The position numbers and the translations under genes were made by a program. A stretch of 64,000 bases of DNA from positions 62,001 to 126,000 of the forward strand of contig NZ_FNXF01000006.1 of assembly GCF_900108485.1 (NCBI RefSeq), in the 5' to 3' direction. The DNA is from Rheinheimera pacifica (GTDB taxonomy: Bacteria; Pseudomonadota; Gammaproteobacteria; Enterobacterales; Alteromonadaceae). The notes beneath the pieces were generated by a model that had not been told where the DNA came from, made no database searches, and saw only the letters and a program-made list of their open reading frames with translations. This document shows, one piece after another, positions 1 through 64,000 of the stretch; within the stretch, counting starts at the first letter, position 1, and every line of letters starts with the position of its first letter.

Positions 1-1
1 G

Positions 2-517
2 TTTGAAATGCAACTGACACAACTGTCTGCGCAGTTGGATGCGGCAACAGAGCTTACAGCACTGGCTGAACTGCAACAGCAATTGCAGACATTGCAACCT
101 GATAGCAGCGCTGCACAGCAAGCAGTACGCCAGTTACAGGACAAACTGAAACAGAAACAACAACAGTGGCAACAGCACCAACAGCAACGTGAATTCAGCC
201 AGATGTTTGAGCTGCTGGCCAATGCTGATGTAAGCGCAGAGCAGCTACCTGCAGGATACCGTGATTGCTTTAACAAGCAGCAGGAACAACAGTTCAGCCG
301 TGCCCAACTGACACTGGCACTGGAGTTAATAGCTGACATGCCATCACCGCAAAGTGAACAACGCGCGCGTCAGCAGGTACAGTTGCTACTGTTATCCGAT
401 AAACACAATCAGGGCAGTGCGCTGGATAAGCACAGCCTGCTTAAGCGTTGGTTACAGTTTGGCGCTATAAGCGAAGCAGAATTGCCGTTACTGGCCAGGG
501 TTAAAGCGCTGTTTTAA
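2..517 (+). CDS. C-terminal part of a DUF349-like coiled-coil protein (5' end outside window)
   Basis: The reading frame is open to the left edge (residues F-E precede the first Met), so this is the end of a longer gene. The visible 171 residues are very rich in Gln, Leu and Ala, with long amphipathic helices and a central coiled coil, and there are no membrane segments. The composition, and the position convergent to ansA and sppA, resemble the DUF349 helical-repeat proteins of Alteromonadales. The DUF349 repeats themselves would lie outside the window, so the family call is tentative and no function can be given. It ends at a TAA just before a bidirectional terminator. Confidence 0.55.
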   Translation, partial: FEMQLTQLSAQLDAATELTALAELQQQLQTLQPDSSAAQQAVRQLQDKLKQKQQQWQQHQQQREFSQMFELLANADVSAEQLPAGYRDCFNKQQEQQFSRAQLTLALELIADMPSPQSEQRARQQVQLLLLSDKHNQGSALDKHSLLKRWLQFGAISEAELPLLARVKALF

Positions 518-530
518 CCTGTTATCTGTT

Positions 531-558
531 AGAGCCGGCTTAAACGTAAGCCGGTTCT
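531..558. terminator. Bidirectional hairpin terminator between the DUF349-like gene and ansA
   Basis: An 11-bp inverted repeat (AGAGCCGGCTT / AAGCCGGTTCT, one G:T pair) surrounds a 6-nt loop, in the gap where the two genes converge. T-rich sequence follows on the plus strand and an A/T-rich flank lies on the other side. Confidence 0.7.
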
Positions 559-572
559 TGTCTTAAAAAGCC

Positions 573-1589
573 TTAGCCTGCGGTTAATTCGCCGCGTAAA
601 TCCTGCTGCATTTGCTGGCGAATTTGCTCTGCATTAAGTGGCTTACTGAGCAAATAGTGCAGTTTGGTCAGTGCGGCTTCCAATGTCATATCGTAACCGC
701 TTATTACACCACTTTGTTGCAACGCATTGCCTGTGGCGTAACCTTGCATATTTACTGTGCCTTTAAAGCACTGGGTGCAATTAACAATAATTAAGCCGCG
801 CTCACTGGCGTCACGCAAAATGTGCAGCAGTTCAGGCCGCTGTGGTGCATTACCGACCCCAAAAGACTTAATAATCAGAGCCCGCACCGGCGCGGCTGTC
901 ATATTGCGGATCATGTCGGTATTGATGCCGGGGTACAGGGTTACCACACTGATTGGTTGGGGCACGACAGAGGCCAGCGTCAGCGGCGCCGCTACCTGAG
1001 TTTGGCTCAGGCGGCCGGCAACCAGATTAATGTGAATACCGGCCTCAAGCAGCGGTGGGAAATTGGGGGAAGCAAAAGCATTAAAACCATTGGCATCGGC
1101 TTTGGTGGCCCGGTTACCGCGGAACAACTGATTATTAAAGAACAGCGCCACCTCCGCAATAGGGTAGTTTGCTGCCAGATACAGCGCATTAAGCAGGTTA
1201 ACCTGGCCGTCTGAGCGCATTTGTGCTAACGGAATTTGCGATCCGGTAATAATCACCGGTTTTTGCAGGTTCTCCAGCATAAATGACAAGGCTGACGCCG
1301 TGTAAGCCATGGTGTCTGTGCCGTGCAACACGACAAAGCCATCATAGTTGTTATATTGCTGCTGAATATCTTCGGCAATATGCCGCCAGTGATCGGGCGT
1401 CATATCAGAGGAATCTATTACCGGGTGATACTCGTGAATATCAAATTCCGGCATTTCTGCGCGGTAAAATTCCGGCATGCGCTTTACCGTGTCGGTTAAA
1501 AAGCCCGGCACCGGCACATAACCCTGCGCGGAATGTTGCATGCCAATAGTACCGCCGGTGTAGGCAACATAAATACGTTTTCTGTTCAT
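573..1589 (-). CDS. ansA: L-asparaginase I (cytoplasmic type)
   Basis: Hydrolyses L-asparagine to aspartate and ammonia in the cytoplasm. From the ATG at 1589 the protein is 338 residues, the length of E. coli AnsA, and is collinear with it. The N-terminal YTGGTIGM motif holds the first catalytic Thr (residue 14), and HGTDTMAYTASAL holds the second Thr-Asp pair. ITGSQIPL and GYATGNAL are also conserved. A TTG three codons upstream could extend the ORF, but the ATG matches the family N-terminus and has AAG-rich sequence before it. There is no signal peptide, which separates it from the periplasmic type II enzyme. It lies downstream of sppA on the same strand, with a terminator in between. Confidence 0.95.
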   Translation of the reverse strand: MNRKRIYVAYTGGTIGMQHSAQGYVPVPGFLTDTVKRMPEFYRAEMPEFDIHEYHPVIDSSDMTPDHWRHIAEDIQQQYNNYDGFVVLHGTDTMAYTASALSFMLENLQKPVIITGSQIPLAQMRSDGQVNLLNALYLAANYPIAEVALFFNNQLFRGNRATKADANGFNAFASPNFPPLLEAGIHINLVAGRLSQTQVAAPLTLASVVPQPISVVTLYPGINTDMIRNMTAAPVRALIIKSFGVGNAPQRPELLHILRDASERGLIIVNCTQCFKGTVNMQGYATGNALQQSGVISGYDMTLEAALTKLHYLLSKPLNAEQIRQQMQQDLRGELTAG

Positions 1590-1603
1590 AAGCTTCAAAT
1601 AAA

Positions 1604-1627
1604 AATGCCCGGTAATAACCGGGCATT
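1604..1627 (-). terminator. Rho-independent terminator of sppA, immediately before ansA
   Basis: A perfect 9-bp stem (AATGCCCGG / CCGGGCATT) with a 6-nt loop, followed on the minus strand by a T-rich run. It lies 22 bp past the sppA stop and 15 bp before the ansA ATG, so ansA expression depends on read-through or on a promoter inside the sppA 3' end. Confidence 0.7.
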
Positions 1628-1649
1628 GTAATAGACTTAACTATTGCTG

Positions 1650-3530
1650 TCAGTTAATGCTGCAACTGACACAGTACGAATAAACACCATTTGGATCATT
1701 AAACTGGTTCAGCAGGACAAAATCCTGTTTCAGCTGTTTTGTTAGCTTACCAAGCAGCTTTTGTTCGGCACTTACACTGCCTTGTGGCAACCAGCCCTTG
1801 GCAGACGCTTCACCCAGCAGATCTTTTATCATCTGTTCGCTTGGTGTCAGCTCTTGCTTAACCACTTTTACATCATACTGGCTAAGGCCGGCTTTTTCAG
1901 CGGCGGCTTTAATGGCATCGTTAATGTTGCCCAGTTTATCAACCAGCCCAAGCTCCAGGGCTTTGCTGCCTGTCCATACCCGGCCCTGGGCTACGGTATC
2001 GACTTCAGTTGTGGTCATATTACGGTTTTCACCTACCATGGTTAAAAACTCTGTGTAGCCACGCTCAATCAGTAACTGAAATAAGTCTTTGGCCTTTGGA
2101 TCCAGGCCTTTAAACAGCGGCAGACCGGCAGACAACCCGGCAAGTTCGGTGGTACCAACACCATCGACATTTAACCCTAGCGCAGGCATAGCATCTTCTG
2201 CGGTATGCAATAAACCGAAGATACCAATAGAGCCGGTGATGGTGGTAGGAGCTGCCCAGATTTCATTGGCAGGAGCCGCAATCCAGTAGCCGCCTGAAGC
2301 CGCAACCGAACCCATAGAGGCAATAACCGGTTTGCCTGCTTCGCGCAATAAACGAATTTCCTGGCCGATAATTTCCGACGCATAAGCGCTGCCACCAGGG
2401 CTGTCTATACGCAGTACTACCGCCTTTACTTTATCGTCGTGCCGCGCCTGGCGTAACAGGGCTGCTGTTGAATCACCGCCGATAGTGCCGGCTTTGGCAG
2501 TACCATCAACAATAACGCCACGGGCAACTACTATAGCTACTTTGTCAGTCAGGGGGTTATCAAATTGCTTTGACGGGATCACTAACTTGGCGTATTCACC
2601 AAAGGTAACATGGTTGTAGGTATGGTCGTCATTTTCGCCAACGATAGCAATAAGGTCGCGGCGAAAGGCTTCGCGGGTTTTAATGTTATCCACCAGGCCG
2701 GCATTAACCGCGTACTGGCTTAAATCACCTTCAGCCGCCTGCAGCTTTTCCAGTAGCGCCGCGTAGGTTTCATCAAAGTTGTCGGCAGCAAAACCACGGC
2801 GTGCGGCAACCTGTTGTTTGTAGTCAGACCATAACTCGTTCAGCCAGGCCACGTTGGCTTCTTTGGCTTCGTCTGACATATCGTTACGCAGGAAAGGTTC
2901 TACGGCAGATTTATAGGTACCTACACGGAACACATGAGTATTAATTTTCAGTTTTTCCAAAGCATTTTTATAATACATCGGATAACTGCCATAACCTTCC
3001 AGAATGACTGCACCCATCGGGCTTAAGCTGATTTCGTCAGCGTAGCTGGCCAGATAATATTGGCCCTGGCCATAGTAACCGCCAAAAGCCAGTACTTTTT
3101 TACCGCTGGCTTTAAATTCTTCAATGGCAGCGCCAATCAGCTGCATTTTATCCAGCGAGCCACTGCCGAGCATCGATAAGTCCAGCACCAGTGCCTGAAT
3201 ACGGTTGTCGCTGGTGGCGTTTTTAATTACGCTAACGACATCGCTTACCAGTACTTCAGGTGCATCTTCCTGACCGCCGAGGCTTTCGTTTATTGCTGTG
3301 GCGATAGGATCTGTCCAGCGTTTTTCTTCTACCAGATCACCGGTAAGGTTCAGCACCAGTGCCGCAGTGGGGGGCACTTTAATTGTATCGTCGCCGCTGA
3401 AAATCGATACCGCAATCAGTGCCACAATACAAATAAATAACAAGTTAAGAATTACCGAGCGAAAGCCACGGTAAACCCGGGCAATGGTGCCGAACAACCG
3501 GCGAATAAGGCCGGGTTTTTTATCTGTCAT
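1650..3530 (-). CDS. sppA: Signal peptide peptidase SppA, 67 kDa type
   Basis: Inner-membrane serine protease that degrades cleaved signal peptides. The chosen ATG (3530) follows an AGGA ribosome-binding site at good spacing and gives 626 residues, close to E. coli SppA (618). An upstream in-frame extension of 17 residues looks non-coding. Residues 26-45 form a single membrane anchor after a basic N-terminus. The two tandem peptidase S49 halves are visible: the first contains GTYKSAVEPFLRNDM with the catalytic Lys, the second DSPGGSAYASE and GSVAASGGYW with the nucleophilic Ser. The C-terminal Cys-x-x-Cys tail follows FNDPNGVY. It is divergent from fadH, and a hairpin terminator follows. Confidence 0.95.
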   Translation of the reverse strand: MTDKKPGLIRRLFGTIARVYRGFRSVILNLLFICIVALIAVSIFSGDDTIKVPPTAALVLNLTGDLVEEKRWTDPIATAINESLGGQEDAPEVLVSDVVSVIKNATSDNRIQALVLDLSMLGSGSLDKMQLIGAAIEEFKASGKKVLAFGGYYGQGQYYLASYADEISLSPMGAVILEGYGSYPMYYKNALEKLKINTHVFRVGTYKSAVEPFLRNDMSDEAKEANVAWLNELWSDYKQQVAARRGFAADNFDETYAALLEKLQAAEGDLSQYAVNAGLVDNIKTREAFRRDLIAIVGENDDHTYNHVTFGEYAKLVIPSKQFDNPLTDKVAIVVARGVIVDGTAKAGTIGGDSTAALLRQARHDDKVKAVVLRIDSPGGSAYASEIIGQEIRLLREAGKPVIASMGSVAASGGYWIAAPANEIWAAPTTITGSIGIFGLLHTAEDAMPALGLNVDGVGTTELAGLSAGLPLFKGLDPKAKDLFQLLIERGYTEFLTMVGENRNMTTTEVDTVAQGRVWTGSKALELGLVDKLGNINDAIKAAAEKAGLSQYDVKVVKQELTPSEQMIKDLLGEASAKGWLPQGSVSAEQKLLGKLTKQLKQDFVLLNQFNDPNGVYSYCVSCSIN

Positions 3531-3675
3531 GGAAGTATCCTGTTTTAGATCAGAGTGTATGCATGTTGGTATGCTAACCAATTTAGCTGTAAAGGCTAAG
3601 TGGAATTTGTAAGTAAATGTGTAACACTTGCAGGCATAGCCGGCTTGGCTTGCTATCGGTAAACAAAGCAGCTAA

Positions 3676-5733
<2,058 letters not shown>

Positions 5734-5795
5734 ACCCTTTTAAACGCGGCACTTATCTGGTGCCGGTACTGCACTTTATTAGTATCTCCTGTTAA

Positions 5796-5820
5796 CAAAG
5801 GCACCATTTTGGTGCCTTTG
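5796..5820 (+). terminator. Hairpin terminator after fadH
   Basis: A 10-bp inverted repeat (CAAAGGCACC / GGTGCCTTTG) with a 5-nt loop, about 60 bp past the fadH stop. The following T tract is interrupted (TTTGGCCTGTTT), so the call is moderate. Confidence 0.6.
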
Positions 5821-5975
5821 GCCTGTTTAACACATTTACTGTTTTTATCTTGTGCTGGCGCAAAGTGTTATGCATATTGACTGCTGGCTTTTTCGTCATG
5901 CAGGCTGCTATTCTGGTATCAGCTTTGCAATTTGCATACAAAAAGCACACACAGCAAGCACAACAGGGAGTTTCT

Positions 5976-7208
5976 ATGTCCGGGGTATTAACCATGATTC
6001 TGGCTGGCGGTGAAGGTACACGTTTGGCACCTTTAACCGGCATCAGAGCAAAACCAGCTGTACCGTTTGGCGGTAATTACCGCATTATCGACTTTGTTAT
6101 GAATAACTTTGTTAACTCAGATTTATTGCAAATTTTTGTTATTACGCAGTTTAAGTCTCATTCTCTGATGAAACATTTAAGTCGGGCCTGGCGCGTAACC
6201 GGCCTGACCAATCGCTTTATTGATCCCATACCGGCGCAAATGCAGACCGGTAAGCACTGGTATCTGGGCACGGCAGATGCCATTTATCAAAACCTGCATT
6301 TAATTCAGGGGCTGGATCCTGAACATGTCTGTGTGTTTGGCGGCGATCACATTTATAAAATGGATATCCGTCAGATGCTGGATTACCATCGCCATCATAA
6401 TGCCCGGCTTACCGTGGCGGCTATTCCGGTACCGGTAGAGCAGGCACATGAGTTTGGTGTGATAGAAGTAGATGCCAGTGGCCGGATGATCGGCTTTGAA
6501 GAAAAACCAAAAACCAACCCCAAAACTATTCCGGGTAATCCGGGGTTTGTACTGGCCTCTATGGGCAATTACATTTTTGAAGCCAAAACGCTGGTTGATG
6601 TACTGGAAGAAGATGCCAGGCAGGCTGATTCCAAGCATGATTTTGGCCATAACATTATCCCTGGTCTTTATCCATCGGGTGATGTTTATGTATATGATTT
6701 TTCCTCTAATATTATCCGTGGGGAAAGCCAGAGCAGTAGCGGTTACTGGCGTGATGTGGGTACTATAGATTCGTACTACGAAGCTAATATGGATCTGATT
6801 TCAGTAGAGCCGCCATTTGATCTGTACAACAAGTACTGGCCATTACGTGGTTACACGCCACCGGTACCACCGGCAAAGTTTGTGCATGATGAGGCAAACC
6901 GCACCGGTCAGGCAATAAGCTCTATGGTGGCATCAGGCTGTATTGTCAGTGGCTCTATCGTGTACCAGTCTATTTTGGGTTACAACGTGCATGTACATAG
7001 CCATAGTTATATTGAAAAGTGCGTGCTGATGGGCAATAACGATATTGGCCGGGGTTGTCGCATCCGCCGCGCCATTATTGATAAAGACGTGAAAATTGCG
7101 CCCGGTACCATTATTGGCGAAGATCCGGTGCTGGATAAACAACGCTTTCATGTCTCTGCAAGTGGCGTTATTGTGATCCCTAAAGGCGCGATGATTGGTT
7201 TTGATTAA
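5976..7208 (+). CDS. glgC: Glucose-1-phosphate adenylyltransferase (ADP-glucose pyrophosphorylase)
   Basis: Makes ADP-glucose from glucose-1-phosphate and ATP, the committed step of bacterial glycogen synthesis. The ATG at 5976 follows AGGGAG and gives 410 residues. The ORF is open for 42 more codons upstream, but that stretch is Cys/Phe-rich and unlike the family. Motifs: GGEGTRLAPLT nucleotide-binding loop with KPAVPFGG; WYLGTADAIYQN; FGGDHIYKMD; and GFEEKP, which binds glucose-1-phosphate. The C-terminal left-handed beta-helix follows (VLMGNNDIGRGCRIRRAIID). The N-terminus is about 20 residues shorter than in E. coli GlgC, where that extension takes part in allosteric regulation. It forms an operon with glgA, 19 bp downstream. 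Confidence 0.93.
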   Translation: MSGVLTMILAGGEGTRLAPLTGIRAKPAVPFGGNYRIIDFVMNNFVNSDLLQIFVITQFKSHSLMKHLSRAWRVTGLTNRFIDPIPAQMQTGKHWYLGTADAIYQNLHLIQGLDPEHVCVFGGDHIYKMDIRQMLDYHRHHNARLTVAAIPVPVEQAHEFGVIEVDASGRMIGFEEKPKTNPKTIPGNPGFVLASMGNYIFEAKTLVDVLEEDARQADSKHDFGHNIIPGLYPSGDVYVYDFSSNIIRGESQSSSGYWRDVGTIDSYYEANMDLISVEPPFDLYNKYWPLRGYTPPVPPAKFVHDEANRTGQAISSMVASGCIVSGSIVYQSILGYNVHVHSHSYIEKCVLMGNNDIGRGCRIRRAIIDKDVKIAPGTIIGEDPVLDKQRFHVSASGVIVIPKGAMIGFD

Positions 7209-7227
7209 AGCTGAGTAAGGATAAGTA

Positions 7228-8640
7228 GTGCGGATACTGTTTATATGTAGTGAGTATGAAGGCCTGATAAAAACCGGTGGCCTGGCTGATGCCTGCCGTG
7301 GCCTGGCACAAAGCCTGGTTGCGCAGGGCCATCAGGTAACAGTGATATTACCGCGTTATGGTGTTTTATATCAGCAATCTACTGCAGAGCTGCAGCCGGT
7401 TTATTTTCAACTGGCAGGCCGCGGTTTTGGCTGCGCGGTACATCAGCTTACACAGGACAATGTCAATATTGCGCTGGTAGAGCATCACGACTTTTTCCGC
7501 CGTGAGCGGCCTTATGATGACGGTGAGCACGGCTATACAGATAACCCGCTGCGGTTTGCTTTTTTGTGTAAAGCTGCGCTGGAGTGGGTGCTGCAAAGCG
7601 GGCAACAGTTTGATCTGATCCATGGCCACGACTGGCAAAGTGCAGCGGCAGCCTATTATCTGAAACAGCATTATGCTGCAACTGAGCTGGCCAAGGTGCC
7701 GTTTATCTTTAGTATTCATAACGGTGCTTATCAGGAGAAATGCGCACCACACTGGCGCCGGGAGCTGGACATTGAACCGCAGCACCATGATGAGCTTAAT
7801 TTTCTGGCTACAGCACTACAATATGCCGACAAATTAAACACCGTAAGCCGTGGTTACCGCGATGAGTTAATGCATGAACCGGAAGCGGCCGGATTGTCTG
7901 CACTGTATCAGCAGCGTGCTGCTGATTTTATCGGTATTTTAAATGGCTGTGATTACAATATCTGGCACCCGGCAACGGATGTACATTTACCTGCTAATTA
8001 TGACGCCGACAATCTCAGTGGCAAAGCACAGTGCAAAGCCGCAATCCGTACTCAGCTGGAGCTGGCACCCGGCAAAGCTCCCTTATTTGTTGCAGTAAGC
8101 CGCTTAACCGGACAAAAAGGTTACGATTATCTGATCCCCGCGCTTAAACACTGGCTTGGCACAACACAGGCCCAGGTCGTTGTTATGGGCACCGGTGAGG
8201 GCCGTTATTGCCGGGCACTGGCACAACTGCAACAGCAGTATCCTGAGCAGTTTCGTTTTGTGCAGGGCTTTAGTGATGCTATGGCGCATCAGCTTGAAGC
8301 TGCCGGAGACTTTTTCCTGATGCCATCGTTGTTCGAGCCTTGTGGCTTAAACCAGCTGTACAGCTTGCGCTATGGCACTGTTCCGTTGGTGCGTTTAACC
8401 GGTGGCTTAAAAGATACAGTAAAGCCCTGGCCAACCCGCAGTGCTACCGGTATAGGTTTTGCTGAACCTGATATTGCTTCAGTAGATGCGGCGTTAAAGC
8501 AAGCCGAACAGCTGTTTGCTAAGACGGCCAGTTATAAAAGGGTGCAGCAAAATGGTATGGCTCAAAATTTTAGCTGGCAGGTCGCCGCACAGCAATATCA
8601 GGCGTTGTACCAACAAGCTTTATGGGCAAAAGCGCATTAA
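7228..8640 (+). CDS. glgA: Glycogen synthase (ADP-glucose type)
   Basis: GT5 family enzyme that elongates alpha-1,4-glucan from ADP-glucose in the cytoplasm. 470 residues against 477 in E. coli. The start is GTG behind AAGGAT. The N-terminal domain has the ADP-glucose-binding KTGGLADACRGL loop and HGHDWQSAA. The C-terminal GT-B domain has LNGCDYNIWHP, SRLTGQKGYDYL and the sugar-nucleotide site EPCGLNQLYSLRYGT followed by GGLKDTV. It is co-transcribed with glgC. The branching and debranching genes glgB and glgX are not in this window. Confidence 0.94.
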   Translation: MRILFICSEYEGLIKTGGLADACRGLAQSLVAQGHQVTVILPRYGVLYQQSTAELQPVYFQLAGRGFGCAVHQLTQDNVNIALVEHHDFFRRERPYDDGEHGYTDNPLRFAFLCKAALEWVLQSGQQFDLIHGHDWQSAAAAYYLKQHYAATELAKVPFIFSIHNGAYQEKCAPHWRRELDIEPQHHDELNFLATALQYADKLNTVSRGYRDELMHEPEAAGLSALYQQRAADFIGILNGCDYNIWHPATDVHLPANYDADNLSGKAQCKAAIRTQLELAPGKAPLFVAVSRLTGQKGYDYLIPALKHWLGTTQAQVVVMGTGEGRYCRALAQLQQQYPEQFRFVQGFSDAMAHQLEAAGDFFLMPSLFEPCGLNQLYSLRYGTVPLVRLTGGLKDTVKPWPTRSATGIGFAEPDIASVDAALKQAEQLFAKTASYKRVQQNGMAQNFSWQVAAQQYQALYQQALWAKAH

Positions 8641-8754
8641 AAATCAGCAAACTGGTTGAAAGCCGGCCATATGGGTGTGACCTTGCCATAATCTGATGTA
8701 AAGGTTACTGTTAATTTGCTAGGCTGCTCACAGCTAACACCATCGGGGTTTTTT

Positions 8755-9312
8755 ATGGATGCATTAACATTACTCACCAGCCGTTTTTCTTCAGCCCGTT
8801 TAACTGAACCTGCACCCGCAGGCGAAGCATTAGACAATATTAAACGTGCGGCACTGCAGGTACCGGATCACGGTAATTTGCGCCCCTGGCGTTTTGTTAT
8901 TGCAGAAGGGCGCCAGGCGTTATCGCGCTTAGGTGATATTTTTGCAGAAGCGGCAGTGGAGGACGATCCTGCCATTGCAAACGAACTGCTGGAACGTGCC
9001 CGCCAGTTACCTTTACGTGCGCCTATGGTAGTAGTGTGCATTGCCAAAGCCGTAACTCACGCCAAGGTGCCATTAACTGAGCAACAGCAATCAGCCGCAT
9101 GCGCAGTAATGGCCATGCAGCAAGCCGCATTTGCTCAGGGGTTTGGTGGAATATGGCGCACCGGTGCTTATGCCCAGCTTGATTTTGTTAAGCAAGCGCT
9201 GGAATTAGGAGAGGACGACGAGATAGTAGGCTTTTTATATCTTGGTACACCCAGCGGAGAACCGGCCAAAAGACATACACCCGATCCGGCAGAGTATTTT
9301 TCGTATCTTTAA
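8755..9312 (+). CDS. ydjA: Nitroreductase family protein, YdjA-like
   Basis: FMN-dependent NAD(P)H oxidoreductase of the compact YdjA/RutE group. The physiological substrate is not known for the family. The ATG at 8755 gives 185 residues (E. coli YdjA 183) and starts MDALTLLTSRFSSARL, collinear with YdjA, including PAPAGEALDNIKRAAL and PDHGNLRPWRF, the FMN-contacting region. The C-terminal GFLYLGTP is also typical. A 13-residue upstream extension is possible but not supported. Convergent with fur. Confidence 0.85.
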   Translation: MDALTLLTSRFSSARLTEPAPAGEALDNIKRAALQVPDHGNLRPWRFVIAEGRQALSRLGDIFAEAAVEDDPAIANELLERARQLPLRAPMVVVCIAKAVTHAKVPLTEQQQSAACAVMAMQQAAFAQGFGGIWRTGAYAQLDFVKQALELGEDDEIVGFLYLGTPSGEPAKRHTPDPAEYFSYL

Positions 9313-9407
9313 GCTGATTAGGGCGCCAGTAATACTGGTTTATATAGCAGGCATCTGAGGGGAGTGGCAGTCAGCATTGACTGCCATTAGCTTAATTTAC
9401 TACCTGA

Positions 9408-9848
9408 TTAGTTCATTTCACTGTTTTTCTTACACTGCACAGTGTCTTTACACTCACCGTACAGATACAAGCTGTGATGCGTCAGCTTAATACCGTTCTT
9501 TTGTGCGATCTCAAGCTGCTTTGCTTCAATCACATCGTCTTCAAACTCAATGACTTTACCGCATTTTAAGCAGACTAAATGATCGTGATGGCTGCCGCCG
9601 GTTAACTCAAACACCGACTTACCGCCTTCGAAATGGTGGCGGGTTAAAATGCCAGCATCATCAAACTGGTTCAGTACCCGGTAAACAGTGGCCAGGCCAA
9701 TATCTTCACCCAGTTCCAGCAGCAATTTATATACGTCTTCCGCACTGATGTGCTGGTGCTTAGGATCCTGCAGGATCTCGAGAATTTTTACCCGTGGCAG
9801 GGTAACTTTCAGGCCGGCTTTACGTAATTCGCTATTGTGATCTGACAT
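9408..9848 (-). CDS. fur: Ferric uptake regulator
   Basis: Fe(II)-dependent transcription factor controlling iron acquisition. 146 residues. The N-terminal winged helix includes LRKAGLKVTLPRVKILEIL and the recognition region GLATVYRVLNQFDDAGI. The metal-binding dimerisation domain follows, with HHDHLVCLKCGKVIEF. The C-terminal CKDTVQC pair supplies the second structural zinc Cys pair. It lies near fldA, ybfE and seqA as in E. coli, but here a plus-strand DUF4442 gene separates it from fldA. I could not find a convincing 19-bp Fur box upstream. Confidence 0.96.
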   Translation of the reverse strand: MSDHNSELRKAGLKVTLPRVKILEILQDPKHQHISAEDVYKLLLELGEDIGLATVYRVLNQFDDAGILTRHHFEGGKSVFELTGGSHHDHLVCLKCGKVIEFEDDVIEAKQLEIAQKNGIKLTHHSLYLYGECKDTVQCKKNSEMN

Positions 9849-9881
9849 AAGAACTCTAACTCTGGCTTATATATGCAAAGG

Positions 9882-9909
9882 ATTATAAAGACATTAGCCC
9901 GAGAATGAA
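9882..9909 (-). promoter_or_regulatory. Candidate sigma70 promoter of fur
   Basis: On the minus strand a perfect TATAAT (9887-9882) lies 16 bp downstream of TTCATT (9909-9904), 34 bp before the fur ATG. The -10 is strong and the -35 weak. Found by reading only. Confidence 0.35.
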
Positions 9910-10002
9910 ATGGCAATATTCCGCTGTTGTCGTTAAAGCAAAGCTTGTGCTTGGCAAATAGCGAAGTACAATAGCCTAAACAGGTCTTACCAGAGGGTGT
10001 TT

Positions 10003-10473
10003 ATGAAATGGGCATTTAATCCGGCCGTGATGCGCCGCTTACTGAATTTCTGGCCACCTTTTTTATTTCCGGGGATTAAGGTTGCAGCGTTGAGCAGCGA
10101 TTATCGCTACTGCCGTGTTGAGTTAAAATGGCGGCCGTGGACCCGGAATATCAATAATACCCAATTTGGCGGTACCATGTTTGCCATGACAGATCCTATT
10201 TATCCGCTGATGCTGATGGGGGCTTTGGGTAAAGAGTATCTGGTATGGGATAAACAGGCTGACATCGATTTTATTACACCGGGCAAGGGCAGGCTGACAG
10301 CGGAATTCTGGTTATCGGACGACACTGTGAATGCAATCAAGCAGGCAACCGAGGCAGGTGACAAGCATTTCCCTCAGTTTATCGTGCACATTAAAGATAG
10401 CCAAAATAACATTGTGGCTGAAGTAAACCGTACCGTCTATGTACGTAAGAAAGCCAAATACCGTGCGGTTTGA
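10003..10473 (+). CDS. DUF4442 hotdog-fold protein (thioesterase-like)
   Basis: 156 residues from the ATG at 10003, which follows AGGG; a GTG two codons upstream is an alternative. The sequence WTRNINNTQFGGTMFAMTDP followed by IDFITPGKGRLTAEF is the pattern of DUF4442 / PaaI-like hotdog proteins, in which the central helix (GGTMFAMTDP) lines the substrate pocket. The substrate is unknown; acyl-CoA thioesterase activity is only an analogy. There is no signal peptide. It interrupts the fur-fldA neighbourhood on the opposite strand and ends at a bidirectional terminator shared with fldA. Confidence 0.8.
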   Translation: MKWAFNPAVMRRLLNFWPPFLFPGIKVAALSSDYRYCRVELKWRPWTRNINNTQFGGTMFAMTDPIYPLMLMGALGKEYLVWDKQADIDFITPGKGRLTAEFWLSDDTVNAIKQATEAGDKHFPQFIVHIKDSQNNIVAEVNRTVYVRKKAKYRAV

Positions 10474-10484
10474 ATTTCTGGTAT

Positions 10485-10512
10485 AAAAAACCGGCTGTAC
10501 CGCCGGTTTTTT
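10485..10512. terminator. Bidirectional terminator between the DUF4442 gene and fldA
   Basis: An 11-bp inverted repeat (AAAAAACCGGC / GCCGGTTTTTT) with a 6-nt loop, giving T tracts on both strands between the two convergent stops. Confidence 0.85.
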
Positions 10513-10522
10513 GCTGTGGTGC

Positions 10523-11053
10523 TTATAAACCTTCGAACTCTTTTAAGCTCATTTCTTCATAAATCTGCTTACACCACTGCTTAACCCGTGGCTCCGTCAG
10601 TTCTGGCTGGCGATCTTCATCTACGCCCAGGCCAACAAAGTGGTTGCTATCAACCAGAGCTTTAGAGGCAACAAAATTGTAGCCGGCAGTTGGCCAGTGC
10701 CCGACGATAATTGCACCTTTAGGCTCAATAATATCGCGCAGGGTACCCATGGCATCAAGGAAGTACTCTGCGTAGTCTTCCTGATCACCGCAGCCAAAAA
10801 TAGCCACTAGTTTATTGTTGAAGTCGATGTTTTCCAGCTCAGGAAAAAAATCGTCCCAGTCACACTGTGCCTCACCGTAATACCAGGTCGGAATACCCAG
10901 TAACAGCAAATCAAAGGCTGCAATGTCTTCTTTGCTGCTTTTGGCGATATCACGCACGTCGAACAAGTGTTTGCCCAGTTCTTTCTGGATCATCTTGGCG
11001 ATATGTTCAGTGTTACCGGTATCGCTACCGAAAAAAATGCCTACAGTTGCCAT
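10523..11053 (-). CDS. fldA: Flavodoxin (long-chain)
   Basis: FMN electron carrier that replaces ferredoxin under iron limitation. 176 residues. The N-terminal FFGSDTGNTEHIAKMI is the FMN phosphate-binding loop. LGIPTWYYGEAQCDWDDF holds the aromatic residue stacking on the flavin, and FGCGDQEDYAEYF begins the long-chain insertion region. It is the last gene of a minus-strand operon ybfF-DUF2788-ybfE-fldA, with 13 bp to ybfE, and lies close to fur, as in E. coli. Confidence 0.96.
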   Translation of the reverse strand: MATVGIFFGSDTGNTEHIAKMIQKELGKHLFDVRDIAKSSKEDIAAFDLLLLGIPTWYYGEAQCDWDDFFPELENIDFNNKLVAIFGCGDQEDYAEYFLDAMGTLRDIIEPKGAIIVGHWPTAGYNFVASKALVDSNHFVGLGVDEDRQPELTEPRVKQWCKQIYEEMSLKEFEGL

Positions 11054-11066
11054 TAATCTAACCTTC

Positions 11067-11339
11067 TTACCTGGTTAACGCTTGTGTCAAAATATGTTCG
11101 ATATACGCACTGCGTGTCATCTCAGCTTGGTCTGCCTGCTGACTCAGCGCTGCGTATAGCTGGTCAGACACTTTAAATTCAATGCGTTTTAAACCTTTAC
11201 TGCGATCACGTTTGATTTGATTACGTTTGTTTAGTTTCAGCTGTTCTTCCCGTGGCAGCGGATTAGTTTTCGGCCGGCCGGGGCGCTTTTCCTGGGCAAA
11301 TAAATCAATCGTGGTGCGATCAGTGGCTATCTTCGCCAT
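11067..11339 (-). CDS. ybfE: LexA-regulated protein YbfE family (ribbon-helix-helix)
   Basis: 90 residues, strongly basic. An N-terminal AT-hook-like RPGRPKTNPL is followed by NKRNQIKRDRSKGLKRIEFKVSD and a ribbon-helix-helix-type C-terminus (LYAALSQQADQAEMTRSAYIEHIL), consistent with DNA binding. In E. coli the homologue lies beside fldA and is reported to be LexA-controlled. I did not find an SOS box here, and the gene sits inside an operon. Targets are unknown. Confidence 0.8.
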   Translation of the reverse strand: MAKIATDRTTIDLFAQEKRPGRPKTNPLPREEQLKLNKRNQIKRDRSKGLKRIEFKVSDQLYAALSQQADQAEMTRSAYIEHILTQALTR

Positions 11340-11353
11340 TAATCCTAACCTTA

Positions 11354-11554
11354 CTACTCGATAAAATAAGGTACTACGCTTTTGATGATAAATACTGCCG
11401 GCGACAGAAACAGCACCAGCCAGACAAAAAACTGTCCAAGCTTCGGTGCGTTACTCTTCTTTAGTACATCACGTATTGCCAGTACAATAAACAGGTACAA
11501 AATACCCAGTCCAAGCCATAAACCGATAGCCTCGTATTGCTCTAAAGACATCAT
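11354..11554 (-). CDS. DUF2788 small membrane protein
   Basis: 66 residues, probably two transmembrane helices (about 11-28 and 41-60) joined by a basic loop RDVLKKSNAPKLGQ. Its sequence and its position between ybfE and ybfF match the DUF2788 family of Alteromonadales. Function unknown. The start may be either of two adjacent ATG codons. Confidence 0.75.
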   Translation of the reverse strand: MMSLEQYEAIGLWLGLGILYLFIVLAIRDVLKKSNAPKLGQFFVWLVLFLSPAVFIIKSVVPYFIE

Positions 11555-11617
11555 GTTTTACCTGACCTGCAAAAAAGTGCGCGCACTATAGCATAAGTTC
11601 GCAAAAAATTTAGTGCG

Positions 11618-12391
11618 TTAGCTCAATAAAAAGTCCTTTACCAGCTTAGTAAAGGCCGCTGGTTTTTCGGCATGCAGCCAATGGCCGGTACCCTGGATAA
11701 TTTTCGCCTGCGCTGCCGGAAACACTTTGGTAATGGTGGCCTTATGTTCTGGCAGGATATAATCAGAATCACCACCTTTAATAAAGAGTACCGGCCCATT
11801 GTAACTGCCGCTGTCAATAGGATTGCTGACTAACTCGGCATAGTTGTCATAGAGTGCACTGAGGTTAAAGCGCCATTGAAACTTATCATCTTCTTTTATC
11901 AGGCTTTTAAGCAAAAATTGACGTACGCCACTTTCTTTAACGTGTTGTGCCAGTTGCTTATCGGCGTCGGCCCGATTTTCAATTTGGCTTAAATCGACCG
12001 AGTTTAAGCCGGTAAAGATACTGTTGTGCCGGGGCGGATAGCCTACTGGCGCAATATCGGCCAAAATAAGTTTGGATACACGCTCAGGGTAGGTAACGGC
12101 ATAAGTCATGGCGAGCTTGCCCCCCATAGAGTGACCCAGGATTACCGCTTTTTGAATATTAAGAGAATCCAGCGTTTGTGCCAGATCCTCTGCCATCAGC
12201 TGATAATTCATGTCGGCACTGTGGCCGGAGCGGCCATGATTGCGTACATCTACATTAATCACCTGATATTGCTCACTTAAACTGCGTTCAATAACGCCCA
12301 GATTCTCATAACTGCCAAACAAGCCATGAATAAGCACAACCGGCTCTTTGCTGCTGTCTTGCTGGCCGCTGATATGGGTATGTAAAAGCAT
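11618..12391 (-). CDS. ybfF: Alpha/beta hydrolase, YbfF-type esterase
   Basis: 257 residues (E. coli YbfF 254). Alpha/beta-hydrolase features: the oxyanion region HGLFGSYENLG, the nucleophile elbow GHSMGGK, a late acidic residue region (FIKGGDSDYI) and the catalytic His in GTGHWLHAEKP. E. coli YbfF hydrolyses short acyl-CoA and other esters in vitro; the natural substrate is not settled. It heads the minus-strand operon with DUF2788, ybfE and fldA and is divergent from seqA. Confidence 0.9.
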   Translation of the reverse strand: MLLHTHISGQQDSSKEPVVLIHGLFGSYENLGVIERSLSEQYQVINVDVRNHGRSGHSADMNYQLMAEDLAQTLDSLNIQKAVILGHSMGGKLAMTYAVTYPERVSKLILADIAPVGYPPRHNSIFTGLNSVDLSQIENRADADKQLAQHVKESGVRQFLLKSLIKEDDKFQWRFNLSALYDNYAELVSNPIDSGSYNGPVLFIKGGDSDYILPEHKATITKVFPAAQAKIIQGTGHWLHAEKPAAFTKLVKDFLLS

Positions 12392-12499
12392 AGAAAGCTC
12401 ATTTGGTTAACGGGTATGCTAGTCTAGCAAATCATGCCGCTGGCGTCAGTCGATAAGGCTTTATATAATGAGGCCACTTTTAGCGCACGGAATAAATAT

Positions 12500-13006
12500 A
12501 TGAAAACCATCGAAATAGATGATGAGCTATACCAGTACATTGCCGGCCAGACCCAAAAAATTGGTGAAAGTGCGTCTGAGATCTTACGTCGCTTATTGCT
12601 TGGTGACGATACAAAACCAGCTTTAGCAACACCGGAAGAGGCAGTATCGACACCGGCAACTCCAATCAGCAGTAGTATTTTTGACTTAATAAATAAGCAG
12701 GATTTACCGGCTGAATCGAGTGTAGTTGGCCGTTTTTTGTTTATTTTGTCTGCGCTGGCCCGGGCGCACAAAAAGCAGTTTACCAAAGTGCTGGAGATTA
12801 AAGGCCGCAACCGGCTGTATTTTGGCCGCAGTGCAGAGGAGTTGTCAGAAGCCGGCAGCAGTACCAACCCAAAACAAATTCCTAATACTGAATTTTGGGT
12901 GATTACCAACTCTAATACCACCCGCAAAAAAATGATGCTGACTGAGACAGCCATTAAACTCGGCTATAGTGAACAGGATGCAGAACGTATTCGCGATTTG
13001 TTATAA
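12500..13006 (+). CDS. seqA: Replication sequestration protein SeqA
   Basis: Binds hemimethylated GATC sites to delay re-initiation at oriC, so its presence implies Dam methylation. The ATG at 12500 gives 168 residues starting [15 protein letters not shown], the family N-terminus used for filament formation; 22 upstream in-frame codons are not family-like. The linker is variable. The C-terminal DNA-binding domain contains [27 protein letters not shown] and [17 protein letters not shown]. It is followed 11 bp later by pgm, the same order as in E. coli. Confidence 0.95.
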
Positions 13007-13017
13007 AAGGAAAAGTT

Positions 13018-14667
13018 ATGTCTTTACACCCACTGGCCGGGCAGCAGGTGCCTACATCGTTAGTGCCTAATATCAGCCGTCTGATGACGGCATACTATGT
13101 GCTGGAACCCGATGTACATACGCAACCTGAGCATAAAGTCAGTTTTGGCACGTCGGGCCATCGTGGCAGTGCGCTGAATTGCTCGTTTAATGAACCGCAT
13201 GTGCTGGCAATTTGTCAGGCGGTGGCGGATTACCGTAAAAAAAACGCGATTACCGGGCCATTATTTCTGGGTAAAGACACCCATGCTTTATCTGAAGCAG
13301 CATTTGCCACTGCGCTTGAGGTATTGATTGCCAATAAAATTCAGGTATGCATCCAAAAAGATCTTGGTTACACGCCAACGCCGGTCATTTCGCACGCTAT
13401 TCTGACGCAAAATAAAGGTGCAACCAGCCAACTGGCAGACGGTATTGTGATTACGCCCTCACATAATCCACCACAGGATGGCGGTATTAAGTACAACCCG
13501 CCACATGGCGGCCCGGCCGATACCGATGTAACCAACTGGATAGAACAACGCGCAAATGAATTGCTAGCCAAAGATCTGGAAGGCGTAAAAATGATGCCTT
13601 ATGCCCTGGCGCTGCAATCTGGCTATTGTCAGCATATTGATTATATTCAGCACTATGTGGATGATTTAGAAAACGTTATTGATATGGCCGCGATAGCCAA
13701 AGCAGGCATTAAAATTGGTGTCGACCCGCTGGGCGGCTCAGGCATTGCTTATTGGCCACGTATTGCAGAGCGCTATAGCCTGAACATTACTGTAGTAAAT
13801 GAAAAGGTTGATCCGGCGTTTGCCTTTATGCCATTGGACAAAGACGGGCAAATTCGTATGGATTGCTCCTCTGCCTATGCCATGGCTAATCTGATACAGC
13901 TAAAAGATCAGTTTGATATTGCAATAGGTAATGACCCGGATTTCGATCGCCACGGCATAGTGACCCGCAGTGGCGGGCTGATGAACCCTAATCATTATCT
14001 GGCAGTAGCCATTAATTATTTGCTTGCTAACCGGCCAGATTGGGCTGCAGAGCTGGCAATTGGTAAGACGCTGGTATCCAGCGCATTAATTGACAGAGTT
14101 GTGGCTGCACGCGGGCGTAATTTACTGGAAGTACCGGTAGGTTTTAAGTGGTTTGTCGAGGGTATGCATAACGGCAGTGTTGCTTTTGGCGGCGAAGAAA
14201 GTGCAGGGGCTAGTTTTTTACGGTTTGATGGCAGTGCCTGGTCTACCGACAAAGACGGTATTATTTTGGGGCTATTAGCAGCAGAAATGCTGGCAAAAAC
14301 TGGCGTAGATCCTTATCAGCAGTATCAGGCGCTTACACGAGAGCTTGGTTCGCCGTTGTATCGCCGTTTAGATGCCCCGGCCAGCAATGAGCAAAAAGCC
14401 GCCCTGAAAAAACTCGATGTAAAAAGTGTTAAGCAAACCACCTTAGCCGGCGATGACATTTTAGCTGTGCTAACCAAAGCGCCGGGAAATAATGCTGATA
14501 TAGGCGGGGTAAAAGTAGTCACCCGTAATGGTTGGTTTGCTGCCCGGCCATCAGGCACGGAAAACTCTTATAAAATTTATCTGGAGAGCTTCGTTGACCA
14601 GGGCCACCTGTTACAACTGGAGCACGATGCTAAGGCGTTTGTTGAATACGTATTCAGTCAGATATAA
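13018..14667 (+). CDS. pgm: Phosphoglucomutase (alpha-D-glucose phosphate-specific)
   Basis: Interconverts glucose-1-phosphate and glucose-6-phosphate. 549 residues (E. coli Pgm 546). Motifs in order: FGTSGHRGS; the phosphoserine loop [14 protein letters not shown]; the Mg site NDPDFDRHG; the sugar loop [10 protein letters not shown]; and the phosphate-binding [10 protein letters not shown]. An AAAAGG Shine-Dalgarno precedes the ATG, 11 bp after seqA. Lying between glycogen synthesis genes and glgP, it supplies or consumes the glucose-1-phosphate they share. Confidence 0.96.
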
Positions 14668-14693
14668 GGCGCTGAAAAGGCTATGATCTACAT

Positions 14694-14708
14694 TGTAATT
14701 AAATTACA
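14694..14708. promoter_or_regulatory. Perfect palindrome resembling a HexR operator upstream of glgP
   Basis: The 15-bp sequence TGTAATTAAATTACA is a perfect inverted repeat of 7-bp arms around one base, lying in the 153-bp pgm-glgP gap. As I recall it, the HexR box of gammaproteobacteria (an RpiR-family regulator responding to KDPG) has the form TGTAAT-N3-ATTACA, which this fits exactly. A weaker half-site, TGTAATAATTC, lies at 14756. Whether hexR exists in this genome is not visible. Confidence 0.5.
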
Positions 14709-14820
14709 TTTATAGCCTTCGATTTTGCCTTGAGCACTGTGATAGGGTATTTTTTTGTAATAATTCTACGCTTGGCGATATTATGTAGCTATCACAGGCA
14801 GAAAACTATCAGGATTTGTA

Positions 14821-17307
14821 ATGAAAAAACATACCTCAACTGCCAGTACTGGTGTAACACAAATTAACACCGAACAGCTGAAAGATCAGATTATCCGTCA
14901 TCTGCATTCCACCTTAGGTACCGACGTAAATAAAGCCAGTCCACAGGCGTGGTGGCGGGCTACCTGTGCGGCGGTAAACGAGCAGGTTTATGACGGCCTG
15001 CGCAACACTCAGCGCACGCACTATGAAAACAACACCCGCGCTTTGCATTATTTTAGCCTGGAATACCTGATGGGCCGTTTGTTCAGCAATAACCTGCATA
15101 ATCTGGGGTTGTATGAACAAGCCAAACAGGCACTGTCAGAGCTTGGGCTAAATATTGCTGATCTGGAAGATCAGGAAGAAGATATGGCACTGGGCAATGG
15201 TGGCCTGGGGCGTTTAGCGGCGTGCTTCATCGATTCTCTGGCCACACTGAATTATCCGGCAATTGGCTACGGCATTCATTATGAGCATGGCTTGTTTCAG
15301 CAAAGTTTTCAGGATGGCCGTCAGATAGAGCGGCCGGATAGCTGGCGCGAATATGCTAACCCCTGGGAGATTTGCCGGCCTGAGTCAGTTCAGGAAATTT
15401 CAGTATACGGTTATGTTGAAACGGTATACGACCTGCAAGGTAAAATGAAAAAAGTATGGCATCCGGGCCGCATTATCAAAGGTGTGCCATGGGATATTCC
15501 GATCGTAGGTTATAACGGCAGTTCAGTGAATGTGTTGCGGTTATGGGAAAGCCGGGCCAGTGACTTTTTTAACTGGGACGTATTTAACTCTGGTGGTTAT
15601 ATAGACGCTTCGCGCGAGAATATCGAAGCGGAGACTATCTCTAAAGTACTGTACCCGAACGATGAAACCGATGCCGGCAAGGAACTTCGCTTAATTCAGC
15701 AGTACTTTTTTGTTTCCTGTTCATTAAAAGACATTATTCGCCGCTATAAACGCACGCATGCCGATGACTGGAGCGACTTTGCCAAGCAGGTGGTTATTCA
15801 GCTGAATGACACACACCCGGCAGTGTCTATACCCGAGTTGATGCGTATTCTGGTTGACCGTGCTGAAATGCAGTGGGATCAAGCCTGGAATATCTGCCAG
15901 CAGGTTTTTGCCTATACTAACCATACCTTATTGCCTGAAGCTCTGGAAAAATGGCCGGTACGGTTATTTGAGAAAGTATTACCGCGCCACCTGGAAATTA
16001 TCTACGAAATTAACCGCCGCTTCCTGGTAGAGCAGGTTGATGTGTTGTGGCCGGGTGACAATGAGAAAAAACGCAAACTGTCGATCATCGAAGAAGGCCA
16101 TGATGCTATGGTGCGAATGGGCCACTTATCAGTGGTGGGTTCGTTCCGGGTGAATGGTGTAGCTGAAATTCACTCAAAACTGGTTAAGTCAGATTTATTC
16201 CCGGAAATGGTAGCCCTGTGGCCAGATAAATTTACGAATGTCACCAATGGTGTGACACCAAGACGCTGGTTAAAAGCCTGTAACCCGAAACTGGCGAAAT
16301 TGCTGGATGACAATATTGGCTCTGAATGGCCAACTGATTTAAAGCAATTGTCTAAGTTTGCTGCCTTTGCTGATGATGTTAAAATTCAGGACGCCTTTAT
16401 AGCGATTAAGCAACAGAATAAAGCTGACCTGGCAAATGTGGTGAAAAAGCTGACGCATATTGATATTGATCCGCATGCCATTTTTGATATTCAGATTAAG
16501 CGGCTGCATGAGTATAAGCGCCAGCACCTGAACCTGTTGCATATACTGGCGTTATACCGTCGTATTCTGCAGGAGCCTGATTATGACATGGTGCCACGTG
16601 TATTTCTGTTTGGTGCTAAAGCAGCGCCGGGCTATAAGCTGGCCAAAGAAATTATTTATGCCATTAATAAAGTTGCTGAGAAAATTAACCACGATAAGCG
16701 GGTGAAAAACCGGTTAAAAGTGGTATTTATGCCCAATTACCGGGTAACTCTGGCAGAGAAAATGATACCGGCCGCTGATGTATCTGAGCAAATTTCTACT
16801 GCAGGTAAGGAAGCCTCAGGTACTGGCAATATGAAGCTGGCACTGAACGGCGCTATTACGGTGGGCACTTTGGATGGTGCCAATATCGAAATTGCTGAGG
16901 AAGTGGGTGACGACAATATCGCTATCTTTGGTCTGACAGTAGATGAAGTAAAAGCTTTACATGCCAACGGCTACAACAGTATGGATTATTACTATGCTAA
17001 TCCAGAAATTAAAGCCATTCTGGACTGGCTGGAAACCGACTATTTTACACCCGGTAAGCCAGGCGAGTTAGCGGCCATTAAGCGCAGTCTGCTGGAGGGG
17101 GGCGACCCTTACCTGGTGCTGGCGGATTTCGAAAGCTACGTTAAAGCCCAGCAGAAAATAGATCAGTGGTATCGCGATAAATCACTGTGGGCTAAAAAAG
17201 CCATACTCAATACTGCCTCGGTAGGCAAGTTTACCTCTGACCGTTCTATCGAGGACTATGTCAGCCGGGTATGGCATTTAGAGAAGTGCCATATCAGACG
17301 CGATTAA
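14821..17307 (+). CDS. glgP: Glycogen/maltodextrin phosphorylase
   Basis: GT35 enzyme releasing glucose-1-phosphate from alpha-1,4-glucan. 828 residues (E. coli GlgP 815). The N-terminal half contains [13 protein letters not shown] and [13 protein letters not shown]. The C-terminal half contains the phosphate and PLP region [19 protein letters not shown], with the PLP lysine at residue 672, then [17 protein letters not shown]. It could be called MalP on sequence alone. The context (pgm, glgC and glgA nearby) favours a glycogen role. A HexR-like palindrome lies upstream and a strong terminator follows. Confidence 0.93.
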
Positions 17308-17318
17308 GCTGCTACCGA

Positions 17319-17345
17319 AAAGCCTGTCACTGACAGGCTTTTTTT
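17319..17345 (+). terminator. Rho-independent terminator after glgP
   Basis: A GC-rich hairpin (AAAGCCTGTCA / TGACAGGCTTT) followed by a run of T residues, 12 bp past the glgP stop. It isolates the methyltransferase operon downstream. Confidence 0.85.
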
Positions 17346-17418
17346 ATCGCTGATGAAATATCGGCATGTAATAGGTAAATCTTTGGCTATATTAGAATAA
17401 GTTCAGCTTTGTGCGGGC

Positions 17419-17448
17419 TTGCTTCCCACCATAGCAACGCCTTATAGT
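17419..17448 (+). promoter_or_regulatory. Candidate sigma70 promoter of the borosin-like operon
   Basis: TTGCTT (17419-17424) and TATAGT (17443-17448) are 18 bp apart, ending 25 bp before the TTG start codon of the methyltransferase gene. This would give a short leader. Found by eye. Confidence 0.35.
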
Positions 17449-17473
17449 GTGAAAAAAAATCAAGGACGTCATT

Positions 17474-18265
17474 TTGCAAACAGGCAGTTTAGTTTGTGTC
17501 GGCACCGGTATGACACTGGGCTCGCATATCAGCCCGCTTTCCCGTAGTTATATTGAACAGGCCGACGTGGTGTTTGTGCTGGTAGCCGACGGTATTACTG
17601 AAAAGTGGATAGAGCAGATGAATGCTGATGTGCGTTCACTCCAGCCTTACTATCTGGAAGGCAAATCCCGCATGCTCACTTATCGCGAGATGGTTGCTGC
17701 TATGCTGGCTGAAGTTAAAGCGGGTAAAAAGGTGGTAGGGGCGTTTTACGGCCATCCGGGCGTATTTGCCTGGGTGCCGCACAATGCCATCAAGCAAGCC
17801 CGTGAACTGGGTTTTACCGCCCATATGGAGCCGGGTATTTCAGCAGAAGATTGTTTGTATGCTGATTTAGGCATCGACCCCGGCACTTATGGCTGCCAGC
17901 ACTATGAAGCCAGCCAGTTTATGTTTTATAAACGCAATATTGATACCGCTGCCTATCTGATATTGTGGCAGGTAGCGGTATCCGGGGATCGCTCTTTAGC
18001 TCGATTCTCTGCGACACCTGCTTTTATGCAACTATTTGTGCAAATGCTGTTGGAATATTATCCGGCAGACCATAATGTCATTTTATATGAAGCTGCTACT
18101 TTACCTATCCAATTTCCAAGAGTGGAGCAGTTGAAATTATCTGAGTTACCTAATGCTATCCTTGATTTAAAAACTACGTTAGTTATCCCTCCGGCTCAGA
18201 AATTACAACCTAACCAGACGATTTTAGCGCAGTTAGCTGCAATGGGGGCGGAACTCGATGTTTAA
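17474..18265 (+). CDS. Stand-alone borosin-type peptide alpha-N-methyltransferase (tetrapyrrole methylase fold)
   Basis: 263 residues, SAM-dependent TP-methylase fold. Motifs seen: the N-terminal glycine loop VGTGMTLGSH; DVVFVLVADG; YGHPGVFAWVPHNAI (from residue 92); and PGISAEDCLYADLGIDPG (from residue 120) followed by GCQHYEASQF. The YGHPG and PGxSAEDCLxADLGxDPxxxGCQxYEA signatures are those of borosin methyltransferases (fungal OphMA, Shewanella SonM), which N-methylate peptide backbones, rather than of cobalamin or siroheme methylases. The enzyme is not fused to a peptide, so it would be a split borosin enzyme acting on a separate precursor. The start is TTG behind AAGGA. Its stop overlaps the ATG of the GNAT gene. 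A different methylation substrate cannot be excluded. Confidence 0.8.
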   Translation: MQTGSLVCVGTGMTLGSHISPLSRSYIEQADVVFVLVADGITEKWIEQMNADVRSLQPYYLEGKSRMLTYREMVAAMLAEVKAGKKVVGAFYGHPGVFAWVPHNAIKQARELGFTAHMEPGISAEDCLYADLGIDPGTYGCQHYEASQFMFYKRNIDTAAYLILWQVAVSGDRSLARFSATPAFMQLFVQMLLEYYPADHNVILYEAATLPIQFPRVEQLKLSELPNAILDLKTTLVIPPAQKLQPNQTILAQLAAMGAELDV

Positions 18266-18755
18266 TGCTGCTGATTTTACCCTGGCAGCTGAAAACTATA
18301 GCGTTAGCGTAATCATGGCTGATGCCCGAGACACTTATATCAGTTTATTTACTGATGCAAAAACGATGAGATGTATTGGGCCAACACTGTCTTCAGAACT
18401 TGCTCAGCAGCATTTCTCTGCGGCCCAGCATTCCAGTTCCCGGAAGCTGACCTCTCAGCTGTATCTGAGTATTAAACTGGCTGATACCGCCAAAGTCATT
18501 GGTATATTTTCAGTTCGTACAACAGCTCTGGATAAAAGTGTTGAAGTAGGTATTATGCTGCTTAGACAATATCACTGTTCAGGGCTTGCTAAAGATGTTG
18601 TTAAAGCCGTATGCGAGCGTATTTTTACTTGTTATGAAGTTAAAAGTGTAATTTGCAATATTCAGCAGCGTAACCTGGCAGCGCGAAAATTGGTAGGTAG
18701 CCTAGGCTTCACCAATGCAGGTTCAGGTTTAAGCTATAGATTAGATAAATATTAA
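18258..18755 (+). CDS. GNAT family N-acetyltransferase (RimJ/RimL-like)
   Basis: 165 residues. The ATG lies inside the end of the methyltransferase gene (8-nt overlap) behind GGGGGCGG, so the two are translationally coupled. GNAT features: a beta-strand IKLADTAKVIGIFSVRTT, then VEVGIMLLRQYHCSGLAKDVVKAVCE, which carries the acetyl-CoA pyrophosphate region, and the late NIQQRNLAARKLVGSLGF typical of RimJ/RimL-type enzymes. Substrate unknown. The context suggests tailoring of the peptide product or a resistance role, which is inference. Confidence 0.75.
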   Translation: MFNAADFTLAAENYSVSVIMADARDTYISLFTDAKTMRCIGPTLSSELAQQHFSAAQHSSSRKLTSQLYLSIKLADTAKVIGIFSVRTTALDKSVEVGIMLLRQYHCSGLAKDVVKAVCERIFTCYEVKSVICNIQQRNLAARKLVGSLGFTNAGSGLSYRLDKY

Positions 18756-18769
18756 TAAGAGGCAGCATT

Positions 18770-19045
18770 ATGCACTCAATAATAAAAGTTTTAGAAACTT
18801 TGGGGACGACAGCCGATTTTTCTGAATTACCAAACGAACGGCTTAATAGTGTTTTTAATCCTCTCGACATAGATACTGAGGTTCAACAGGCGATAAGAGA
18901 GAGAAATGTAGCGAAGCTAGAAGCTCTACTGGACGTGAGACATAAGATCGTTTGTATGATTAATCAGCCCGATCCGGAAGACACTCCTGTTGAGCTACCA
19001 GAACCTGAAGAAGAAGAGCCCACTCAGTCAAGCGCTTGGCGCTAA
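18770..19045 (+). CDS. Candidate split-borosin RiPP precursor 1
   Basis: 91 residues, ATG behind AAGAGG, 14 bp after the GNAT gene and 12 bp before a GGDEF gene. It aligns without gaps over residues 1-64 with the 91-residue protein at 20954. Shared: LETLG (8-12), VFNPLD (28-33), VQ-x-AI (38-42), LEALL (50-54), then VR-x-K-[IV]-V-C-x-I (56-64). The helical N-terminus with an L-x-x-LG motif resembles, from memory, the recognition domain of the Shewanella borosin precursor SonA. The hydrophobic KIVCMI segment is the likely core, and residues 66-91 are Pro/Glu-rich, a possible follower. No signal peptide. The precursor role is inferred from context, not from a characterised homologue. Confidence 0.65.
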   Translation: MHSIIKVLETLGTTADFSELPNERLNSVFNPLDIDTEVQQAIRERNVAKLEALLDVRHKIVCMINQPDPEDTPVELPEPEEEEPTQSSAWR

Positions 19046-19057
19046 TCAAGTTTAACG

Positions 19058-20818
19058 ATGAAATTCAAACTTACACAAACACCATTCATCTGTTGGATGG
19101 TGGCTATTGTGTTGCTTTGTTCATCACAAAGCATACTGGCCTCGGTTTTTCTTAGTCAGCTTACTCAGCTCGAAGAAATCAGGCTGATTAACTTTACTAG
19201 TTTTAGCGCCGGACTAGCAGAGTTGGAAAAAGTAAAAAGTAGTTTTACTGAAGAGGAAAGCCAGTATTTTGCTTTGTTAAAAGGTTATGAAAAGTCGCTT
19301 GCGGGCGAGTACGAGCAGGCATTTATTTACCTTGCTCCACTTATCCAATCAACTTCGTCTGGTATTTATCATTTCAGAGCTAAAGTTCTTGCTGTGAATT
19401 TATATGCGATTTCGCATGATTACTTAAACGCATTTTTGTTATTAGGCGAGCTAAATAAAGAGTTGCCTTTTATTGATGATGCTGTTGCCAGGGCTCAGGC
19501 CGTAGGCAACATAGCCATGCTCTATAATGGAATTGAAAAATATGAAATTGCACTGTTTTATTCTGAACAATTCTTAAATTCAATAAAAGATCAGCAACTT
19601 GTTTGCAGGGTATTAGTTCATAAATTAACTTCTCTGGCAAATCTGAAAAAAAACAGTGATTTTTTGTCTGAAATTGACCATGGCATCGCAACATGCCGAA
19701 AATCTAAAGAGAAAATACCTGAAATTATCATGCTTAGAGATAAAATGCAGGTTTTGCTTCACTTAGAGCGCCTCAGTGAAATTACAAGTTTATACCAAAG
19801 TATTTCAGAGGATGTAGTTGCGACAGGTTATCCGATGTTGATTGCAGGCATATTAAATATTACAGCACAAGCATATCTTCGCGCCGGAGACCTTAGCAAT
19901 GCAGAGCTTTTAGCTGCGACAGCTCTTAGACAGATTGAACACACATCTATCAATTTTGTGCAAACAGAATTATATAAGCTTTTAGCTGACCTAGAAAAAC
20001 GTAAAGGTAATTTCGAGGCTGCATTGGCCTATTTTGAGAAGCATAGCGCGCTTGAAAAAACATATCAGGACGACAAAACAAATCAGCAACTGGCGTTCCA
20101 CCTTGCCGAAGGTGAGTTAGAAGTAAAGGATAAGCGTATCGCTTTGTTAGACAAAGACAATGAGTTGTTGTCGTTACAAAAAAATCTCTATGAGCATGAA
20201 GTAAAACAAAACCGGCTGCTATTGCTTTTGCTGTTTTCTGTGTTGATTATTGCTAGCTTTATGGCTTATCGAGGCATGTCCGGCCGTAAACGCTTTAAAA
20301 AAATTGCTGAGTTTGACCAATTAACCGGTATCAGTAACCGTTATCATTTTAACAATTTGGCTAAAGTAGCTCTGGATTATTGTGAGCTTAACGCTAAGCC
20401 CGCTGCACTCATCCTGTTTGACCTGGATTATTTTAAAACTATCAATGACAACTATGGCCATGCTACCGGTGATTGGGCGTTGCAACAGGTAGTAAAAACC
20501 TGTCGTAACTTTATGCGCAACAATGATGTATTTGGACGGATTGGCGGTGAAGAGTTTGCTGTAGTGTTGCCGGGCTGCCACGCCGATAAAGCCGCACTAC
20601 TGGCAGAAATATGCCGTGACGCCATTGCTACTATAGATACAACAGAAAGCGGTTATCAGTTCCCGCTTAGTGCCAGCTTTGGTGTCAGTTCTTCTGATAT
20701 ATCGGGCTATCAGCTTAAACAGTTATTGGCAGATGCGGATCTGGCAATGTACAGTGCCAAGCAGTCGGGACGAGATCAGATCGCCACTTATACCCACCTT
20801 ATGGATACCGCAGATTAA
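19058..20818 (+). CDS. Membrane GGDEF diguanylate cyclase with periplasmic helical-repeat sensor (copy 1)
   Basis: 586 residues. An N-terminal signal or anchor segment (about 9-29) is followed by a 350-residue periplasmic region with TPR-like helical repeats (AYLRAGDLSNAELLAATALR; LLADLEKRKGNFEAALAYFEK). Next come a short coiled coil (EGELEVKDKRIALLDKDNEL), a transmembrane helix (about 385-403) and a GGDEF domain. The active-site GGEEF (496-500) is intact, with an RNND I-site five residues upstream, so it should make c-di-GMP and be product-inhibited. It starts 12 bp after precursor 1. The 5' half is clearly more AT-rich than its neighbours. It is paralogous to the gene at 21183. Confidence 0.88.
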   Translation: MKFKLTQTPFICWMVAIVLLCSSQSILASVFLSQLTQLEEIRLINFTSFSAGLAELEKVKSSFTEEESQYFALLKGYEKSLAGEYEQAFIYLAPLIQSTSSGIYHFRAKVLAVNLYAISHDYLNAFLLLGELNKELPFIDDAVARAQAVGNIAMLYNGIEKYEIALFYSEQFLNSIKDQQLVCRVLVHKLTSLANLKKNSDFLSEIDHGIATCRKSKEKIPEIIMLRDKMQVLLHLERLSEITSLYQSISEDVVATGYPMLIAGILNITAQAYLRAGDLSNAELLAATALRQIEHTSINFVQTELYKLLADLEKRKGNFEAALAYFEKHSALEKTYQDDKTNQQLAFHLAEGELEVKDKRIALLDKDNELLSLQKNLYEHEVKQNRLLLLLLFSVLIIASFMAYRGMSGRKRFKKIAEFDQLTGISNRYHFNNLAKVALDYCELNAKPAALILFDLDYFKTINDNYGHATGDWALQQVVKTCRNFMRNNDVFGRIGGEEFAVVLPGCHADKAALLAEICRDAIATIDTTESGYQFPLSASFGVSSSDISGYQLKQLLADADLAMYSAKQSGRDQIATYTHLMDTAD

Positions 20819-20953
20819 AAATTTATTGTCGTTCTGTATTATAACATTCCTGTAGTAGTTGTAATTCGTTACGGCCGGGTGCAGGATGGTATTTAAAGTT
20901 TGATTGAGTTTAATGCCTTTTACGTTCGCGTAACAACCTTACAGGAACTGTCG

Positions 20954-21229
20954 ATGAATAAAGTGATTAGCTTGCTTGAAACTTTAGGCCAGAGTGCTGC
21001 GTTACAGAGTCTGGATACTGCAACATTACAAAAAGTATTTAACCCGTTGGATATGGATGTTCAGGTGCAACATGCCATTTTGACCAGGGATCACGTTCAG
21101 TTAGAGGCCTTGCTACAGGTGCGGAACAAAGTGGTATGTGCCATTTGCCCCGCAGAAGAACCGCCACAAGACGTGCCTGAGAATGACGACGAAACCGGGG
21201 AAAAGTCAGCGGTTGCCGCTAGCTTTTAG
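20954..21229 (+). CDS. Candidate split-borosin RiPP precursor 2
   Basis: 91 residues from the ATG at 20954, behind AGGAA; an in-frame TTG at 20900 is less likely because the ATG product has the same length as precursor 1. Residues 1-64 align ungapped with the other precursor. It has LLETLGQSAAL (7-17), VFNPLD, LEALL and VRNKVVCAIC (56-65), with an acidic tail. The LGQ-x-A-x-L motif is especially close to the N-terminus of SonA as I remember it. The hydrophobic NKVVCAIC stretch is the predicted N-methylated core. The 3' end overlaps the reading frame of the following GGDEF gene, which ties expression of the two together. Confidence 0.65.
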   Translation: MNKVISLLETLGQSAALQSLDTATLQKVFNPLDMDVQVQHAILTRDHVQLEALLQVRNKVVCAICPAEEPPQDVPENDDETGEKSAVAASF

Positions 21230-22976
21230 ATTGGCTCAGCCACTGTTAATTAAGCTGATAAAACCGGCATGGATAATCTGTGCTGGTTTCGTTGCTATTG
21301 CATCAGCCAGTGAAATGACTGCGCGATTGGACGCGCTGGATGATCTGAAAGTGGTCAATGTAGCTGAATTCAGTGAAAAGCTGGCAATTATCGCTGAAAA
21401 CCCTGCTGAGCTGACACAATATCAACAAGATTATCTAGAGTTACTACAAAGTTACGAAAAGTCGCTGCGCGGTGATTTTGACGGCGCAGCAGTGCTGCTT
21501 GAATCAATGCTAGCGCGTGATACTGCGCCAGAAATTGTGTTTCGCGTTAAAGCACTGCTGGTTAATGTATTTGCCGTAACCCGAAATTATCGCAATGCGT
21601 TTTCTTATCTTGAGCAAGTAAGTCGTGAAGTTCAGTCTGTCACATCAACCCGGGCAAAAGAACACGGCCTGAGCGTGCTGGCTTATACATATAATCAACT
21701 GTCAGAGTTTGACATTGCCCGGTTTTATGCTCAGCTACTGATCAACAGCGCTACATCTGAAAAAGCATTGTGTCATGGCCGACACCATTTAATTGAATCT
21801 CTGTATGGGTTAGGGCAATGGGAGCTATTTAGCACTAATGTTGAACTGTCAGTAAGCCACTGTGTTAATCACCGTGAGCTGATTTTTGCTAACCTGATTC
21901 GCCTGAAATACTATAACTATTTATTGCTGCATGAACAGTATCAACAGGCAGACGAGTATTATCAATCATTTATAGATTCTGTTGCTAAAACAAATTATCC
22001 GTTTCTGCTTGCGGGCGTTTTAGGGGCTGCTGCAAAAAATAATCTGGCACTGGCACAATATGATGCAGCTGAAGAGTTGGCCAGGCGCACCTTGCAGTAT
22101 TCCGGCAGCTCAGAATTCAGTGTGCCGGTGTTAAATGCTTATGATGTGCTATATCAGGTCAACCATTCACGCAGAGATTATAATAAAGCCTTGGAGTACC
22201 ATATAAAGTATACCTCTGCGCTGAAAGCAAACAGTGATGACCGTTTTGTGCGGCAACAAGCTTACCATGTAGCTAAAGCTGAAATAGAAGTAAAAGATCA
22301 GCGCTTAGCCTTACTTGATAAAGATAACGAACTCCTATTTTTGCAAAAAAACCTGTATGAGCAAGAGGTTCAACAAAACCGGCTTATTATGCTGCTGTTA
22401 CTGTTAATCGTGGCTCTGGTCAGTTTTATGGCCTATCGCGGTATGTCGGGGCGTAGCCGCTTTAAGAAAATGGCTGAGTACGACCAGTTAACCGGGATCA
22501 GTAACCGTTATCATTTTAACAACCAAGCCAGGGTGGCGTTGGATTACTGTGAGTTGGATGCAAAACCTGCAGCACTGATTTTGTTCGACCTGGATTATTT
22601 TAAGAATATAAATGACCAATACGGTCATGCCGCAGGCGATTGGGCATTGCAGCAGGTGGTAAAAACCTGTCGTAATTTTATGCGCAATAATGATGTGTTT
22701 GGTCGTATTGGTGGTGAAGAATTTGCAGTGGTGTTGCCTGGCTGCCATGCTGATAAAGCTGCACTAATGGCAGAAATATGCCGCGATGCCATTGCCACTA
22801 TAGACACAAAAGGCAGTGGTTATACATTTCCACTACGGGCTAGTTTTGGTGTCAGCTCTTCGGATACGTCCGGCTATCAGCTTAAGCAATTATTAGCTGA
22901 TGCAGATCTGGCAATGTACAAAGCTAAGCAGTCCGGGCGGGATCAGGTGTCAATGTATACAGAGGAGCTGGGCTGA
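21183..22976 (+). CDS. Membrane GGDEF diguanylate cyclase with periplasmic helical-repeat sensor (copy 2)
   Basis: 597 residues from the ATG at 21183, which lies inside precursor 2 in another frame. A TTG at 21231, right after that gene's stop, is a plausible alternative giving a cleaner signal peptide (about PLLIKLIKPAWIICAGFVAIASA). Architecture equals copy 1: N-terminal membrane or export segment, periplasmic helical repeats, the coiled coil KAEIEVKDQRLALLDKDNEL, one TM helix, and a GGDEF domain with RNND I-site and GGEEF (510-514 in this numbering). It should be an active cyclase. It ends about 85 bp before astE, with no clear terminator. Confidence 0.85.
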   Translation: MTTKPGKSQRLPLAFRLAQPLLIKLIKPAWIICAGFVAIASASEMTARLDALDDLKVVNVAEFSEKLAIIAENPAELTQYQQDYLELLQSYEKSLRGDFDGAAVLLESMLARDTAPEIVFRVKALLVNVFAVTRNYRNAFSYLEQVSREVQSVTSTRAKEHGLSVLAYTYNQLSEFDIARFYAQLLINSATSEKALCHGRHHLIESLYGLGQWELFSTNVELSVSHCVNHRELIFANLIRLKYYNYLLLHEQYQQADEYYQSFIDSVAKTNYPFLLAGVLGAAAKNNLALAQYDAAEELARRTLQYSGSSEFSVPVLNAYDVLYQVNHSRRDYNKALEYHIKYTSALKANSDDRFVRQQAYHVAKAEIEVKDQRLALLDKDNELLFLQKNLYEQEVQQNRLIMLLLLLIVALVSFMAYRGMSGRSRFKKMAEYDQLTGISNRYHFNNQARVALDYCELDAKPAALILFDLDYFKNINDQYGHAAGDWALQQVVKTCRNFMRNNDVFGRIGGEEFAVVLPGCHADKAALMAEICRDAIATIDTKGSGYTFPLRASFGVSSSDTSGYQLKQLLADADLAMYKAKQSGRDQVSMYTEELG

Positions 22977-23060
22977 TTTACAGTGTAAGCAAGCGTCCGG
23001 TTTGGCTGAGTGCAGTAACTGCGGTAGAATCAGCACATTATAACAATCTGGAGCTGGCGC

Positions 23061-24131
23061 ATGGCGCACTTATCTACCCAACACGCCCAACTGCTGCAAC
23101 ATGGCGACTTTTTGCAACTGACTCTTTCAAACCCTGATGGCTTGCCATCATCACAGTTCACCTTACCTAATGGCACGACGGTCAGTATTCTCGATACTGG
23201 CGTAATATGCTTTGAGCCGGTGCTCAGTGAAAGCAATACTAAAGATATTGTTTTGTCTTGTGGCGTGCATGGCAATGAAACTGCGCCGATAGAAATTTGT
23301 GCCGAGCTGGTAAAAGACCTGCTAACCGGCCAACTTCAACTTAAACACCGCTTGTTAGTACTGTTTGGTAATCCTGCCGCGATAAATGCCAGCACACGCG
23401 AAATTACCGAAAACCTGAACAGGCTGTTTTCCGGTCACCACAGCATGGGGGCGGGCCTGATTAACGCTGAGCGCAAGCGTGCCAAGGCGTTGGAGGAGTA
23501 TGTCAGCCGTTTCTATCAAGAGGTACGCGTAACCAATGTGGTGCCGCGTAACCGATATTTGTATGATTTACACACCGCTATCCGTGGCTCCCGTTTTGAA
23601 AAATTCGCCGTGTATCCGTTCTTGCATAATAAGCCGTGGCAAAAGGCCCAGTTTGAGTTTTTGCAGGCCTGTGATGTCACGACAGTGCTGTTAATGCAAA
23701 CGCCGGCGTCTACTTTTAGCTACTACGCTTCTAATACGCATGGCGCCGATGCCTTTACCATTGAACTGGGTAAGGTACAGCCGTTTGGCCGGAACGATAT
23801 GCAACGTTTTGCCAAAGCACGCGCCGCGCTGCGGCAACTGGTTAGCGAAGCCGCGGTTAGCACAGTACATTTTGATGAGCAGCAGTTTCAGCTGTATCAG
23901 GTGTATCGCGCGATCAATAAGCAAACGCAGGAGTTTAAACTGCACTTTGCCGATGACGTAGAAAACTTTACTGCCTATCCGCAAGGCACCTTGCTGGCGA
24001 CAGACGGTGATATAGAGTACAGAGTAGAGCGCGAAGGTGAAGCCATTATTTTCCCCAATGCCAAAGTGGCCATAGGCCAGCGCGCTATGCTGATGGTGGT
24101 GCCCACTACAGTGGCGCACAATATCGCTTAA
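23061..24131 (+). CDS. astE: Succinylglutamate desuccinylase
   Basis: Last step of the AST arginine catabolic pathway: N-succinylglutamate to succinate and glutamate. 356 residues, somewhat longer than E. coli AstE (322). Zinc carboxypeptidase-like motifs: CGVHGNETAP (His and Glu ligands), NPAAINASTREITENLNRLF, YDLHTAIRGS (third zinc His) and the catalytic Glu region TIELGKVQPFGRND. The ATG follows GGAG. The other ast genes are not in this window, so astE is separated from a canonical ast operon. Confidence 0.9.
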   Translation: MAHLSTQHAQLLQHGDFLQLTLSNPDGLPSSQFTLPNGTTVSILDTGVICFEPVLSESNTKDIVLSCGVHGNETAPIEICAELVKDLLTGQLQLKHRLLVLFGNPAAINASTREITENLNRLFSGHHSMGAGLINAERKRAKALEEYVSRFYQEVRVTNVVPRNRYLYDLHTAIRGSRFEKFAVYPFLHNKPWQKAQFEFLQACDVTTVLLMQTPASTFSYYASNTHGADAFTIELGKVQPFGRNDMQRFAKARAALRQLVSEAAVSTVHFDEQQFQLYQVYRAINKQTQEFKLHFADDVENFTAYPQGTLLATDGDIEYRVEREGEAIIFPNAKVAIGQRAMLMVVPTTVAHNIA

Positions 24132-24230
24132 CGGCTGATTACCACAGTAAACTGCTGTAAAGAGTAAATTTAAGCTGACAGTCATTACTGCGCGGCACTT
24201 ACCAGAACGGGCGTGTCGGTTGCAATGCAG

Positions 24231-24246
24231 TTTACGTAAAGGTAAA
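24231..24246. promoter_or_regulatory. Candidate LiuR-type operator upstream of the branched-chain dehydrogenase operon
   Basis: TTTACGTAAAGGTAAA resembles, from memory, the LiuR (MerR family) palindrome TTTACGTTnACGTAAA with two mismatches. It overlaps the spacer of a possible promoter, TTGCAA (24220) -17 bp- TAAAGT (24243), as MerR-type operators do. LiuR controls branched-chain amino acid catabolism in related bacteria. Read by eye; no scoring was done. Confidence 0.35.
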
Positions 24247-24347
24247 GTTGCCGCCGATAATAATCAGAACACACCGGTGCCGGCTAAAGCCAGGCACAAA
24301 ACGGGGAGAGCGGTTAAAGCCGCTATACTGGACGGTAAAAGCTAAGT

Positions 24348-24381
24348 TCCGCCAGCCTGATACCAAGACCGGGCTGGCGGA
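24348..24381 (+). promoter_or_regulatory. Strong hairpin in the leader of the bkd operon
   Basis: A perfect 10-bp inverted repeat (TCCGCCAGCC / GGCTGGCGGA) with a 14-nt loop, 42 bp before the E1alpha ATG and without a following T run, so it is not a terminator. It may shape the 5' leader or be a protein-binding site. Role unknown. Confidence 0.4.
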
Positions 24382-24423
24382 GCTGCCACCTGTCTGACAC
24401 GTATAACAAACAAGAGACACCCT

Positions 24424-25608
24424 ATGACTAACCCAAATAACGCCACCATTACCACGGTGCACACTGCGGAGTTTACCGCCGGTGATGCGTTAAAAATTCC
24501 TACACTACGCATTTTACGTGACGATGGCAGCCTGTACGAAGGTGCGGTAGCGCCGGAGTTGGATAAAGCCACCGCCATTAAAATGTACGATACCATGGTG
24601 TTTACCCGGGTACTGGATGAGCGCATGTTGGCTGCCCAGCGTCAGGGCCGCATCAGCTTTTATATGCAGTGCTTAGGCGAAGAAGCCACTACGGTAGGTA
24701 GCGCCGCGGCATTGGCAGAGCAAGATATGATCATGGCGCAGTATCGCGAGCAGGGTGCGTTGCGTTATCGTGGTTTTACGCTGGAGCAGTTTATGAACCA
24801 GCTGTTTTCCAACGAAAAAGATTTGGGTAAAGGCCGGCAGATGCCGGTACATTACGGCAGCAAAGACATTTACTATATGACGATATCGTCACCGCTGGGC
24901 ACGCAAATCCCCCAGGCCAGCGGTTATGCTTATGCGCAAAAGCTGCGTGGTTTACCTAACACCACTATCTGTTATTTCGGTGAAGGTGCAGCCTCAGAAG
25001 GCGATTTCCACGCCGGGTTAAATATGGCGGCGGTACACAAGGCGCCGGTAATTTTCTTCTGTCGTAACAATGGCTATGCCATTTCCACGCCGGCCAGTGA
25101 GCAGTTTGTTGGTGATGGTATTGCCTGCCGTGCAGTCGGTTACGGTATGAAAGCCCTGCGGGTAGACGGTGCCGATATTTTAGCCGTGTATCAGGCGACT
25201 AAAATGGCGCGTGACCATGCACTTAAGCATAACGAGCCGGTGTTAATTGAATCTATTGCTTACCGTTTAGGTGCTCATTCCTCGTCTGACGATCCAAGTG
25301 GTTACCGCTCAAAAGAAGAAGAAGAAAAGTGGCGCCAGAACGACCCTATCGCCCGGTTCCGGTTATGGCTGGTAGAAAAAGGCTGGTTGAACGAAGCCGA
25401 CGATAAAGCCACTATTGAAGCGCTGCGTACCGAAATTCTCGATGCGTTAAAAGTGGCGGAAAAAGTGGCTAAGCCTGGCATAGAGCACCTTATTTCTGAT
25501 GTGTACGCCGAGCCGATTCCGGCATTACAACAACAATTAGATGAATTAAAAGCGCATATCCGTAATTACCCGGAAGCGTATCCGGTAACGGCGGGGAGAC
25601 TAGACTAA
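24424..25608 (+). CDS. bkdA1: Branched-chain 2-oxoacid dehydrogenase E1 alpha subunit
   Basis: Thiamine-diphosphate-dependent decarboxylase component for the oxoacids of Val, Leu and Ile. 394 residues. The ThDP motif is the BCKD-type [15 protein letters not shown]...[12 protein letters not shown] (GEG in place of the GDG of pyruvate dehydrogenases), which separates it from PDH E1alpha. The phosphorylation-loop-like region [20 protein letters not shown] also matches human BCKDHA. The stop overlaps the E1beta start by one base. The E3 gene (lpd) is not in the operon and must be shared from elsewhere. Confidence 0.92.
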
Positions 25609-26585
25609 TGGCAAAAATGAACATGTTGCAGGCCATTAATAATGCGCTTGATTTAGCCATGGCCAAAGACGACAGCGTAGTGTGTTTTGGTGAAGACGTA
25701 GGCCACTTTGGTGGTGTGTTTCGCGCCACCAGCAAACTGCAGGAAAAATACGGCAAAGCGCGCTGCTTTAATACACCGTTAACTGAGCAGGGCATTGCCG
25801 GTTTTGCTAACGGTATGGCAGCCCAGGGTATGAAGCCGGTAGCGGAAATTCAGTTTGCCGACTATATCTTCCCGGCCTTTGACCAAATCGTTAACGAGAC
25901 CGCCAAGTTCCGCTACCGCTCCGGTAATGAGTTTAATGTCGGCGGTATAGTGTTCAGAAGCCCGTACGGTGGCGGTATTGCCGGTGGTCATTATCACAGC
26001 CAGTCACCGGAAGCCTATTTTGCCCATACTCCGGGTTTAAAGGTAGTGATCCCGCGTGACCCGTATCAGGCCAAAGGCTTGTTATTGGCCTCTATTGCCT
26101 GTCCGGATCCGGTTATTTTCTTTGAACCGAAAAAGCTGTACCGTGCCTCCACCGGCGAAGTGCCGGAAGAGTACTACGAAATTGAACTGGGTAAAGCCGA
26201 GGTAACGCAGCAAGGTAAAGACATTACTGTGCTGGCCTGGGGTGCGCAGATGGAAATAGTGCAAAAAGCAGTAGAAATGGCTGAAAAAGACGGCATTTCC
26301 TGTGAAGTGATAGACCTGCGCAGCATATTGCCGTGGGATGCCGATACGGTAGCCGCGTCGGTCAAAAAAACCGGCCGGCTGGTTATTAACCATGAAGCGC
26401 CGTTAACCGGCGGTTTTGCCGGTGAAATTGCCGCCACTATCCAGAAAATGTGTTTCCTGCACCTGGAAAGCCCGATTGAACGGGTCTGTGGTATGGATAC
26501 ACCGTACCCGCTGGCGCTGGAAAAAGAGTACGTGGCGGATCATTTAAAAACCTACGAAGCGATAAAACGCTCAGTTAACTTTTAA
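25608..26585 (+). CDS. bkdA2: Branched-chain 2-oxoacid dehydrogenase E1 beta subunit
   Basis: 325 residues. Pairs with E1alpha to form the alpha2-beta2 decarboxylase. Characteristic stretches: [35 protein letters not shown], the Glu of which activates the cofactor, and [22 protein letters not shown]. The C-terminal transketolase domain has [13 protein letters not shown] and [16 protein letters not shown]. The start codon overlaps the E1alpha stop (TAATG), so translation is coupled. 11 bp separate it from the E2 gene. Confidence 0.93.
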
Positions 26586-26596
26586 CGGAGGCAGCA

Positions 26597-28189
26597 ATGA
26601 AAAAAGATTTTATTCTGCCGGATATCGGTGAAGGTATAGTTGAGTGTGAAATTGTTGACTGGCTGGTTGCCGAGGGTGACACCATCACTGAAGACCAGCC
26701 GGTATGCGATGTAATGACCGATAAAGCCCTGGTGCAAATTCCGGCGGTGCATAACGGTGTGGTAAGCAAACTGTATTATGCCAAAGGTGATATTGCCAAA
26801 GTGCATGCACCGCTGTTTGAAATGCAACTGGCCGGCACGGATAACACAGCGGTTGCCGCGCAACCGGAGGCTGTTGCTGCGCCCACGGCGGCTGCTTCTG
26901 CCGGTAGCGAAGATTTTATTCTGCCCGATATTGGCGAAGGCATTGTCGAGTGTGAAATTGTCGACTGGTTAGTTAGCGAAGGCGATGACATCGTTGAAGA
27001 TCAGCCGGTATGTGATGTAATGACCGACAAAGCGCTGGTGCAAATTCCGGCCAAGTACTCCGGTAAAGTAACTAAGCTGTATTACGCCAAAGGCGAGATT
27101 GCCAAGGTGCATGCGCCGCTGTTTGCGATGCAACATGCCGGCCTGGCATCAGCGCCGCAAGCGGCTGCTGTTACTGCAACGGCTGCGCCGGCTAAAGCTG
27201 CCTGTGCATTACAGCAAAAAGGTGACGCTGTTAGCGCTGGTGCCAGCTCTAATGGCAAAGCACTGGCCAGCCCGGCGGTACGTCGTTTAGCCCGTGAGCT
27301 GAGTATTGATATCAGCAAGGTGCCGGGCAGCGGTGATAAAGGCCGTGTGTATAAGGACGATGTACGTGCTTTTGCTGATGGCAAAATACCGGCCACAGCC
27401 GGCCCTGCATCAAGCGGTAATGTATCAGCGGGTAATGCAGCAAACGCAAGCAGCACTACAGCCTCCGCAACTGTAACATCAGGCGGTAGCCGTAGCGAGC
27501 CGATTAAAGGCATCAAAGCAGCGATGGCGCGGCAGATGGTGGAATCGGTTTCAACCATTCCGCATTTTACCTACTGTGAAGAGATTGATTTAACCGAACT
27601 GATAGCGCTGCGTGCCGGTTTAAAAGATCAGTACGCCAAACAGGGCGTAAAGCTGACCATGATGCCGTTTTTTATTAAGGCCTTGTCGCTGGCGATTAAT
27701 CAGTTCCCGATTATGAATGCCAAAGTGAATCAGGACTGCACTGAGCTGACCTATTTTGACGATCATAATATCGGCATAGCAGTAGACTCGAAAATTGGTT
27801 TACTGGTGCCGAATATCAAAGGTTGTCAGCGTAAATCTATTATTGATATTGCTAACGATTTAACCCGCTTAACCGAGCAGGCCCGTGACGGCCGTGTCAG
27901 CCCGGCTGATTTAAAAGGCGGTACTATCAGTATCTCTAATATTGGTGCCATTGGCGGCACTGTGGCTACGCCCATTATCAATAAGCCGGAGCTGGCGATA
28001 GTAGCACTGGGTAAGGTGCAAACCTTGCCACGCTTTAATGCCAAAGGCGAGGTGGAAGCACGCCAGTTGATGCAAATCAGCTGGTCGGGCGATCACCGCG
28101 TAATAGATGGCGGTACCATAGCGCGCTTTACCAATCTGTGGAAACAGTATCTGGAGCAGCCATCAGCTATGCTGGTAGCAATGCGCTAG
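26597..28189 (+). CDS. bkdB: Lipoamide acyltransferase E2 of the branched-chain dehydrogenase, with two lipoyl domains
   Basis: 530 residues. Domain order: lipoyl domain 1 (about 1-80, lipoyl Lys43 in DVMTDKALVQIP), an Ala-rich linker, lipoyl domain 2 (about 103-182, Lys145 in the same motif), a second Ala/Pro-rich linker, a peripheral-subunit-binding domain (SPAVRRLARELSIDISKVPGSG), a Ser/Ala-rich linker and the catalytic acyltransferase domain ending in SGDHRVIDGGT, which holds the active-site His. The two lipoyl domains are nearly identical, a recent internal duplication. GGAGG precedes the ATG. Last gene of the operon; a strong terminator follows. Confidence 0.93.
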   Translation: MKKDFILPDIGEGIVECEIVDWLVAEGDTITEDQPVCDVMTDKALVQIPAVHNGVVSKLYYAKGDIAKVHAPLFEMQLAGTDNTAVAAQPEAVAAPTAAASAGSEDFILPDIGEGIVECEIVDWLVSEGDDIVEDQPVCDVMTDKALVQIPAKYSGKVTKLYYAKGEIAKVHAPLFAMQHAGLASAPQAAAVTATAAPAKAACALQQKGDAVSAGASSNGKALASPAVRRLARELSIDISKVPGSGDKGRVYKDDVRAFADGKIPATAGPASSGNVSAGNAANASSTTASATVTSGGSRSEPIKGIKAAMARQMVESVSTIPHFTYCEEIDLTELIALRAGLKDQYAKQGVKLTMMPFFIKALSLAINQFPIMNAKVNQDCTELTYFDDHNIGIAVDSKIGLLVPNIKGCQRKSIIDIANDLTRLTEQARDGRVSPADLKGGTISISNIGAIGGTVATPIINKPELAIVALGKVQTLPRFNAKGEVEARQLMQISWSGDHRVIDGGTIARFTNLWKQYLEQPSAMLVAMR

Positions 28190-28228
28190 TTGGTTAAATC
28201 CTGCTTGGTTTTAACCGGGCTTTCTGCT

Positions 28229-28257
28229 AAAACCCACTCATTGTAGTGGGTTTTTTT
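28229..28257 (+). terminator. Terminator of the bkd operon
   Basis: A 9-bp stem (AAACCCACT / AGTGGGTTT) with a 6-nt loop and a run of seven T, 40 bp after the E2 stop. Confidence 0.88.
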
Positions 28258-28283
28258 ATAGTGTTTTGGGCTCAGGGACTGCT

Positions 28284-29744
28284 ATGCATGAATTTGATGA
28301 TCTACGGGTATTGGTGCAGGCACACAGCCCGCTGATTGTAATTGAAAGTTACGAAGAGCCACGGGCCCTGTTGCTGATAAAACGGTTGGCGCTAAATTTA
28401 ATGCGGCCGGTGTTTAAATGGACCATTACCGAAGGCCTGCAGCGGTTGGATAGTGAGCACAGTGCTCAGGCGTTTAATGCTGATCCCACAAACCTGCTGG
28501 CACAAATTAAAGCCACCCGTAACCCCGGTATCTTTGTGTTGTGCGATTTCCATCCGTTTTTGGCCGAGCCTAAACATGTACGCTATATCAAAGAAATTGC
28601 GCAGGCGCATGAACAGCTTGGCCATACTATTATGTTGCTAAGCCACGCTATAACGGTGCCATCCGAGCTGGCCCGTTTATGTTATCGCTTTGAGTTAAGC
28701 TTGCCGTCAGATCAACAAATCCGTCAGTTAGTACATGAAATGGCCGATAGTTATGCGGTTAAACAGGGCATAACGGCAGAGCTGACGCCGGATAATCTGA
28801 CGCTGTTAGTACAAAATCTGCGCGGTTTAACCTTTGAAGAGGTAAAGCGCTTAGCCTACAAAGCCATTGCTGATGATGGCGCTGTTACTGCCGCAGATAT
28901 ACCGCGGATTAACCGCGCTAAGTTCAGCTTGTTGCAAACTGACGGTGTGTTGTCGCAGGTATTTGACAGCGTAAGCTTCAGTAACGTTATTGGCCTGGCT
29001 AACCTTAAACATTGGATAGCACAGCGCCAACAGGCATTTATTCAGCAATTGCCCGACACCCCCAAAGGCCTGTTGTTAACCGGGGTGCAGGGCACCGGCA
29101 AAAGCCTGGCGGCCAAAGCCATTGCCGGCAGTTGGGGCATGCCGCTGCTGCGGTTGGATATGGCCGGGCTGTATAACAAATATATTGGTGAAACCGAGAA
29201 AAACCTCGCTCAGGCGTTAGCGCTGGCTGATGCAATGTCGCCCTGTGTGTTATGGATAGATGAAATTGAAAAGGGCTTATCCGGTGGTGATAGCGACAAT
29301 GGCGTTACCCGGCGTCTACTCGGCAGTTTCCTGACCTGGTTATCTGAGCGTAAATCGCAGGTTTTTCTGGTGGCTACCGCCAACAACATTCACGAGCTGG
29401 CGCCAGAGCTGCTGCGTAAAGGCCGCTTTGATGAAATTTTCTTTGTTGATTTGCCCACTGAAGATGAATGTTTACGCCTGCTCAAATTGCACTTAGCTAA
29501 ACGCCAGCTGAGCTTAACTAACGAAGCGCTGCAGTCGGCGCTGGCGTTATGTCGTGGTTTTTCCGGTGCAGAGTTAGAGCAGGCGGTAGTTGGTGCCGGT
29601 TTCCGTGCCCGCGCGGGTAACGCTGAATTTAGCTTAGCGCATTTAGTAGCAGAGCTATCGGCTACCCAGCCACTATCGGTGGTTATGGCAGAGCAGGTGA
29701 GTGCGCTGCGCCAATGGGCGCTTGAGCGCTGTGTTAAGGCCTAG
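28284..29744 (+). CDS. AAA ATPase, Ycf46-like
   Basis: 486 residues from the ATG at 28284 (AGGGA upstream). The first 210 residues are a non-ATPase domain beginning HEFDDLRVLVQAHSPLIVIES. The C-terminal AAA module has Walker A GVQGTGKS (267-274), Walker B LWIDEIEKG (Asp326-Glu327), a sensor 1 region VATANNIHELAPELLRKGRFDE with the arginine finger, and a lid helix with GFSGAELEQAV. The arrangement fits the Ycf46 group of AAA proteins seen in plastids, cyanobacteria and many proteobacteria. The substrate is unknown. Its stop overlaps or abuts the kinase gene, suggesting that the two work together. Confidence 0.82.
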   Translation: MHEFDDLRVLVQAHSPLIVIESYEEPRALLLIKRLALNLMRPVFKWTITEGLQRLDSEHSAQAFNADPTNLLAQIKATRNPGIFVLCDFHPFLAEPKHVRYIKEIAQAHEQLGHTIMLLSHAITVPSELARLCYRFELSLPSDQQIRQLVHEMADSYAVKQGITAELTPDNLTLLVQNLRGLTFEEVKRLAYKAIADDGAVTAADIPRINRAKFSLLQTDGVLSQVFDSVSFSNVIGLANLKHWIAQRQQAFIQQLPDTPKGLLLTGVQGTGKSLAAKAIAGSWGMPLLRLDMAGLYNKYIGETEKNLAQALALADAMSPCVLWIDEIEKGLSGGDSDNGVTRRLLGSFLTWLSERKSQVFLVATANNIHELAPELLRKGRFDEIFFVDLPTEDECLRLLKLHLAKRQLSLTNEALQSALALCRGFSGAELEQAVVGAGFRARAGNAEFSLAHLVAELSATQPLSVVMAEQVSALRQWALERCVKA

Positions 29745-29749
29745 TGCAG

Positions 29750-31579
29750 ATGCAAGATAAAAACCAGCTGCGAAACTTTTATATCCCGGAAGAGCAGTCT
29801 ATTTATTTGCTTAACACCAATGATGCTAAAAAGCTGAAAGATTGGGTGGCGTTGTGTATTTCTGAGCTGGAAAAGCTGGGCTATAGCGACATTGAGTTGA
29901 TTGGGAAAGGAGCCTATGGTTTTGCTTTTGCTGGCTTAGATGCCAGTAGTCAGGCCTGTGTATTTAAGTTTTCCCGTATTAATTTGCCACAGCACATTCA
30001 GGAGAGGCTGGCTGACGAAGCTTATATGTTATCGCAGGTGCAACACCCGAATGTACCGCGCTATATCACCTATCAGGTAGTTAAAAAGCAAGGCATTCTG
30101 ATGATGCAGCGTGGCAAGGGCATTGATTTAGAACATTACAGTTTGCAGCATGGCCGTTTAAGTGCCCGGCTATTAATTGATATTGCTTGCCAGTTGGCAG
30201 ACGTACTGCTGGCGCTGCGTAGCCATCGCAAAGATGGTGAACTTCAGCCGATAGTACATGGCGATGTCAAACCCTCTAACCTGGTGTTTGATGAGCAAAG
30301 CGGCATGGTTAGTTTAATTGACTGGGGCTCATCGGTGTTTGCCCAGTTAGATGCCAATGGCCAGTATTTATCCAATAATGTAATGCAGTTGATGTCGGCA
30401 GATTTACAAACCTCTAATGCCCGTATGGGGGATGTATATTTTATTGGCCCCGAGCAACGCACTGGCGCCTTGTCCAGCCCCAGATTTGACGAACAGGGAG
30501 TTGCTGGCACTTTATATGCGTTGGCATCCGGCCAGTCTTGCCGTTTCGGTAGCAAAGCGATACCTGCACGCAGCCTGGGCTTGCCGGTCGAATTTGCCAC
30601 TATGCTCGATAGTATGTTGTCCGATGATGCTCAGTTACGTGCTCAGGCCGGTGATTATTTTTTGCAACATATGCCACGGTTAAAACATTTGGTATTACCA
30701 GAACTGCCGTTGTTTGAAGATATTGCCCAGCTACCGGTTTGGGTAAGCCCGCAGGTTCGGGAGCTGGATACCGTTGTTTATTCTTCACGTAAGTCTTTTT
30801 TACGAGAGCACAGTGAAGAAGAGGGCATCGCTTATGTTGATGATGTGCAATTAGAGCGCTACTACAAGAATTATCTGGCAGGTATGGGCGAAACAGAAAA
30901 AGCCTTTGTTGCAGCAGTAAGCCGGCTGGCCCGTTTTCCCGTTGTTGGCGGCCTGGCTATTCACTGGCAGGCCAGTGGCATTTATATTGACTCCAGCCTG
31001 AATTTATACGATACCAGCCTGGCAGAATCTTTTGCTTTGTCAGTAAATAATGTGGTGACTTTAGCGCGCGCTATTGCCAAAGTCGGTATTTTTAAAGCCT
31101 GCTTATTTAATGCACGCAATACTATTCACATCAGCCGCAGCAGCATTACTGAGCCTTTTGTTGCTGCTGGCGACGCGCATATTCCTTACCAGCTGGCGCC
31201 TGTATTAAGTACTGAAGATGCCAGTAAGCAACACTCCTATTTTGAGGATGGCAGAGATCCTGACGAGCAGTTAGTGTTACCCGATGCCATTATGGACGAC
31301 ATTGCCCGGCTTAATTTAATCCGCCATACCGGCTGTATTATTTTTGAAGTTACCGCCTTGTATATGAAGATCCATAGCTATTACCGTTTGCTGGACCCGG
31401 CAGCAGAGGTTGAATTTAACCGCTTATTACAAAGTATTCTGGCCAAAGTGGCGTTAATTAGTGGTGAAGGGGTTGGTGGGTTTATGAAGCTGCCCTATAA
31501 AGACACCCGTTTTTTCAGTCATCAGGCGCAGCAACCGGTACGTTACTACCCGTCAAACCCGCATAAAATAGTCAGCTGA
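29750..31579 (+). CDS. Ser/Thr protein kinase with uncharacterised C-terminal domain
   Basis: 609 residues from the ATG at 29750; a GTG at 29744 overlapping the ATPase stop is an alternative. Kinase features: glycine loop GKGAYGFAFAG (from residue 52), the probable catalytic Lys in CVFKFSR, the catalytic loop HGDVKPSNLVFD (His170, Asp172, Lys174, Asn177), and DWG (191-193) in place of DFG, so it is probably active but atypical. PEQRTGALSS takes the position of the APE region. About 270 C-terminal residues after the kinase have no family I recognise. No transmembrane segment or PASTA repeats. The target is unknown; the adjacent AAA ATPase is a candidate partner. Confidence 0.8.
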   Translation: MQDKNQLRNFYIPEEQSIYLLNTNDAKKLKDWVALCISELEKLGYSDIELIGKGAYGFAFAGLDASSQACVFKFSRINLPQHIQERLADEAYMLSQVQHPNVPRYITYQVVKKQGILMMQRGKGIDLEHYSLQHGRLSARLLIDIACQLADVLLALRSHRKDGELQPIVHGDVKPSNLVFDEQSGMVSLIDWGSSVFAQLDANGQYLSNNVMQLMSADLQTSNARMGDVYFIGPEQRTGALSSPRFDEQGVAGTLYALASGQSCRFGSKAIPARSLGLPVEFATMLDSMLSDDAQLRAQAGDYFLQHMPRLKHLVLPELPLFEDIAQLPVWVSPQVRELDTVVYSSRKSFLREHSEEEGIAYVDDVQLERYYKNYLAGMGETEKAFVAAVSRLARFPVVGGLAIHWQASGIYIDSSLNLYDTSLAESFALSVNNVVTLARAIAKVGIFKACLFNARNTIHISRSSITEPFVAAGDAHIPYQLAPVLSTEDASKQHSYFEDGRDPDEQLVLPDAIMDDIARLNLIRHTGCIIFEVTALYMKIHSYYRLLDPAAEVEFNRLLQSILAKVALISGEGVGGFMKLPYKDTRFFSHQAQQPVRYYPSNPHKIVS

Positions 31580-31730
31580 TAGCCGGTTAATTGTATAAAT
31601 CTCAGTCAAACAGGCTCAGTTCACAACTAAAACAGCCCAGGCGTGGAAATCTTTGCCCTGAAGTGGTTTAAATTCTCAGGTAAAACGAGTAATGTACGGG
31701 TTTTGAGCATTAGTCAGAAACCTATATTTC

Positions 31731-32204
31731 ATGTCTACCGATAAAACCGCGTTATACCGTTTGCTAAACCAGCAAGCGCAGGCGTTGATCGACGGTGAAA
31801 CCGATCTGATAGCCAATATGGCTAACCTCAGTGCATTATTATTTAATCAGCTACCGGATTTAAACTGGGCTGGCTTTTATATCATGCGCGCAGGTGAACT
31901 GGTGTTAGGACCGTTTCAGGGCCAGGTCGCCTGTGTACGTATTGCCGTAGGAAAGGGCGTTTGTGGCACTGCTGTTGCTACAGGGCAAGTGCAACTGGTG
32001 AAAGATGTGCACGAATTTCCCGGCCACATTGCCTGTGATGCAGCCAGCAATTCAGAAATAGTATTACCACTGCGCCACAAGGGTGAAATTATTGCCGTGT
32101 TGGATATCGACAGCCCGCTTCTGGCGCGGTTTGATTCTGATGATCAGGCCGGCCTTGAGCAGTTGATTAAATTGTTTGAACAGCATCTGGCAGTAACACT
32201 ATGA
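31731..32204 (+). CDS. msrC: Free methionine-(R)-sulfoxide reductase, GAF domain
   Basis: 157 residues forming a single GAF domain. It reduces free Met-R-sulfoxide. All three redox cysteines of fRMsr are present: Cys68 and Cys78 in ACVRIAVGKGVCGT and the catalytic Cys102 in GHIACDAASNSEIV. NWAGFYI and LDIDSP are also family-typical. No clear promoter was identified in the 151-bp gap after the kinase. The stop overlaps the next ATG (ATGA), so the downstream small gene is coupled. Confidence 0.93.
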   Translation: MSTDKTALYRLLNQQAQALIDGETDLIANMANLSALLFNQLPDLNWAGFYIMRAGELVLGPFQGQVACVRIAVGKGVCGTAVATGQVQLVKDVHEFPGHIACDAASNSEIVLPLRHKGEIIAVLDIDSPLLARFDSDDQAGLEQLIKLFEQHLAVTL

Positions 32205-32509
32205 AAGATACAATTTCTATTCACGATTATTTGTTTGATCAGGCAGATATCGGTGATTGGGAAGGTGAAGAAGAGCTGGTAACTGACAAGATAAACGCTG
32301 TTTATCACGCTGTATGGCAACATTTGCCGGAAGATATCAGTAGTGTTCAGGTTGAGCAGTTATTGCCCGCTATCTGGGATGAACTGCGTGGTGGCACTGT
32401 GCTGCTGGAAGCTGACGAAGATGAACTAATAGATTGGGCGTTGGCTTATGTTCGCCAACAGCTGGAAGAAGGCAAGCCGGATGCGGATGCCGCAGATGAA
32501 GAAGAGTGA
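32201..32509 (+). CDS. Small acidic conserved hypothetical protein between msrC and proQ
   Basis: 102 residues, very acidic with an Asp/Glu tail (DADAADEEE), no membrane segment or signal. It starts with ATGA overlap to msrC and ends 7 bp before the proQ start. I do not recognise the family. The high acidity next to the very basic RNA chaperone ProQ is suggestive of a partner but proves nothing. Confidence 0.6.
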   Translation: MKDTISIHDYLFDQADIGDWEGEEELVTDKINAVYHAVWQHLPEDISSVQVEQLLPAIWDELRGGTVLLEADEDELIDWALAYVRQQLEEGKPDADAADEEE

Positions 32510-32516
32510 AGCGTTA

Positions 32517-33215
32517 ATGACCACCCCAACTGAACAAAATGTAAAAGCGGCAACAGTAAAAGATGTACTGGCATATCTGGCAACACAGTTTCCGGCATGT
32601 TTTAGCCTGACCGGTGAAGCTAAGCCACTGAAAATTGGTATTTTTCAGGATCTGGCCGAGCGTTTGCAAAATGATGCTACCGTGAGTAAAACTCAGTTAC
32701 GCCAGGCGCTGAGAATTTATACCTCCAGTTGGCGGTATTTGGAAGCAACCAAAGAAGGGGTAAGCCGGATAGATTTAGATGGTGTTGCCGGTGAGCCAAT
32801 TGATGCTTCTCAGGCAGAACATGCCAGTAAACTATTAGAAGAAAGCAAAGCCAAAGCGGCTGAAAAGCGTAAAGCCAAACTGGCCGAAGCTAAAGCAAAA
32901 AATCCGCCGCCAGCCGTAACAGACAAACCTGCTTACAAAAAAACACCGAACAAAAAAGCAATTCTGCCCTCTAAAAGCACTAAGGTTAATCAGAAGCCTG
33001 TTTCTCAATCACAGCCAGAAAAAGCACCTGTGCCAGCAGCTGCATTGCAGCCAGTGGTAACGGGCCAGGTTATAGTTGGTAGTAAAGTACTGATTAAACT
33101 TGGACAAAATCCAATGCCAGCAACGGTACTGGAAGTGCATAAAGACGATGTGACTGTGCAACTGGGTTCTGGTATGGTTGTGAAAACTCGTCAGGACAGT
33201 TTGTTTTTGGCCTGA
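32517..33215 (+). CDS. proQ: RNA chaperone ProQ
   Basis: 232 residues from the ATG at 32517, the same length as E. coli ProQ; further upstream in-frame Met codons run into the previous gene. The N-terminal FinO/ProQ domain (about 10-120) has FPACFSLTGEAKPLKIGIFQDL and LRQALRIYTSSWRYL, the conserved RNA-binding surface. A Lys/Ala-rich helical linker follows (KAKAAEKRKAKLAEAKAK), then a C-terminal Tudor-like domain (GSKVLIKLGQNPMPATVLEV). It binds small RNAs and mRNA 3' ends. Followed 17 bp later by prc, as in E. coli. Confidence 0.95.
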   Translation: MTTPTEQNVKAATVKDVLAYLATQFPACFSLTGEAKPLKIGIFQDLAERLQNDATVSKTQLRQALRIYTSSWRYLEATKEGVSRIDLDGVAGEPIDASQAEHASKLLEESKAKAAEKRKAKLAEAKAKNPPPAVTDKPAYKKTPNKKAILPSKSTKVNQKPVSQSQPEKAPVPAAALQPVVTGQVIVGSKVLIKLGQNPMPATVLEVHKDDVTVQLGSGMVVKTRQDSLFLA

Positions 33216-33232
33216 ACAACACAGAGTAGCTT

Positions 33233-35257
33233 ATGAAAAAACATTCAGCACTAGCAATAGCATTTCTTGTCGCCTTTGGTCTTAATGCCGCTCCTGATGC
33301 AGCGAAAGAGCCTCTGGTATTGCCAACTATGGCGCAGGATGCACAACATGCCACCGCCAGTAAGCGGATCGCCGCACTGTTCACCCGTGGTCATTACACT
33401 AATGTGCAATTGGATGATGCACTGTCTTCCAGAATGTTTGATACCTATCTTAAGAACCTCGACTATTACCGCAACGTATTAACTAAAGCTGATGTAGATG
33501 GCTTTGAGAAATACCGCGATCAGTTCGATGATGGTATTAACAAAGGTAACCTCGGTTTTGCCTTCGAAATGTTCAACCTGACATTGAAGCGGCGTTCAGA
33601 GCGTTTTGATTATGCGCTGCAACTGCTTGATAAAGGCTTTGATTTTACCGTTGAAGATCAGTACTCCTATGACCGGGAAGACGCAGCATGGCCAGCTAGT
33701 GATGCAGAGCTGAATGAAATCTGGCGGCAAAGAGTTAAGTTTGATGCGCTGAACCTGAAACTGGCAGGCAAAGAGGCTGAGGAAATTAATACTATCCTGG
33801 CTAAGCGCTACCGCAACACGCAAAAGCGTCTGGCCCAAACGGAAAGTGAAGATGTATTTCAGCTGGTAATGAATTCTTTTGCCCGCAGCATTGAAGCCCA
33901 CACTTCTTATTTATCACCCAGAAATGCTGATCGCTTTCAGCAGGAAATGAACCTGTCGCTCGAAGGTATAGGTGCGGTGCTGCGTGCCGATGAGGACTAC
34001 ACCGTAATACAAAGCCTTGTGCCCGGCGGTCCGGCTGATTTAACGCAAAAGTTAAAGCCGAAAGATAAAATTATCGGTGTCGCGCAGGATAAAACCGAGT
34101 TTGTCGATGTTATCGGCTGGCGGCTGGATGATGTGGTAGACCTTATTAAAGGCCCTAAAGGTAGTACTGTGCGGCTGCAGGTTGTTGGTGCAAACGATAT
34201 TGGCACCAGTCAGGCTCAGGTTATTACCATAGTGCGGGATAAAATCCGTTTGGAAGACCGCGCGGCAAAAGCGGAAGTGTTTAAGCCGGTATTGTCTGAA
34301 CTGGATCAAAAAATCGGTGTGATCAGCATCCCTGGTTTTTATAATAACCTTGCCGACGATGTAAAAAAGCTGCTGGCTGATTTGAAAACAGAAAAAGTCG
34401 ACGGCATCATTGTTGATTTACGTGGCAACGGCGGTGGTTCTTTACAGGAAGCGACCTTGCTGACCGGTTTATTTATTGACCGTGGCCCGGTCGTTCAAAT
34501 CCGCGAAGGTGACGGCAAGGTATCCGTGTCGCAAGACAATGACGGCGTCAGCTACTATGATGGTCCGTTGACCGTAATGGTAGACCGTTACAGCGCTTCA
34601 GCATCAGAGATTTTTGCTGCAGCTATGCAGGACTACGGCCGGGCGTTAATTGTCGGTGAGCAGACATTTGGTAAAGGAACAGTGCAGCAACACCGTGGAC
34701 TGGGCCGTATTTACGATATGTTTGAAAGCCCGCTGGGCAGTGTGCAGTACACTATTGCCAAGTTCTACCGTATTAACGGTGGCAGTACGCAGCACAAAGG
34801 CGTGATCCCTGATATTCAGTTCCCTACAGCCATAGATCCGGCAGAATGGGGTGAGAGTAAAGAAGAGTATGCTTTGCCGTGGGATTCCATTAACGCCGCA
34901 AACTACACCACTTTAAATGATCTTTCTCAGTTGGTGCCTGCGTTGCAGCAAAAACATCAGGCCCGCATTAGCAAAGAAGCTGAGTTTCAGTATCTGATGC
35001 AGGACATTGCTGATTATAAGCAGCAAATGAACGATAAAACGGTATCTTTGCGTGAGGCAAACCGTGTTGCTGAGCGTGATGAGAATAAAGCAAAGCAATT
35101 AGTCAGAACGAACGAGCGCTTAAAACGTTTGGGCTTACCTGAAGTTACATCACTGGATGATGTGCCGGAAAAGGTAGAAAAAATAGACGCGTTTTTAGAA
35201 GAGGCGGCCAGCATCACTGCTGATCTGAAAGCCGTAACCCGGCTGGCAAAAAAGTAA
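33233..35257 (+). CDS. prc: Carboxy-terminal (tail-specific) protease
   Basis: Periplasmic processing and degrading protease of family S41. 674 residues (E. coli Prc 682). The N-terminal signal peptide MKKHSALAIAFLVAFGLNA is cleaved near 20. An N-terminal helical domain is followed by a PDZ domain (about 235-330, LSLEGIGAVLRADEDYTVIQ), then the S41 catalytic core with VDLRGNGGGSLQEA. The catalytic dyad is Ser456 in YSASASEIFAAA and Lys481 in FGKGTVQQ. A DUF3340-type C-terminal helical region closes the protein. Linked to proQ as in E. coli. Confidence 0.95.
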   Translation: MKKHSALAIAFLVAFGLNAAPDAAKEPLVLPTMAQDAQHATASKRIAALFTRGHYTNVQLDDALSSRMFDTYLKNLDYYRNVLTKADVDGFEKYRDQFDDGINKGNLGFAFEMFNLTLKRRSERFDYALQLLDKGFDFTVEDQYSYDREDAAWPASDAELNEIWRQRVKFDALNLKLAGKEAEEINTILAKRYRNTQKRLAQTESEDVFQLVMNSFARSIEAHTSYLSPRNADRFQQEMNLSLEGIGAVLRADEDYTVIQSLVPGGPADLTQKLKPKDKIIGVAQDKTEFVDVIGWRLDDVVDLIKGPKGSTVRLQVVGANDIGTSQAQVITIVRDKIRLEDRAAKAEVFKPVLSELDQKIGVISIPGFYNNLADDVKKLLADLKTEKVDGIIVDLRGNGGGSLQEATLLTGLFIDRGPVVQIREGDGKVSVSQDNDGVSYYDGPLTVMVDRYSASASEIFAAAMQDYGRALIVGEQTFGKGTVQQHRGLGRIYDMFESPLGSVQYTIAKFYRINGGSTQHKGVIPDIQFPTAIDPAEWGESKEEYALPWDSINAANYTTLNDLSQLVPALQQKHQARISKEAEFQYLMQDIADYKQQMNDKTVSLREANRVAERDENKAKQLVRTNERLKRLGLPEVTSLDDVPEKVEKIDAFLEEAASITADLKAVTRLAKK

Positions 35258-35281
35258 CCATAAGCTATAAACACACCCTAT

Positions 35282-35306
35282 AAGGCGGTATTAATTACCG
35301 CCTTTT
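35282..35306 (+). terminator. Terminator after prc
   Basis: A 9-bp stem (AAGGCGGTA / TACCGCCTT) with a 5-nt loop and TTTT, 24 bp past the prc stop. Confidence 0.8.
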
Positions 35307-35344
35307 GTTAATTTGAAAAACATAATAATTATAAAGGTTTAACT

Positions 35345-36676
35345 ATGAGTGCACGCGGTGAGTTTTCATCGAGGATCGGCTTTGTTCTGGCTGCATCAGG
35401 ATCTGCCGTTGGGCTTGGCAATATATGGGGCTTTCCTTCTCAGGTTGCCAGTAATGGCGGTGCTGCTTTTGTATTGATGTATCTGATCCTGGCTTTTTTA
35501 CTGGCCTATCCGGTGCTGATGGCCGAGTTATTGATTGGCCGTGCAACCAAGTCTAATGTAGTTGATGCGCTGGGGCAGATATCCAAAGGCCGCTCGGGCC
35601 GTTTTGCCGGTATCTGCGGGCTGATTACCGTTTCATTGATCCTGGCTTTTTATGGCATAGTCGGTGGTTGGATGCTGGCTCATACGCTGGAAGCCCTTGC
35701 TAGTCTGGTGGGCTTTAATGATCTGGCGGATTGGCTTATTTCGTTTTCGTTAAGCCGCAATATCATTTTTTGCGCACTGTTTATGTTGCTTACCGTTGGT
35801 ATTGTCAGTGGTGGCGTTGTTAATGGTATCGAGCGCTGGTCGGTCAGATTAATGCCAACGCTATTTGTCATTATGTTGTTGCTGTTTGGCTATGTCATGA
35901 CTCAGCAAGGTGCAATGGAAGGGTTGAGAGTTTATCTTTTACCTGATTTTGCAGAAGCACTGAACCCTGATTTACTGATTAGTGCCATGGGGCAGGCTTT
36001 TTTCTCCATGTCACTTGGGGTCGGCACTATGCTGATTTATGGCTCTTATGTGAGCCCAAAGGAAAACCTGCCCAGACTAGGTGCCGCGGTATCTTTAGTT
36101 GATATTGGTGTGGCAGTGTTAGCTGGCTTGCTGATTATTCCTGCAATGTATGTTGCTTTACACAACGGCGTGCAGATTTTCGGTGAAAGTGGCCAGCTAT
36201 TAGCCGAAGATACGCTTATCTTTACTGTGTTGCCTTCATTATTTAGCACCATGGGCATGGTAGGGTTGCTGGTTGCACTGGCTTTTTTCCTGCTGATGTC
36301 TATTGCTGCGCTGACTTCATCTATCTCAATGCTGGAAGTTCCGGTGTCATATATGGTGGAGCACCGTAAAATTGCCAGGCAAAAGGCCGTTTGGTTAGTG
36401 GCTGCCGTCATTCTTACTGCCAGCCTTGTTATTATTTTCAACTTTGACAGTTTGTTTGGCTTTGTTATTACATTAACTACCCGTTACAGTCAGCCTTTAC
36501 TTGGGTTGATGCTGTGTATCTTTGCCGGTTGGGTCTGGAAGCGCAATGCCATTTTGCAGGAACTGAAAAAAGGTGATGTACAGGCCGAGTACAGCTGGTT
36601 CTGGCGGATATGGCCATGGTACGTTAAGTTTGTCTGCCCACTGATTATAGCCGTCATGTTCTATCGGTCTTTGTAA
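35345..36676 (+). CDS. Sodium-dependent transporter, NSS/SNF family
   Basis: 443 residues, 11 or 12 predicted membrane helices. The N-terminal SSRIGFVLAASGSAVGLGNIWGFP is the hallmark of neurotransmitter:sodium symporters (TM1, with the unwound Na+ and substrate site), followed by NGGAAFVLMYL. The substrate is probably an amino acid, but it cannot be read from the sequence. RBS AAAGG. It is followed by its own terminator, then an Na+/H+ antiporter gene, which may help to clear imported sodium. Confidence 0.88.
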   Translation: MSARGEFSSRIGFVLAASGSAVGLGNIWGFPSQVASNGGAAFVLMYLILAFLLAYPVLMAELLIGRATKSNVVDALGQISKGRSGRFAGICGLITVSLILAFYGIVGGWMLAHTLEALASLVGFNDLADWLISFSLSRNIIFCALFMLLTVGIVSGGVVNGIERWSVRLMPTLFVIMLLLFGYVMTQQGAMEGLRVYLLPDFAEALNPDLLISAMGQAFFSMSLGVGTMLIYGSYVSPKENLPRLGAAVSLVDIGVAVLAGLLIIPAMYVALHNGVQIFGESGQLLAEDTLIFTVLPSLFSTMGMVGLLVALAFFLLMSIAALTSSISMLEVPVSYMVEHRKIARQKAVWLVAAVILTASLVIIFNFDSLFGFVITLTTRYSQPLLGLMLCIFAGWVWKRNAILQELKKGDVQAEYSWFWRIWPWYVKFVCPLIIAVMFYRSL

Positions 36677-36705
36677 GCAGTAGCAAATATAAGCATAACA
36701 ATAAT

Positions 36706-36734
36706 AAAGGTGTCAGGCGCTGCAGGCGCCTTTT
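36706..36734 (+). terminator. Probable terminator after the NSS transporter
   Basis: Inverted repeat AGGCGC / GCGCCT with a 5-nt loop followed by TTTT, within the 79-bp gap before the NhaC gene. The short stem makes it moderate. Confidence 0.5.
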
Positions 36735-36755
36735 ACCAATCGGAGTAAAAAATAC

Positions 36756-38222
36756 ATGACTGAAAAACAACCCAGCTTTCTCGATGCTGCCATTCCTCTG
36801 GTCGTGCTGATAGTGTTGCTATCTGCCTCGGTATATCTATTTGCTGATAACTCATCTTACGGGCCCAATCAGATAGCCTTATTTATGGCAACGGCCGTAG
36901 CGGTTGTTATAGGTCTTAAAAATGGTTATCGCTGGTCAGTGATGGAAAAAGCCATGGTGAAGGGTATTTCACTGTCTTTGGGGGCGGTGCTGATCCTGTT
37001 GTCGGTGGGGGCATTAATTGGCACCTGGATGTTGTCTGGCACGGTACCTACGCTTATTTATTATGGTTTACAAATTTTAAGCCCAAGCTGGTTTTATGCT
37101 GCAAGCTGTTTGTTATGCGGTATTGTCGCAATGAGTATTGGTAGTTCCTGGACTACCGCAGCAACAATAGGTGTTGCCTTAATTGGCGTTGCCGGAGGCC
37201 TTGGGCTGTCACCGGCGATTACTGCCGGTGCCATAGTGTCGGGCGCGTATTTTGGTGATAAATTATCGCCGCTGAGTGAAACAACCAACCTGGCACCCGC
37301 TGTTGCCGGTGCAGATTTATTTGATCACATCAGACATATGCTCTGGACAACCATTCCCAGTTTTATACTGGCGTTACTGTTGTTTACGATTATTGGGTTT
37401 AATTCTGATGTCAGCTCTGATATCGCACGGATCGATCAAATAAGCGATGTGTTACAGCAGAACTTTTCTATCAGTGTTGTATCGCTGGTGCCGTTGTTTG
37501 TTCTGTTAGCTATGGCGATAAAGAAGGTGCCGGCCTTCCCAACGGTATTTATCGGCGCTCTGCTGGGCGCGGTGTGGGCGGTATTTTTTCAGTCTGAGTT
37601 ATTAAGCCGGCTTGTGGAGCAGGATATACCGGCAGCGGTAGGCATTACCAAATTGCTTTGGTATACCCTGCATGCTGGTTTTAGTATTGATACCGGCAAT
37701 GACAGCCTGAATGATTTACTCAGCGGTGGCGGTATGTCCAGTATGCTGAACACCGTCTGGTTGGTTTTCAGTGCCATGATGTTTGGGGCTACCATCGAGA
37801 AAATAGGCCTGTTGCGTAAATTTGTTACGTCAATTTTATTTTTTGCCCGCAGCACTGGCTCGTTAATTACCAGTACTATTGCTACCTGCTTCGTTACAAA
37901 TGTTCTGACAGCCGATCAGTATATGTCTATTGTTATGCCTGGCCGGATGTTTAAAGAGGAATACGAACGCCGGGGCCTGGCGCCGGTGAATTTGTCCCGT
38001 ACCCTGGAAGATGGCGGTACCATTACCAGCCCGCTGATACCATGGAATACCTGTGGTGCCTACATGCACAGTGTGCTTCAGGTTAGCCCGCTGGACTATG
38101 CATTCTATGCATTCTTTAACCTGATCAATCCACTGTTAGCTATTATTTATGCCTATTGCGGTATTAAAATACTGCGCCTGACCCCTCCTGATTCAGTCAG
38201 GCCACAAACTGCTAAAGTGTAG
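36756..38222 (+). CDS. nhaC: Na+/H+ antiporter, NhaC family
   Basis: 488 residues with about 11-12 transmembrane helices. Characteristic NhaC stretches are IGSSWTTAATIGVALIGVA, GAYFGDKLSPLSETTNLAP and LEDGGTITSPLIPWNTCGAYM. Exchanges cytoplasmic Na+ for external H+, although some family members exchange malate or lactate instead. Preceded by GGAG. Terminated by a strong hairpin directly after the stop. Confidence 0.88.
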   Translation: MTEKQPSFLDAAIPLVVLIVLLSASVYLFADNSSYGPNQIALFMATAVAVVIGLKNGYRWSVMEKAMVKGISLSLGAVLILLSVGALIGTWMLSGTVPTLIYYGLQILSPSWFYAASCLLCGIVAMSIGSSWTTAATIGVALIGVAGGLGLSPAITAGAIVSGAYFGDKLSPLSETTNLAPAVAGADLFDHIRHMLWTTIPSFILALLLFTIIGFNSDVSSDIARIDQISDVLQQNFSISVVSLVPLFVLLAMAIKKVPAFPTVFIGALLGAVWAVFFQSELLSRLVEQDIPAAVGITKLLWYTLHAGFSIDTGNDSLNDLLSGGGMSSMLNTVWLVFSAMMFGATIEKIGLLRKFVTSILFFARSTGSLITSTIATCFVTNVLTADQYMSIVMPGRMFKEEYERRGLAPVNLSRTLEDGGTITSPLIPWNTCGAYMHSVLQVSPLDYAFYAFFNLINPLLAIIYAYCGIKILRLTPPDSVRPQTAKV

Positions 38223-38227
38223 CCGGA

Positions 38228-38254
38228 AAAAAGCCTGAGTTGTTCAGGCTTTTT
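38228..38254 (+). terminator. Terminator after nhaC
   Basis: A perfect 11-bp stem (AAAAAGCCTGA / TCAGGCTTTTT) with a 5-nt loop, 5 bp past the stop. Confidence 0.9.
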
Positions 38255-38302
38255 CGTCATTATACTTAGCTGTATCGTTGTTTATTTTACCGGAAGCCTG
38301 CT

Positions 38303-40888
38303 ATGTCTGAGAATAGTTTACCGCGCACGGCCAAGCGCCTTACAGATTACACTGCACCTGCTTTTAGCATTAGTCACGTTGATTTGTGTTTTGAACTGGA
38401 CGCAGAGGCAACACGTGTCACCTCTGTACTGCAAATTAAACGCAACCGGGCTGATGTACCGCTAAAACTGGACGGGCAGCAACTGACATTAATTAGCATA
38501 GCGCTTGATGGCCAATTGCTGGACACAACAGATTACCAGCTTGATGCAGACAGCCTGACAGTATTTACTGTTGCGCAGCAGTGCGAACTGACGATCATTT
38601 GTGATATTGCACCGCAGCACAATACCGCACTTGAGGGCCTGTATATGGCCGGCAACACTTACTGCACTCAGTGTGAGGCAGAAGGCTTTCGTCGTATCAG
38701 TTATTTTCCAGACCGGCCAGATGTACTGGCAGAATACAAGGTCACCATTAAAGCCGATGCTGAGCGTTACCCTTATTTATTATCGAATGGTAATAAGGTA
38801 TCTGAGCATATTGACAGCGATGGCCGCAGAGTAGTGCAGTGGCATGATCCTTTTCCTAAGCCTAGTTATTTGTTTGCTCTGGTTGCCGGAGATTTTGATG
38901 TTCTGACAGATAAGTTTATTACCCAATCTGGCCGTGAGGTGAGTTTGCAGTTGTTTGTTGATAAAGGAGCAATAACCAAAGGCAGTTTTGCACTGGAGTC
39001 GTTAAAACGCGCCATGCAATGGGATGAACAGCGTTACGGCCTGGAATATGATCTGGATATTTACATGGTAGTCGCGGTGGACTTCTTTAACATGGGCGCC
39101 ATGGAAAACAAAGGCCTGAACATTTTTAACAGTAAATATGTTTTGGCCGATGCTGCCAGTGCAACTGATCGCGATTACTTTAATATTGAGTCAATTATTG
39201 GCCATGAATATTTTCACAACTGGACAGGCAACCGTGTTACCTGCCGTGATTGGTTTCAGCTTAGCCTGAAAGAAGGTTTAACTGTTTTTCGCGATCAGGA
39301 ATTCAGTGCTGATATGGGCTCTGCCACGTTGTGCCGCATAGATGCAGTTAAGCTGATACGCACCGCCCAGTTTGCTGAGGATGCCAGCCCGATGGCACAT
39401 CCGATCAGGCCAGAGCAAGTGCTGGAGATGAACAACTTCTACACTGTTACTGTGTATGACAAAGGTGCCGAAGTGATCCGCATGCTGCAAACCCTGCTGG
39501 GGCGCGATACCTTTGCCAAAGGCCTCAAGCTGTACCTTCAACGGCATGATGGCCAGGCAGCAACCTGTGATGATTTTTTACAGGCAATGCAAGATGTTGC
39601 AGCGCAGGATTTATCACAATTCCGTTTATGGTACAGCCAGTCTGGTACGCCATTGCTAACTGCCGCGCAGCGCTATGACGCAACACGCTCACAGCTGATA
39701 TTGTCACTTGCGCAGCAAACACCCCCTACAGCTGATCAGGCAGAAAAACAACCACTGCTGATACCGGTGCAAATTGAATTACTGTTTAACACCCAGGCTT
39801 CACAGCGACATTTATTGTTGCTAAACGAAAGTGAACAGCAGTATCTGTTTGAGGGAATAACAGAAGCACCAGTGGTAGTGTGGCTGGAACATTTTTCCGC
39901 GCCGGTGAAACTGGCCGCACAGTACAGTGATGATGACTTATTGTTGATTGCCCGCCAGGCAACTGACGGCGTTGCGCGCTGGGATGCAATGCAACAGTTC
40001 TGGAGCCGCAAGATAGCGCAGCAAGTCACATCAAACGCCAGTGAAGTTGCACTGCCTGCAGCGCTATTTAAACTGCTGCAGCACTGGCTGGAACAGCCCG
40101 GCACAGATATGGCTATGACAGCAGAATTACTGACACTACCTGATTTTGATACGCTGGCTGAGCAATATCAGCTGATTCCGGTAGATAAACTACTAAGCAG
40201 TATTAGCCGGTTTAAGCAGCTATTGGCTGAACAACTGGCCAGGCCGTTAAGTAGCTGTTATAACGCACTGAAAACCGGGCCCTATCAATATCAGGACAAT
40301 GACGTTGGCCTGCGAAAATTGCGCGCAGTCTGCCTGAATTATCTGGCGCAACTCAATGACAACCAGCCATTACTGCATACGCACTATGTAAACTCAGACA
40401 ACATGACCGATACTATGGCGGCTTTGGCAGCTGCCCAGCAGTCAAAAGCCGCAGTGTTTAATGAGTTGATTGCTGACTTTGCCAGTCGCTGGCAGCATGA
40501 TGCCTTAGTAATGGACAAGTGCTTTGCACTGGTGGCATCGCAGCCTGGTGAACAAGTGTTTGAAGCGATAGACACCATGCTGACTCATCCGTTATTTAGC
40601 TGGAAAAACCCTAACCGGGTACGGGCATTATTTTCAGCCTTCAGTTTACGCAATCCGCAGCAGTTTCATCGTATTGATGGCAAAGGATATCAACTACTGG
40701 CCGATACCGTATTGCGGCTCGATCCGCTTAATCCGCAGGTAGCAGCACGGCTGGTAACGCCGTTATTAAGCTGGCGGCGGTTTGACGACGAACGTCAGCA
40801 ACGTATGCGTGCTGCATTGCAGCAGATCGCAGGGCAAAGCAGTATTAGCAATGATTTGTATGAAAAGGTTAACCGAAGTCTGGATTGA
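38303..40888 (+). CDS. pepN: Aminopeptidase N (M1 metallopeptidase)
   Basis: Zinc aminopeptidase removing N-terminal residues from peptides in the cytoplasm. 861 residues (E. coli PepN 870). The substrate N-terminus-binding motif GAMENKGLNIFNS is followed by the zinc site HEYFHNWTGNRV (His301, Glu302, His305) and Glu324 in SLKEGLTVFRDQEF. The C-terminal helical domains are more divergent, as usual. The stop overlaps the ATG of the DUF2835 gene (TGATG). Confidence 0.95.
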   Translation: MSENSLPRTAKRLTDYTAPAFSISHVDLCFELDAEATRVTSVLQIKRNRADVPLKLDGQQLTLISIALDGQLLDTTDYQLDADSLTVFTVAQQCELTIICDIAPQHNTALEGLYMAGNTYCTQCEAEGFRRISYFPDRPDVLAEYKVTIKADAERYPYLLSNGNKVSEHIDSDGRRVVQWHDPFPKPSYLFALVAGDFDVLTDKFITQSGREVSLQLFVDKGAITKGSFALESLKRAMQWDEQRYGLEYDLDIYMVVAVDFFNMGAMENKGLNIFNSKYVLADAASATDRDYFNIESIIGHEYFHNWTGNRVTCRDWFQLSLKEGLTVFRDQEFSADMGSATLCRIDAVKLIRTAQFAEDASPMAHPIRPEQVLEMNNFYTVTVYDKGAEVIRMLQTLLGRDTFAKGLKLYLQRHDGQAATCDDFLQAMQDVAAQDLSQFRLWYSQSGTPLLTAAQRYDATRSQLILSLAQQTPPTADQAEKQPLLIPVQIELLFNTQASQRHLLLLNESEQQYLFEGITEAPVVVWLEHFSAPVKLAAQYSDDDLLLIARQATDGVARWDAMQQFWSRKIAQQVTSNASEVALPAALFKLLQHWLEQPGTDMAMTAELLTLPDFDTLAEQYQLIPVDKLLSSISRFKQLLAEQLARPLSSCYNALKTGPYQYQDNDVGLRKLRAVCLNYLAQLNDNQPLLHTHYVNSDNMTDTMAALAAAQQSKAAVFNELIADFASRWQHDALVMDKCFALVASQPGEQVFEAIDTMLTHPLFSWKNPNRVRALFSAFSLRNPQQFHRIDGKGYQLLADTVLRLDPLNPQVAARLVTPLLSWRRFDDERQQRMRAALQQIAGQSSISNDLYEKVNRSLD

Positions 40889-41109
40889 TGCGCAGATATT
40901 TTTTTAATGCCAGCCTCAGTGCTGAACAGTGCTATGGTTATTATCGCGGAGATATAAAATACGTGGTAGTGACTGCAGATAATGGCGAGCGGATTCAATT
41001 GCAGTTTAGGCATTTCCAGCGTTATGTCGACATAAATGGTTTGCGCGGGCGTTTTCGTTTAACGCTGGCAGATAACGCTAGTTTTGTCGCGTTAGAAAAA
41101 ATTAATTAG
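40888..41109 (+). CDS. DUF2835 family small protein
   Basis: 73 residues starting at the ATG that overlaps the pepN stop. The pattern YYRGDIKYVVVTADNGERIQLQFRHFQRYVD, then GLRGRFRLTL, is that of DUF2835 proteins, which are commonly linked to pepN in Alteromonadales. A compact beta-rich protein with no signal or membrane segment. Function unknown. Confidence 0.8.
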   Translation: MRRYFFNASLSAEQCYGYYRGDIKYVVVTADNGERIQLQFRHFQRYVDINGLRGRFRLTLADNASFVALEKIN

Positions 41110-41427
41110 AGTATGTACTTTAAACGGTGAATTAAAACAATAGCTTGCAGTTACTGCTGGTTTGACCTTTAATTTCATTAGCTTATAGCTGCTTATTGGG
41201 TGCGGTGCAAAAAAGGTTAAACCAGAGCGTGGTAAAAAAGCCCAAAACATAACCGTTTTTGAAAAAAACTGAATAAAAATCAACAGATTTACGTAACAGC
41301 AAGCCTTGCTTGCAGCTTGAAATGATGTAATTATTTTAATGAAGTAAGCTGAGCTCTGATCAGTTGGCTTGATAATATAACTAAAAAGACACTTATAAAA
41401 ACCTGCGGGACAGGGGGAGATAACGAG
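41110..41427. other. Intergenic region upstream of the DUF1302 cluster
   Basis: 318 bp, AT-rich, with no ORF of note. It holds a small palindrome GCAAGCCTTGCTTGC (41300-41314), AT-rich candidate -10 elements (such as GATAATATAA near 41370) and the GGGGGAG ribosome-binding site of the next gene. Promoter activity for the cluster is likely, but I cannot assign -35 and -10 boxes with confidence. Confidence 0.5.
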
Positions 41428-43518
41428 ATGAATAAAAGGTCAATAACCTTTGCTAAGAATCCCTTAGCCTTAGGTGTTGCATCAGCGCTGTTTGCCTTGT
41501 CAATGGCACCGGTGCATGCAGCATCCTGGAGTTTGGGTGACGTAAATATTACTTTCGATTCTACATTTTCATACGGCGGCAGCTGGCGTGCCGAAGACAG
41601 AAATTGGGATACTATCAGTAAAGTTAATCACCCCCGTTTCGATTGGGACGGTTACAATGCCGCAACGAATAATATTTATTTGCCCTCGCAAATCTGGCAG
41701 GAGCCGGGGGCTTATTCAAGTAATGGCGACGCCGGTAATCTGAACTACGACAAAGGCGATATGTTCAGCAGTCTGTTTAAAGGTTTGCATGAGCTGTCTA
41801 TTACTAAAGACAATATCGGTTTGTTTACCCGCTTTATGTATTTTTACGACTTCGCGTTGATGGATAAAGACGGCGCCTATACCAACCCCGTATCGGGTCA
41901 GAAAGTTGATCCTTGTGCTGACAAAGATGCCCGTGATTTAACCTGCCGTGATGTCCGCTTACTGGATGCCTACGTATACGGTAATTTCAGTTTTAACAAC
42001 GGTATGAACCCGGTTACCGTTAAAGTGGGGCAACAGGTGTTAAGCTGGGGTGAAAGCACCCTTATCCAGCATGGTATCAATATTACGCCTATTGATGTTG
42101 GCGTGGCGCGTGCGCCAGGGGCTGAGTTAAAAGAGGCTTATATTCCGGTTGGTATGGCAACCATCAGCATCGGTTTAACTGATAATCTGTCAACCGAGTT
42201 GTTTTATCAGTACCAGTGGGTAAACAGCTATCTGCCGGTGCCTGGCACTTATTTTTCTACCAATGATTTTGCCGGTGAAGGTGGTTATTTACAAAACGTG
42301 CAGTTAGGTTTTGCCGGTAACCCGGATATTGACCTTGCTCATGTGCTGGCCAATCTGAATGCGTTGGGCTCTGCCGTTGGCAGTGGGGCACTCAGCCCTG
42401 CACAGGCCGGCCAGGCTTATTTAGCTTACCCAACTAAAGTAACATTGCGCCCTTACGGCAGTGCCGGTGAAGTAGAGCCTAAAGACGGTGGCGAGTACGG
42501 TATTAAGTTCGAGTATTTCGCACCGAACCTGAATGACACTGAATTTGCTGTGTATTACATGAACTATCATAGCCGTGTACCGGTTATTTCTGGTATTGCC
42601 TCAGACTTTTCGCAAATTCCTGCAGATATCGGCCGCTTGGTGAATATGGCTGCAAATGGTGGTGTAACTAAAGACAATATTGCCAGCCTGGCGGCGTTCT
42701 CAAAAGCGCTGGTTGAGTATCCAGAGGATATTCAGCTGTATGGTTTTAGTTTTAACACTACCTTAGGTAATACCTCTGTTGCCGGTGAATTAGCTTATCG
42801 TCAGGATGAACCTTTACAAATTGACGACGTGGAAATTCTGTATGCCGGTATGCCAGAGCAACTTGCTAATGCGGGCTTACGCCCTGATTTAGCCGGTATT
42901 TCTCAAATTGGCCGCGATATTGGTGTTAAGGTGCAGCCTGGCCAGAAAGCTAACGGCTTTATCTTAAGAGACACTATCCAGGCTCAAATGACGTTTACGC
43001 ATTTATTTGGCCCGTCACTGGGCGCTGATAACTTGTCGATGCTGGCTGAGGTGGGCGGTATCCGCATTCAGGATATGCCGGATCAAAGCGTATTACGTTT
43101 GAATGGCCCGAATACTGATCGTAGTGGTGGACCATTGTTGGGCTGGGATGCCAATGGCAATCTGGTAAACAAAGATGGTTTACATACAGGTGTGTCAAAT
43201 GGGGCTGAAACAAACCCATTCCCAACAGCATCGGCCTGGGGTTACCGTTTATTGGCTAAAGCCGATTACAACAACGTGTTTGCCGGGGTAAACCTGTCAC
43301 AACGTGTTGTGTTTTCGCATGATGTTAACGGTATTACACCTGATCCGTTATTTTTGTTTGTCGAAGATCGTAAGTCGCTAGCGTATGCCATTAGCTTTGA
43401 CTATCTGAATAAATGGTCAGGCGAATTGTCTTACAACATGTTCTGGGGCGGTCAAGGCACAACAAATAACGTAGAAGACCGTGACTTTATCTCTTTTAAC
43501 ATTAAGTACTCTATTTAA
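41428..43518 (+). CDS. DUF1302 family outer-membrane protein
   Basis: 696 residues. A signal peptide (about 1-31, ending PVHAAS) is followed by a long beta-strand-rich protein that starts WSLGDVNITFDSTFSYGGSWR and ends in an aromatic-alternating strand FISFNIKYSI, as outer-membrane barrels do. Features of DUF1302 include VKVGQQVLSWGESTLI and FEYFAPNLNDTEFAVYYMNYHS. It is first of a four-gene cluster with DUF1329, YCF48 and an RND permease. Family function is unknown; related clusters are associated with lipid or steroid use in Pseudomonas, from memory. Confidence 0.85.
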   Translation: MNKRSITFAKNPLALGVASALFALSMAPVHAASWSLGDVNITFDSTFSYGGSWRAEDRNWDTISKVNHPRFDWDGYNAATNNIYLPSQIWQEPGAYSSNGDAGNLNYDKGDMFSSLFKGLHELSITKDNIGLFTRFMYFYDFALMDKDGAYTNPVSGQKVDPCADKDARDLTCRDVRLLDAYVYGNFSFNNGMNPVTVKVGQQVLSWGESTLIQHGINITPIDVGVARAPGAELKEAYIPVGMATISIGLTDNLSTELFYQYQWVNSYLPVPGTYFSTNDFAGEGGYLQNVQLGFAGNPDIDLAHVLANLNALGSAVGSGALSPAQAGQAYLAYPTKVTLRPYGSAGEVEPKDGGEYGIKFEYFAPNLNDTEFAVYYMNYHSRVPVISGIASDFSQIPADIGRLVNMAANGGVTKDNIASLAAFSKALVEYPEDIQLYGFSFNTTLGNTSVAGELAYRQDEPLQIDDVEILYAGMPEQLANAGLRPDLAGISQIGRDIGVKVQPGQKANGFILRDTIQAQMTFTHLFGPSLGADNLSMLAEVGGIRIQDMPDQSVLRLNGPNTDRSGGPLLGWDANGNLVNKDGLHTGVSNGAETNPFPTASAWGYRLLAKADYNNVFAGVNLSQRVVFSHDVNGITPDPLFLFVEDRKSLAYAISFDYLNKWSGELSYNMFWGGQGTTNNVEDRDFISFNIKYSI

Positions 43519-43534
43519 GGGACGAGCACTAATT

Positions 43535-44896
43535 ATGAAGAAACTCACCCTAATTTCGTCAGCCATAGCTCTGGTGTTAAGTTGCTCAGTTGCAGCAAAA
43601 ATTACTCCCGAGCAGGCCGCCAGACTGGGCAATGATTTAACACCGCTTGGAGCAGAGAAAGCGGGCAATGCCGACGGTTCTATCCCAGCATGGAATGGCG
43701 GTATTACTGCTGCCCCTGCCGGTTATACTGCAGGTATGCATCACCCCAATCCCTTTGCCGATGATAAGATCCTGCTCACCATCGACAAATCTAATCTGGA
43801 TCAGCATAAAAACCTGTTAAGCCCGGGCCAGATTAAACTGTTTGAAATTTATCCTGATACATACAAGATGAATATCTATCAAACACGCCGTACAGCATCC
43901 TATCCACAGTATGTTTATGATGCGACAAAAAATATTGCTACCAAAGCCGAGCTTATTGAAGGCGGTAACGGCATTATTAACGCTGCTATTGGTATTCCGT
44001 TTCCAATACCACAAAATGGCCTTGAAGCAGTATGGAACCACTTGCTGCGTTTTCGTGGTGTAGCGGCAAGCCGTAATGGTGGCCAGGCAGCACCTACAGC
44101 AGCAGGCGCTTATACGATTATCGGTTTTGATGAGCAGATAATGTTCAAGTATTCAGAACCTACCGCAACAGCTGAAGCTCTGACAGCCGAAAACATACTG
44201 TTCCGCTTTAAGCAGGGCGTAACGTCGCCGGCACGTTTGGCAGGTACTGCTTTGTTAGTGCATGAAACCATGGACCAGGTGAAAACACCACGCCAGGCCT
44301 GGACATATAACACCGGCCAACGTCGTGTGCGTCGTGCACCCAATGTTGCCTATGATGCACCGGGTACAGCGTCTGACGGTCTGCGTACCACAGATGATTT
44401 TGATATGTTTAACGGCTCGCCTGATCGTTACAACTGGACGTTGAAAGGCAAGCAGGAAATGTATATTGCCTATAACGACTACAAGCTACACAGCAATCAG
44501 GTGAAGTACGCTGATTTACTGATGCCCGGTCATATTAACCCGGAGTATATCCGCTGGGAAAAACACCGGGTGTGGGTAGTTGAAGCAGCATTAAAAGACA
44601 ATACCCGTCATGTCTATGGCAAACGTGTGTTTTATATTGACGAAGACAGCTGGCAAATCCATGTTGCGGATCTGTATGACAACCGCAACGAATTGTACCG
44701 TGTCGCGGTGGCTCATGGTCTGAACTACTATGAAGTGCCAACGCACTGGAGTACCTTAGAGGTATATCACGACCTTAACTCACGGCGTTATATTGCTCTG
44801 GGTCTGGATAACGAAGATAAAATGTATAATTTCTCCGTTAACCTGACAGATGCTGATTTCACGCCGGCAGCACTGCGTCGTGAAGGTACGCGTTAA
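43535..44896 (+). CDS. DUF1329 family periplasmic protein
   Basis: 453 residues from the ATG at 43535; the earlier in-frame start overlaps the previous gene. Signal peptide MKKLTLISSAIALVLSCSVAA. Typical DUF1329 beginnings are seen: LGNDLTPLGAEKAGNADGSIPAWNGG, then WNHLLRFRG, and late YDLKLHSNQ-like and EKHRVWVVEA stretches. The fold is probably related to outer-membrane lipoprotein-sorting proteins (LolA/LolB-like), which would fit lipid carriage through the periplasm. 16 bp after the DUF1302 gene. A terminator follows, yet the cluster continues. Confidence 0.85.
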   Translation: MKKLTLISSAIALVLSCSVAAKITPEQAARLGNDLTPLGAEKAGNADGSIPAWNGGITAAPAGYTAGMHHPNPFADDKILLTIDKSNLDQHKNLLSPGQIKLFEIYPDTYKMNIYQTRRTASYPQYVYDATKNIATKAELIEGGNGIINAAIGIPFPIPQNGLEAVWNHLLRFRGVAASRNGGQAAPTAAGAYTIIGFDEQIMFKYSEPTATAEALTAENILFRFKQGVTSPARLAGTALLVHETMDQVKTPRQAWTYNTGQRRVRRAPNVAYDAPGTASDGLRTTDDFDMFNGSPDRYNWTLKGKQEMYIAYNDYKLHSNQVKYADLLMPGHINPEYIRWEKHRVWVVEAALKDNTRHVYGKRVFYIDEDSWQIHVADLYDNRNELYRVAVAHGLNYYEVPTHWSTLEVYHDLNSRRYIALGLDNEDKMYNFSVNLTDADFTPAALRREGTR

Positions 44897-44915
44897 GTAA
44901 AGTTTAAATCCGGTT

Positions 44916-44944
44916 ACGGTTGGCTTAGTGCCAACCGTTTTTAT
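44916..44944 (+). terminator. Hairpin terminator (possibly partial) between DUF1329 and YCF48 genes
   Basis: A 9-bp stem (ACGGTTGGC / GCCAACCGT), 5-nt loop and a T run. It may attenuate expression of the YCF48 and RND genes relative to the abundant envelope proteins upstream. Confidence 0.75.
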
Positions 44945-44976
44945 TTAGAAAGTTTAATAGAGTAAATGCTCAGATT

Positions 44977-46011
44977 ATGTTGAATAAATTCATCTGGTTA
45001 TTGGCAGCAAGTGCTGTAGCTGCCGTTACACCATTTATGATGCAAGCACAGCAGAGCGAGCCTCAGGCCGCTTATCAGATGCCGCAGGCAAGTAAGGCAC
45101 TGCTGACAGATCTTGTAAAAGTGAATGGGCAGCAATTAGTTGCTGTAGGCGAACGAGGACATATTCTGCTTAGTCAGGACGGCCAGAGCTGGACCCAGGC
45201 ACAAGTGCCGGTGCAGTCGAATTTGAGCAGCGTGTACTTTATTAATCCGCAGCAGGGTTGGGCGGTTGGCCATGATGCCACTATTTTGGTAACTGCAGAC
45301 GGTGGTGTAAGCTGGCAGCTACAACATTACTCGCCAGAAACAGATAAGCCGCTGTTTGATATTTACTTTGCCGATGCGCAAAAAGGCATTGCCGTAGGGG
45401 CCTACGGTATTTTCTATCGCACGGATGACGGCGGTAACAGCTGGCATAAGCATTTTCATGAAGAATTGTTACTCGAAGAAGAGCGAGAGTATTTAGCTGA
45501 ACTTAAAGAGACAGACCCGGAAAGCTATCAAATTGAAACCGAAGCCTTATTACCGCATTTTAACCGGTTTTATGCTGACGGGAATGCGTTATATATGATT
45601 GGTGAGGCCGGTTTTGCTGCAAAAAGTATTAATTTTGGCGATAGCTGGCAGCGGCTTGATGCATTTTACAATGGTTCTTTGTTTGATATAACAGGTACAC
45701 CACAAATGGCATTGCTGGCGGTTGGCCTGCGCGGCCATGCGTTTATCAGCCAGGATCAGGGCCAGCACTGGCAACAAATAACGCTAAACAGAAATGCGAC
45801 ATTAAACAGCGCATTTTCCGATGACAATGGCGCAGTTTATCTGGTCGGTAATGCCGGTACTTTGCTTATCAGTCGGGACGGTGCAGCAAGTTTTACGGAT
45901 TACTCCCAAGCTGATGGTAAAGCCATAATCAACGGCCTGGTATGGCACAACCTGTTAGTACTGGTAACCGAAACCGGTGTCAGAACGATCAACCTGAGTG
46001 AACTGAAATAA
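44977..46011 (+). CDS. YCF48-related beta-propeller protein, exported
   Basis: 344 residues. N-terminal signal-like segment (KFIWLLAASAVAAVTPFMMQA). Repeated BNR/YCF48 blades: HILLSQDGQSWTQAQVP, QQGWAVGHDATILVTADGG, YGIFYRTDDGGNSWHK, FISQDQGQHW and LLISRDGAASF. Homologous YCF48 proteins in this type of cluster are presumed to be periplasmic scaffolds next to an RND permease. Specific role unknown. One base separates it from the RND gene, so the two are surely co-expressed. Confidence 0.85.
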   Translation: MLNKFIWLLAASAVAAVTPFMMQAQQSEPQAAYQMPQASKALLTDLVKVNGQQLVAVGERGHILLSQDGQSWTQAQVPVQSNLSSVYFINPQQGWAVGHDATILVTADGGVSWQLQHYSPETDKPLFDIYFADAQKGIAVGAYGIFYRTDDGGNSWHKHFHEELLLEEEREYLAELKETDPESYQIETEALLPHFNRFYADGNALYMIGEAGFAAKSINFGDSWQRLDAFYNGSLFDITGTPQMALLAVGLRGHAFISQDQGQHWQQITLNRNATLNSAFSDDNGAVYLVGNAGTLLISRDGAASFTDYSQADGKAIINGLVWHNLLVLVTETGVRTINLSELK

Positions 46012-46012
46012 G

Positions 46013-48328
46013 ATGAGTTTAAATCGTTTGGTTAATAAGTTTGAGTATACGCTGTTTCGTCATCGTGCTCTGGTCATGGTGGCATTTCTGCTGGCAACGC
46101 TATTTTTACTGTTTAAAGCTACCAGTATTAAACTGGATGCCGCTTTTACAAAAAATATTCCGTTAAAACATGAATATATGCAAACCTATTTGCGCCACGC
46201 GCAAGATTTTGGCGGTGCGAATAATATCCTGATTTCATTATGTGATGATAGTGGCAATATTTTTAATGCCAACTTTTTTAATACCTTACGTCAGGCCCAC
46301 GACGAGTTGCTTTACACTTCGGGTGTTGACCGGGTACAGGTTAAATCATTATTCAGCCCCAGCACCCGTTTTGTTGAGGTTGTTGAGGATGGTTTTGCTG
46401 GTGGGCCAGTGATCCCGGCAGATTTTGTTGCCAATGCCGCAGGCTTGGCCAAAGTAAAAGAGAATACCGAGAAAGCTGGCGTAGTAGGCCGCATGGTGGC
46501 TGATGATTATAGCTGTGCCATGATTTCTGCCCAGTTGCTTGAAGTTAACCCCGATACCGGCGAAAAGCTGGACACCATTAATTTTGCTTCAGTGCTGGAG
46601 CAGAATATCCGCGGTAAATATCAAAGCGATAGTATCAGTGTACATATTATCGGCTTTGCCAAAATGGTGGGCGATGTGGCGGATGGCGCCAAAGGTGTGC
46701 TGGTATTCTTTGCCATAGCTATTGCTATAACCTCAATAATGGTACTGTTTTTCTGCCGCTCACTCATGCTAACTCTTTTACCCATTGCCTGTTCGCTGAT
46801 TGCGGTGGTTTGGCAAATGGGCTTGTTGTCGGCACTAGGCTTTGGTATTGATCCGATGTCGATTCTAGTGCCATTTCTGGTATTTGCCATTGGTGTCAGC
46901 CACGGTGTGCAGATGATTAACTCTACCGGCAAGCGGGTTGCTGCCGGGATGAATGCTAAAACAGCGGCCCAGGCCAGCTTCAGAAAGCTGCTTGTGCCAG
47001 GTGGTGTAGCGCTGTTATCTGATACAGTTGGCTTTTTAACCCTGCTGATTATTGAAATTGGTGTTATTCGTGAATTAGCGATTACCGCCAGCTTAGGTGT
47101 GGCAGTAATCATTCTGACTAACCTGATATTGCTGCCGGTGCTGATGTCTTTTGTTAAGTTCAGCAACCGCTACAAAGAGCGCGCGGCGGCGCCAACACCT
47201 AAAACAGATAAAATCTGGTTTGCGCTGTCAGCCTTTGCTACCCGTAAATATGCTGCTGTTATTTTGCTGGTTACTGCTGCGTTGTTTGTATTTGGCTATT
47301 TGCAAAGCCAGCAGGTTAAAATTGGTGATTTACATGCCGGTGCGCCGGCGCTGCATGAAGACTCACGCTACAACCAGGATACATTTTTAATTACCGACCG
47401 TTATGCCATTTCAGTCGACTACTTAAATGTAATGGTAGAGACAATTCCCAGTGCCTGTACTGAACACGACATTATGGCAAAAATCGACAAATTTCAGTGG
47501 TTGATGGAAAACGTCGAAGGTGTGCAGTCAGCGGTGTCATTACCTTCTGTGTCTAAAGCTATTAACGCAGCTTTTAACGAAGGGAACGCTAAATGGCGGG
47601 TACTGCCACGCAATACGCAAAGCCTGGTACAGGCCTCGTCCCGTGTTGAAACCAGTACAGGCCTGCTAAATGCCGACTGTTCTGTTATGCCGGTTATTTT
47701 GTTTTTACAAGACCATAAAGCTGAGACGATTGAGCGGGTGGTATCAGCAGCTAAGCTATACGGTGCAGAGCTCGGTGACGAGCAAACGCGTTTTATGCTG
47801 GCGTCTGGCCCGGCGGGGGTTATGGCAGCAACCAATGAAGCGGTGTCTGAAGCTCAACAGCCGATGATATGGTATGTGTATGGTGCAGTCATTTTACTGT
47901 GTTTGCTCAGTTTCCGCTCACTGCGCGCAACTATTTCGGTGATCCTACCTTTGTATGTGGTGTCTGTACTGGCGACCGCCTTGATGACAAAACTGCAGAT
48001 AGGTTTAACAGTATCAACATTACCTGTTATTGCGCTGGGGGTAGGCATCGGCGTTGATTACGGTATTTATATTCTGTCGAACATGACACAGATGCTGCGC
48101 GATGGTATGCCTGTGCGCCAGGCCTACTTTGAAGCACTAAAAGAGCGCGGCAGTGCAGTGCTGTTTACCGGTATTACCTTAGCCATTGGCGTAAGCACCT
48201 GGGTATTTTCGGCACTGAAATTCCAGGTAGACATGGGTATTTTGCTGACCTTTATGTTTATCGTAAATATGCTTGGCGCCATTTTAGTGCTGCCGGCACT
48301 GGCGGCATTTTTATGGCGTAAAAAGTAA
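46013..48328 (+). CDS. RND superfamily (MMPL-type) permease
   Basis: 771 residues with about 12 membrane helices in two sets. TM1 near 20-40 is followed by a periplasmic domain, a TM2-6 block (about 228-385) including FLVFAIGVSHGVQMINS, a second periplasmic loop, and a C-terminal TM block with VIALGVGIGVDYGIYILSNMTQ, the proton-relay Asp region of MMPL/HpnN-type RND proteins. It lacks the long loops of HAE efflux pumps. The likely cargo is lipidic, judging from the relatives and the linked DUF1302/DUF1329 genes; this is inference. Confidence 0.87.
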   Translation: MSLNRLVNKFEYTLFRHRALVMVAFLLATLFLLFKATSIKLDAAFTKNIPLKHEYMQTYLRHAQDFGGANNILISLCDDSGNIFNANFFNTLRQAHDELLYTSGVDRVQVKSLFSPSTRFVEVVEDGFAGGPVIPADFVANAAGLAKVKENTEKAGVVGRMVADDYSCAMISAQLLEVNPDTGEKLDTINFASVLEQNIRGKYQSDSISVHIIGFAKMVGDVADGAKGVLVFFAIAIAITSIMVLFFCRSLMLTLLPIACSLIAVVWQMGLLSALGFGIDPMSILVPFLVFAIGVSHGVQMINSTGKRVAAGMNAKTAAQASFRKLLVPGGVALLSDTVGFLTLLIIEIGVIRELAITASLGVAVIILTNLILLPVLMSFVKFSNRYKERAAAPTPKTDKIWFALSAFATRKYAAVILLVTAALFVFGYLQSQQVKIGDLHAGAPALHEDSRYNQDTFLITDRYAISVDYLNVMVETIPSACTEHDIMAKIDKFQWLMENVEGVQSAVSLPSVSKAINAAFNEGNAKWRVLPRNTQSLVQASSRVETSTGLLNADCSVMPVILFLQDHKAETIERVVSAAKLYGAELGDEQTRFMLASGPAGVMAATNEAVSEAQQPMIWYVYGAVILLCLLSFRSLRATISVILPLYVVSVLATALMTKLQIGLTVSTLPVIALGVGIGVDYGIYILSNMTQMLRDGMPVRQAYFEALKERGSAVLFTGITLAIGVSTWVFSALKFQVDMGILLTFMFIVNMLGAILVLPALAAFLWRKK

Positions 48329-48352
48329 AATAAATTCTGCATGAATAAACAC

Positions 48353-48376
48353 GAAAATGGCCGAAAGGCCATTTTC
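48353..48376 (+). terminator. Terminator of the DUF1302-RND cluster
   Basis: A perfect 10-bp stem (GAAAATGGCC / GGCCATTTTC) closed by a GAAA tetraloop, with T-rich sequence after it, 25 bp past the RND stop. Confidence 0.8.
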
Positions 48377-48554
48377 TATTTAAAGTGGATGAATAAGTTG
48401 TCAGAGCCTTTAAAAATCACTGGTTTAACCAGCATAAAAGCCCCAAATAATACTCGAAAAGCGCTACAATTGGCACTACACTGCGCAGCTGACACGATCC
48501 GGTATGTTCGGTACATCCTGCTGCTAAAGCGGTGACTGCAAAAAGGATAAAAAA

Positions 48555-51500
48555 ATGGCACTGATAGACGGTCAACCCTCTGTTCTACTACAAAACGTTA
48601 GCAAACTGATTAAACAAAAAGTGAAAGACCAGGTCAGCCTGGTTGAAAAATTCGCTTACACCCTGTACGGCAACATGTCGAATGAAGACTTAGTTGGCCG
48701 TAATGACAGTGATTTATACGGCGCCGCGCTGAGTTTATGGCAGACTTTTAACGGTCATGCTGAGCCTGCGTCGATGATCCGGGTATTTAACCCGGAAATT
48801 GCCAAGCATGGCTGGGAGTCTAAACACACTATCGTAGAAATAGTGGTACAAGACATGCCATTTCTGGTGGATTCGGTACGCATGGCATTAAACCGCCAGT
48901 CAATAGCGGCGCATTTGCTACTGCATTATCCACTGCAAACTGAGCGCGACAGCAAAGGCCAAATCACTGATTTCTTTAAGCTGGGTAGCAAAGCTAAAGC
49001 CAGCACCCAGCAGACGGTATTTCATATTGAAATTGACCGTCTGACAGGTAAAGCCGCCATTGACAGCTTAACCGATGAACTGCATTCGGTAATGGAAGAT
49101 GTATCGCTGGCAGTACAAGACTGGCAACCCGCCCAGGACAAGCTGCAACAGGTTATTAAGGCGCTGCCCAAACAAGCCGGTAAAGCCTCTGCCGAAGATA
49201 TTAAAGATGTCACCGAGTTTTTAAACTGGCTGGCCAAAGATAACTTTACCTTGTTGGGCTACCGTGAATACACCATTGGCCCGGTAAAGGGCGATTATAA
49301 AATCAGTGGCATTGATGCCACATCACTGGGTTTAATGCGCCGTTCTGCTGCGCGCGATCTGATGTTGTCTGAACTGCCGGAAACCGGCCGTAAGCAAGCT
49401 ATTAGTAACGGCTTGTTGATCCTGACTAAAACCAATAATAAATCCCGCGTACATCGCCCGGCGTACATTGATTACATCGGTGTGAAAAAGTTTGATAAAG
49501 ATGGCAAGGTAATTGGTGAAGACCGCTTTATTGGTCTTTACTCGTCATCGCTGTACAACAACAGTGCGGCAGACATTCCACTGCTGAAAAACAAGCTTGC
49601 CACTGTGATGCAAAAATCTGAGTTTGCCACCGGCACGCATGCTTATAAGGCACTGCTGAATATTCTGGAAACCTATCCACGCGATGAGCTTATTCAGGCA
49701 ACCGCAGATGAGTTGCTACATGTGGCTATGGGTGTACTGCAAATGCAAGAGCGTGATATGACACGCCTGTTTATGCGCAAAGACAGCTTTGGCCGCTTTG
49801 TTACTGCTATGGTGTATGTGCCGCGCGAGCGTTACAACACCCAGCTGCGTAAAGAAACCCAGGCCATATTGCAAAATGCGCTCGGAAGCGCAGAACCGGT
49901 TGAGTTTACAACTTATTTCTCTGAATCTGTGTTGGCACGTACCCATTATCTGGTGCGGATCAACGATAGCCATGTCGAGTATAAAGTGAAAGAAATTGAG
50001 CGTAATTTAGTTGAAGCGGCCCGCACCTGGGAAGATAAATTAGAAAGCGCCTTACTGGGTGTCTACGGTGAAGCCCGCGGTCGTGAGCTGATTGGCAAAT
50101 ACGTTAATGCTTTCCCGCGCAGCTACAAAGAAGAAATGCTGCCAAACGACGCGCTGGTCGATATCGGTAAGCTCGAGGCATTAAATGATGATCATAAGCT
50201 GGAAATGCTGTTTTACCGGCCACAGGAAGAAAAAGCCGATAGCAAAGCGGTGCGGCTGAACCTGTTCCATAAAGATCATCCGATCCATTTATCTGATGTA
50301 TTGCCGATGCTGGAAAACTTCGGCCTGCGCGTTATTGGTGAAACACCCTATGCAGTTAAATGTGCCGATGGCAGTGTCAGCTGGATTTTAAACTTTGCCA
50401 TGGAGCTTAACTGCGCTATACCGGCCGATTTTGAAGCCGCACAGCAGTCATTCCAGGATTCTTTTGCCAAAGTATGGGCAGGCCAGTTGGAAGATGATGG
50501 CTTTAACCGTCTGATCCTGGGCGCTGGTTTAAGCGGGCGTGAGGCATCTTTACTGCGTGCGTTAGCTAAATATAAACGCCAGATTGGCGGTACCTTCAGC
50601 CAATCTTATGTTGAAAGCACTTTTGCCCGTTATGCTGAGCTGGCAAACTTGCTGGTGCAGCTGTTTAACAGCAAGTTTGATCCCAAGTCCAAAGCCAGTA
50701 GCAAAGTGGCCGATAAACTGGAAGAGCAAATTGCTTCTCAGCTGGAAAACGTGGCTAACCTGGACGATGACCGTATTGTGCGCCGTTTTGTCGACATGAT
50801 TAAAGCGACGTTGCGTACCAACTATTTCCAGAAGAATGCTGAGGGTAACGATAAACCCTATATTTCTTTTAAAATTAAGTCTGGTTTAATTCCGGATATG
50901 CCATTGCCTACACCGATGTTTGAAATTTTCGTGTACTCGCCCAGAGTTGAAGGTGTGCATCTGCGCTTTGGTAAGGTCGCCCGCGGTGGTTTACGCTGGT
51001 CTGATCGACGTGAAGATTTCCGCACCGAGGTGCTGGGGCTGGTAAAAGCCCAAACGGTAAAAAATACAGTAATAGTGCCTACCGGCTCCAAAGGTGGTTT
51101 TGTCTGTAAAAAACTGCCGGAAACCGGTGGCCGTGAAGCTTTCCTCAATGAAGGTAAAGACTGCTACCGTACCTTTATCCGCGGTTTGCTGGATGTAACA
51201 GATAACATCGTGCAAGGCGTAATAGTGCCGCCAAAAGAGGTGGTGCGCCATGACGAGGACGACCCGTACCTGGTCGTAGCGGCCGACAAAGGTACTGCTA
51301 CTTTCTCAGATATTTCTAACGGTATTTCAGAAGAGTATAACTTCTGGTTAGGTGATGCTTTTGCCTCCGGTGGCTCTAACGGCTATGACCATAAGAAGAT
51401 GGGTATTACCGCGCGCGGTGGTTGGGAGTCGGTTAAACGTCATTTCCGCGAAATTGGCATTGACTGCCAAACCACAGATTTTACCTGTGTCGGTATAGGT

Positions 51501-53393
51501 GATATGGCCGGCGATGTATTCGGTAATGGTATGTTGTTGTCAAAACACATCCGCCTGCAGGTAGCGTTTAACCATATGCACATCTTTGTTGATCCGAATC
51601 CGGATTCGGCAAAAAGCTGGGAAGAGCGTAACCGCATGTTTAACCTGCCTACGTCCACCTGGGATGACTATGACAAGTCATTAATTTCAGAAGGCGGTGG
51701 TATTTTCCTGCGCAGTGCTAAAGCGATTAAACTTTCAGCTCAAATGAAAGAAATGCTCGGCACCACTAAAGCTAGCATGACACCGAATGAGCTGATCCGT
51801 GAGGCATTGATGATGCCGGTCGATCTGATTTGGAACGGCGGTATCGGTACTTACGTTAAAGCCACCAGCGAGAGCCATGCAGAAGTAGGTGATCGTGGTT
51901 CAGAGCCGCTGCGGGTGAATGGTAAGGAGCTTAAAGCAAAAATCTTCGGTGAAGGCGGTAACTTAGGTTGTACCCAACGCGGCCGTATCGAATTTGCCAT
52001 GCATGGCGGCCAGATCAATACCGACTTCGTTGACAACGTCGGTGGCGTAACCTGCTCGGACAACGAAGTAAACATCAAGATTTTACTAAATACGCTGGTG
52101 GCCGGTGGCGATCTGACACTGAAACAGCGCAATAAAATACTGTTTGAAATGACAGATGATGTAGCCGCTATTGTTATTAAAGATTGCTACCGTCAAACCC
52201 AGAGCATCAGTGTGTCATCGTTACTGGGCGCTGAGCAGTTAAAAGAATACACCCGTTTTATTCATACGCTGGAAAAAGAGGGTAAGTTAAACCGCGAGCT
52301 GGAGTTTTTACCCTCAGACGACGAACTGGCTGATCGTATGGCAAAAGGCCAGGGCCTGACCCGGCCAGAACTGTCTATCCTGACAGCTTACGGCAAGATG
52401 GTGCTAAAAGAGCGGCTGGTACTGCCTGAGATCTACGAAAACAACTACTTCAAACGCCAGTTGTTTGCTGCGTTCCCGCAAATGCTGCAGGATAAATATG
52501 CTGCAGAAATGGAAACACACCCACTGAAAGCCGAAATTATTGCCACTAAACTGGCCAATATGATGGTAAATGAAATGGGGCCTAATTTTGCTCAGCGTAT
52601 GCTGGAGGAAACCGGCGCCGGTGTCGGTGAAGTAACATTGTGCTACGCCATCGCCCGTGATCTGTTTGATGTATCTGCCATGTGGCGCAAGATTGAACAG
52701 CTGGACAACATTATTGCGGCTTCACTGCAAAGCAAGCTATTCCATCAGCTGCGCCGCACTATGCGACGCGCCACCCGCTGGTTCCTGCGCCATCGCAATA
52801 AGGCGTTGGATATTCAGCAGACACTGGACTTCTTTAAACCTGCTTATCAGCAATTGAATAAAGAACTGGGTAATTATCTGGCACAAACTGAAGTTGAGCA
52901 GTTACAGCAAAAGCAAGCTGTACTGACAGAGCAAGGCGTACCGGAAGAAATCGCGCAATACCTGGCGCAACTGAGCACGGTATTCTCGGTAATGGATATT
53001 GCTCAGGTAGTGGATGCCGAAAAAGTACCACTGGCTATGGCAGCAGAAATATACTTTAAGCTGGGCGATAAACTGGATCTGCACTGGTTCCTGGAGCAAA
53101 TAACCAATCAGCCGGTGGCGAACCACTGGCAGGCATTGGCACGGGCTTCCTACCGTGAAGAGCTGGACTGGCAGCAACGTGCTCTATCTGCCGTAGTAGT
53201 GCGTAGTTGTGGTAAATCTTGTGCCGCAGATGAGGTGATTAACAGCTGGCTGACCGAGCATGAAGCGATACTGGAACGTTGGCGCCTGATGCTGGCTGAG
53301 TTTAAAACCACGAAAAACCACGAGTTTGCTAAGTTCTCAGTAGCATTACGTGAATTAATGTTGTTAAGTCACCACTGTGACCCTGTAAAATAA
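48555..53393 (+). CDS. gdhB: NAD-specific glutamate dehydrogenase, large 180-kDa type
   Basis: Oxidatively deaminates glutamate to 2-oxoglutarate with NAD+. 1612 residues, the size of the GDH-180 family of Pseudomonas and Shewanella. A long N-terminal regulatory region with ACT-like segments precedes the catalytic domain (about 750-1230), which has [27 protein letters not shown] with the catalytic Lys region [13 protein letters not shown], and the NAD-binding [17 protein letters not shown]. The C-terminal helical region ends near residue 1600. Monocistronic: RBS AAAGGA, terminators on both sides. Confidence 0.94.
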
Positions 53394-53409
53394 CAACCTT
53401 ACTGGCTAC

Positions 53410-53437
53410 AATACCCCGGCTTGTCCGGGGTATTTTT
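53410..53437 (+). terminator. Terminator after the NAD-GDH gene
   Basis: A perfect 10-bp stem (AATACCCCGG / CCGGGGTATT) with a 5-nt loop followed by a T run, 16 bp past the stop. Confidence 0.92.
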
Positions 53438-53457
53438 TTGTTTTTATAAGGCCGTTT

Positions 53458-54468
53458 ATGTTTTATCCAATAGCACAGAAATTGATGTTCGCCTGTGACG
53501 CCGAATGGTCACATAATTTTGCCCTTGGCAGCTTAAAGCATTTGGCTCATACGCCTCTGGCTGGTTTATGGCGCCAAACATTGCCATTAAAGCCGGTTAC
53601 CGTGGCCGGTATCCATTTTGATAACCCGCTGGGTTTAGCTGCCGGGCTGGATAAAAATGCCGAATGCATTGATGCTTTTGGCCAGATGGGCTTTGGTTTT
53701 ATTGAAGTGGGTACCGTAACGCCAAAACCACAGCTGGGAAATGACAAACCGCGTATTTTCCGTTTGCCACAGTCTCAGGCCATTATTAACCGCATGGGCT
53801 TTAATAACAAAGGCGTCGATTATCTGGTAGAAAACGTAAAAAAAGCCAGCTATAAGGGCGTGCTGGGTATTAATATCGGCAAAAACAAAGATACACCGAA
53901 CGAGCAGGGCAAAGATGATTATGTGCACTGTATGCGTAAAGTGTATGCCCATGCCAGCTACATTACTGTGAATATTTCGTCACCCAACACGCCGGGTTTA
54001 CGCGATCTGCAATTTGGCGATGCATTGTACGATTTATTGCAAAGTGTGAAAAATGAACAGCTGGATTTGCAGGCGCAGCAGGATAAATATGTGCCGGTGT
54101 TCGTAAAAATTGCGCCGGATATGGATCTGGTGGCGGTAAATCAGGTTGCCGAAACCCTGCTGAAAAGCAAAATGGACGGTGTTATTGCTACCAATACCAC
54201 ACTGGACAGAAGCCTGGTGCAGGGGCAGCGTTATGCCGATGAAGCCGGCGGTTTAAGCGGGTTACCGGTAAGAGATAAAAGCACCGAAGTACTGCGCCAA
54301 CTGCGTGCCGCTGTAGGCACAGCTATGCCGATTATTGGCGTGGGTGGTATTAGCGATGCCCGGTCAGCGCAGGATAAACTGAATGCCGGGGCGAATTTGC
54401 TGCAGGTTTATACCGGTTTTATTTATAAAGGCCCACAACTGTTGAAACAGATCGTAACCAGCTTATAA
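53458..54468 (+). CDS. pyrD: Dihydroorotate dehydrogenase (quinone), class 2
   Basis: Membrane-associated FMN enzyme of pyrimidine synthesis. 336 residues, as in E. coli. The N-terminal amphipathic helix pair ([21 protein letters not shown]) is the quinone-binding membrane anchor of class 2. [28 protein letters not shown] is the first signature; the catalytic Ser lies in [11 protein letters not shown]; the second signature includes [19 protein letters not shown]. Followed by zapC, as in E. coli. Confidence 0.96.
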
Positions 54469-54585
54469 GGATCAGTAGCTGATCTTGCAATGTTAGAACA
54501 AAACAGTCTTTAACATCTTGATCAGCTTAGTGTATTTCTATAACTGTTTGATAAATAACCTACTTAATAAACCGCAGGTAAACCT

Positions 54586-55101
54586 ATGCTCAGGCCATCA
54601 GAACGCTGGTTCTGGACTTACTGTCCATCCAAAGACCGCTTATTGCTGGATATCAGCGATGAGGCACAGTTTTGTTCGCCTTTTACTGCAAGTCAGCTGG
54701 TACAGCAACCTCAGTATCAGCCGTTGTCTATGGCAGAGGCTGAGACTTTCTGGGCTATTGATGAGAGTTTACAGCAACTGGATATGCCAGCAGCCGTGCG
54801 GTTGGAATTGTGCCTTAGTGCACTGTGCGCGCCGTTTTTACAGCAATTGGCGCATAAAAGCTGGTATTTTCAGCAGGGTAGCCAGTGCAATGCGGTTCAG
54901 TCGGATGTGGTAATACTACGTGGGCTAACTAACCAATATGCGTTGGTGCTGGCTACTGAACCTGATTGTGTAACCTGTTTATTGTTGGGTGAAATAAATA
55001 CGCTGGCCGGTAAGACGCTACCGCGTTTGCAGGTGATACGTGTGCTGCGCAATCGAGTCAGTGCACTGGATGTGGTGTTGCCTTATCGCCATAGCGCCTG
55101 A
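54586..55101 (+). CDS. zapC: Cell division protein ZapC
   Basis: 171 residues (E. coli ZapC/YcbW 180). ZapC is a cytoplasmic FtsZ-bundling factor. Recognised from the N-terminus PSERWFWTYCPSKDRLLLDI (E. coli has a similar W-x-W-Y...D-R-M-x-LDL pattern), the central LELCLSALCAPFLQQLAHKSWYF and the pyrD-zapC adjacency shared with E. coli. The primary sequence is weakly conserved in this family. Confidence 0.82.
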   Translation: MLRPSERWFWTYCPSKDRLLLDISDEAQFCSPFTASQLVQQPQYQPLSMAEAETFWAIDESLQQLDMPAAVRLELCLSALCAPFLQQLAHKSWYFQQGSQCNAVQSDVVILRGLTNQYALVLATEPDCVTCLLLGEINTLAGKTLPRLQVIRVLRNRVSALDVVLPYRHSA

Positions 55102-55176
55102 TTTTTACCGGCATTCTTTCTCTTCAGGACAGATCCGACTACACTAGCGGCAATTTTGTTGTAGCGGAACACTTAT

Positions 55177-56379
55177 ATGCCTGCCATTGAACCTCCTTCA
55201 ACTGAACTTGAGCCTTTTTTAGCTCAGCTTAGCAGTGCTATTGCGGCAAAACAGCTGCATAAGCTGGTGCTGAGTAAGTACCAGGGCGCAGAGCCGTTAA
55301 AGCAGTTACAGGTAAGGCCGGTAGCGTTGAAACAACACTGGCAGCTTAGTTTTACCTATAAATACCAAACCAACGATGTAACGCATAACTATACGGCTGA
55401 GCAGGCAATAAGCGAAATTAAGGCGCTGTTAGGCGTGCAGTTTTATGCGGCTAATTTATTTAGCGCTGAGGCCGAAGCGCAGCTTAGTATCAGTAAAAAA
55501 GGCAAAGTATTGTATCAGCACAAGCGTTTAAGCCAGCCGGTAACTGTACAGCAGGCCAGCCATAACCGTGAAAAACATCGTTACCTGACACTGGACAGGC
55601 CGTTTTTGCAGGAGTTGGGCGTTACCGATGCCCGGCAGCAACTCATACCGGCAATGTCGCGTAAGTGGAAGCAAATTAATAAATTTATTGAGATTTTCTC
55701 CGGTGCTGTACAAGACACCGGCCTTAGTAAACAAAAACAGCTGCATGTGGCTGATTTTGGTTCTGGCAAAGCCTATTTAACCTTCGCCATGCACGATTAT
55801 CTTACCGGTACCCTGGGGCTTGATGCTAAAGTTACCGGAGTAGAGTTAAGACAAAACCTGGTTGATCTGTGCAATACTACAGCAGCGAAGCTGAGCCTTA
55901 ACGGTATAGCGTTTGAGCAGGGCGATGTGAAGCATTTTAAAGCCCGGGGTATTAACGTGATGATAGCGTTACATGCCTGCGATATTGCTACGGATTACGC
56001 CATTCATATGGGCATCGCTACTGGCGCAGATATTATTATGTGCTCGCCATGCTGTCATAAACAGATCCGGCCACAAATGAAAACGCCAGCGGTACTGGCA
56101 CCCATGTTAATACATGGTATCCATTTAGGCCAGGAAGCTGAAATGGTAACAGACAGCCTGCGTGCCTTGTTACTTGAGGCATCCGGCTATAATACTAAGG
56201 TATTTGAGTTTGTATCGCTGGAACATACCAGTAAAAATAAGATGATACTGGCAACAAAAAACAAACAAAAATGTAACCGTGAAATATTGTTAAAGCAAGT
56301 TGCTGAAATAAAACAGTTTTATGGTATAGAGCAGCACTATCTTGAACGCTTGCTGAATATTACGGATGAAATTTCATAA
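55177..56379 (+). CDS. SAM-dependent methyltransferase, Methyltransf_32-like
   Basis: 400 residues. A 180-residue N-terminal region precedes a Rossmann methyltransferase domain: motif I VADFGSGKAYLTFAMHDYL, then VTGVELRQNLVDLC, FEQGDVKHF, and LHACDIATDYAIHMGI followed by a Cys/His cluster MCSPCCHKQIRP. That LHACD...CSPCCHK pattern occurs in Methyltransf_32 proteins (the METTL25/GSTCD-like group), several of which act on RNA or proteins. The substrate here is unknown. Single gene between zapC and galU. Confidence 0.8.
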   Translation: MPAIEPPSTELEPFLAQLSSAIAAKQLHKLVLSKYQGAEPLKQLQVRPVALKQHWQLSFTYKYQTNDVTHNYTAEQAISEIKALLGVQFYAANLFSAEAEAQLSISKKGKVLYQHKRLSQPVTVQQASHNREKHRYLTLDRPFLQELGVTDARQQLIPAMSRKWKQINKFIEIFSGAVQDTGLSKQKQLHVADFGSGKAYLTFAMHDYLTGTLGLDAKVTGVELRQNLVDLCNTTAAKLSLNGIAFEQGDVKHFKARGINVMIALHACDIATDYAIHMGIATGADIIMCSPCCHKQIRPQMKTPAVLAPMLIHGIHLGQEAEMVTDSLRALLLEASGYNTKVFEFVSLEHTSKNKMILATKNKQKCNREILLKQVAEIKQFYGIEQHYLERLLNITDEIS

Positions 56380-56412
56380 CGCGTTAATCACAAAAACTTC
56401 ACCTATACAAAA

Positions 56413-56442
56413 TTGACTTCGAACTTCGCTAGCCTGTAGTCT
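56413..56442 (+). promoter_or_regulatory. Candidate sigma70 promoter of the galU-polysaccharide cluster
   Basis: TTGACT (56413-56418) and TAGTCT (56437-56442) separated by 18 bp, about 70 bp upstream of the galU ATG. By eye only. Confidence 0.35.
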
Positions 56443-56512
56443 GCCCTGAACGCTTAACCCTGTTAAGCATTAATCAGTAAATTGTTACTGTCAGAAACAG
56501 GACGCTCAGGCT

Positions 56513-57484
56513 ATGAAAACTGTCACACCACCCACTGATCTTCGTCGCGCTAAAATCACTAAAGCGGTGATCCCCGTGGCCGGTTTAGGAACGCGGATGC
56601 TGCCTGCAACCAAGGCTATTCCGAAAGAAATGTTACCGGTGCTGGACAAACCTTTAATCCAGCATGTGGTACAGGAAGCGATTGCCGCCGGCATGACAGA
56701 AATAGTGCTGGTAACCCATTCTTCAAAAAACAGTATTGAAAATCATTTTGATACCAGCTTTGAGCTTGAGGCCACGCTGGAGAAGCGGGTTAAACGCCAG
56801 TTGCTGGACGAAGTGCGCAGCATAGTGCCAAAGAACGTAACGCTGATTTCAGTGCGTCAGCCGGTTGCGCTGGGGCTGGGCAACGCCATTATGTGCGCGT
56901 ATCCGGTAGTAGGGCACAACCCTTTTGCTATTTTGCTGCCGGATGTGCTGATTGATCAGCATCAGAGTGATCTGAAAGTCGATAACCTGGCGGCAATGAT
57001 GGCGCGCTATAGCGAAACCGGAGCCAGCCAGATTATGGTAGAGCCGGTGCCGCGCAATATGGTCGATCAATACGGTGTGGTAGATCTGCAAGACGTTAAT
57101 TTACGCGCCGGTACCAGTGCAGTGATCAGCGATATGGTAGAAAAGCCCGCTGTGGATGAAGCGCCAAGCAACTTTGCTATTACCGGCCGTTATGTATTGT
57201 CGGAACACATCTGGGATTTACTGGCACATATTACACCCGGAGCCGGTGATGAAATTCAACTGACCGATGCGATTTATCAGTTGTGTCTGCGTGAAACGAT
57301 AGAAGCCTATCATATCGTTGGCAAAAGCCATGATTGCGGCACCAAGCTGGGTTTAATTCAGGCCAATCTTGAATATGCTCTGCAACATGACTTATACGCT
57401 AAGCCTTTGCGTGCCACTATCGAACGTATCTTTGCTGATCTGAACAAAGATAAAAAGCACCTGCATTTGTTGAAGACGGTGTAA
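56513..57484 (+). CDS. galU: UTP-glucose-1-phosphate uridylyltransferase
   Basis: Makes UDP-glucose for polysaccharide synthesis. 323 residues. [28 protein letters not shown] holds the nucleotide-binding loop and catalytic Arg and Lys. [20 protein letters not shown], the [12 protein letters not shown] motif and the late [11 protein letters not shown] are typical. One stretch departs from the GalU norm: [13 protein letters not shown] where E. coli GalU has VRQGLAKGLGHAV, closer to the GalF paralogue. The N-terminal GTR, which GalF lacks, is intact, so I keep GalU. Twelve bases separate it from the WecG-like gene. Confidence 0.88.
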
Positions 57485-57495
57485 AGGTGACAAAT

Positions 57496-58284
57496 ATGAT
57501 GCAACAACCCACCCAGATTAAAAAAAGCCAGCCGGTAGCCGGGCTGCGTTTTTGCCTGCTAGCGCAAAACGAGATTGTACAAAGCCTCAAGCAAGTGACG
57601 CCTGCACAGGAACCACTGCGTCTGGTTGTGACAACGAATGTTGATCATATGGTAACCATGCGCCGGCATCATGAATTTAAACACGCCTGTACCAACGCCT
57701 GGCTGGTAACTGCAGATGGCTTTCCGGTTGTGCGCTTGCTTAAGTCTCTTGGCATTGCCACGCCTGGGCGTATTACCGGGGCTGATTTGTTTCCGGCGAT
57801 TTTAGCGGCGTTAACACCGGGCCAGCATGCACCATTTTTTGTCTGCGCAAATGAAGCCACTGCCGCGTATTTACGGCACTGGCTAGCAAAGCAAGGCTAC
57901 AGTACACCTGAGCAACGCGTGTTGGTACCGGAATTTGGTTTTGAAAAAGACAGTGTTTACAGCAACGAGATGCTGCAGAAAATAACGGCCATGGGCACTA
58001 CGCACCTGTTTTTTGGCGTAGGAGCGCCTAAGTCGGAGTTGTGGATGCAGCGCCACCGCGAGCAGCTGTCAGGTATGTACGGCTTTGGTTTTGGCGCCGG
58101 GCTGGATTTTTTTGCCGGTACAGCAAAACGGGCACCGCAGTGGGTGCAACGTGTCAGCCTGGAGTGGTTGTGGCGGTTATTGTCAGATCCGCGTCGTTTA
58201 GCCAAACGCTATTTAATTGATTCATGGGCCTTTGTACGTATTGCTTTAACAGAGTACCGCCTTACTGTGAAGGAGAGCCGCTGA
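57496..58284 (+). CDS. WecG/TagA/CpsF family glycosyltransferase (GT26)
   Basis: 262 residues from the ATG at 57496, which has AAAGG at good spacing; a GTG at 57487 would add three residues. Family motifs: TTNVDHMVTMRR; TADGFPVVRLLKSLG followed by RITGADLFPAIL, which contains the catalytic Asp region; LFFGVGAPKSELWMQRH; and GFGAGLDFFAGTAKRAPQWVQR. GT26 enzymes transfer a sugar to lipid-linked acceptors. The donor is not predictable. The stop overlaps the next ATG. Confidence 0.87.
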   Translation: MMQQPTQIKKSQPVAGLRFCLLAQNEIVQSLKQVTPAQEPLRLVVTTNVDHMVTMRRHHEFKHACTNAWLVTADGFPVVRLLKSLGIATPGRITGADLFPAILAALTPGQHAPFFVCANEATAAYLRHWLAKQGYSTPEQRVLVPEFGFEKDSVYSNEMLQKITAMGTTHLFFGVGAPKSELWMQRHREQLSGMYGFGFGAGLDFFAGTAKRAPQWVQRVSLEWLWRLLSDPRRLAKRYLIDSWAFVRIALTEYRLTVKESR

Positions 58285-59339
58285 TGTCTGCACCTGAGAT
58301 GTCGCTACCAGATGCAATTATTGACTGCTCTCATCTGGGGCGTAAAACCACGGGCATTGAGCGTATTACCGAAGAGCTGTTTTCTGATGAAGCGTTGGGC
58401 GGTTGTCAGGTTGTGCGGTTAAAAGCCAGCAGTATTGGCGGCATGTTGTTTCAGCAATGGTTCGGTATTTTGTATGCCGCGCTTAAGTACCCGAAAAGTT
58501 TGATTATTACACCCGGTTTCCCGCCGTCTATTCTGGCTACACTGTTATTGAAAAAACGCCTGGTGCCTTATATTCACGACGTGTTTTTGCTAACCCGTGA
58601 GCAGGAGCTTAACCCGCGGGCCCGATACTATATGCGGCCTTCATTTGGTTTTGCGGTAAAGCGGCTTAACAGCTTTTTTGTCAATTCACTAAAAACCAAA
58701 CAGGACTTGCAGCAGTTCTGCCAGAGCGATGCGCGCATTATTATGTTACGGCCACAGGTGCGTAACGTTTTTGCGCTGCCGCATAACAGCGGGCGTTATA
58801 GCACTGTTGATTTGAGTAAGCTCAAGATTGTCATGCTGGGCACGGTAGAGCCACGTAAAAATTACACTGCTGCGGTCGCTATTTTTAACGCGCTTAAACA
58901 GCGTCTTGGCGACGGCATTGAGCTACATATTGTTGGCCGGCTTGGTTGGGGCCCGGATGCCCGCTTGCTACAAAACACTGCCGGTGTATTTTGCCGCGGC
59001 TATTTGTCAGCTGATGAGATAAAAACACTGCTCGACAGCGCGACATTTTACCTGTCTACCTCCCATGACGAAGGGCTGGGCTTGCCATTGCTGGAGTTGC
59101 AGTACAGTGGTATTGCCGTGGTAGCGGCAAAAATCCCGGTGTTTGCTGAAGTGCTTGGCGAGTCGGGGCTGCTGGTCGATGTTAGTGATGCTGAACAAGC
59201 TGCGACGCAAATTATTGATTTTTGCAGCGATACTGCGCAGATACAGCAACAAAGTGAGCTTGCCCGGCAAAATATTCAACGCTGGAATGCCTTAGCCGCT
59301 GCAGATAAACAAGCAGCCAGTGTGCTTTTCAGAGAGTAG
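58284..59339 (+). CDS. Glycosyltransferase family 4 (GT-B)
   Basis: 351 residues from the ATG overlapping the previous stop (TGATG); a longer in-frame ORF into that gene is not credible. The N-terminal IIDCSHLGRKTTGIERITEEL is a typical start of mannosyl- or rhamnosyltransferase-like GT4 proteins. YIHDVF follows, and the C-terminal GT1-type domain has IVMLGTVEPRKNYTAAVAIF, VGRLGWG and the donor-site SHDEGLGLPLLELQYSGIAVVA. Donor possibly GDP-mannose, given manC and manB downstream. Confidence 0.87.
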   Translation: MSAPEMSLPDAIIDCSHLGRKTTGIERITEELFSDEALGGCQVVRLKASSIGGMLFQQWFGILYAALKYPKSLIITPGFPPSILATLLLKKRLVPYIHDVFLLTREQELNPRARYYMRPSFGFAVKRLNSFFVNSLKTKQDLQQFCQSDARIIMLRPQVRNVFALPHNSGRYSTVDLSKLKIVMLGTVEPRKNYTAAVAIFNALKQRLGDGIELHIVGRLGWGPDARLLQNTAGVFCRGYLSADEIKTLLDSATFYLSTSHDEGLGLPLLELQYSGIAVVAAKIPVFAEVLGESGLLVDVSDAEQAATQIIDFCSDTAQIQQQSELARQNIQRWNALAAADKQAASVLFRE

Positions 59340-59347
59340 GAGTGGCA

Positions 59348-60376
59348 GTGTTTTATCACGGTATTAATAATTTTCGGGCGTTATCTATTTTTCTGATCGT
59401 GTTTGGCCATTGCTTCTGGATCTCAAACTGGTACCCGGAGCAAACCTGGCAAAACGTTTACTTGTATATGATACCCGGCGGCACGTTCTTTTTTGCCTTT
59501 ATCAGTGGTTTTTTGTTTGCACATCTTAATGTTAGCACATTTCGGTATGCAGATTTTATCGCCAGAAAGTGGCGCAATATTGCATCACCTTATTTATGGA
59601 TATCGGTTCCGGTGATCTGCTTTGCGGTAGTAGTGCAGTATCCCGGGTACTTTGTTGATAGCAACGATGGCTTTTATTATCAGTACCTGTTGCCGTTTTT
59701 TAAGTATTTGCTAACCGGCCGCGTATTTACCGGTTATTGGTATATACCGTTTATTTTGCTGGTGTTTGCTGTTTCGCCGTTGCTGGTAAGGTTTTATTAC
59801 CTGAGCAGCAGGGTGCAACTGATGATGGTTACGGCGTTATTGCTGCTGGCAATGTTTGTACACCGGGCTGAGGATAACCTTAATCCGTTGCAAAGCTTTG
59901 TCTATTTTTTGCCGGTGTTTATGTTTGGTATGGTGTTTAACCGCCATTTTGATTTGCTGCGTGAACGCTATTTATGGTTGCCCTGGTGCTTGCTGCTGGC
60001 TTCTATCCTGTTGTCGGTGTATCAGAGTGCTTATCTGGGTATTGCTCACAATGCACATAAATACTTTTTTACTTATGCCGGCATCGATTTAAAAGTGATT
60101 GAGAAAATCATGCAGGCGGTAGCCATATTGTTATTGTTTGAGCGGCACTGGCAACAGCGCCACCGGCTGGTAGATATGGTTGCATCAGCCAGCTTTGCCA
60201 TCTTTTTTTTACACCCAATTGTGATAGCTGTTTTTAAGAGATTGTTAAATAATACATTTTCTGGTTTTTTGTACTGGCACATTCTTACCCTGGCGGTATT
60301 TTCCGCCACCTTACTGCTGGCCTGGAGCATTAAAAAAGCGCTGGGCTCATACAGCAGGCAGGTTATTGGTTGGTAA
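59348..60376 (+). CDS. Membrane O-acyltransferase (Acyltransferase 3 / OafA-like)
   Basis: 342 residues with about ten membrane helices. The N-terminal [17 protein letters not shown] has the conserved Arg and His of acyltransferase-3 proteins, and FFLHPIV near the C-terminus is also typical. It would acetylate or otherwise acylate a sugar of the exported polysaccharide. Start: GTG at 59348 with GGAG five bases upstream; GTG at 59342 is the alternative. Located between the glycosyltransferase gene and manC. Confidence 0.82.
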
Positions 60377-60399
60377 CGTATTATGTTAAAGGAGTTGTT

Positions 60400-61806
60400 A
60401 TGTTTACACCTGTAATTATGGCCGGAGGCTCCGGAACCCGTTTGTGGCCGTTGTCCCGTGGTAATTTTCCCAAGCAGTTTCTGCCACTTACCGGCAAACA
60501 CACCATGTTGCAGCAAACGGTATTGCGCTTAAACGGGCTGGAACATGCCGCGCCGCTGTTTATCTGTAATGAAGATCATCGCTTTATCGCCGCTGAGCAG
60601 GTGCGCCAGCTCGGGCTGAAAAAAGCCGATATTATGCTGGAGCCGGTTGGCCGCAATACAGCACCGGCTATTGCGCTGGCAGCGATGCGCGCCCGTCAGC
60701 AAAACAATGCTGATACGGTGCTATTGGTACTGGCAGCAGATCATGTCATTACTGACACTAAAGCATTTCAGCAGGCAACAGAGCAGGCATTGCCGCTGGC
60801 ACAGGCTGGTAAACTGGTTACTTTCGGTATAGTGCCGGCCAATGCAGAAACCGGTTATGGTTATATAAAGCGTGGCGAGCAGGTGGGTGATGCGTACAGG
60901 GTACAACGTTTTGTTGAAAAACCTGATCTGCCAACTGCGGAGCAATACCTGCAAAGCGGCGAATATTACTGGAACAGCGGTATGTTTATGTTCCGGGCTG
61001 ATGTGTACCTGCAGCAGCTGCAACAGTTCCGCCCGGATATTTACACCGCCTGTGAAGCCGCAATGGCAGAGCAAACACCCGATTTAGAATTTGTGCGTGT
61101 GGATAAAGCCGCCTTTGCAGCTTGCCCGGCAGATTCGATTGATTATGCCGTGATGGAGCGTACAGAGCATGCCGTCGTGCTGCCACTGGATGCCGGCTGG
61201 AATGATGTCGGTGGTTTTGCTGCGTTGTGGCAGGTGTCTGCAAAAGATGCCCAGGACAATGTGCTAAGCGGTGATGTACTGGCACTGGATAGCCATGGCA
61301 CTTACATCCACAGTGATGACAAGCTGGTGGCGGCAGTAGGTGTTGAAGATTTGATCGTGATCAGCACTAAAGATGCGGTGTTGGTGGCACACAAAGATAA
61401 AGCGCAGCAGGTAAAACAGATTGTTAGCCAACTGGCTGAAGCCGGCCGCAGTGAGGCGGTATTTCACCGTGAGGTTTACCGGCCCTGGGGTAAGTATGAC
61501 TCTGTCGATAACGGTGAGCGTTTTCAGGTGAAACGTATTACGGTAAAACCCGGTGCCAAACTGTCGGTTCAAATGCACCATCACCGCGCTGAGCACTGGA
61601 TAGTGGTATCGGGCACGGCCAGAGTTACCATTGACGATAAAGAGCAATTTGTCACAGAAAATCAGTCGGTTTATATCCCCATCACGGCAGTGCACGCGCT
61701 GGAAAACCCCGGCAAAGTGCCACTGGAACTGATTGAAGTGCAGTCTGGCTCTTATCTTGGTGAAGATGATATTGTGCGCTTTGCTGATCGCTATGGGAGG
61801 GCTTAA
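60400..61806 (+). CDS. manC: Mannose-1-phosphate guanylyltransferase / mannose-6-phosphate isomerase
   Basis: Bifunctional, 468 residues, ATG behind AAAGGAG. The N-terminal nucleotidyltransferase has [21 protein letters not shown], the GMP-transfer signature, [16 protein letters not shown], and FVEKPD. The C-terminal cupin phosphomannose isomerase (type II) has [43 protein letters not shown] (metal ligands) and the final [15 protein letters not shown]. Makes GDP-mannose from mannose-6-phosphate together with ManB next to it. Confidence 0.95.
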
Positions 61807-61810
61807 GGCA

Positions 61811-63178
61811 ATGCAAAAAATAACCTGTTTTAAAGCGTATGATATTCGCGGCAAGTTGGGTGAACAACTCAATAACGATGTGGCTTACCGTATCGGCCGC
61901 GCTTTTGGCGACTACCTTAAACCGCGCCAGGTGGTATTGGGTGCAGATGTACGTGCTACGTCAGAAGAATTAAAACTGGCACTGGCTGAAGGCCTGATGG
62001 ATGCAGGCTGTGATGTTATCGATATCGGTATGACCGGCACAGAAGAAGTGTATTTTGCCACTTTTCATCTGCAGGTAGATGGTGGCATTGAAGTGACCGC
62101 CAGCCATAATCCTATTGATTATAACGGCATGAAGCTGGTGCAAAGTGGCGCCCGGCCAATTAGTGGCGACAGTGGTTTGTTTGCTATTCAGCAACTGGCC
62201 GAGCAGGGTGAATTTCAGCAAGTGGAAAAAAAGGGCACTTACACCAAACAATCGGTATTGGATGCCTACATTGAACATTTGCTTGGTTATATCGATTTGG
62301 CCAATATTAAACCGCTGCGTATTGTTGCCAACTCTGGTAACGGGGCTGCCGGCCATGTGATCGATGCGTTGGAACAAGCTTTTGCCCGGCTAAAGGTACC
62401 GGTTAGCTTTATTAAGGTGCATCATCAGCCGGATGCGACTTTTCCAAATGGTATCCCTAACCCGCTGCTGGTAGAAAACCGTGCCGATACCCGTGCTGCG
62501 GTGCTGGAGCATAAAGCCGACTTTGGTATTGCCTGGGACGGCGATTTTGACCGCTGCTTCCTGTTTGACGAGCGTGGCCAGTTTATCGAGGGCTACTATA
62601 TTGTTGGTTTACTGGCCGAGGCTTTTTTACAAAAGCATGCCGGCGCCAGTGTGATCCACGACCCGCGGTTAACCTGGAATACCATTGACTTGGCTATTCA
62701 GGCCGGCGGTAAACCCATACAGTCAAAAACCGGCCACGCCTTTATAAAAGAGCGGATGCGTCTGGAAGATGCTGTATATGGCGGCGAAATGAGTGCGCAC
62801 CATTATTTCCGTGATTTCGCTTATTGTGACAGCGGTATGATCCCCTGGTTGTTGGTAGCAGAGCTAATTTGCCTCAAAGCACAGCCGTTATCCCAACTAG
62901 TGAATGAACGTATTGCCGCATTTCCGTCGTCAGGCGAAATTAACTTTACGCTTAATGATCCTAAAGCTGCTATTGAGCGGGTACTGCAACATTATATTGC
63001 CGGGGCGCTGGTGGTTGACCGCACCGACGGTATCAGCCTTGAATTTGCCGACTGGCGTTTTAACCTGCGCAGCTCGAATACCGAGCCGGTAGTGCGGCTA
63101 AACGTGGAAAGCCGTGCCGATGTGGCATTGATGAGCTATTACACAGAGCAAATAAGTAATTTGCTGGTGGCATCATGA
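61811..63178 (+). CDS. manB: Phosphomannomutase
   Basis: 455 residues from the ATG at 61811 (E. coli CpsG/ManB 456). Converts mannose-6-phosphate to mannose-1-phosphate. Motifs: [14 protein letters not shown]; the phosphoserine loop [13 protein letters not shown]; Mg site [10 protein letters not shown]; sugar-specificity loop [10 protein letters not shown]; phosphate-binding [12 protein letters not shown]. An in-frame upstream extension overlaps manC and is rejected. Its stop overlaps the ATG of the next glycosyltransferase (ATGA). Confidence 0.95.
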
Positions 63179-64000
63179 AGATCCTGATAAATCATTTGTT
63201 GGAGCCGGCAAACCGTATTTCCGGCATCAGCAAGTATTTATTCTCGTTACTGGCCGAATTGCTGAAATCCGAGCAGCACCAGTATGTGCTGCTTACCTCC
63301 TGGTCGGAGGAATGTTTGCCGGTAGCGCTGCGCAATCCGGGGTTAACTGTGGTATCGGTACCCTATATTGAGTCTACGCCACGCAACCTGTTACGCCAGC
63401 TTTGGTTAGTACCGCAGCAGATGAAACAACATCAGGCCGATGCCGAATTTAACTGCAACCCCTTAGGTGGTTTTATCGGCAGCTGGCCCAGGGTTACCGT
63501 AACGCATGATCTGTATTTCAATGTATCACCGGCATCTTACAAGCGGCATCATCGTTTATGGTGGCAGTTGTTTTATCCGCTGACGTGCCGCAGCGCCAGC
63601 AAGATTATCTGTGTATCGCAAAATACCTGTAATGATGTGGCGCGTTACTATCCGCAATTTGCCGATAAAACGGTCGTTATTGGTGAAGGGCCTTGCCTGC
63701 CAATACCGGAAAATATCGACAGTGATGTCCAAAAACGTCAGAGTTTTGGCCTTTTTGTGGCCAATGTCTCGCCAAATAAAGGCGCCGATACTCTGGTAAG
63801 GGCGCTGGGGCTGCTGCGCCATAGCGGGCGCAGTATTGAGGTTAAACATGTGGGCGCCGACACTCAGGGCAATTTTGCCCGCTTTGTTGCTGCAATACCA
63901 CATGGGGCGGCACCGGTTTCACTGGGTTACCTAAGTGATGGCCAGCTTAGTGAGCTATATAGCCGGGCGCGGTTTCTGGCGTTTCCGTCACGTTACGAAG
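63175..64000 (+). CDS. Glycosyltransferase family 4, 3' end beyond window
   Basis: The ATG overlaps the manB stop, and the frame is open to the right edge (275 codons visible). Visible features: N-terminal [20 protein letters not shown], the acceptor-domain [29 protein letters not shown], the start of the C-terminal GT-B half [21 protein letters not shown], and LAFPSRYE at the edge, which begins the donor-site E-x7-E motif region. It belongs to the same translationally coupled polysaccharide operon. Donor sugar unknown, mannose plausible. Confidence 0.85.

Follow-up and report, generated by a model that had tools for sequence, protein, structure and literature searches.

A predicted type IV split-borosin locus in Rheinheimera pacifica and its possible signalling partners, membrane TPR-GGDEF proteins

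Described systems closest to the locus

The locus considered here most resembles SonM/SonA, the type IV split borosin of Shewanella oneidensis, in which the SonM active-site residues Y58, R67, Y71 and Y93 have been probed by mutation (PMC8429565). According to the available part of that 2021 paper, no split-borosin pathway had then been tied to a final product, and its main text, as far as available, makes no mention of GGDEF, diguanylate or GNAT. A function for any split-borosin pathway was not found in the literature searched. The present locus has in common with SonM/SonA a homologous methyltransferase with the same active-site residues, a precursor that is encoded separately and belongs to the same binding-domain family and, on the present evidence, a neighbouring TPR-GGDEF partner. 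It differs in the presence of a GNAT gene and of two precursor-receptor units, and in precursors that are longer than SonA and whose core segment contains a Cys and is followed by an acidic tail.

A likeness of working only is offered by the Rap/RRNPP receptors (PDB entries 8rsu and 4i9c), whose TPR superhelix is similarly folded. Their genes, too, come with a small peptide gene, as in the pairing of Rap with Phr. RRNPP receptors are cytoplasmic and have HTH or phosphatase-type outputs, with no known GGDEF output, whereas the present locus encodes a putative membrane receptor with a predicted periplasmic TPR domain, an N-terminal hydrophobic segment, one membrane segment before the GGDEF domain and a GGDEF output, together with a RiPP rather than a plain exported peptide.

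By domain description the present sensors can also be likened to the RcbAB system of Vibrio vulnificus, in which RcbB has a TPR domain fused to GGDEF that keeps the cyclase repressed until a partner protein lifts the repression; two V. parahaemolyticus cyclases whose TPR domains are predicted to be periplasmic are noted in the available text as well (PMC12282931). The Rcb partner is another TPR protein and not a peptide, both proteins are located at the flagellar pole, and the two-gene operon is described without a methyltransferase.

The R. pacifica locus

Six ORFs, all on the + strand of the window (the whole stretch of 64,000 nt that was analysed), were found in the order methylase, GNAT, precursor 1, DGC1, precursor 2, DGC2. 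The methylase, a predicted borosin peptide-backbone alpha-N-methyltransferase (17474..18265; 263 aa, TTG start), matches SonM in the PDB at 2e-85 by phmmer and OphMA-type enzymes at about 1e-45; the next family, a precorrin methylase, appears only at 0.25. Its identity to the SonM of L258, a genome that matches S. oneidensis MR-1, is 54% across 255 aligned positions, and the four SonM residues named above correspond to Y60, R66, Y70 and Y92, which are invariant in 36 sequences. Assignment as a cobalamin-type tetrapyrrole methylase was rejected: the cobM/cbiF model scored 18.3 bits against a cut-off of 259.65, other listed models were also far under their cut-offs, and among tetrapyrrole methylase models only the broad Pfam TP_methylase family was passed. 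The GNAT acetyltransferase gene (Acetyltransf_3; 18258..18755, 165 aa; PF13302, 1.7e-15) overlaps the methylase end by 8 nt, and a GNAT relative lies within 3.5 kb of 75 of the 188 distinct methylases described below.

Precursor 1 (18770..19045, 91 aa) consists of a helical borosin-binding domain (residues ~1-54), a KIVCMI segment and an acidic tail, and lies directly upstream of DGC1. Precursor 2 (20954..21229; 91 aa from an ATG, in an ORF that opens at TTG 20900) is a second copy in the genome, of equal length and 44% identity to the first. A profile of the precursor family gave seven significant matches in the PDB, all of them SonA constructs (1.3e-6 to 6.4e-6; the next match was at 0.3); the profile alone recovered SonA, which single-sequence phmmer searches of the PDB with the precursors did not return. 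In its AlphaFold model precursor 2 has a four-helix N-terminal domain; Foldseek placed SonA chains at ranks 1 and 2, though with E>1, and structural alignment to SonA gave a VIA Z of 6.3 with an rmsd of 2.7 over 54 aligned residues. From the SonA register, N-methylation is predicted in residues 59-65 of each precursor, KIVCMIN (18944..18964) and KVVCAIC (21128..21148); these segments appear to sit after the binding domain, in a position comparable to L63/I65 of SonA. With a stand-alone methyltransferase of the OphMA/SonM type that retains the active-site residues, and separate precursors with an N-terminal borosin-binding domain, the locus is, judged by its sequences, almost certainly a type IV split borosin.

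DGC1 (19058..20818, 586 aa; mean pLDDT 93 in AlphaFold) contains an N-terminal signal/TM segment, a TPR sensor, a TM segment at residues 382-400 and a diguanylate cyclase domain (Pfam GGDEF, 4.8e-42). DGC2 (21183..22976; Pfam GGDEF, 3.8e-43) likewise combines an N-terminal signal/TM segment, a TPR-type sensor, a TM segment and a GGDEF domain; its ORF, 21138-22976, comes to 612 aa counted from GTG 21138, and ATG 21183, which overlaps the precursor 2 end, is the likelier start. In both, the domain is above cut-off and a motif scan found the GGEEF active site and an RxxD I-site (RNND); both should make c-di-GMP. A search of its own genome with the N-terminal region of DGC1 returned only DGC1 and DGC2 at E<=0.001. 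The modelled sensor aligns with a pheromone-bound Rap (8rsu; Z 24.2, rmsd 4.3, 305 residues) and with RapF carrying an inhibitory peptide (4i9c; Z 23.8, rmsd 4.5, 313 residues); this Rap-like superhelix shape is weak evidence of peptide binding, since TPR superhelices match one another widely and other TPR proteins match equally well.

These results agree with the original prediction in its gene order (a methylase, an overlapping GNAT gene and two units of a 91-residue protein plus a membrane GGDEF protein), in the motifs it listed for the methylase and the small proteins, and in the identity it gave to the methylase, which on comparison with both borosin and TP-methylase families sides with the borosin enzymes and not with the cobalamin type. 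Its proposal that the two small proteins are substrates in trans appears well founded, because they belong to the SonA borosin-binding-domain family. The SonM and GGDEF E-values, together with recurrence in relatives, indicate that the arrangement is not due to chance. A search of Rfam at gathering thresholds gave no match in 17250-23100, and neither promoter-like sites (17, against 12.9 +/- 3.5 in shuffles) nor terminator-like sites (8, against 7.5 +/- 2.9) were in clear excess.

Linkage of methylase, precursor and sensor in relatives

In 77 of 80 named loci the methylase has a TPR-sensor-GGDEF protein encoded on its own strand and no more than 3.5 kb away, the 80 being the best of 493 found; the three misses are contigs of 3.3, 3.2 and 5.8 kb. 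Coupling of borosin genes with a c-di-GMP synthase is thus near-universal among close relatives. It seems to include SonM/SonA, the best-studied system with this chemistry: in L258 a TPR-GGDEF protein is encoded directly after sonM-sonA, with a gap of 0 nt. A wider set of 200 loci (L033-L232), chosen from match lists, best first then diverse and not at random, yielded 188 methylases distinct by their last 200 residues, with 137 TPR-GGDEF partners, 30 TPR-histidine kinases, 4 TPR proteins without a joined output (one of which, L191, probably represents a single cyclase broken up into two ORFs) and 17 without a partner. The partnerless methylases comprise one whose partner is divergent on the opposite strand (L066), a 139-aa fragment that is the second methylase ORF of its locus (L101), five near contig ends (L109, L117, L136, L161, L178), one beside two precursors and no sensor (L157), L179, L189 and L204, and six from other families of the class (L195-L200). 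Counting by GGDEF or kinase without a TPR test, which missed some partners whose ORFs overlap that of the methylase, gave 133 with GGDEF only, 30 with kinase only, 3 with both and 22 with neither. Among 196 genomes of the family, 66 have both methylase and DGC-type sensor, 12 the methylase only, 7 the sensor only and 111 neither (Fisher p=2.5e-31); 124 loci represent 87 distinct flanking contexts.

Precursors tend to stay beside sensors. Of the sensors near a methylase, 133 of the 162 GGDEF proteins and 19 of the 34 kinases have one immediately upstream, at most 400 nt away; some short ORFs located between methylase and kinase (e.g. L212, L219, L220, L230) escape the profile and are uncounted, though by eye they look like precursors. 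Three satellite loci (L244-L246) contain precursor and sensors with no methylase adjoining. Apparent precursor-DGC gene fusions in L081, L087, L106, L126, L127, L135 and L138 were discounted, as long DGC ORFs overrun the precursor out of frame; a precursor under the long ORF was seen in L081, L087, L127, L135 and L138, and none was shown in L106 and L126.

Sequence comparison directly supports retention of the sensor while the output is swapped between GGDEF and histidine kinase: the alignment of DGC-type with kinase-type sensors spans 356 columns (probability 99.8, E=5e-30), and the kinase-type partners scanned keep their kinase domains, some with receivers. GGEEF is retained in 136 of 140 cyclases and the RxxD I-site in 123 of 140. 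This conservation of outputs argues against the TPR protein being an assembly, protection or processing partner (scaffold or immunity) with a secondary output, a highly improbable reading to which the TPR proteins without a joined output that adjoin methylase and precursor in L228, L231 and L232 lend some support. In a simple hydropathy scan only 112 of 140 cyclases showed a hydrophobic segment at the N-terminus, so the TPR domain is placed in the periplasm by prediction. A sensor Cys pair is nearly invariant (C183 in 133 of 133, C213 in 132 of 133); it was rejected as a ligand site and looks structural, for example a disulfide, because it is also present in 21 of 22 aligned orphan or satellite sensors (the exception being kinase-type L240) and absent as a pair from 12 aligned kinase-type or TPR-only sensors.

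RiPP clusters often carry regulators. The borosin might be an ordinary secreted natural product, and the TPR-GGDEF protein a co-regulated regulator that responds to some other signal by adjusting lifestyle or production and is not acted on by the peptide. Sensors do exist without a peptide, since 12 of 15 further sensor loci fetched (one, L240, a weaker kinase-type match) adjoin neither precursor nor methylase and at L242, the syntenic site in a same-genus genome, the DGC stands alone; of eight methylase relatives that belong to other families of the class, six (L195-L200) lack both a TPR partner and any recognised precursor. Set against these are the constancy of the sensor family in the 77 close relatives, the precursors directly upstream of cyclases, the satellite loci and the persistence of a homologous sensor as outputs change, and a secreted product unconnected with the sensor is unlikely.

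Co-divergence evidence is mixed. Precursor distances follow sensor distances given methylase and GGDEF (r=0.23; 0 of 100 permutations, which in all these tests ignore relatedness), but core-segment distances follow those of GGDEF (r=0.34; 0 of 100) rather than those of the sensor (r=0.10; 7 of 100). Tandem sensors are no more divergent than between-locus sensors at matched GGDEF identity, which ruled out faster tandem divergence as a sign of specificity. The core-segment relation to GGDEF would suit a modified precursor that is never released and serves as a small cytoplasmic regulatory subunit; backbone methylation would then act as a switch on the coiled coil or the GGDEF domain in the cytoplasm, and might signal how much SAM is available. 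The same reading is favoured by the lack of an evident exporter or protease in the module, by precursors in which no signal peptide can be seen by eye, and by the short distance between the precursor end and the cyclase start. It is nonetheless rather improbable, as the domain kept across output swaps is the TPR, predicted to be periplasmic, and whole-precursor distances do not follow GGDEF with sensor and methylase controlled (r=0.03; 22 of 100). A search of the R. pacifica genome for PF00026 (shewasin-type pepsin) gave 0 matches; the control also gave 0 anywhere, so this result carries no weight. Shewasin A is said to have been linked to a borosin precursor by Lee in 2024.

Proposed mechanism and significance

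The best explanation, held with barely better than even confidence, is a split-borosin module with a dedicated membrane signalling receptor; its directly supported parts, as far as sequences go, are homology, architecture, conserved linkage and the output swap. Counting against it are the sensors that occur without precursor or methylase, the distant methylases that lack a partner, the want of an evident exporter or protease, and the mixed co-divergence. The SonM-like methyltransferase would bind precursors 1 and 2 by their helical leader, the borosin-binding domain, and N-methylate backbone amides just past it, in KIVCMI and KVVCAI. Each precursor gene is paired with the gene of its own putative receptor, which has an N-terminal export signal, a TPR superhelix predicted to be periplasmic, a single membrane helix and, in the cytoplasm, a GGDEF domain whose catalytic and feedback sites are intact. 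Receptor activity, and hence c-di-GMP output, would be set by a cognate ligand, most likely the N-methylated peptide or the modified precursor; in related loci the output of the homologous sensor is a histidine kinase. That the peptide or modified precursor regulates the periplasmic TPR receptor is an evenly balanced proposition. Precursor methylation, release and passage to the periplasm, and binding are presumed steps, as are the sign of the effect on c-di-GMP and the role of the GNAT protein.

More tentatively, and with somewhat less than even confidence, many gammaproteobacterial split borosins, SonM/SonA among them, may not be conventional natural products but may supply the peptides for a family of peptide-receptor signalling systems. 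The methylated peptide would be protease-resistant and membrane-permeable, therefore needing no exporter, and would be read by a periplasmic TPR receptor with a swappable output (a diguanylate cyclase, or a histidine kinase either alone or together with a receiver-GGDEF regulator).

The claim that such coupling is undescribed stands in part: no paper that pairs 'borosin' with 'diguanylate cyclase' was found in the literature searched (excluding Imani 2022, Cho 2022 and Lee 2024), but novelty is partial, because the legend of a borosin-architecture figure in a 2024 borosin paper, available in part, already abbreviates GGDEF (PMC11395268). The conserved receptor partner suggests a concrete, testable function for split borosins, and methylase, precursor and receptor are adjacent genes in what looks like S. 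oneidensis MR-1. If the proposal is true, a backbone-methylated RiPP would join the known inputs to c-di-GMP signalling, in a peptide-receptor system with interchangeable outputs.

The methyltransferase and its small partner proteins

The locus at 17474-22976 comprises six genes on the forward strand, for which the original prediction gave correct coordinates. They encode, in order, a 263-aa methylase, a GNAT protein whose gene overlaps that of the methylase by 8 nt, a 91-aa protein (precursor 1, 18770-19045), a 586-aa membrane GGDEF protein (DGC1, 19058-20818), a second 91-aa protein (precursor 2, 20954-21229), and a second membrane GGDEF protein (DGC2, 21183-22976), which probably starts at ATG 21183 within the 3' end of the precursor 2 gene. 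An 828-aa ORF that we take to be glycogen phosphorylase precedes this set. Elsewhere in the window, an E2-like acyltransferase ORF (26597-28189) carries, by eye, two near-identical lipoyl-domain-like repeats at its N-terminal start.

The methylase, present as one gene copy in the genome, is a borosin-type enzyme, as had been proposed. Against all PDB sequences its best match is SonM, the split-borosin methyltransferase of Shewanella oneidensis (2e-85; 54% identity over 255 positions), followed by OphMA-type borosin enzymes (about 1e-45), the nearest non-borosin family being precorrin methylase (0.25). A cobalamin-type tetrapyrrole methylase identity was rejected; the NCBIfam models that appear score far under their cut-offs. 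SonM residues that matter by mutation, Y58, R67, Y71, and Y93 (PMC8429565), correspond to Y60, R66, Y70, and Y92 of the window methylase, every one invariant across 36 relatives. Two variant arrangements were seen among related loci: a 638-aa protein with its methylase domain after about 230 residues that lack a Pfam match, another borosin-like architecture (L189:600-2513), and, in Rheinheimera nanhaiensis, a 139-aa methylase fragment with a small precursor of its own near by, upstream of an intact locus, which is probably a decayed duplicate (L101:5220-6143).

As single queries, the small proteins score above cut-off for none of the Pfam or NCBIfam families and do not retrieve SonA from the PDB; a profile built from 71 relatives matched SonA constructs there (1.3e-6 to 6.4e-6; following match, 0.3). 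AlphaFold predicts an N-terminal domain of four helices (mean pLDDT 72), for which the top two Foldseek matches are SonA chains, yet with E > 1; superposition on SonA gives a VIA Z of 6.3 (rmsd 2.7, 54 aligned). Behind this domain, the short hydrophobic stretch KIVCMI (precursor 1) or KVVCAI (precursor 2) lies at about the position of the SonA methylation sites, L63 and I65 (PMC8429565); of 133 precursor-cyclase pairs, 95 have a cysteine here. Unlike SonA, the window precursors bear an acidic tail after this segment. Taken together, the profile match, fold match, and segment register with SonA identify the small proteins, by homology, as borosin precursors. Of the earlier view that they are substrates in trans, the precursor relationship thus stands, and their methylation we infer. 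One relative has five precursor genes, with one other 192-aa ORF among them, between a single methylase and a single TPR-GGDEF gene (L061:6036-8213).

Linkage of the methylase to a TPR-sensor protein

Among 80 named loci, the best 80 of 493 matches (from Rheinheimera, Arsukibacterium, Alkalimonas, Colwellia, Lysobacter, Rhodanobacter, Dyella, Pseudoxanthomonas, and others), a TPR-sensor-GGDEF protein lies on the same strand within 3.5 kb of the methylase in 77, and 78 contain a precursor-profile match; the three that lack a cyclase lie on contigs of 3.3, 3.2, and 5.8 kb. GGDEF matches number 50 in the 4.46 Mb of the window's genome, about one per 89 kb; at this one genome's density, chance alone would not be expected to put one beside the methylase. 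Flanking contexts are varied (87 different among 124 loci). Across 196 family genomes, methylase and cyclase-type sensor occur together in 66, methylase only in 12, sensor only in 7, and neither in 111 (p=2.5e-31); all 12 methylase-only genomes hold a kinase-type locus, in which the sensor is joined to a histidine kinase. Of the 188 distinct methylases that the 200 fetched loci contain, 137 are partnered by TPR-GGDEF, 30 by TPR-histidine kinase, and 4 by a TPR protein without a joined output domain; 17 have none of these. Eight methylases from other families of the class include two with a TPR-GGDEF partner (L193, L194) and six with neither a TPR partner nor a recognised precursor (L195-L200); the link is constant among close relatives and weaker farther out.

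The linkage appears to extend to the SonM/SonA locus itself. In a genome taken to be S. oneidensis MR-1 (L258; SonM 100% identical over 255 residues, SonA of 71 residues), the SonA stop codon directly abuts a 596-aa ORF that has a hydrophobic stretch at its N terminus and a GGDEF domain. This ORF matches the sensor profile at 7.9e-40, with separate Pfam TPR models under cut-off, and shares 28% identity with DGC1 along almost its entire length. The terms GGDEF and diguanylate are absent from the main text of the 2021 SonM paper (PMC8429565), the sole match in a literature search on the tags SO1478, SO1479, and SO1480; SO1480 is not in it.

Sensor architecture and exchange of the output domain

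In the DGC1 model (mean pLDDT 93), an N-terminal helix leads into a TPR superhelix, which is followed by a long helix containing the membrane segment and then by GGDEF. Among 140 distinct cyclases, GGEEF is found in 136, an RxxD I-site in 123, one hydrophobic segment ahead of GGDEF in all 140, and a detected N-terminal hydrophobic segment in 112. Two sensor cysteines (in 133/133 and 132/133), also present in orphan cyclase-type sensors, we interpret as forming a structural disulfide, in keeping with a sensor placed in the periplasm. The TPR part superposes on pheromone-bound Rap (8rsu; Z 24.2, rmsd 4.3, 305 aligned) and on RapF with inhibitory peptide (4i9c; Z 23.8, rmsd 4.5, 313 aligned), scores that unrelated TPR proteins equal or exceed. 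The TPR domain of Vibrio vulnificus RcbB is described as keeping the GGDEF domain of that protein repressed, a block that a partner lifts (PMC12282931).

In distant loci a TPR-histidine kinase, in some cases with receiver and Hpt domains, lies behind methylase and precursor. Aligned with each other, the cyclase-type and kinase-type sensors match across 356 columns at a probability of 99.8 (E=5e-30; repeats inflate scores of this kind); the sensor is kept while the output domain changes. Downstream of the kinase, L203, L205, L212-L215, L217, and L218 also carry a GGDEF ORF of 299-319 aa. In the two loci scanned, L203 and L212, this ORF encodes a receiver-GGDEF regulator behind a TPR-hybrid kinase (L212:6172-10252, L203:6372-10881), and signalling in these two may likewise end in c-di-GMP. 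In three other loci (L228, L231, L232), the genes after methylase and precursor encode TPR proteins to which no output domain is fused.

Near a methylase, 133 of 162 GGDEF genes and 19 of 34 kinase genes have a precursor gene directly upstream. The precursor remains beside the cyclase where the methylase is at the operon end (L049, L053, L174, L175), and three satellite loci (L244-L246) have precursor and sensors with a methylase elsewhere in the genome.

A candidate peptide-receptor pair

The locus is most simply read as encoding a peptide-receptor pair, in which methylase and precursor would yield an N-methylated ligand that the TPR receptor would convert into c-di-GMP or phosphorylation. 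No exporter or protease is apparent within the module. N-methylation confers permeability on peptides generally, and the ligand might thereby reach the periplasm without a dedicated exporter; such permeability is stated in the abstract of PMC8429565. Alternatively, the modified precursor may act from inside the cell.

Sensors also exist without the peptide. Twelve of 15 further sensor loci fetched lack precursor and methylase, eight in genomes without a methylase match and four in genomes with one. One of the twelve is the syntenic position in a genome of the same genus (L242:3199-7822), where only a TPR-GGDEF gene is kept, flanked by an ORF that looks, by eye, like phosphoglucomutase and by an AstE-like one, with neither methylase nor precursor. 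Part of the sensor family may therefore have other ligands. A co-divergence test had a mixed outcome, and an idea based on tandem-sensor divergence failed its control.

Coupling of borosins to c-di-GMP had been considered undescribed. Within the literature searched, we found no paper joining borosin and diguanylate cyclase, N-methyltransferase, RiPP, and diguanylate cyclase, or N-methylated peptide and c-di-GMP; but GGDEF is already an abbreviation in the Figure 1 legend of a borosin paper, the only one retrieved for borosin and GGDEF (PMC11395268). Since split borosins are also known from bacteria (PMC8429565; PMC11395268; reviewed in PMC11285071), what is possibly new is limited to the pairing with a receptor, the generality of that pairing, and the output swap.
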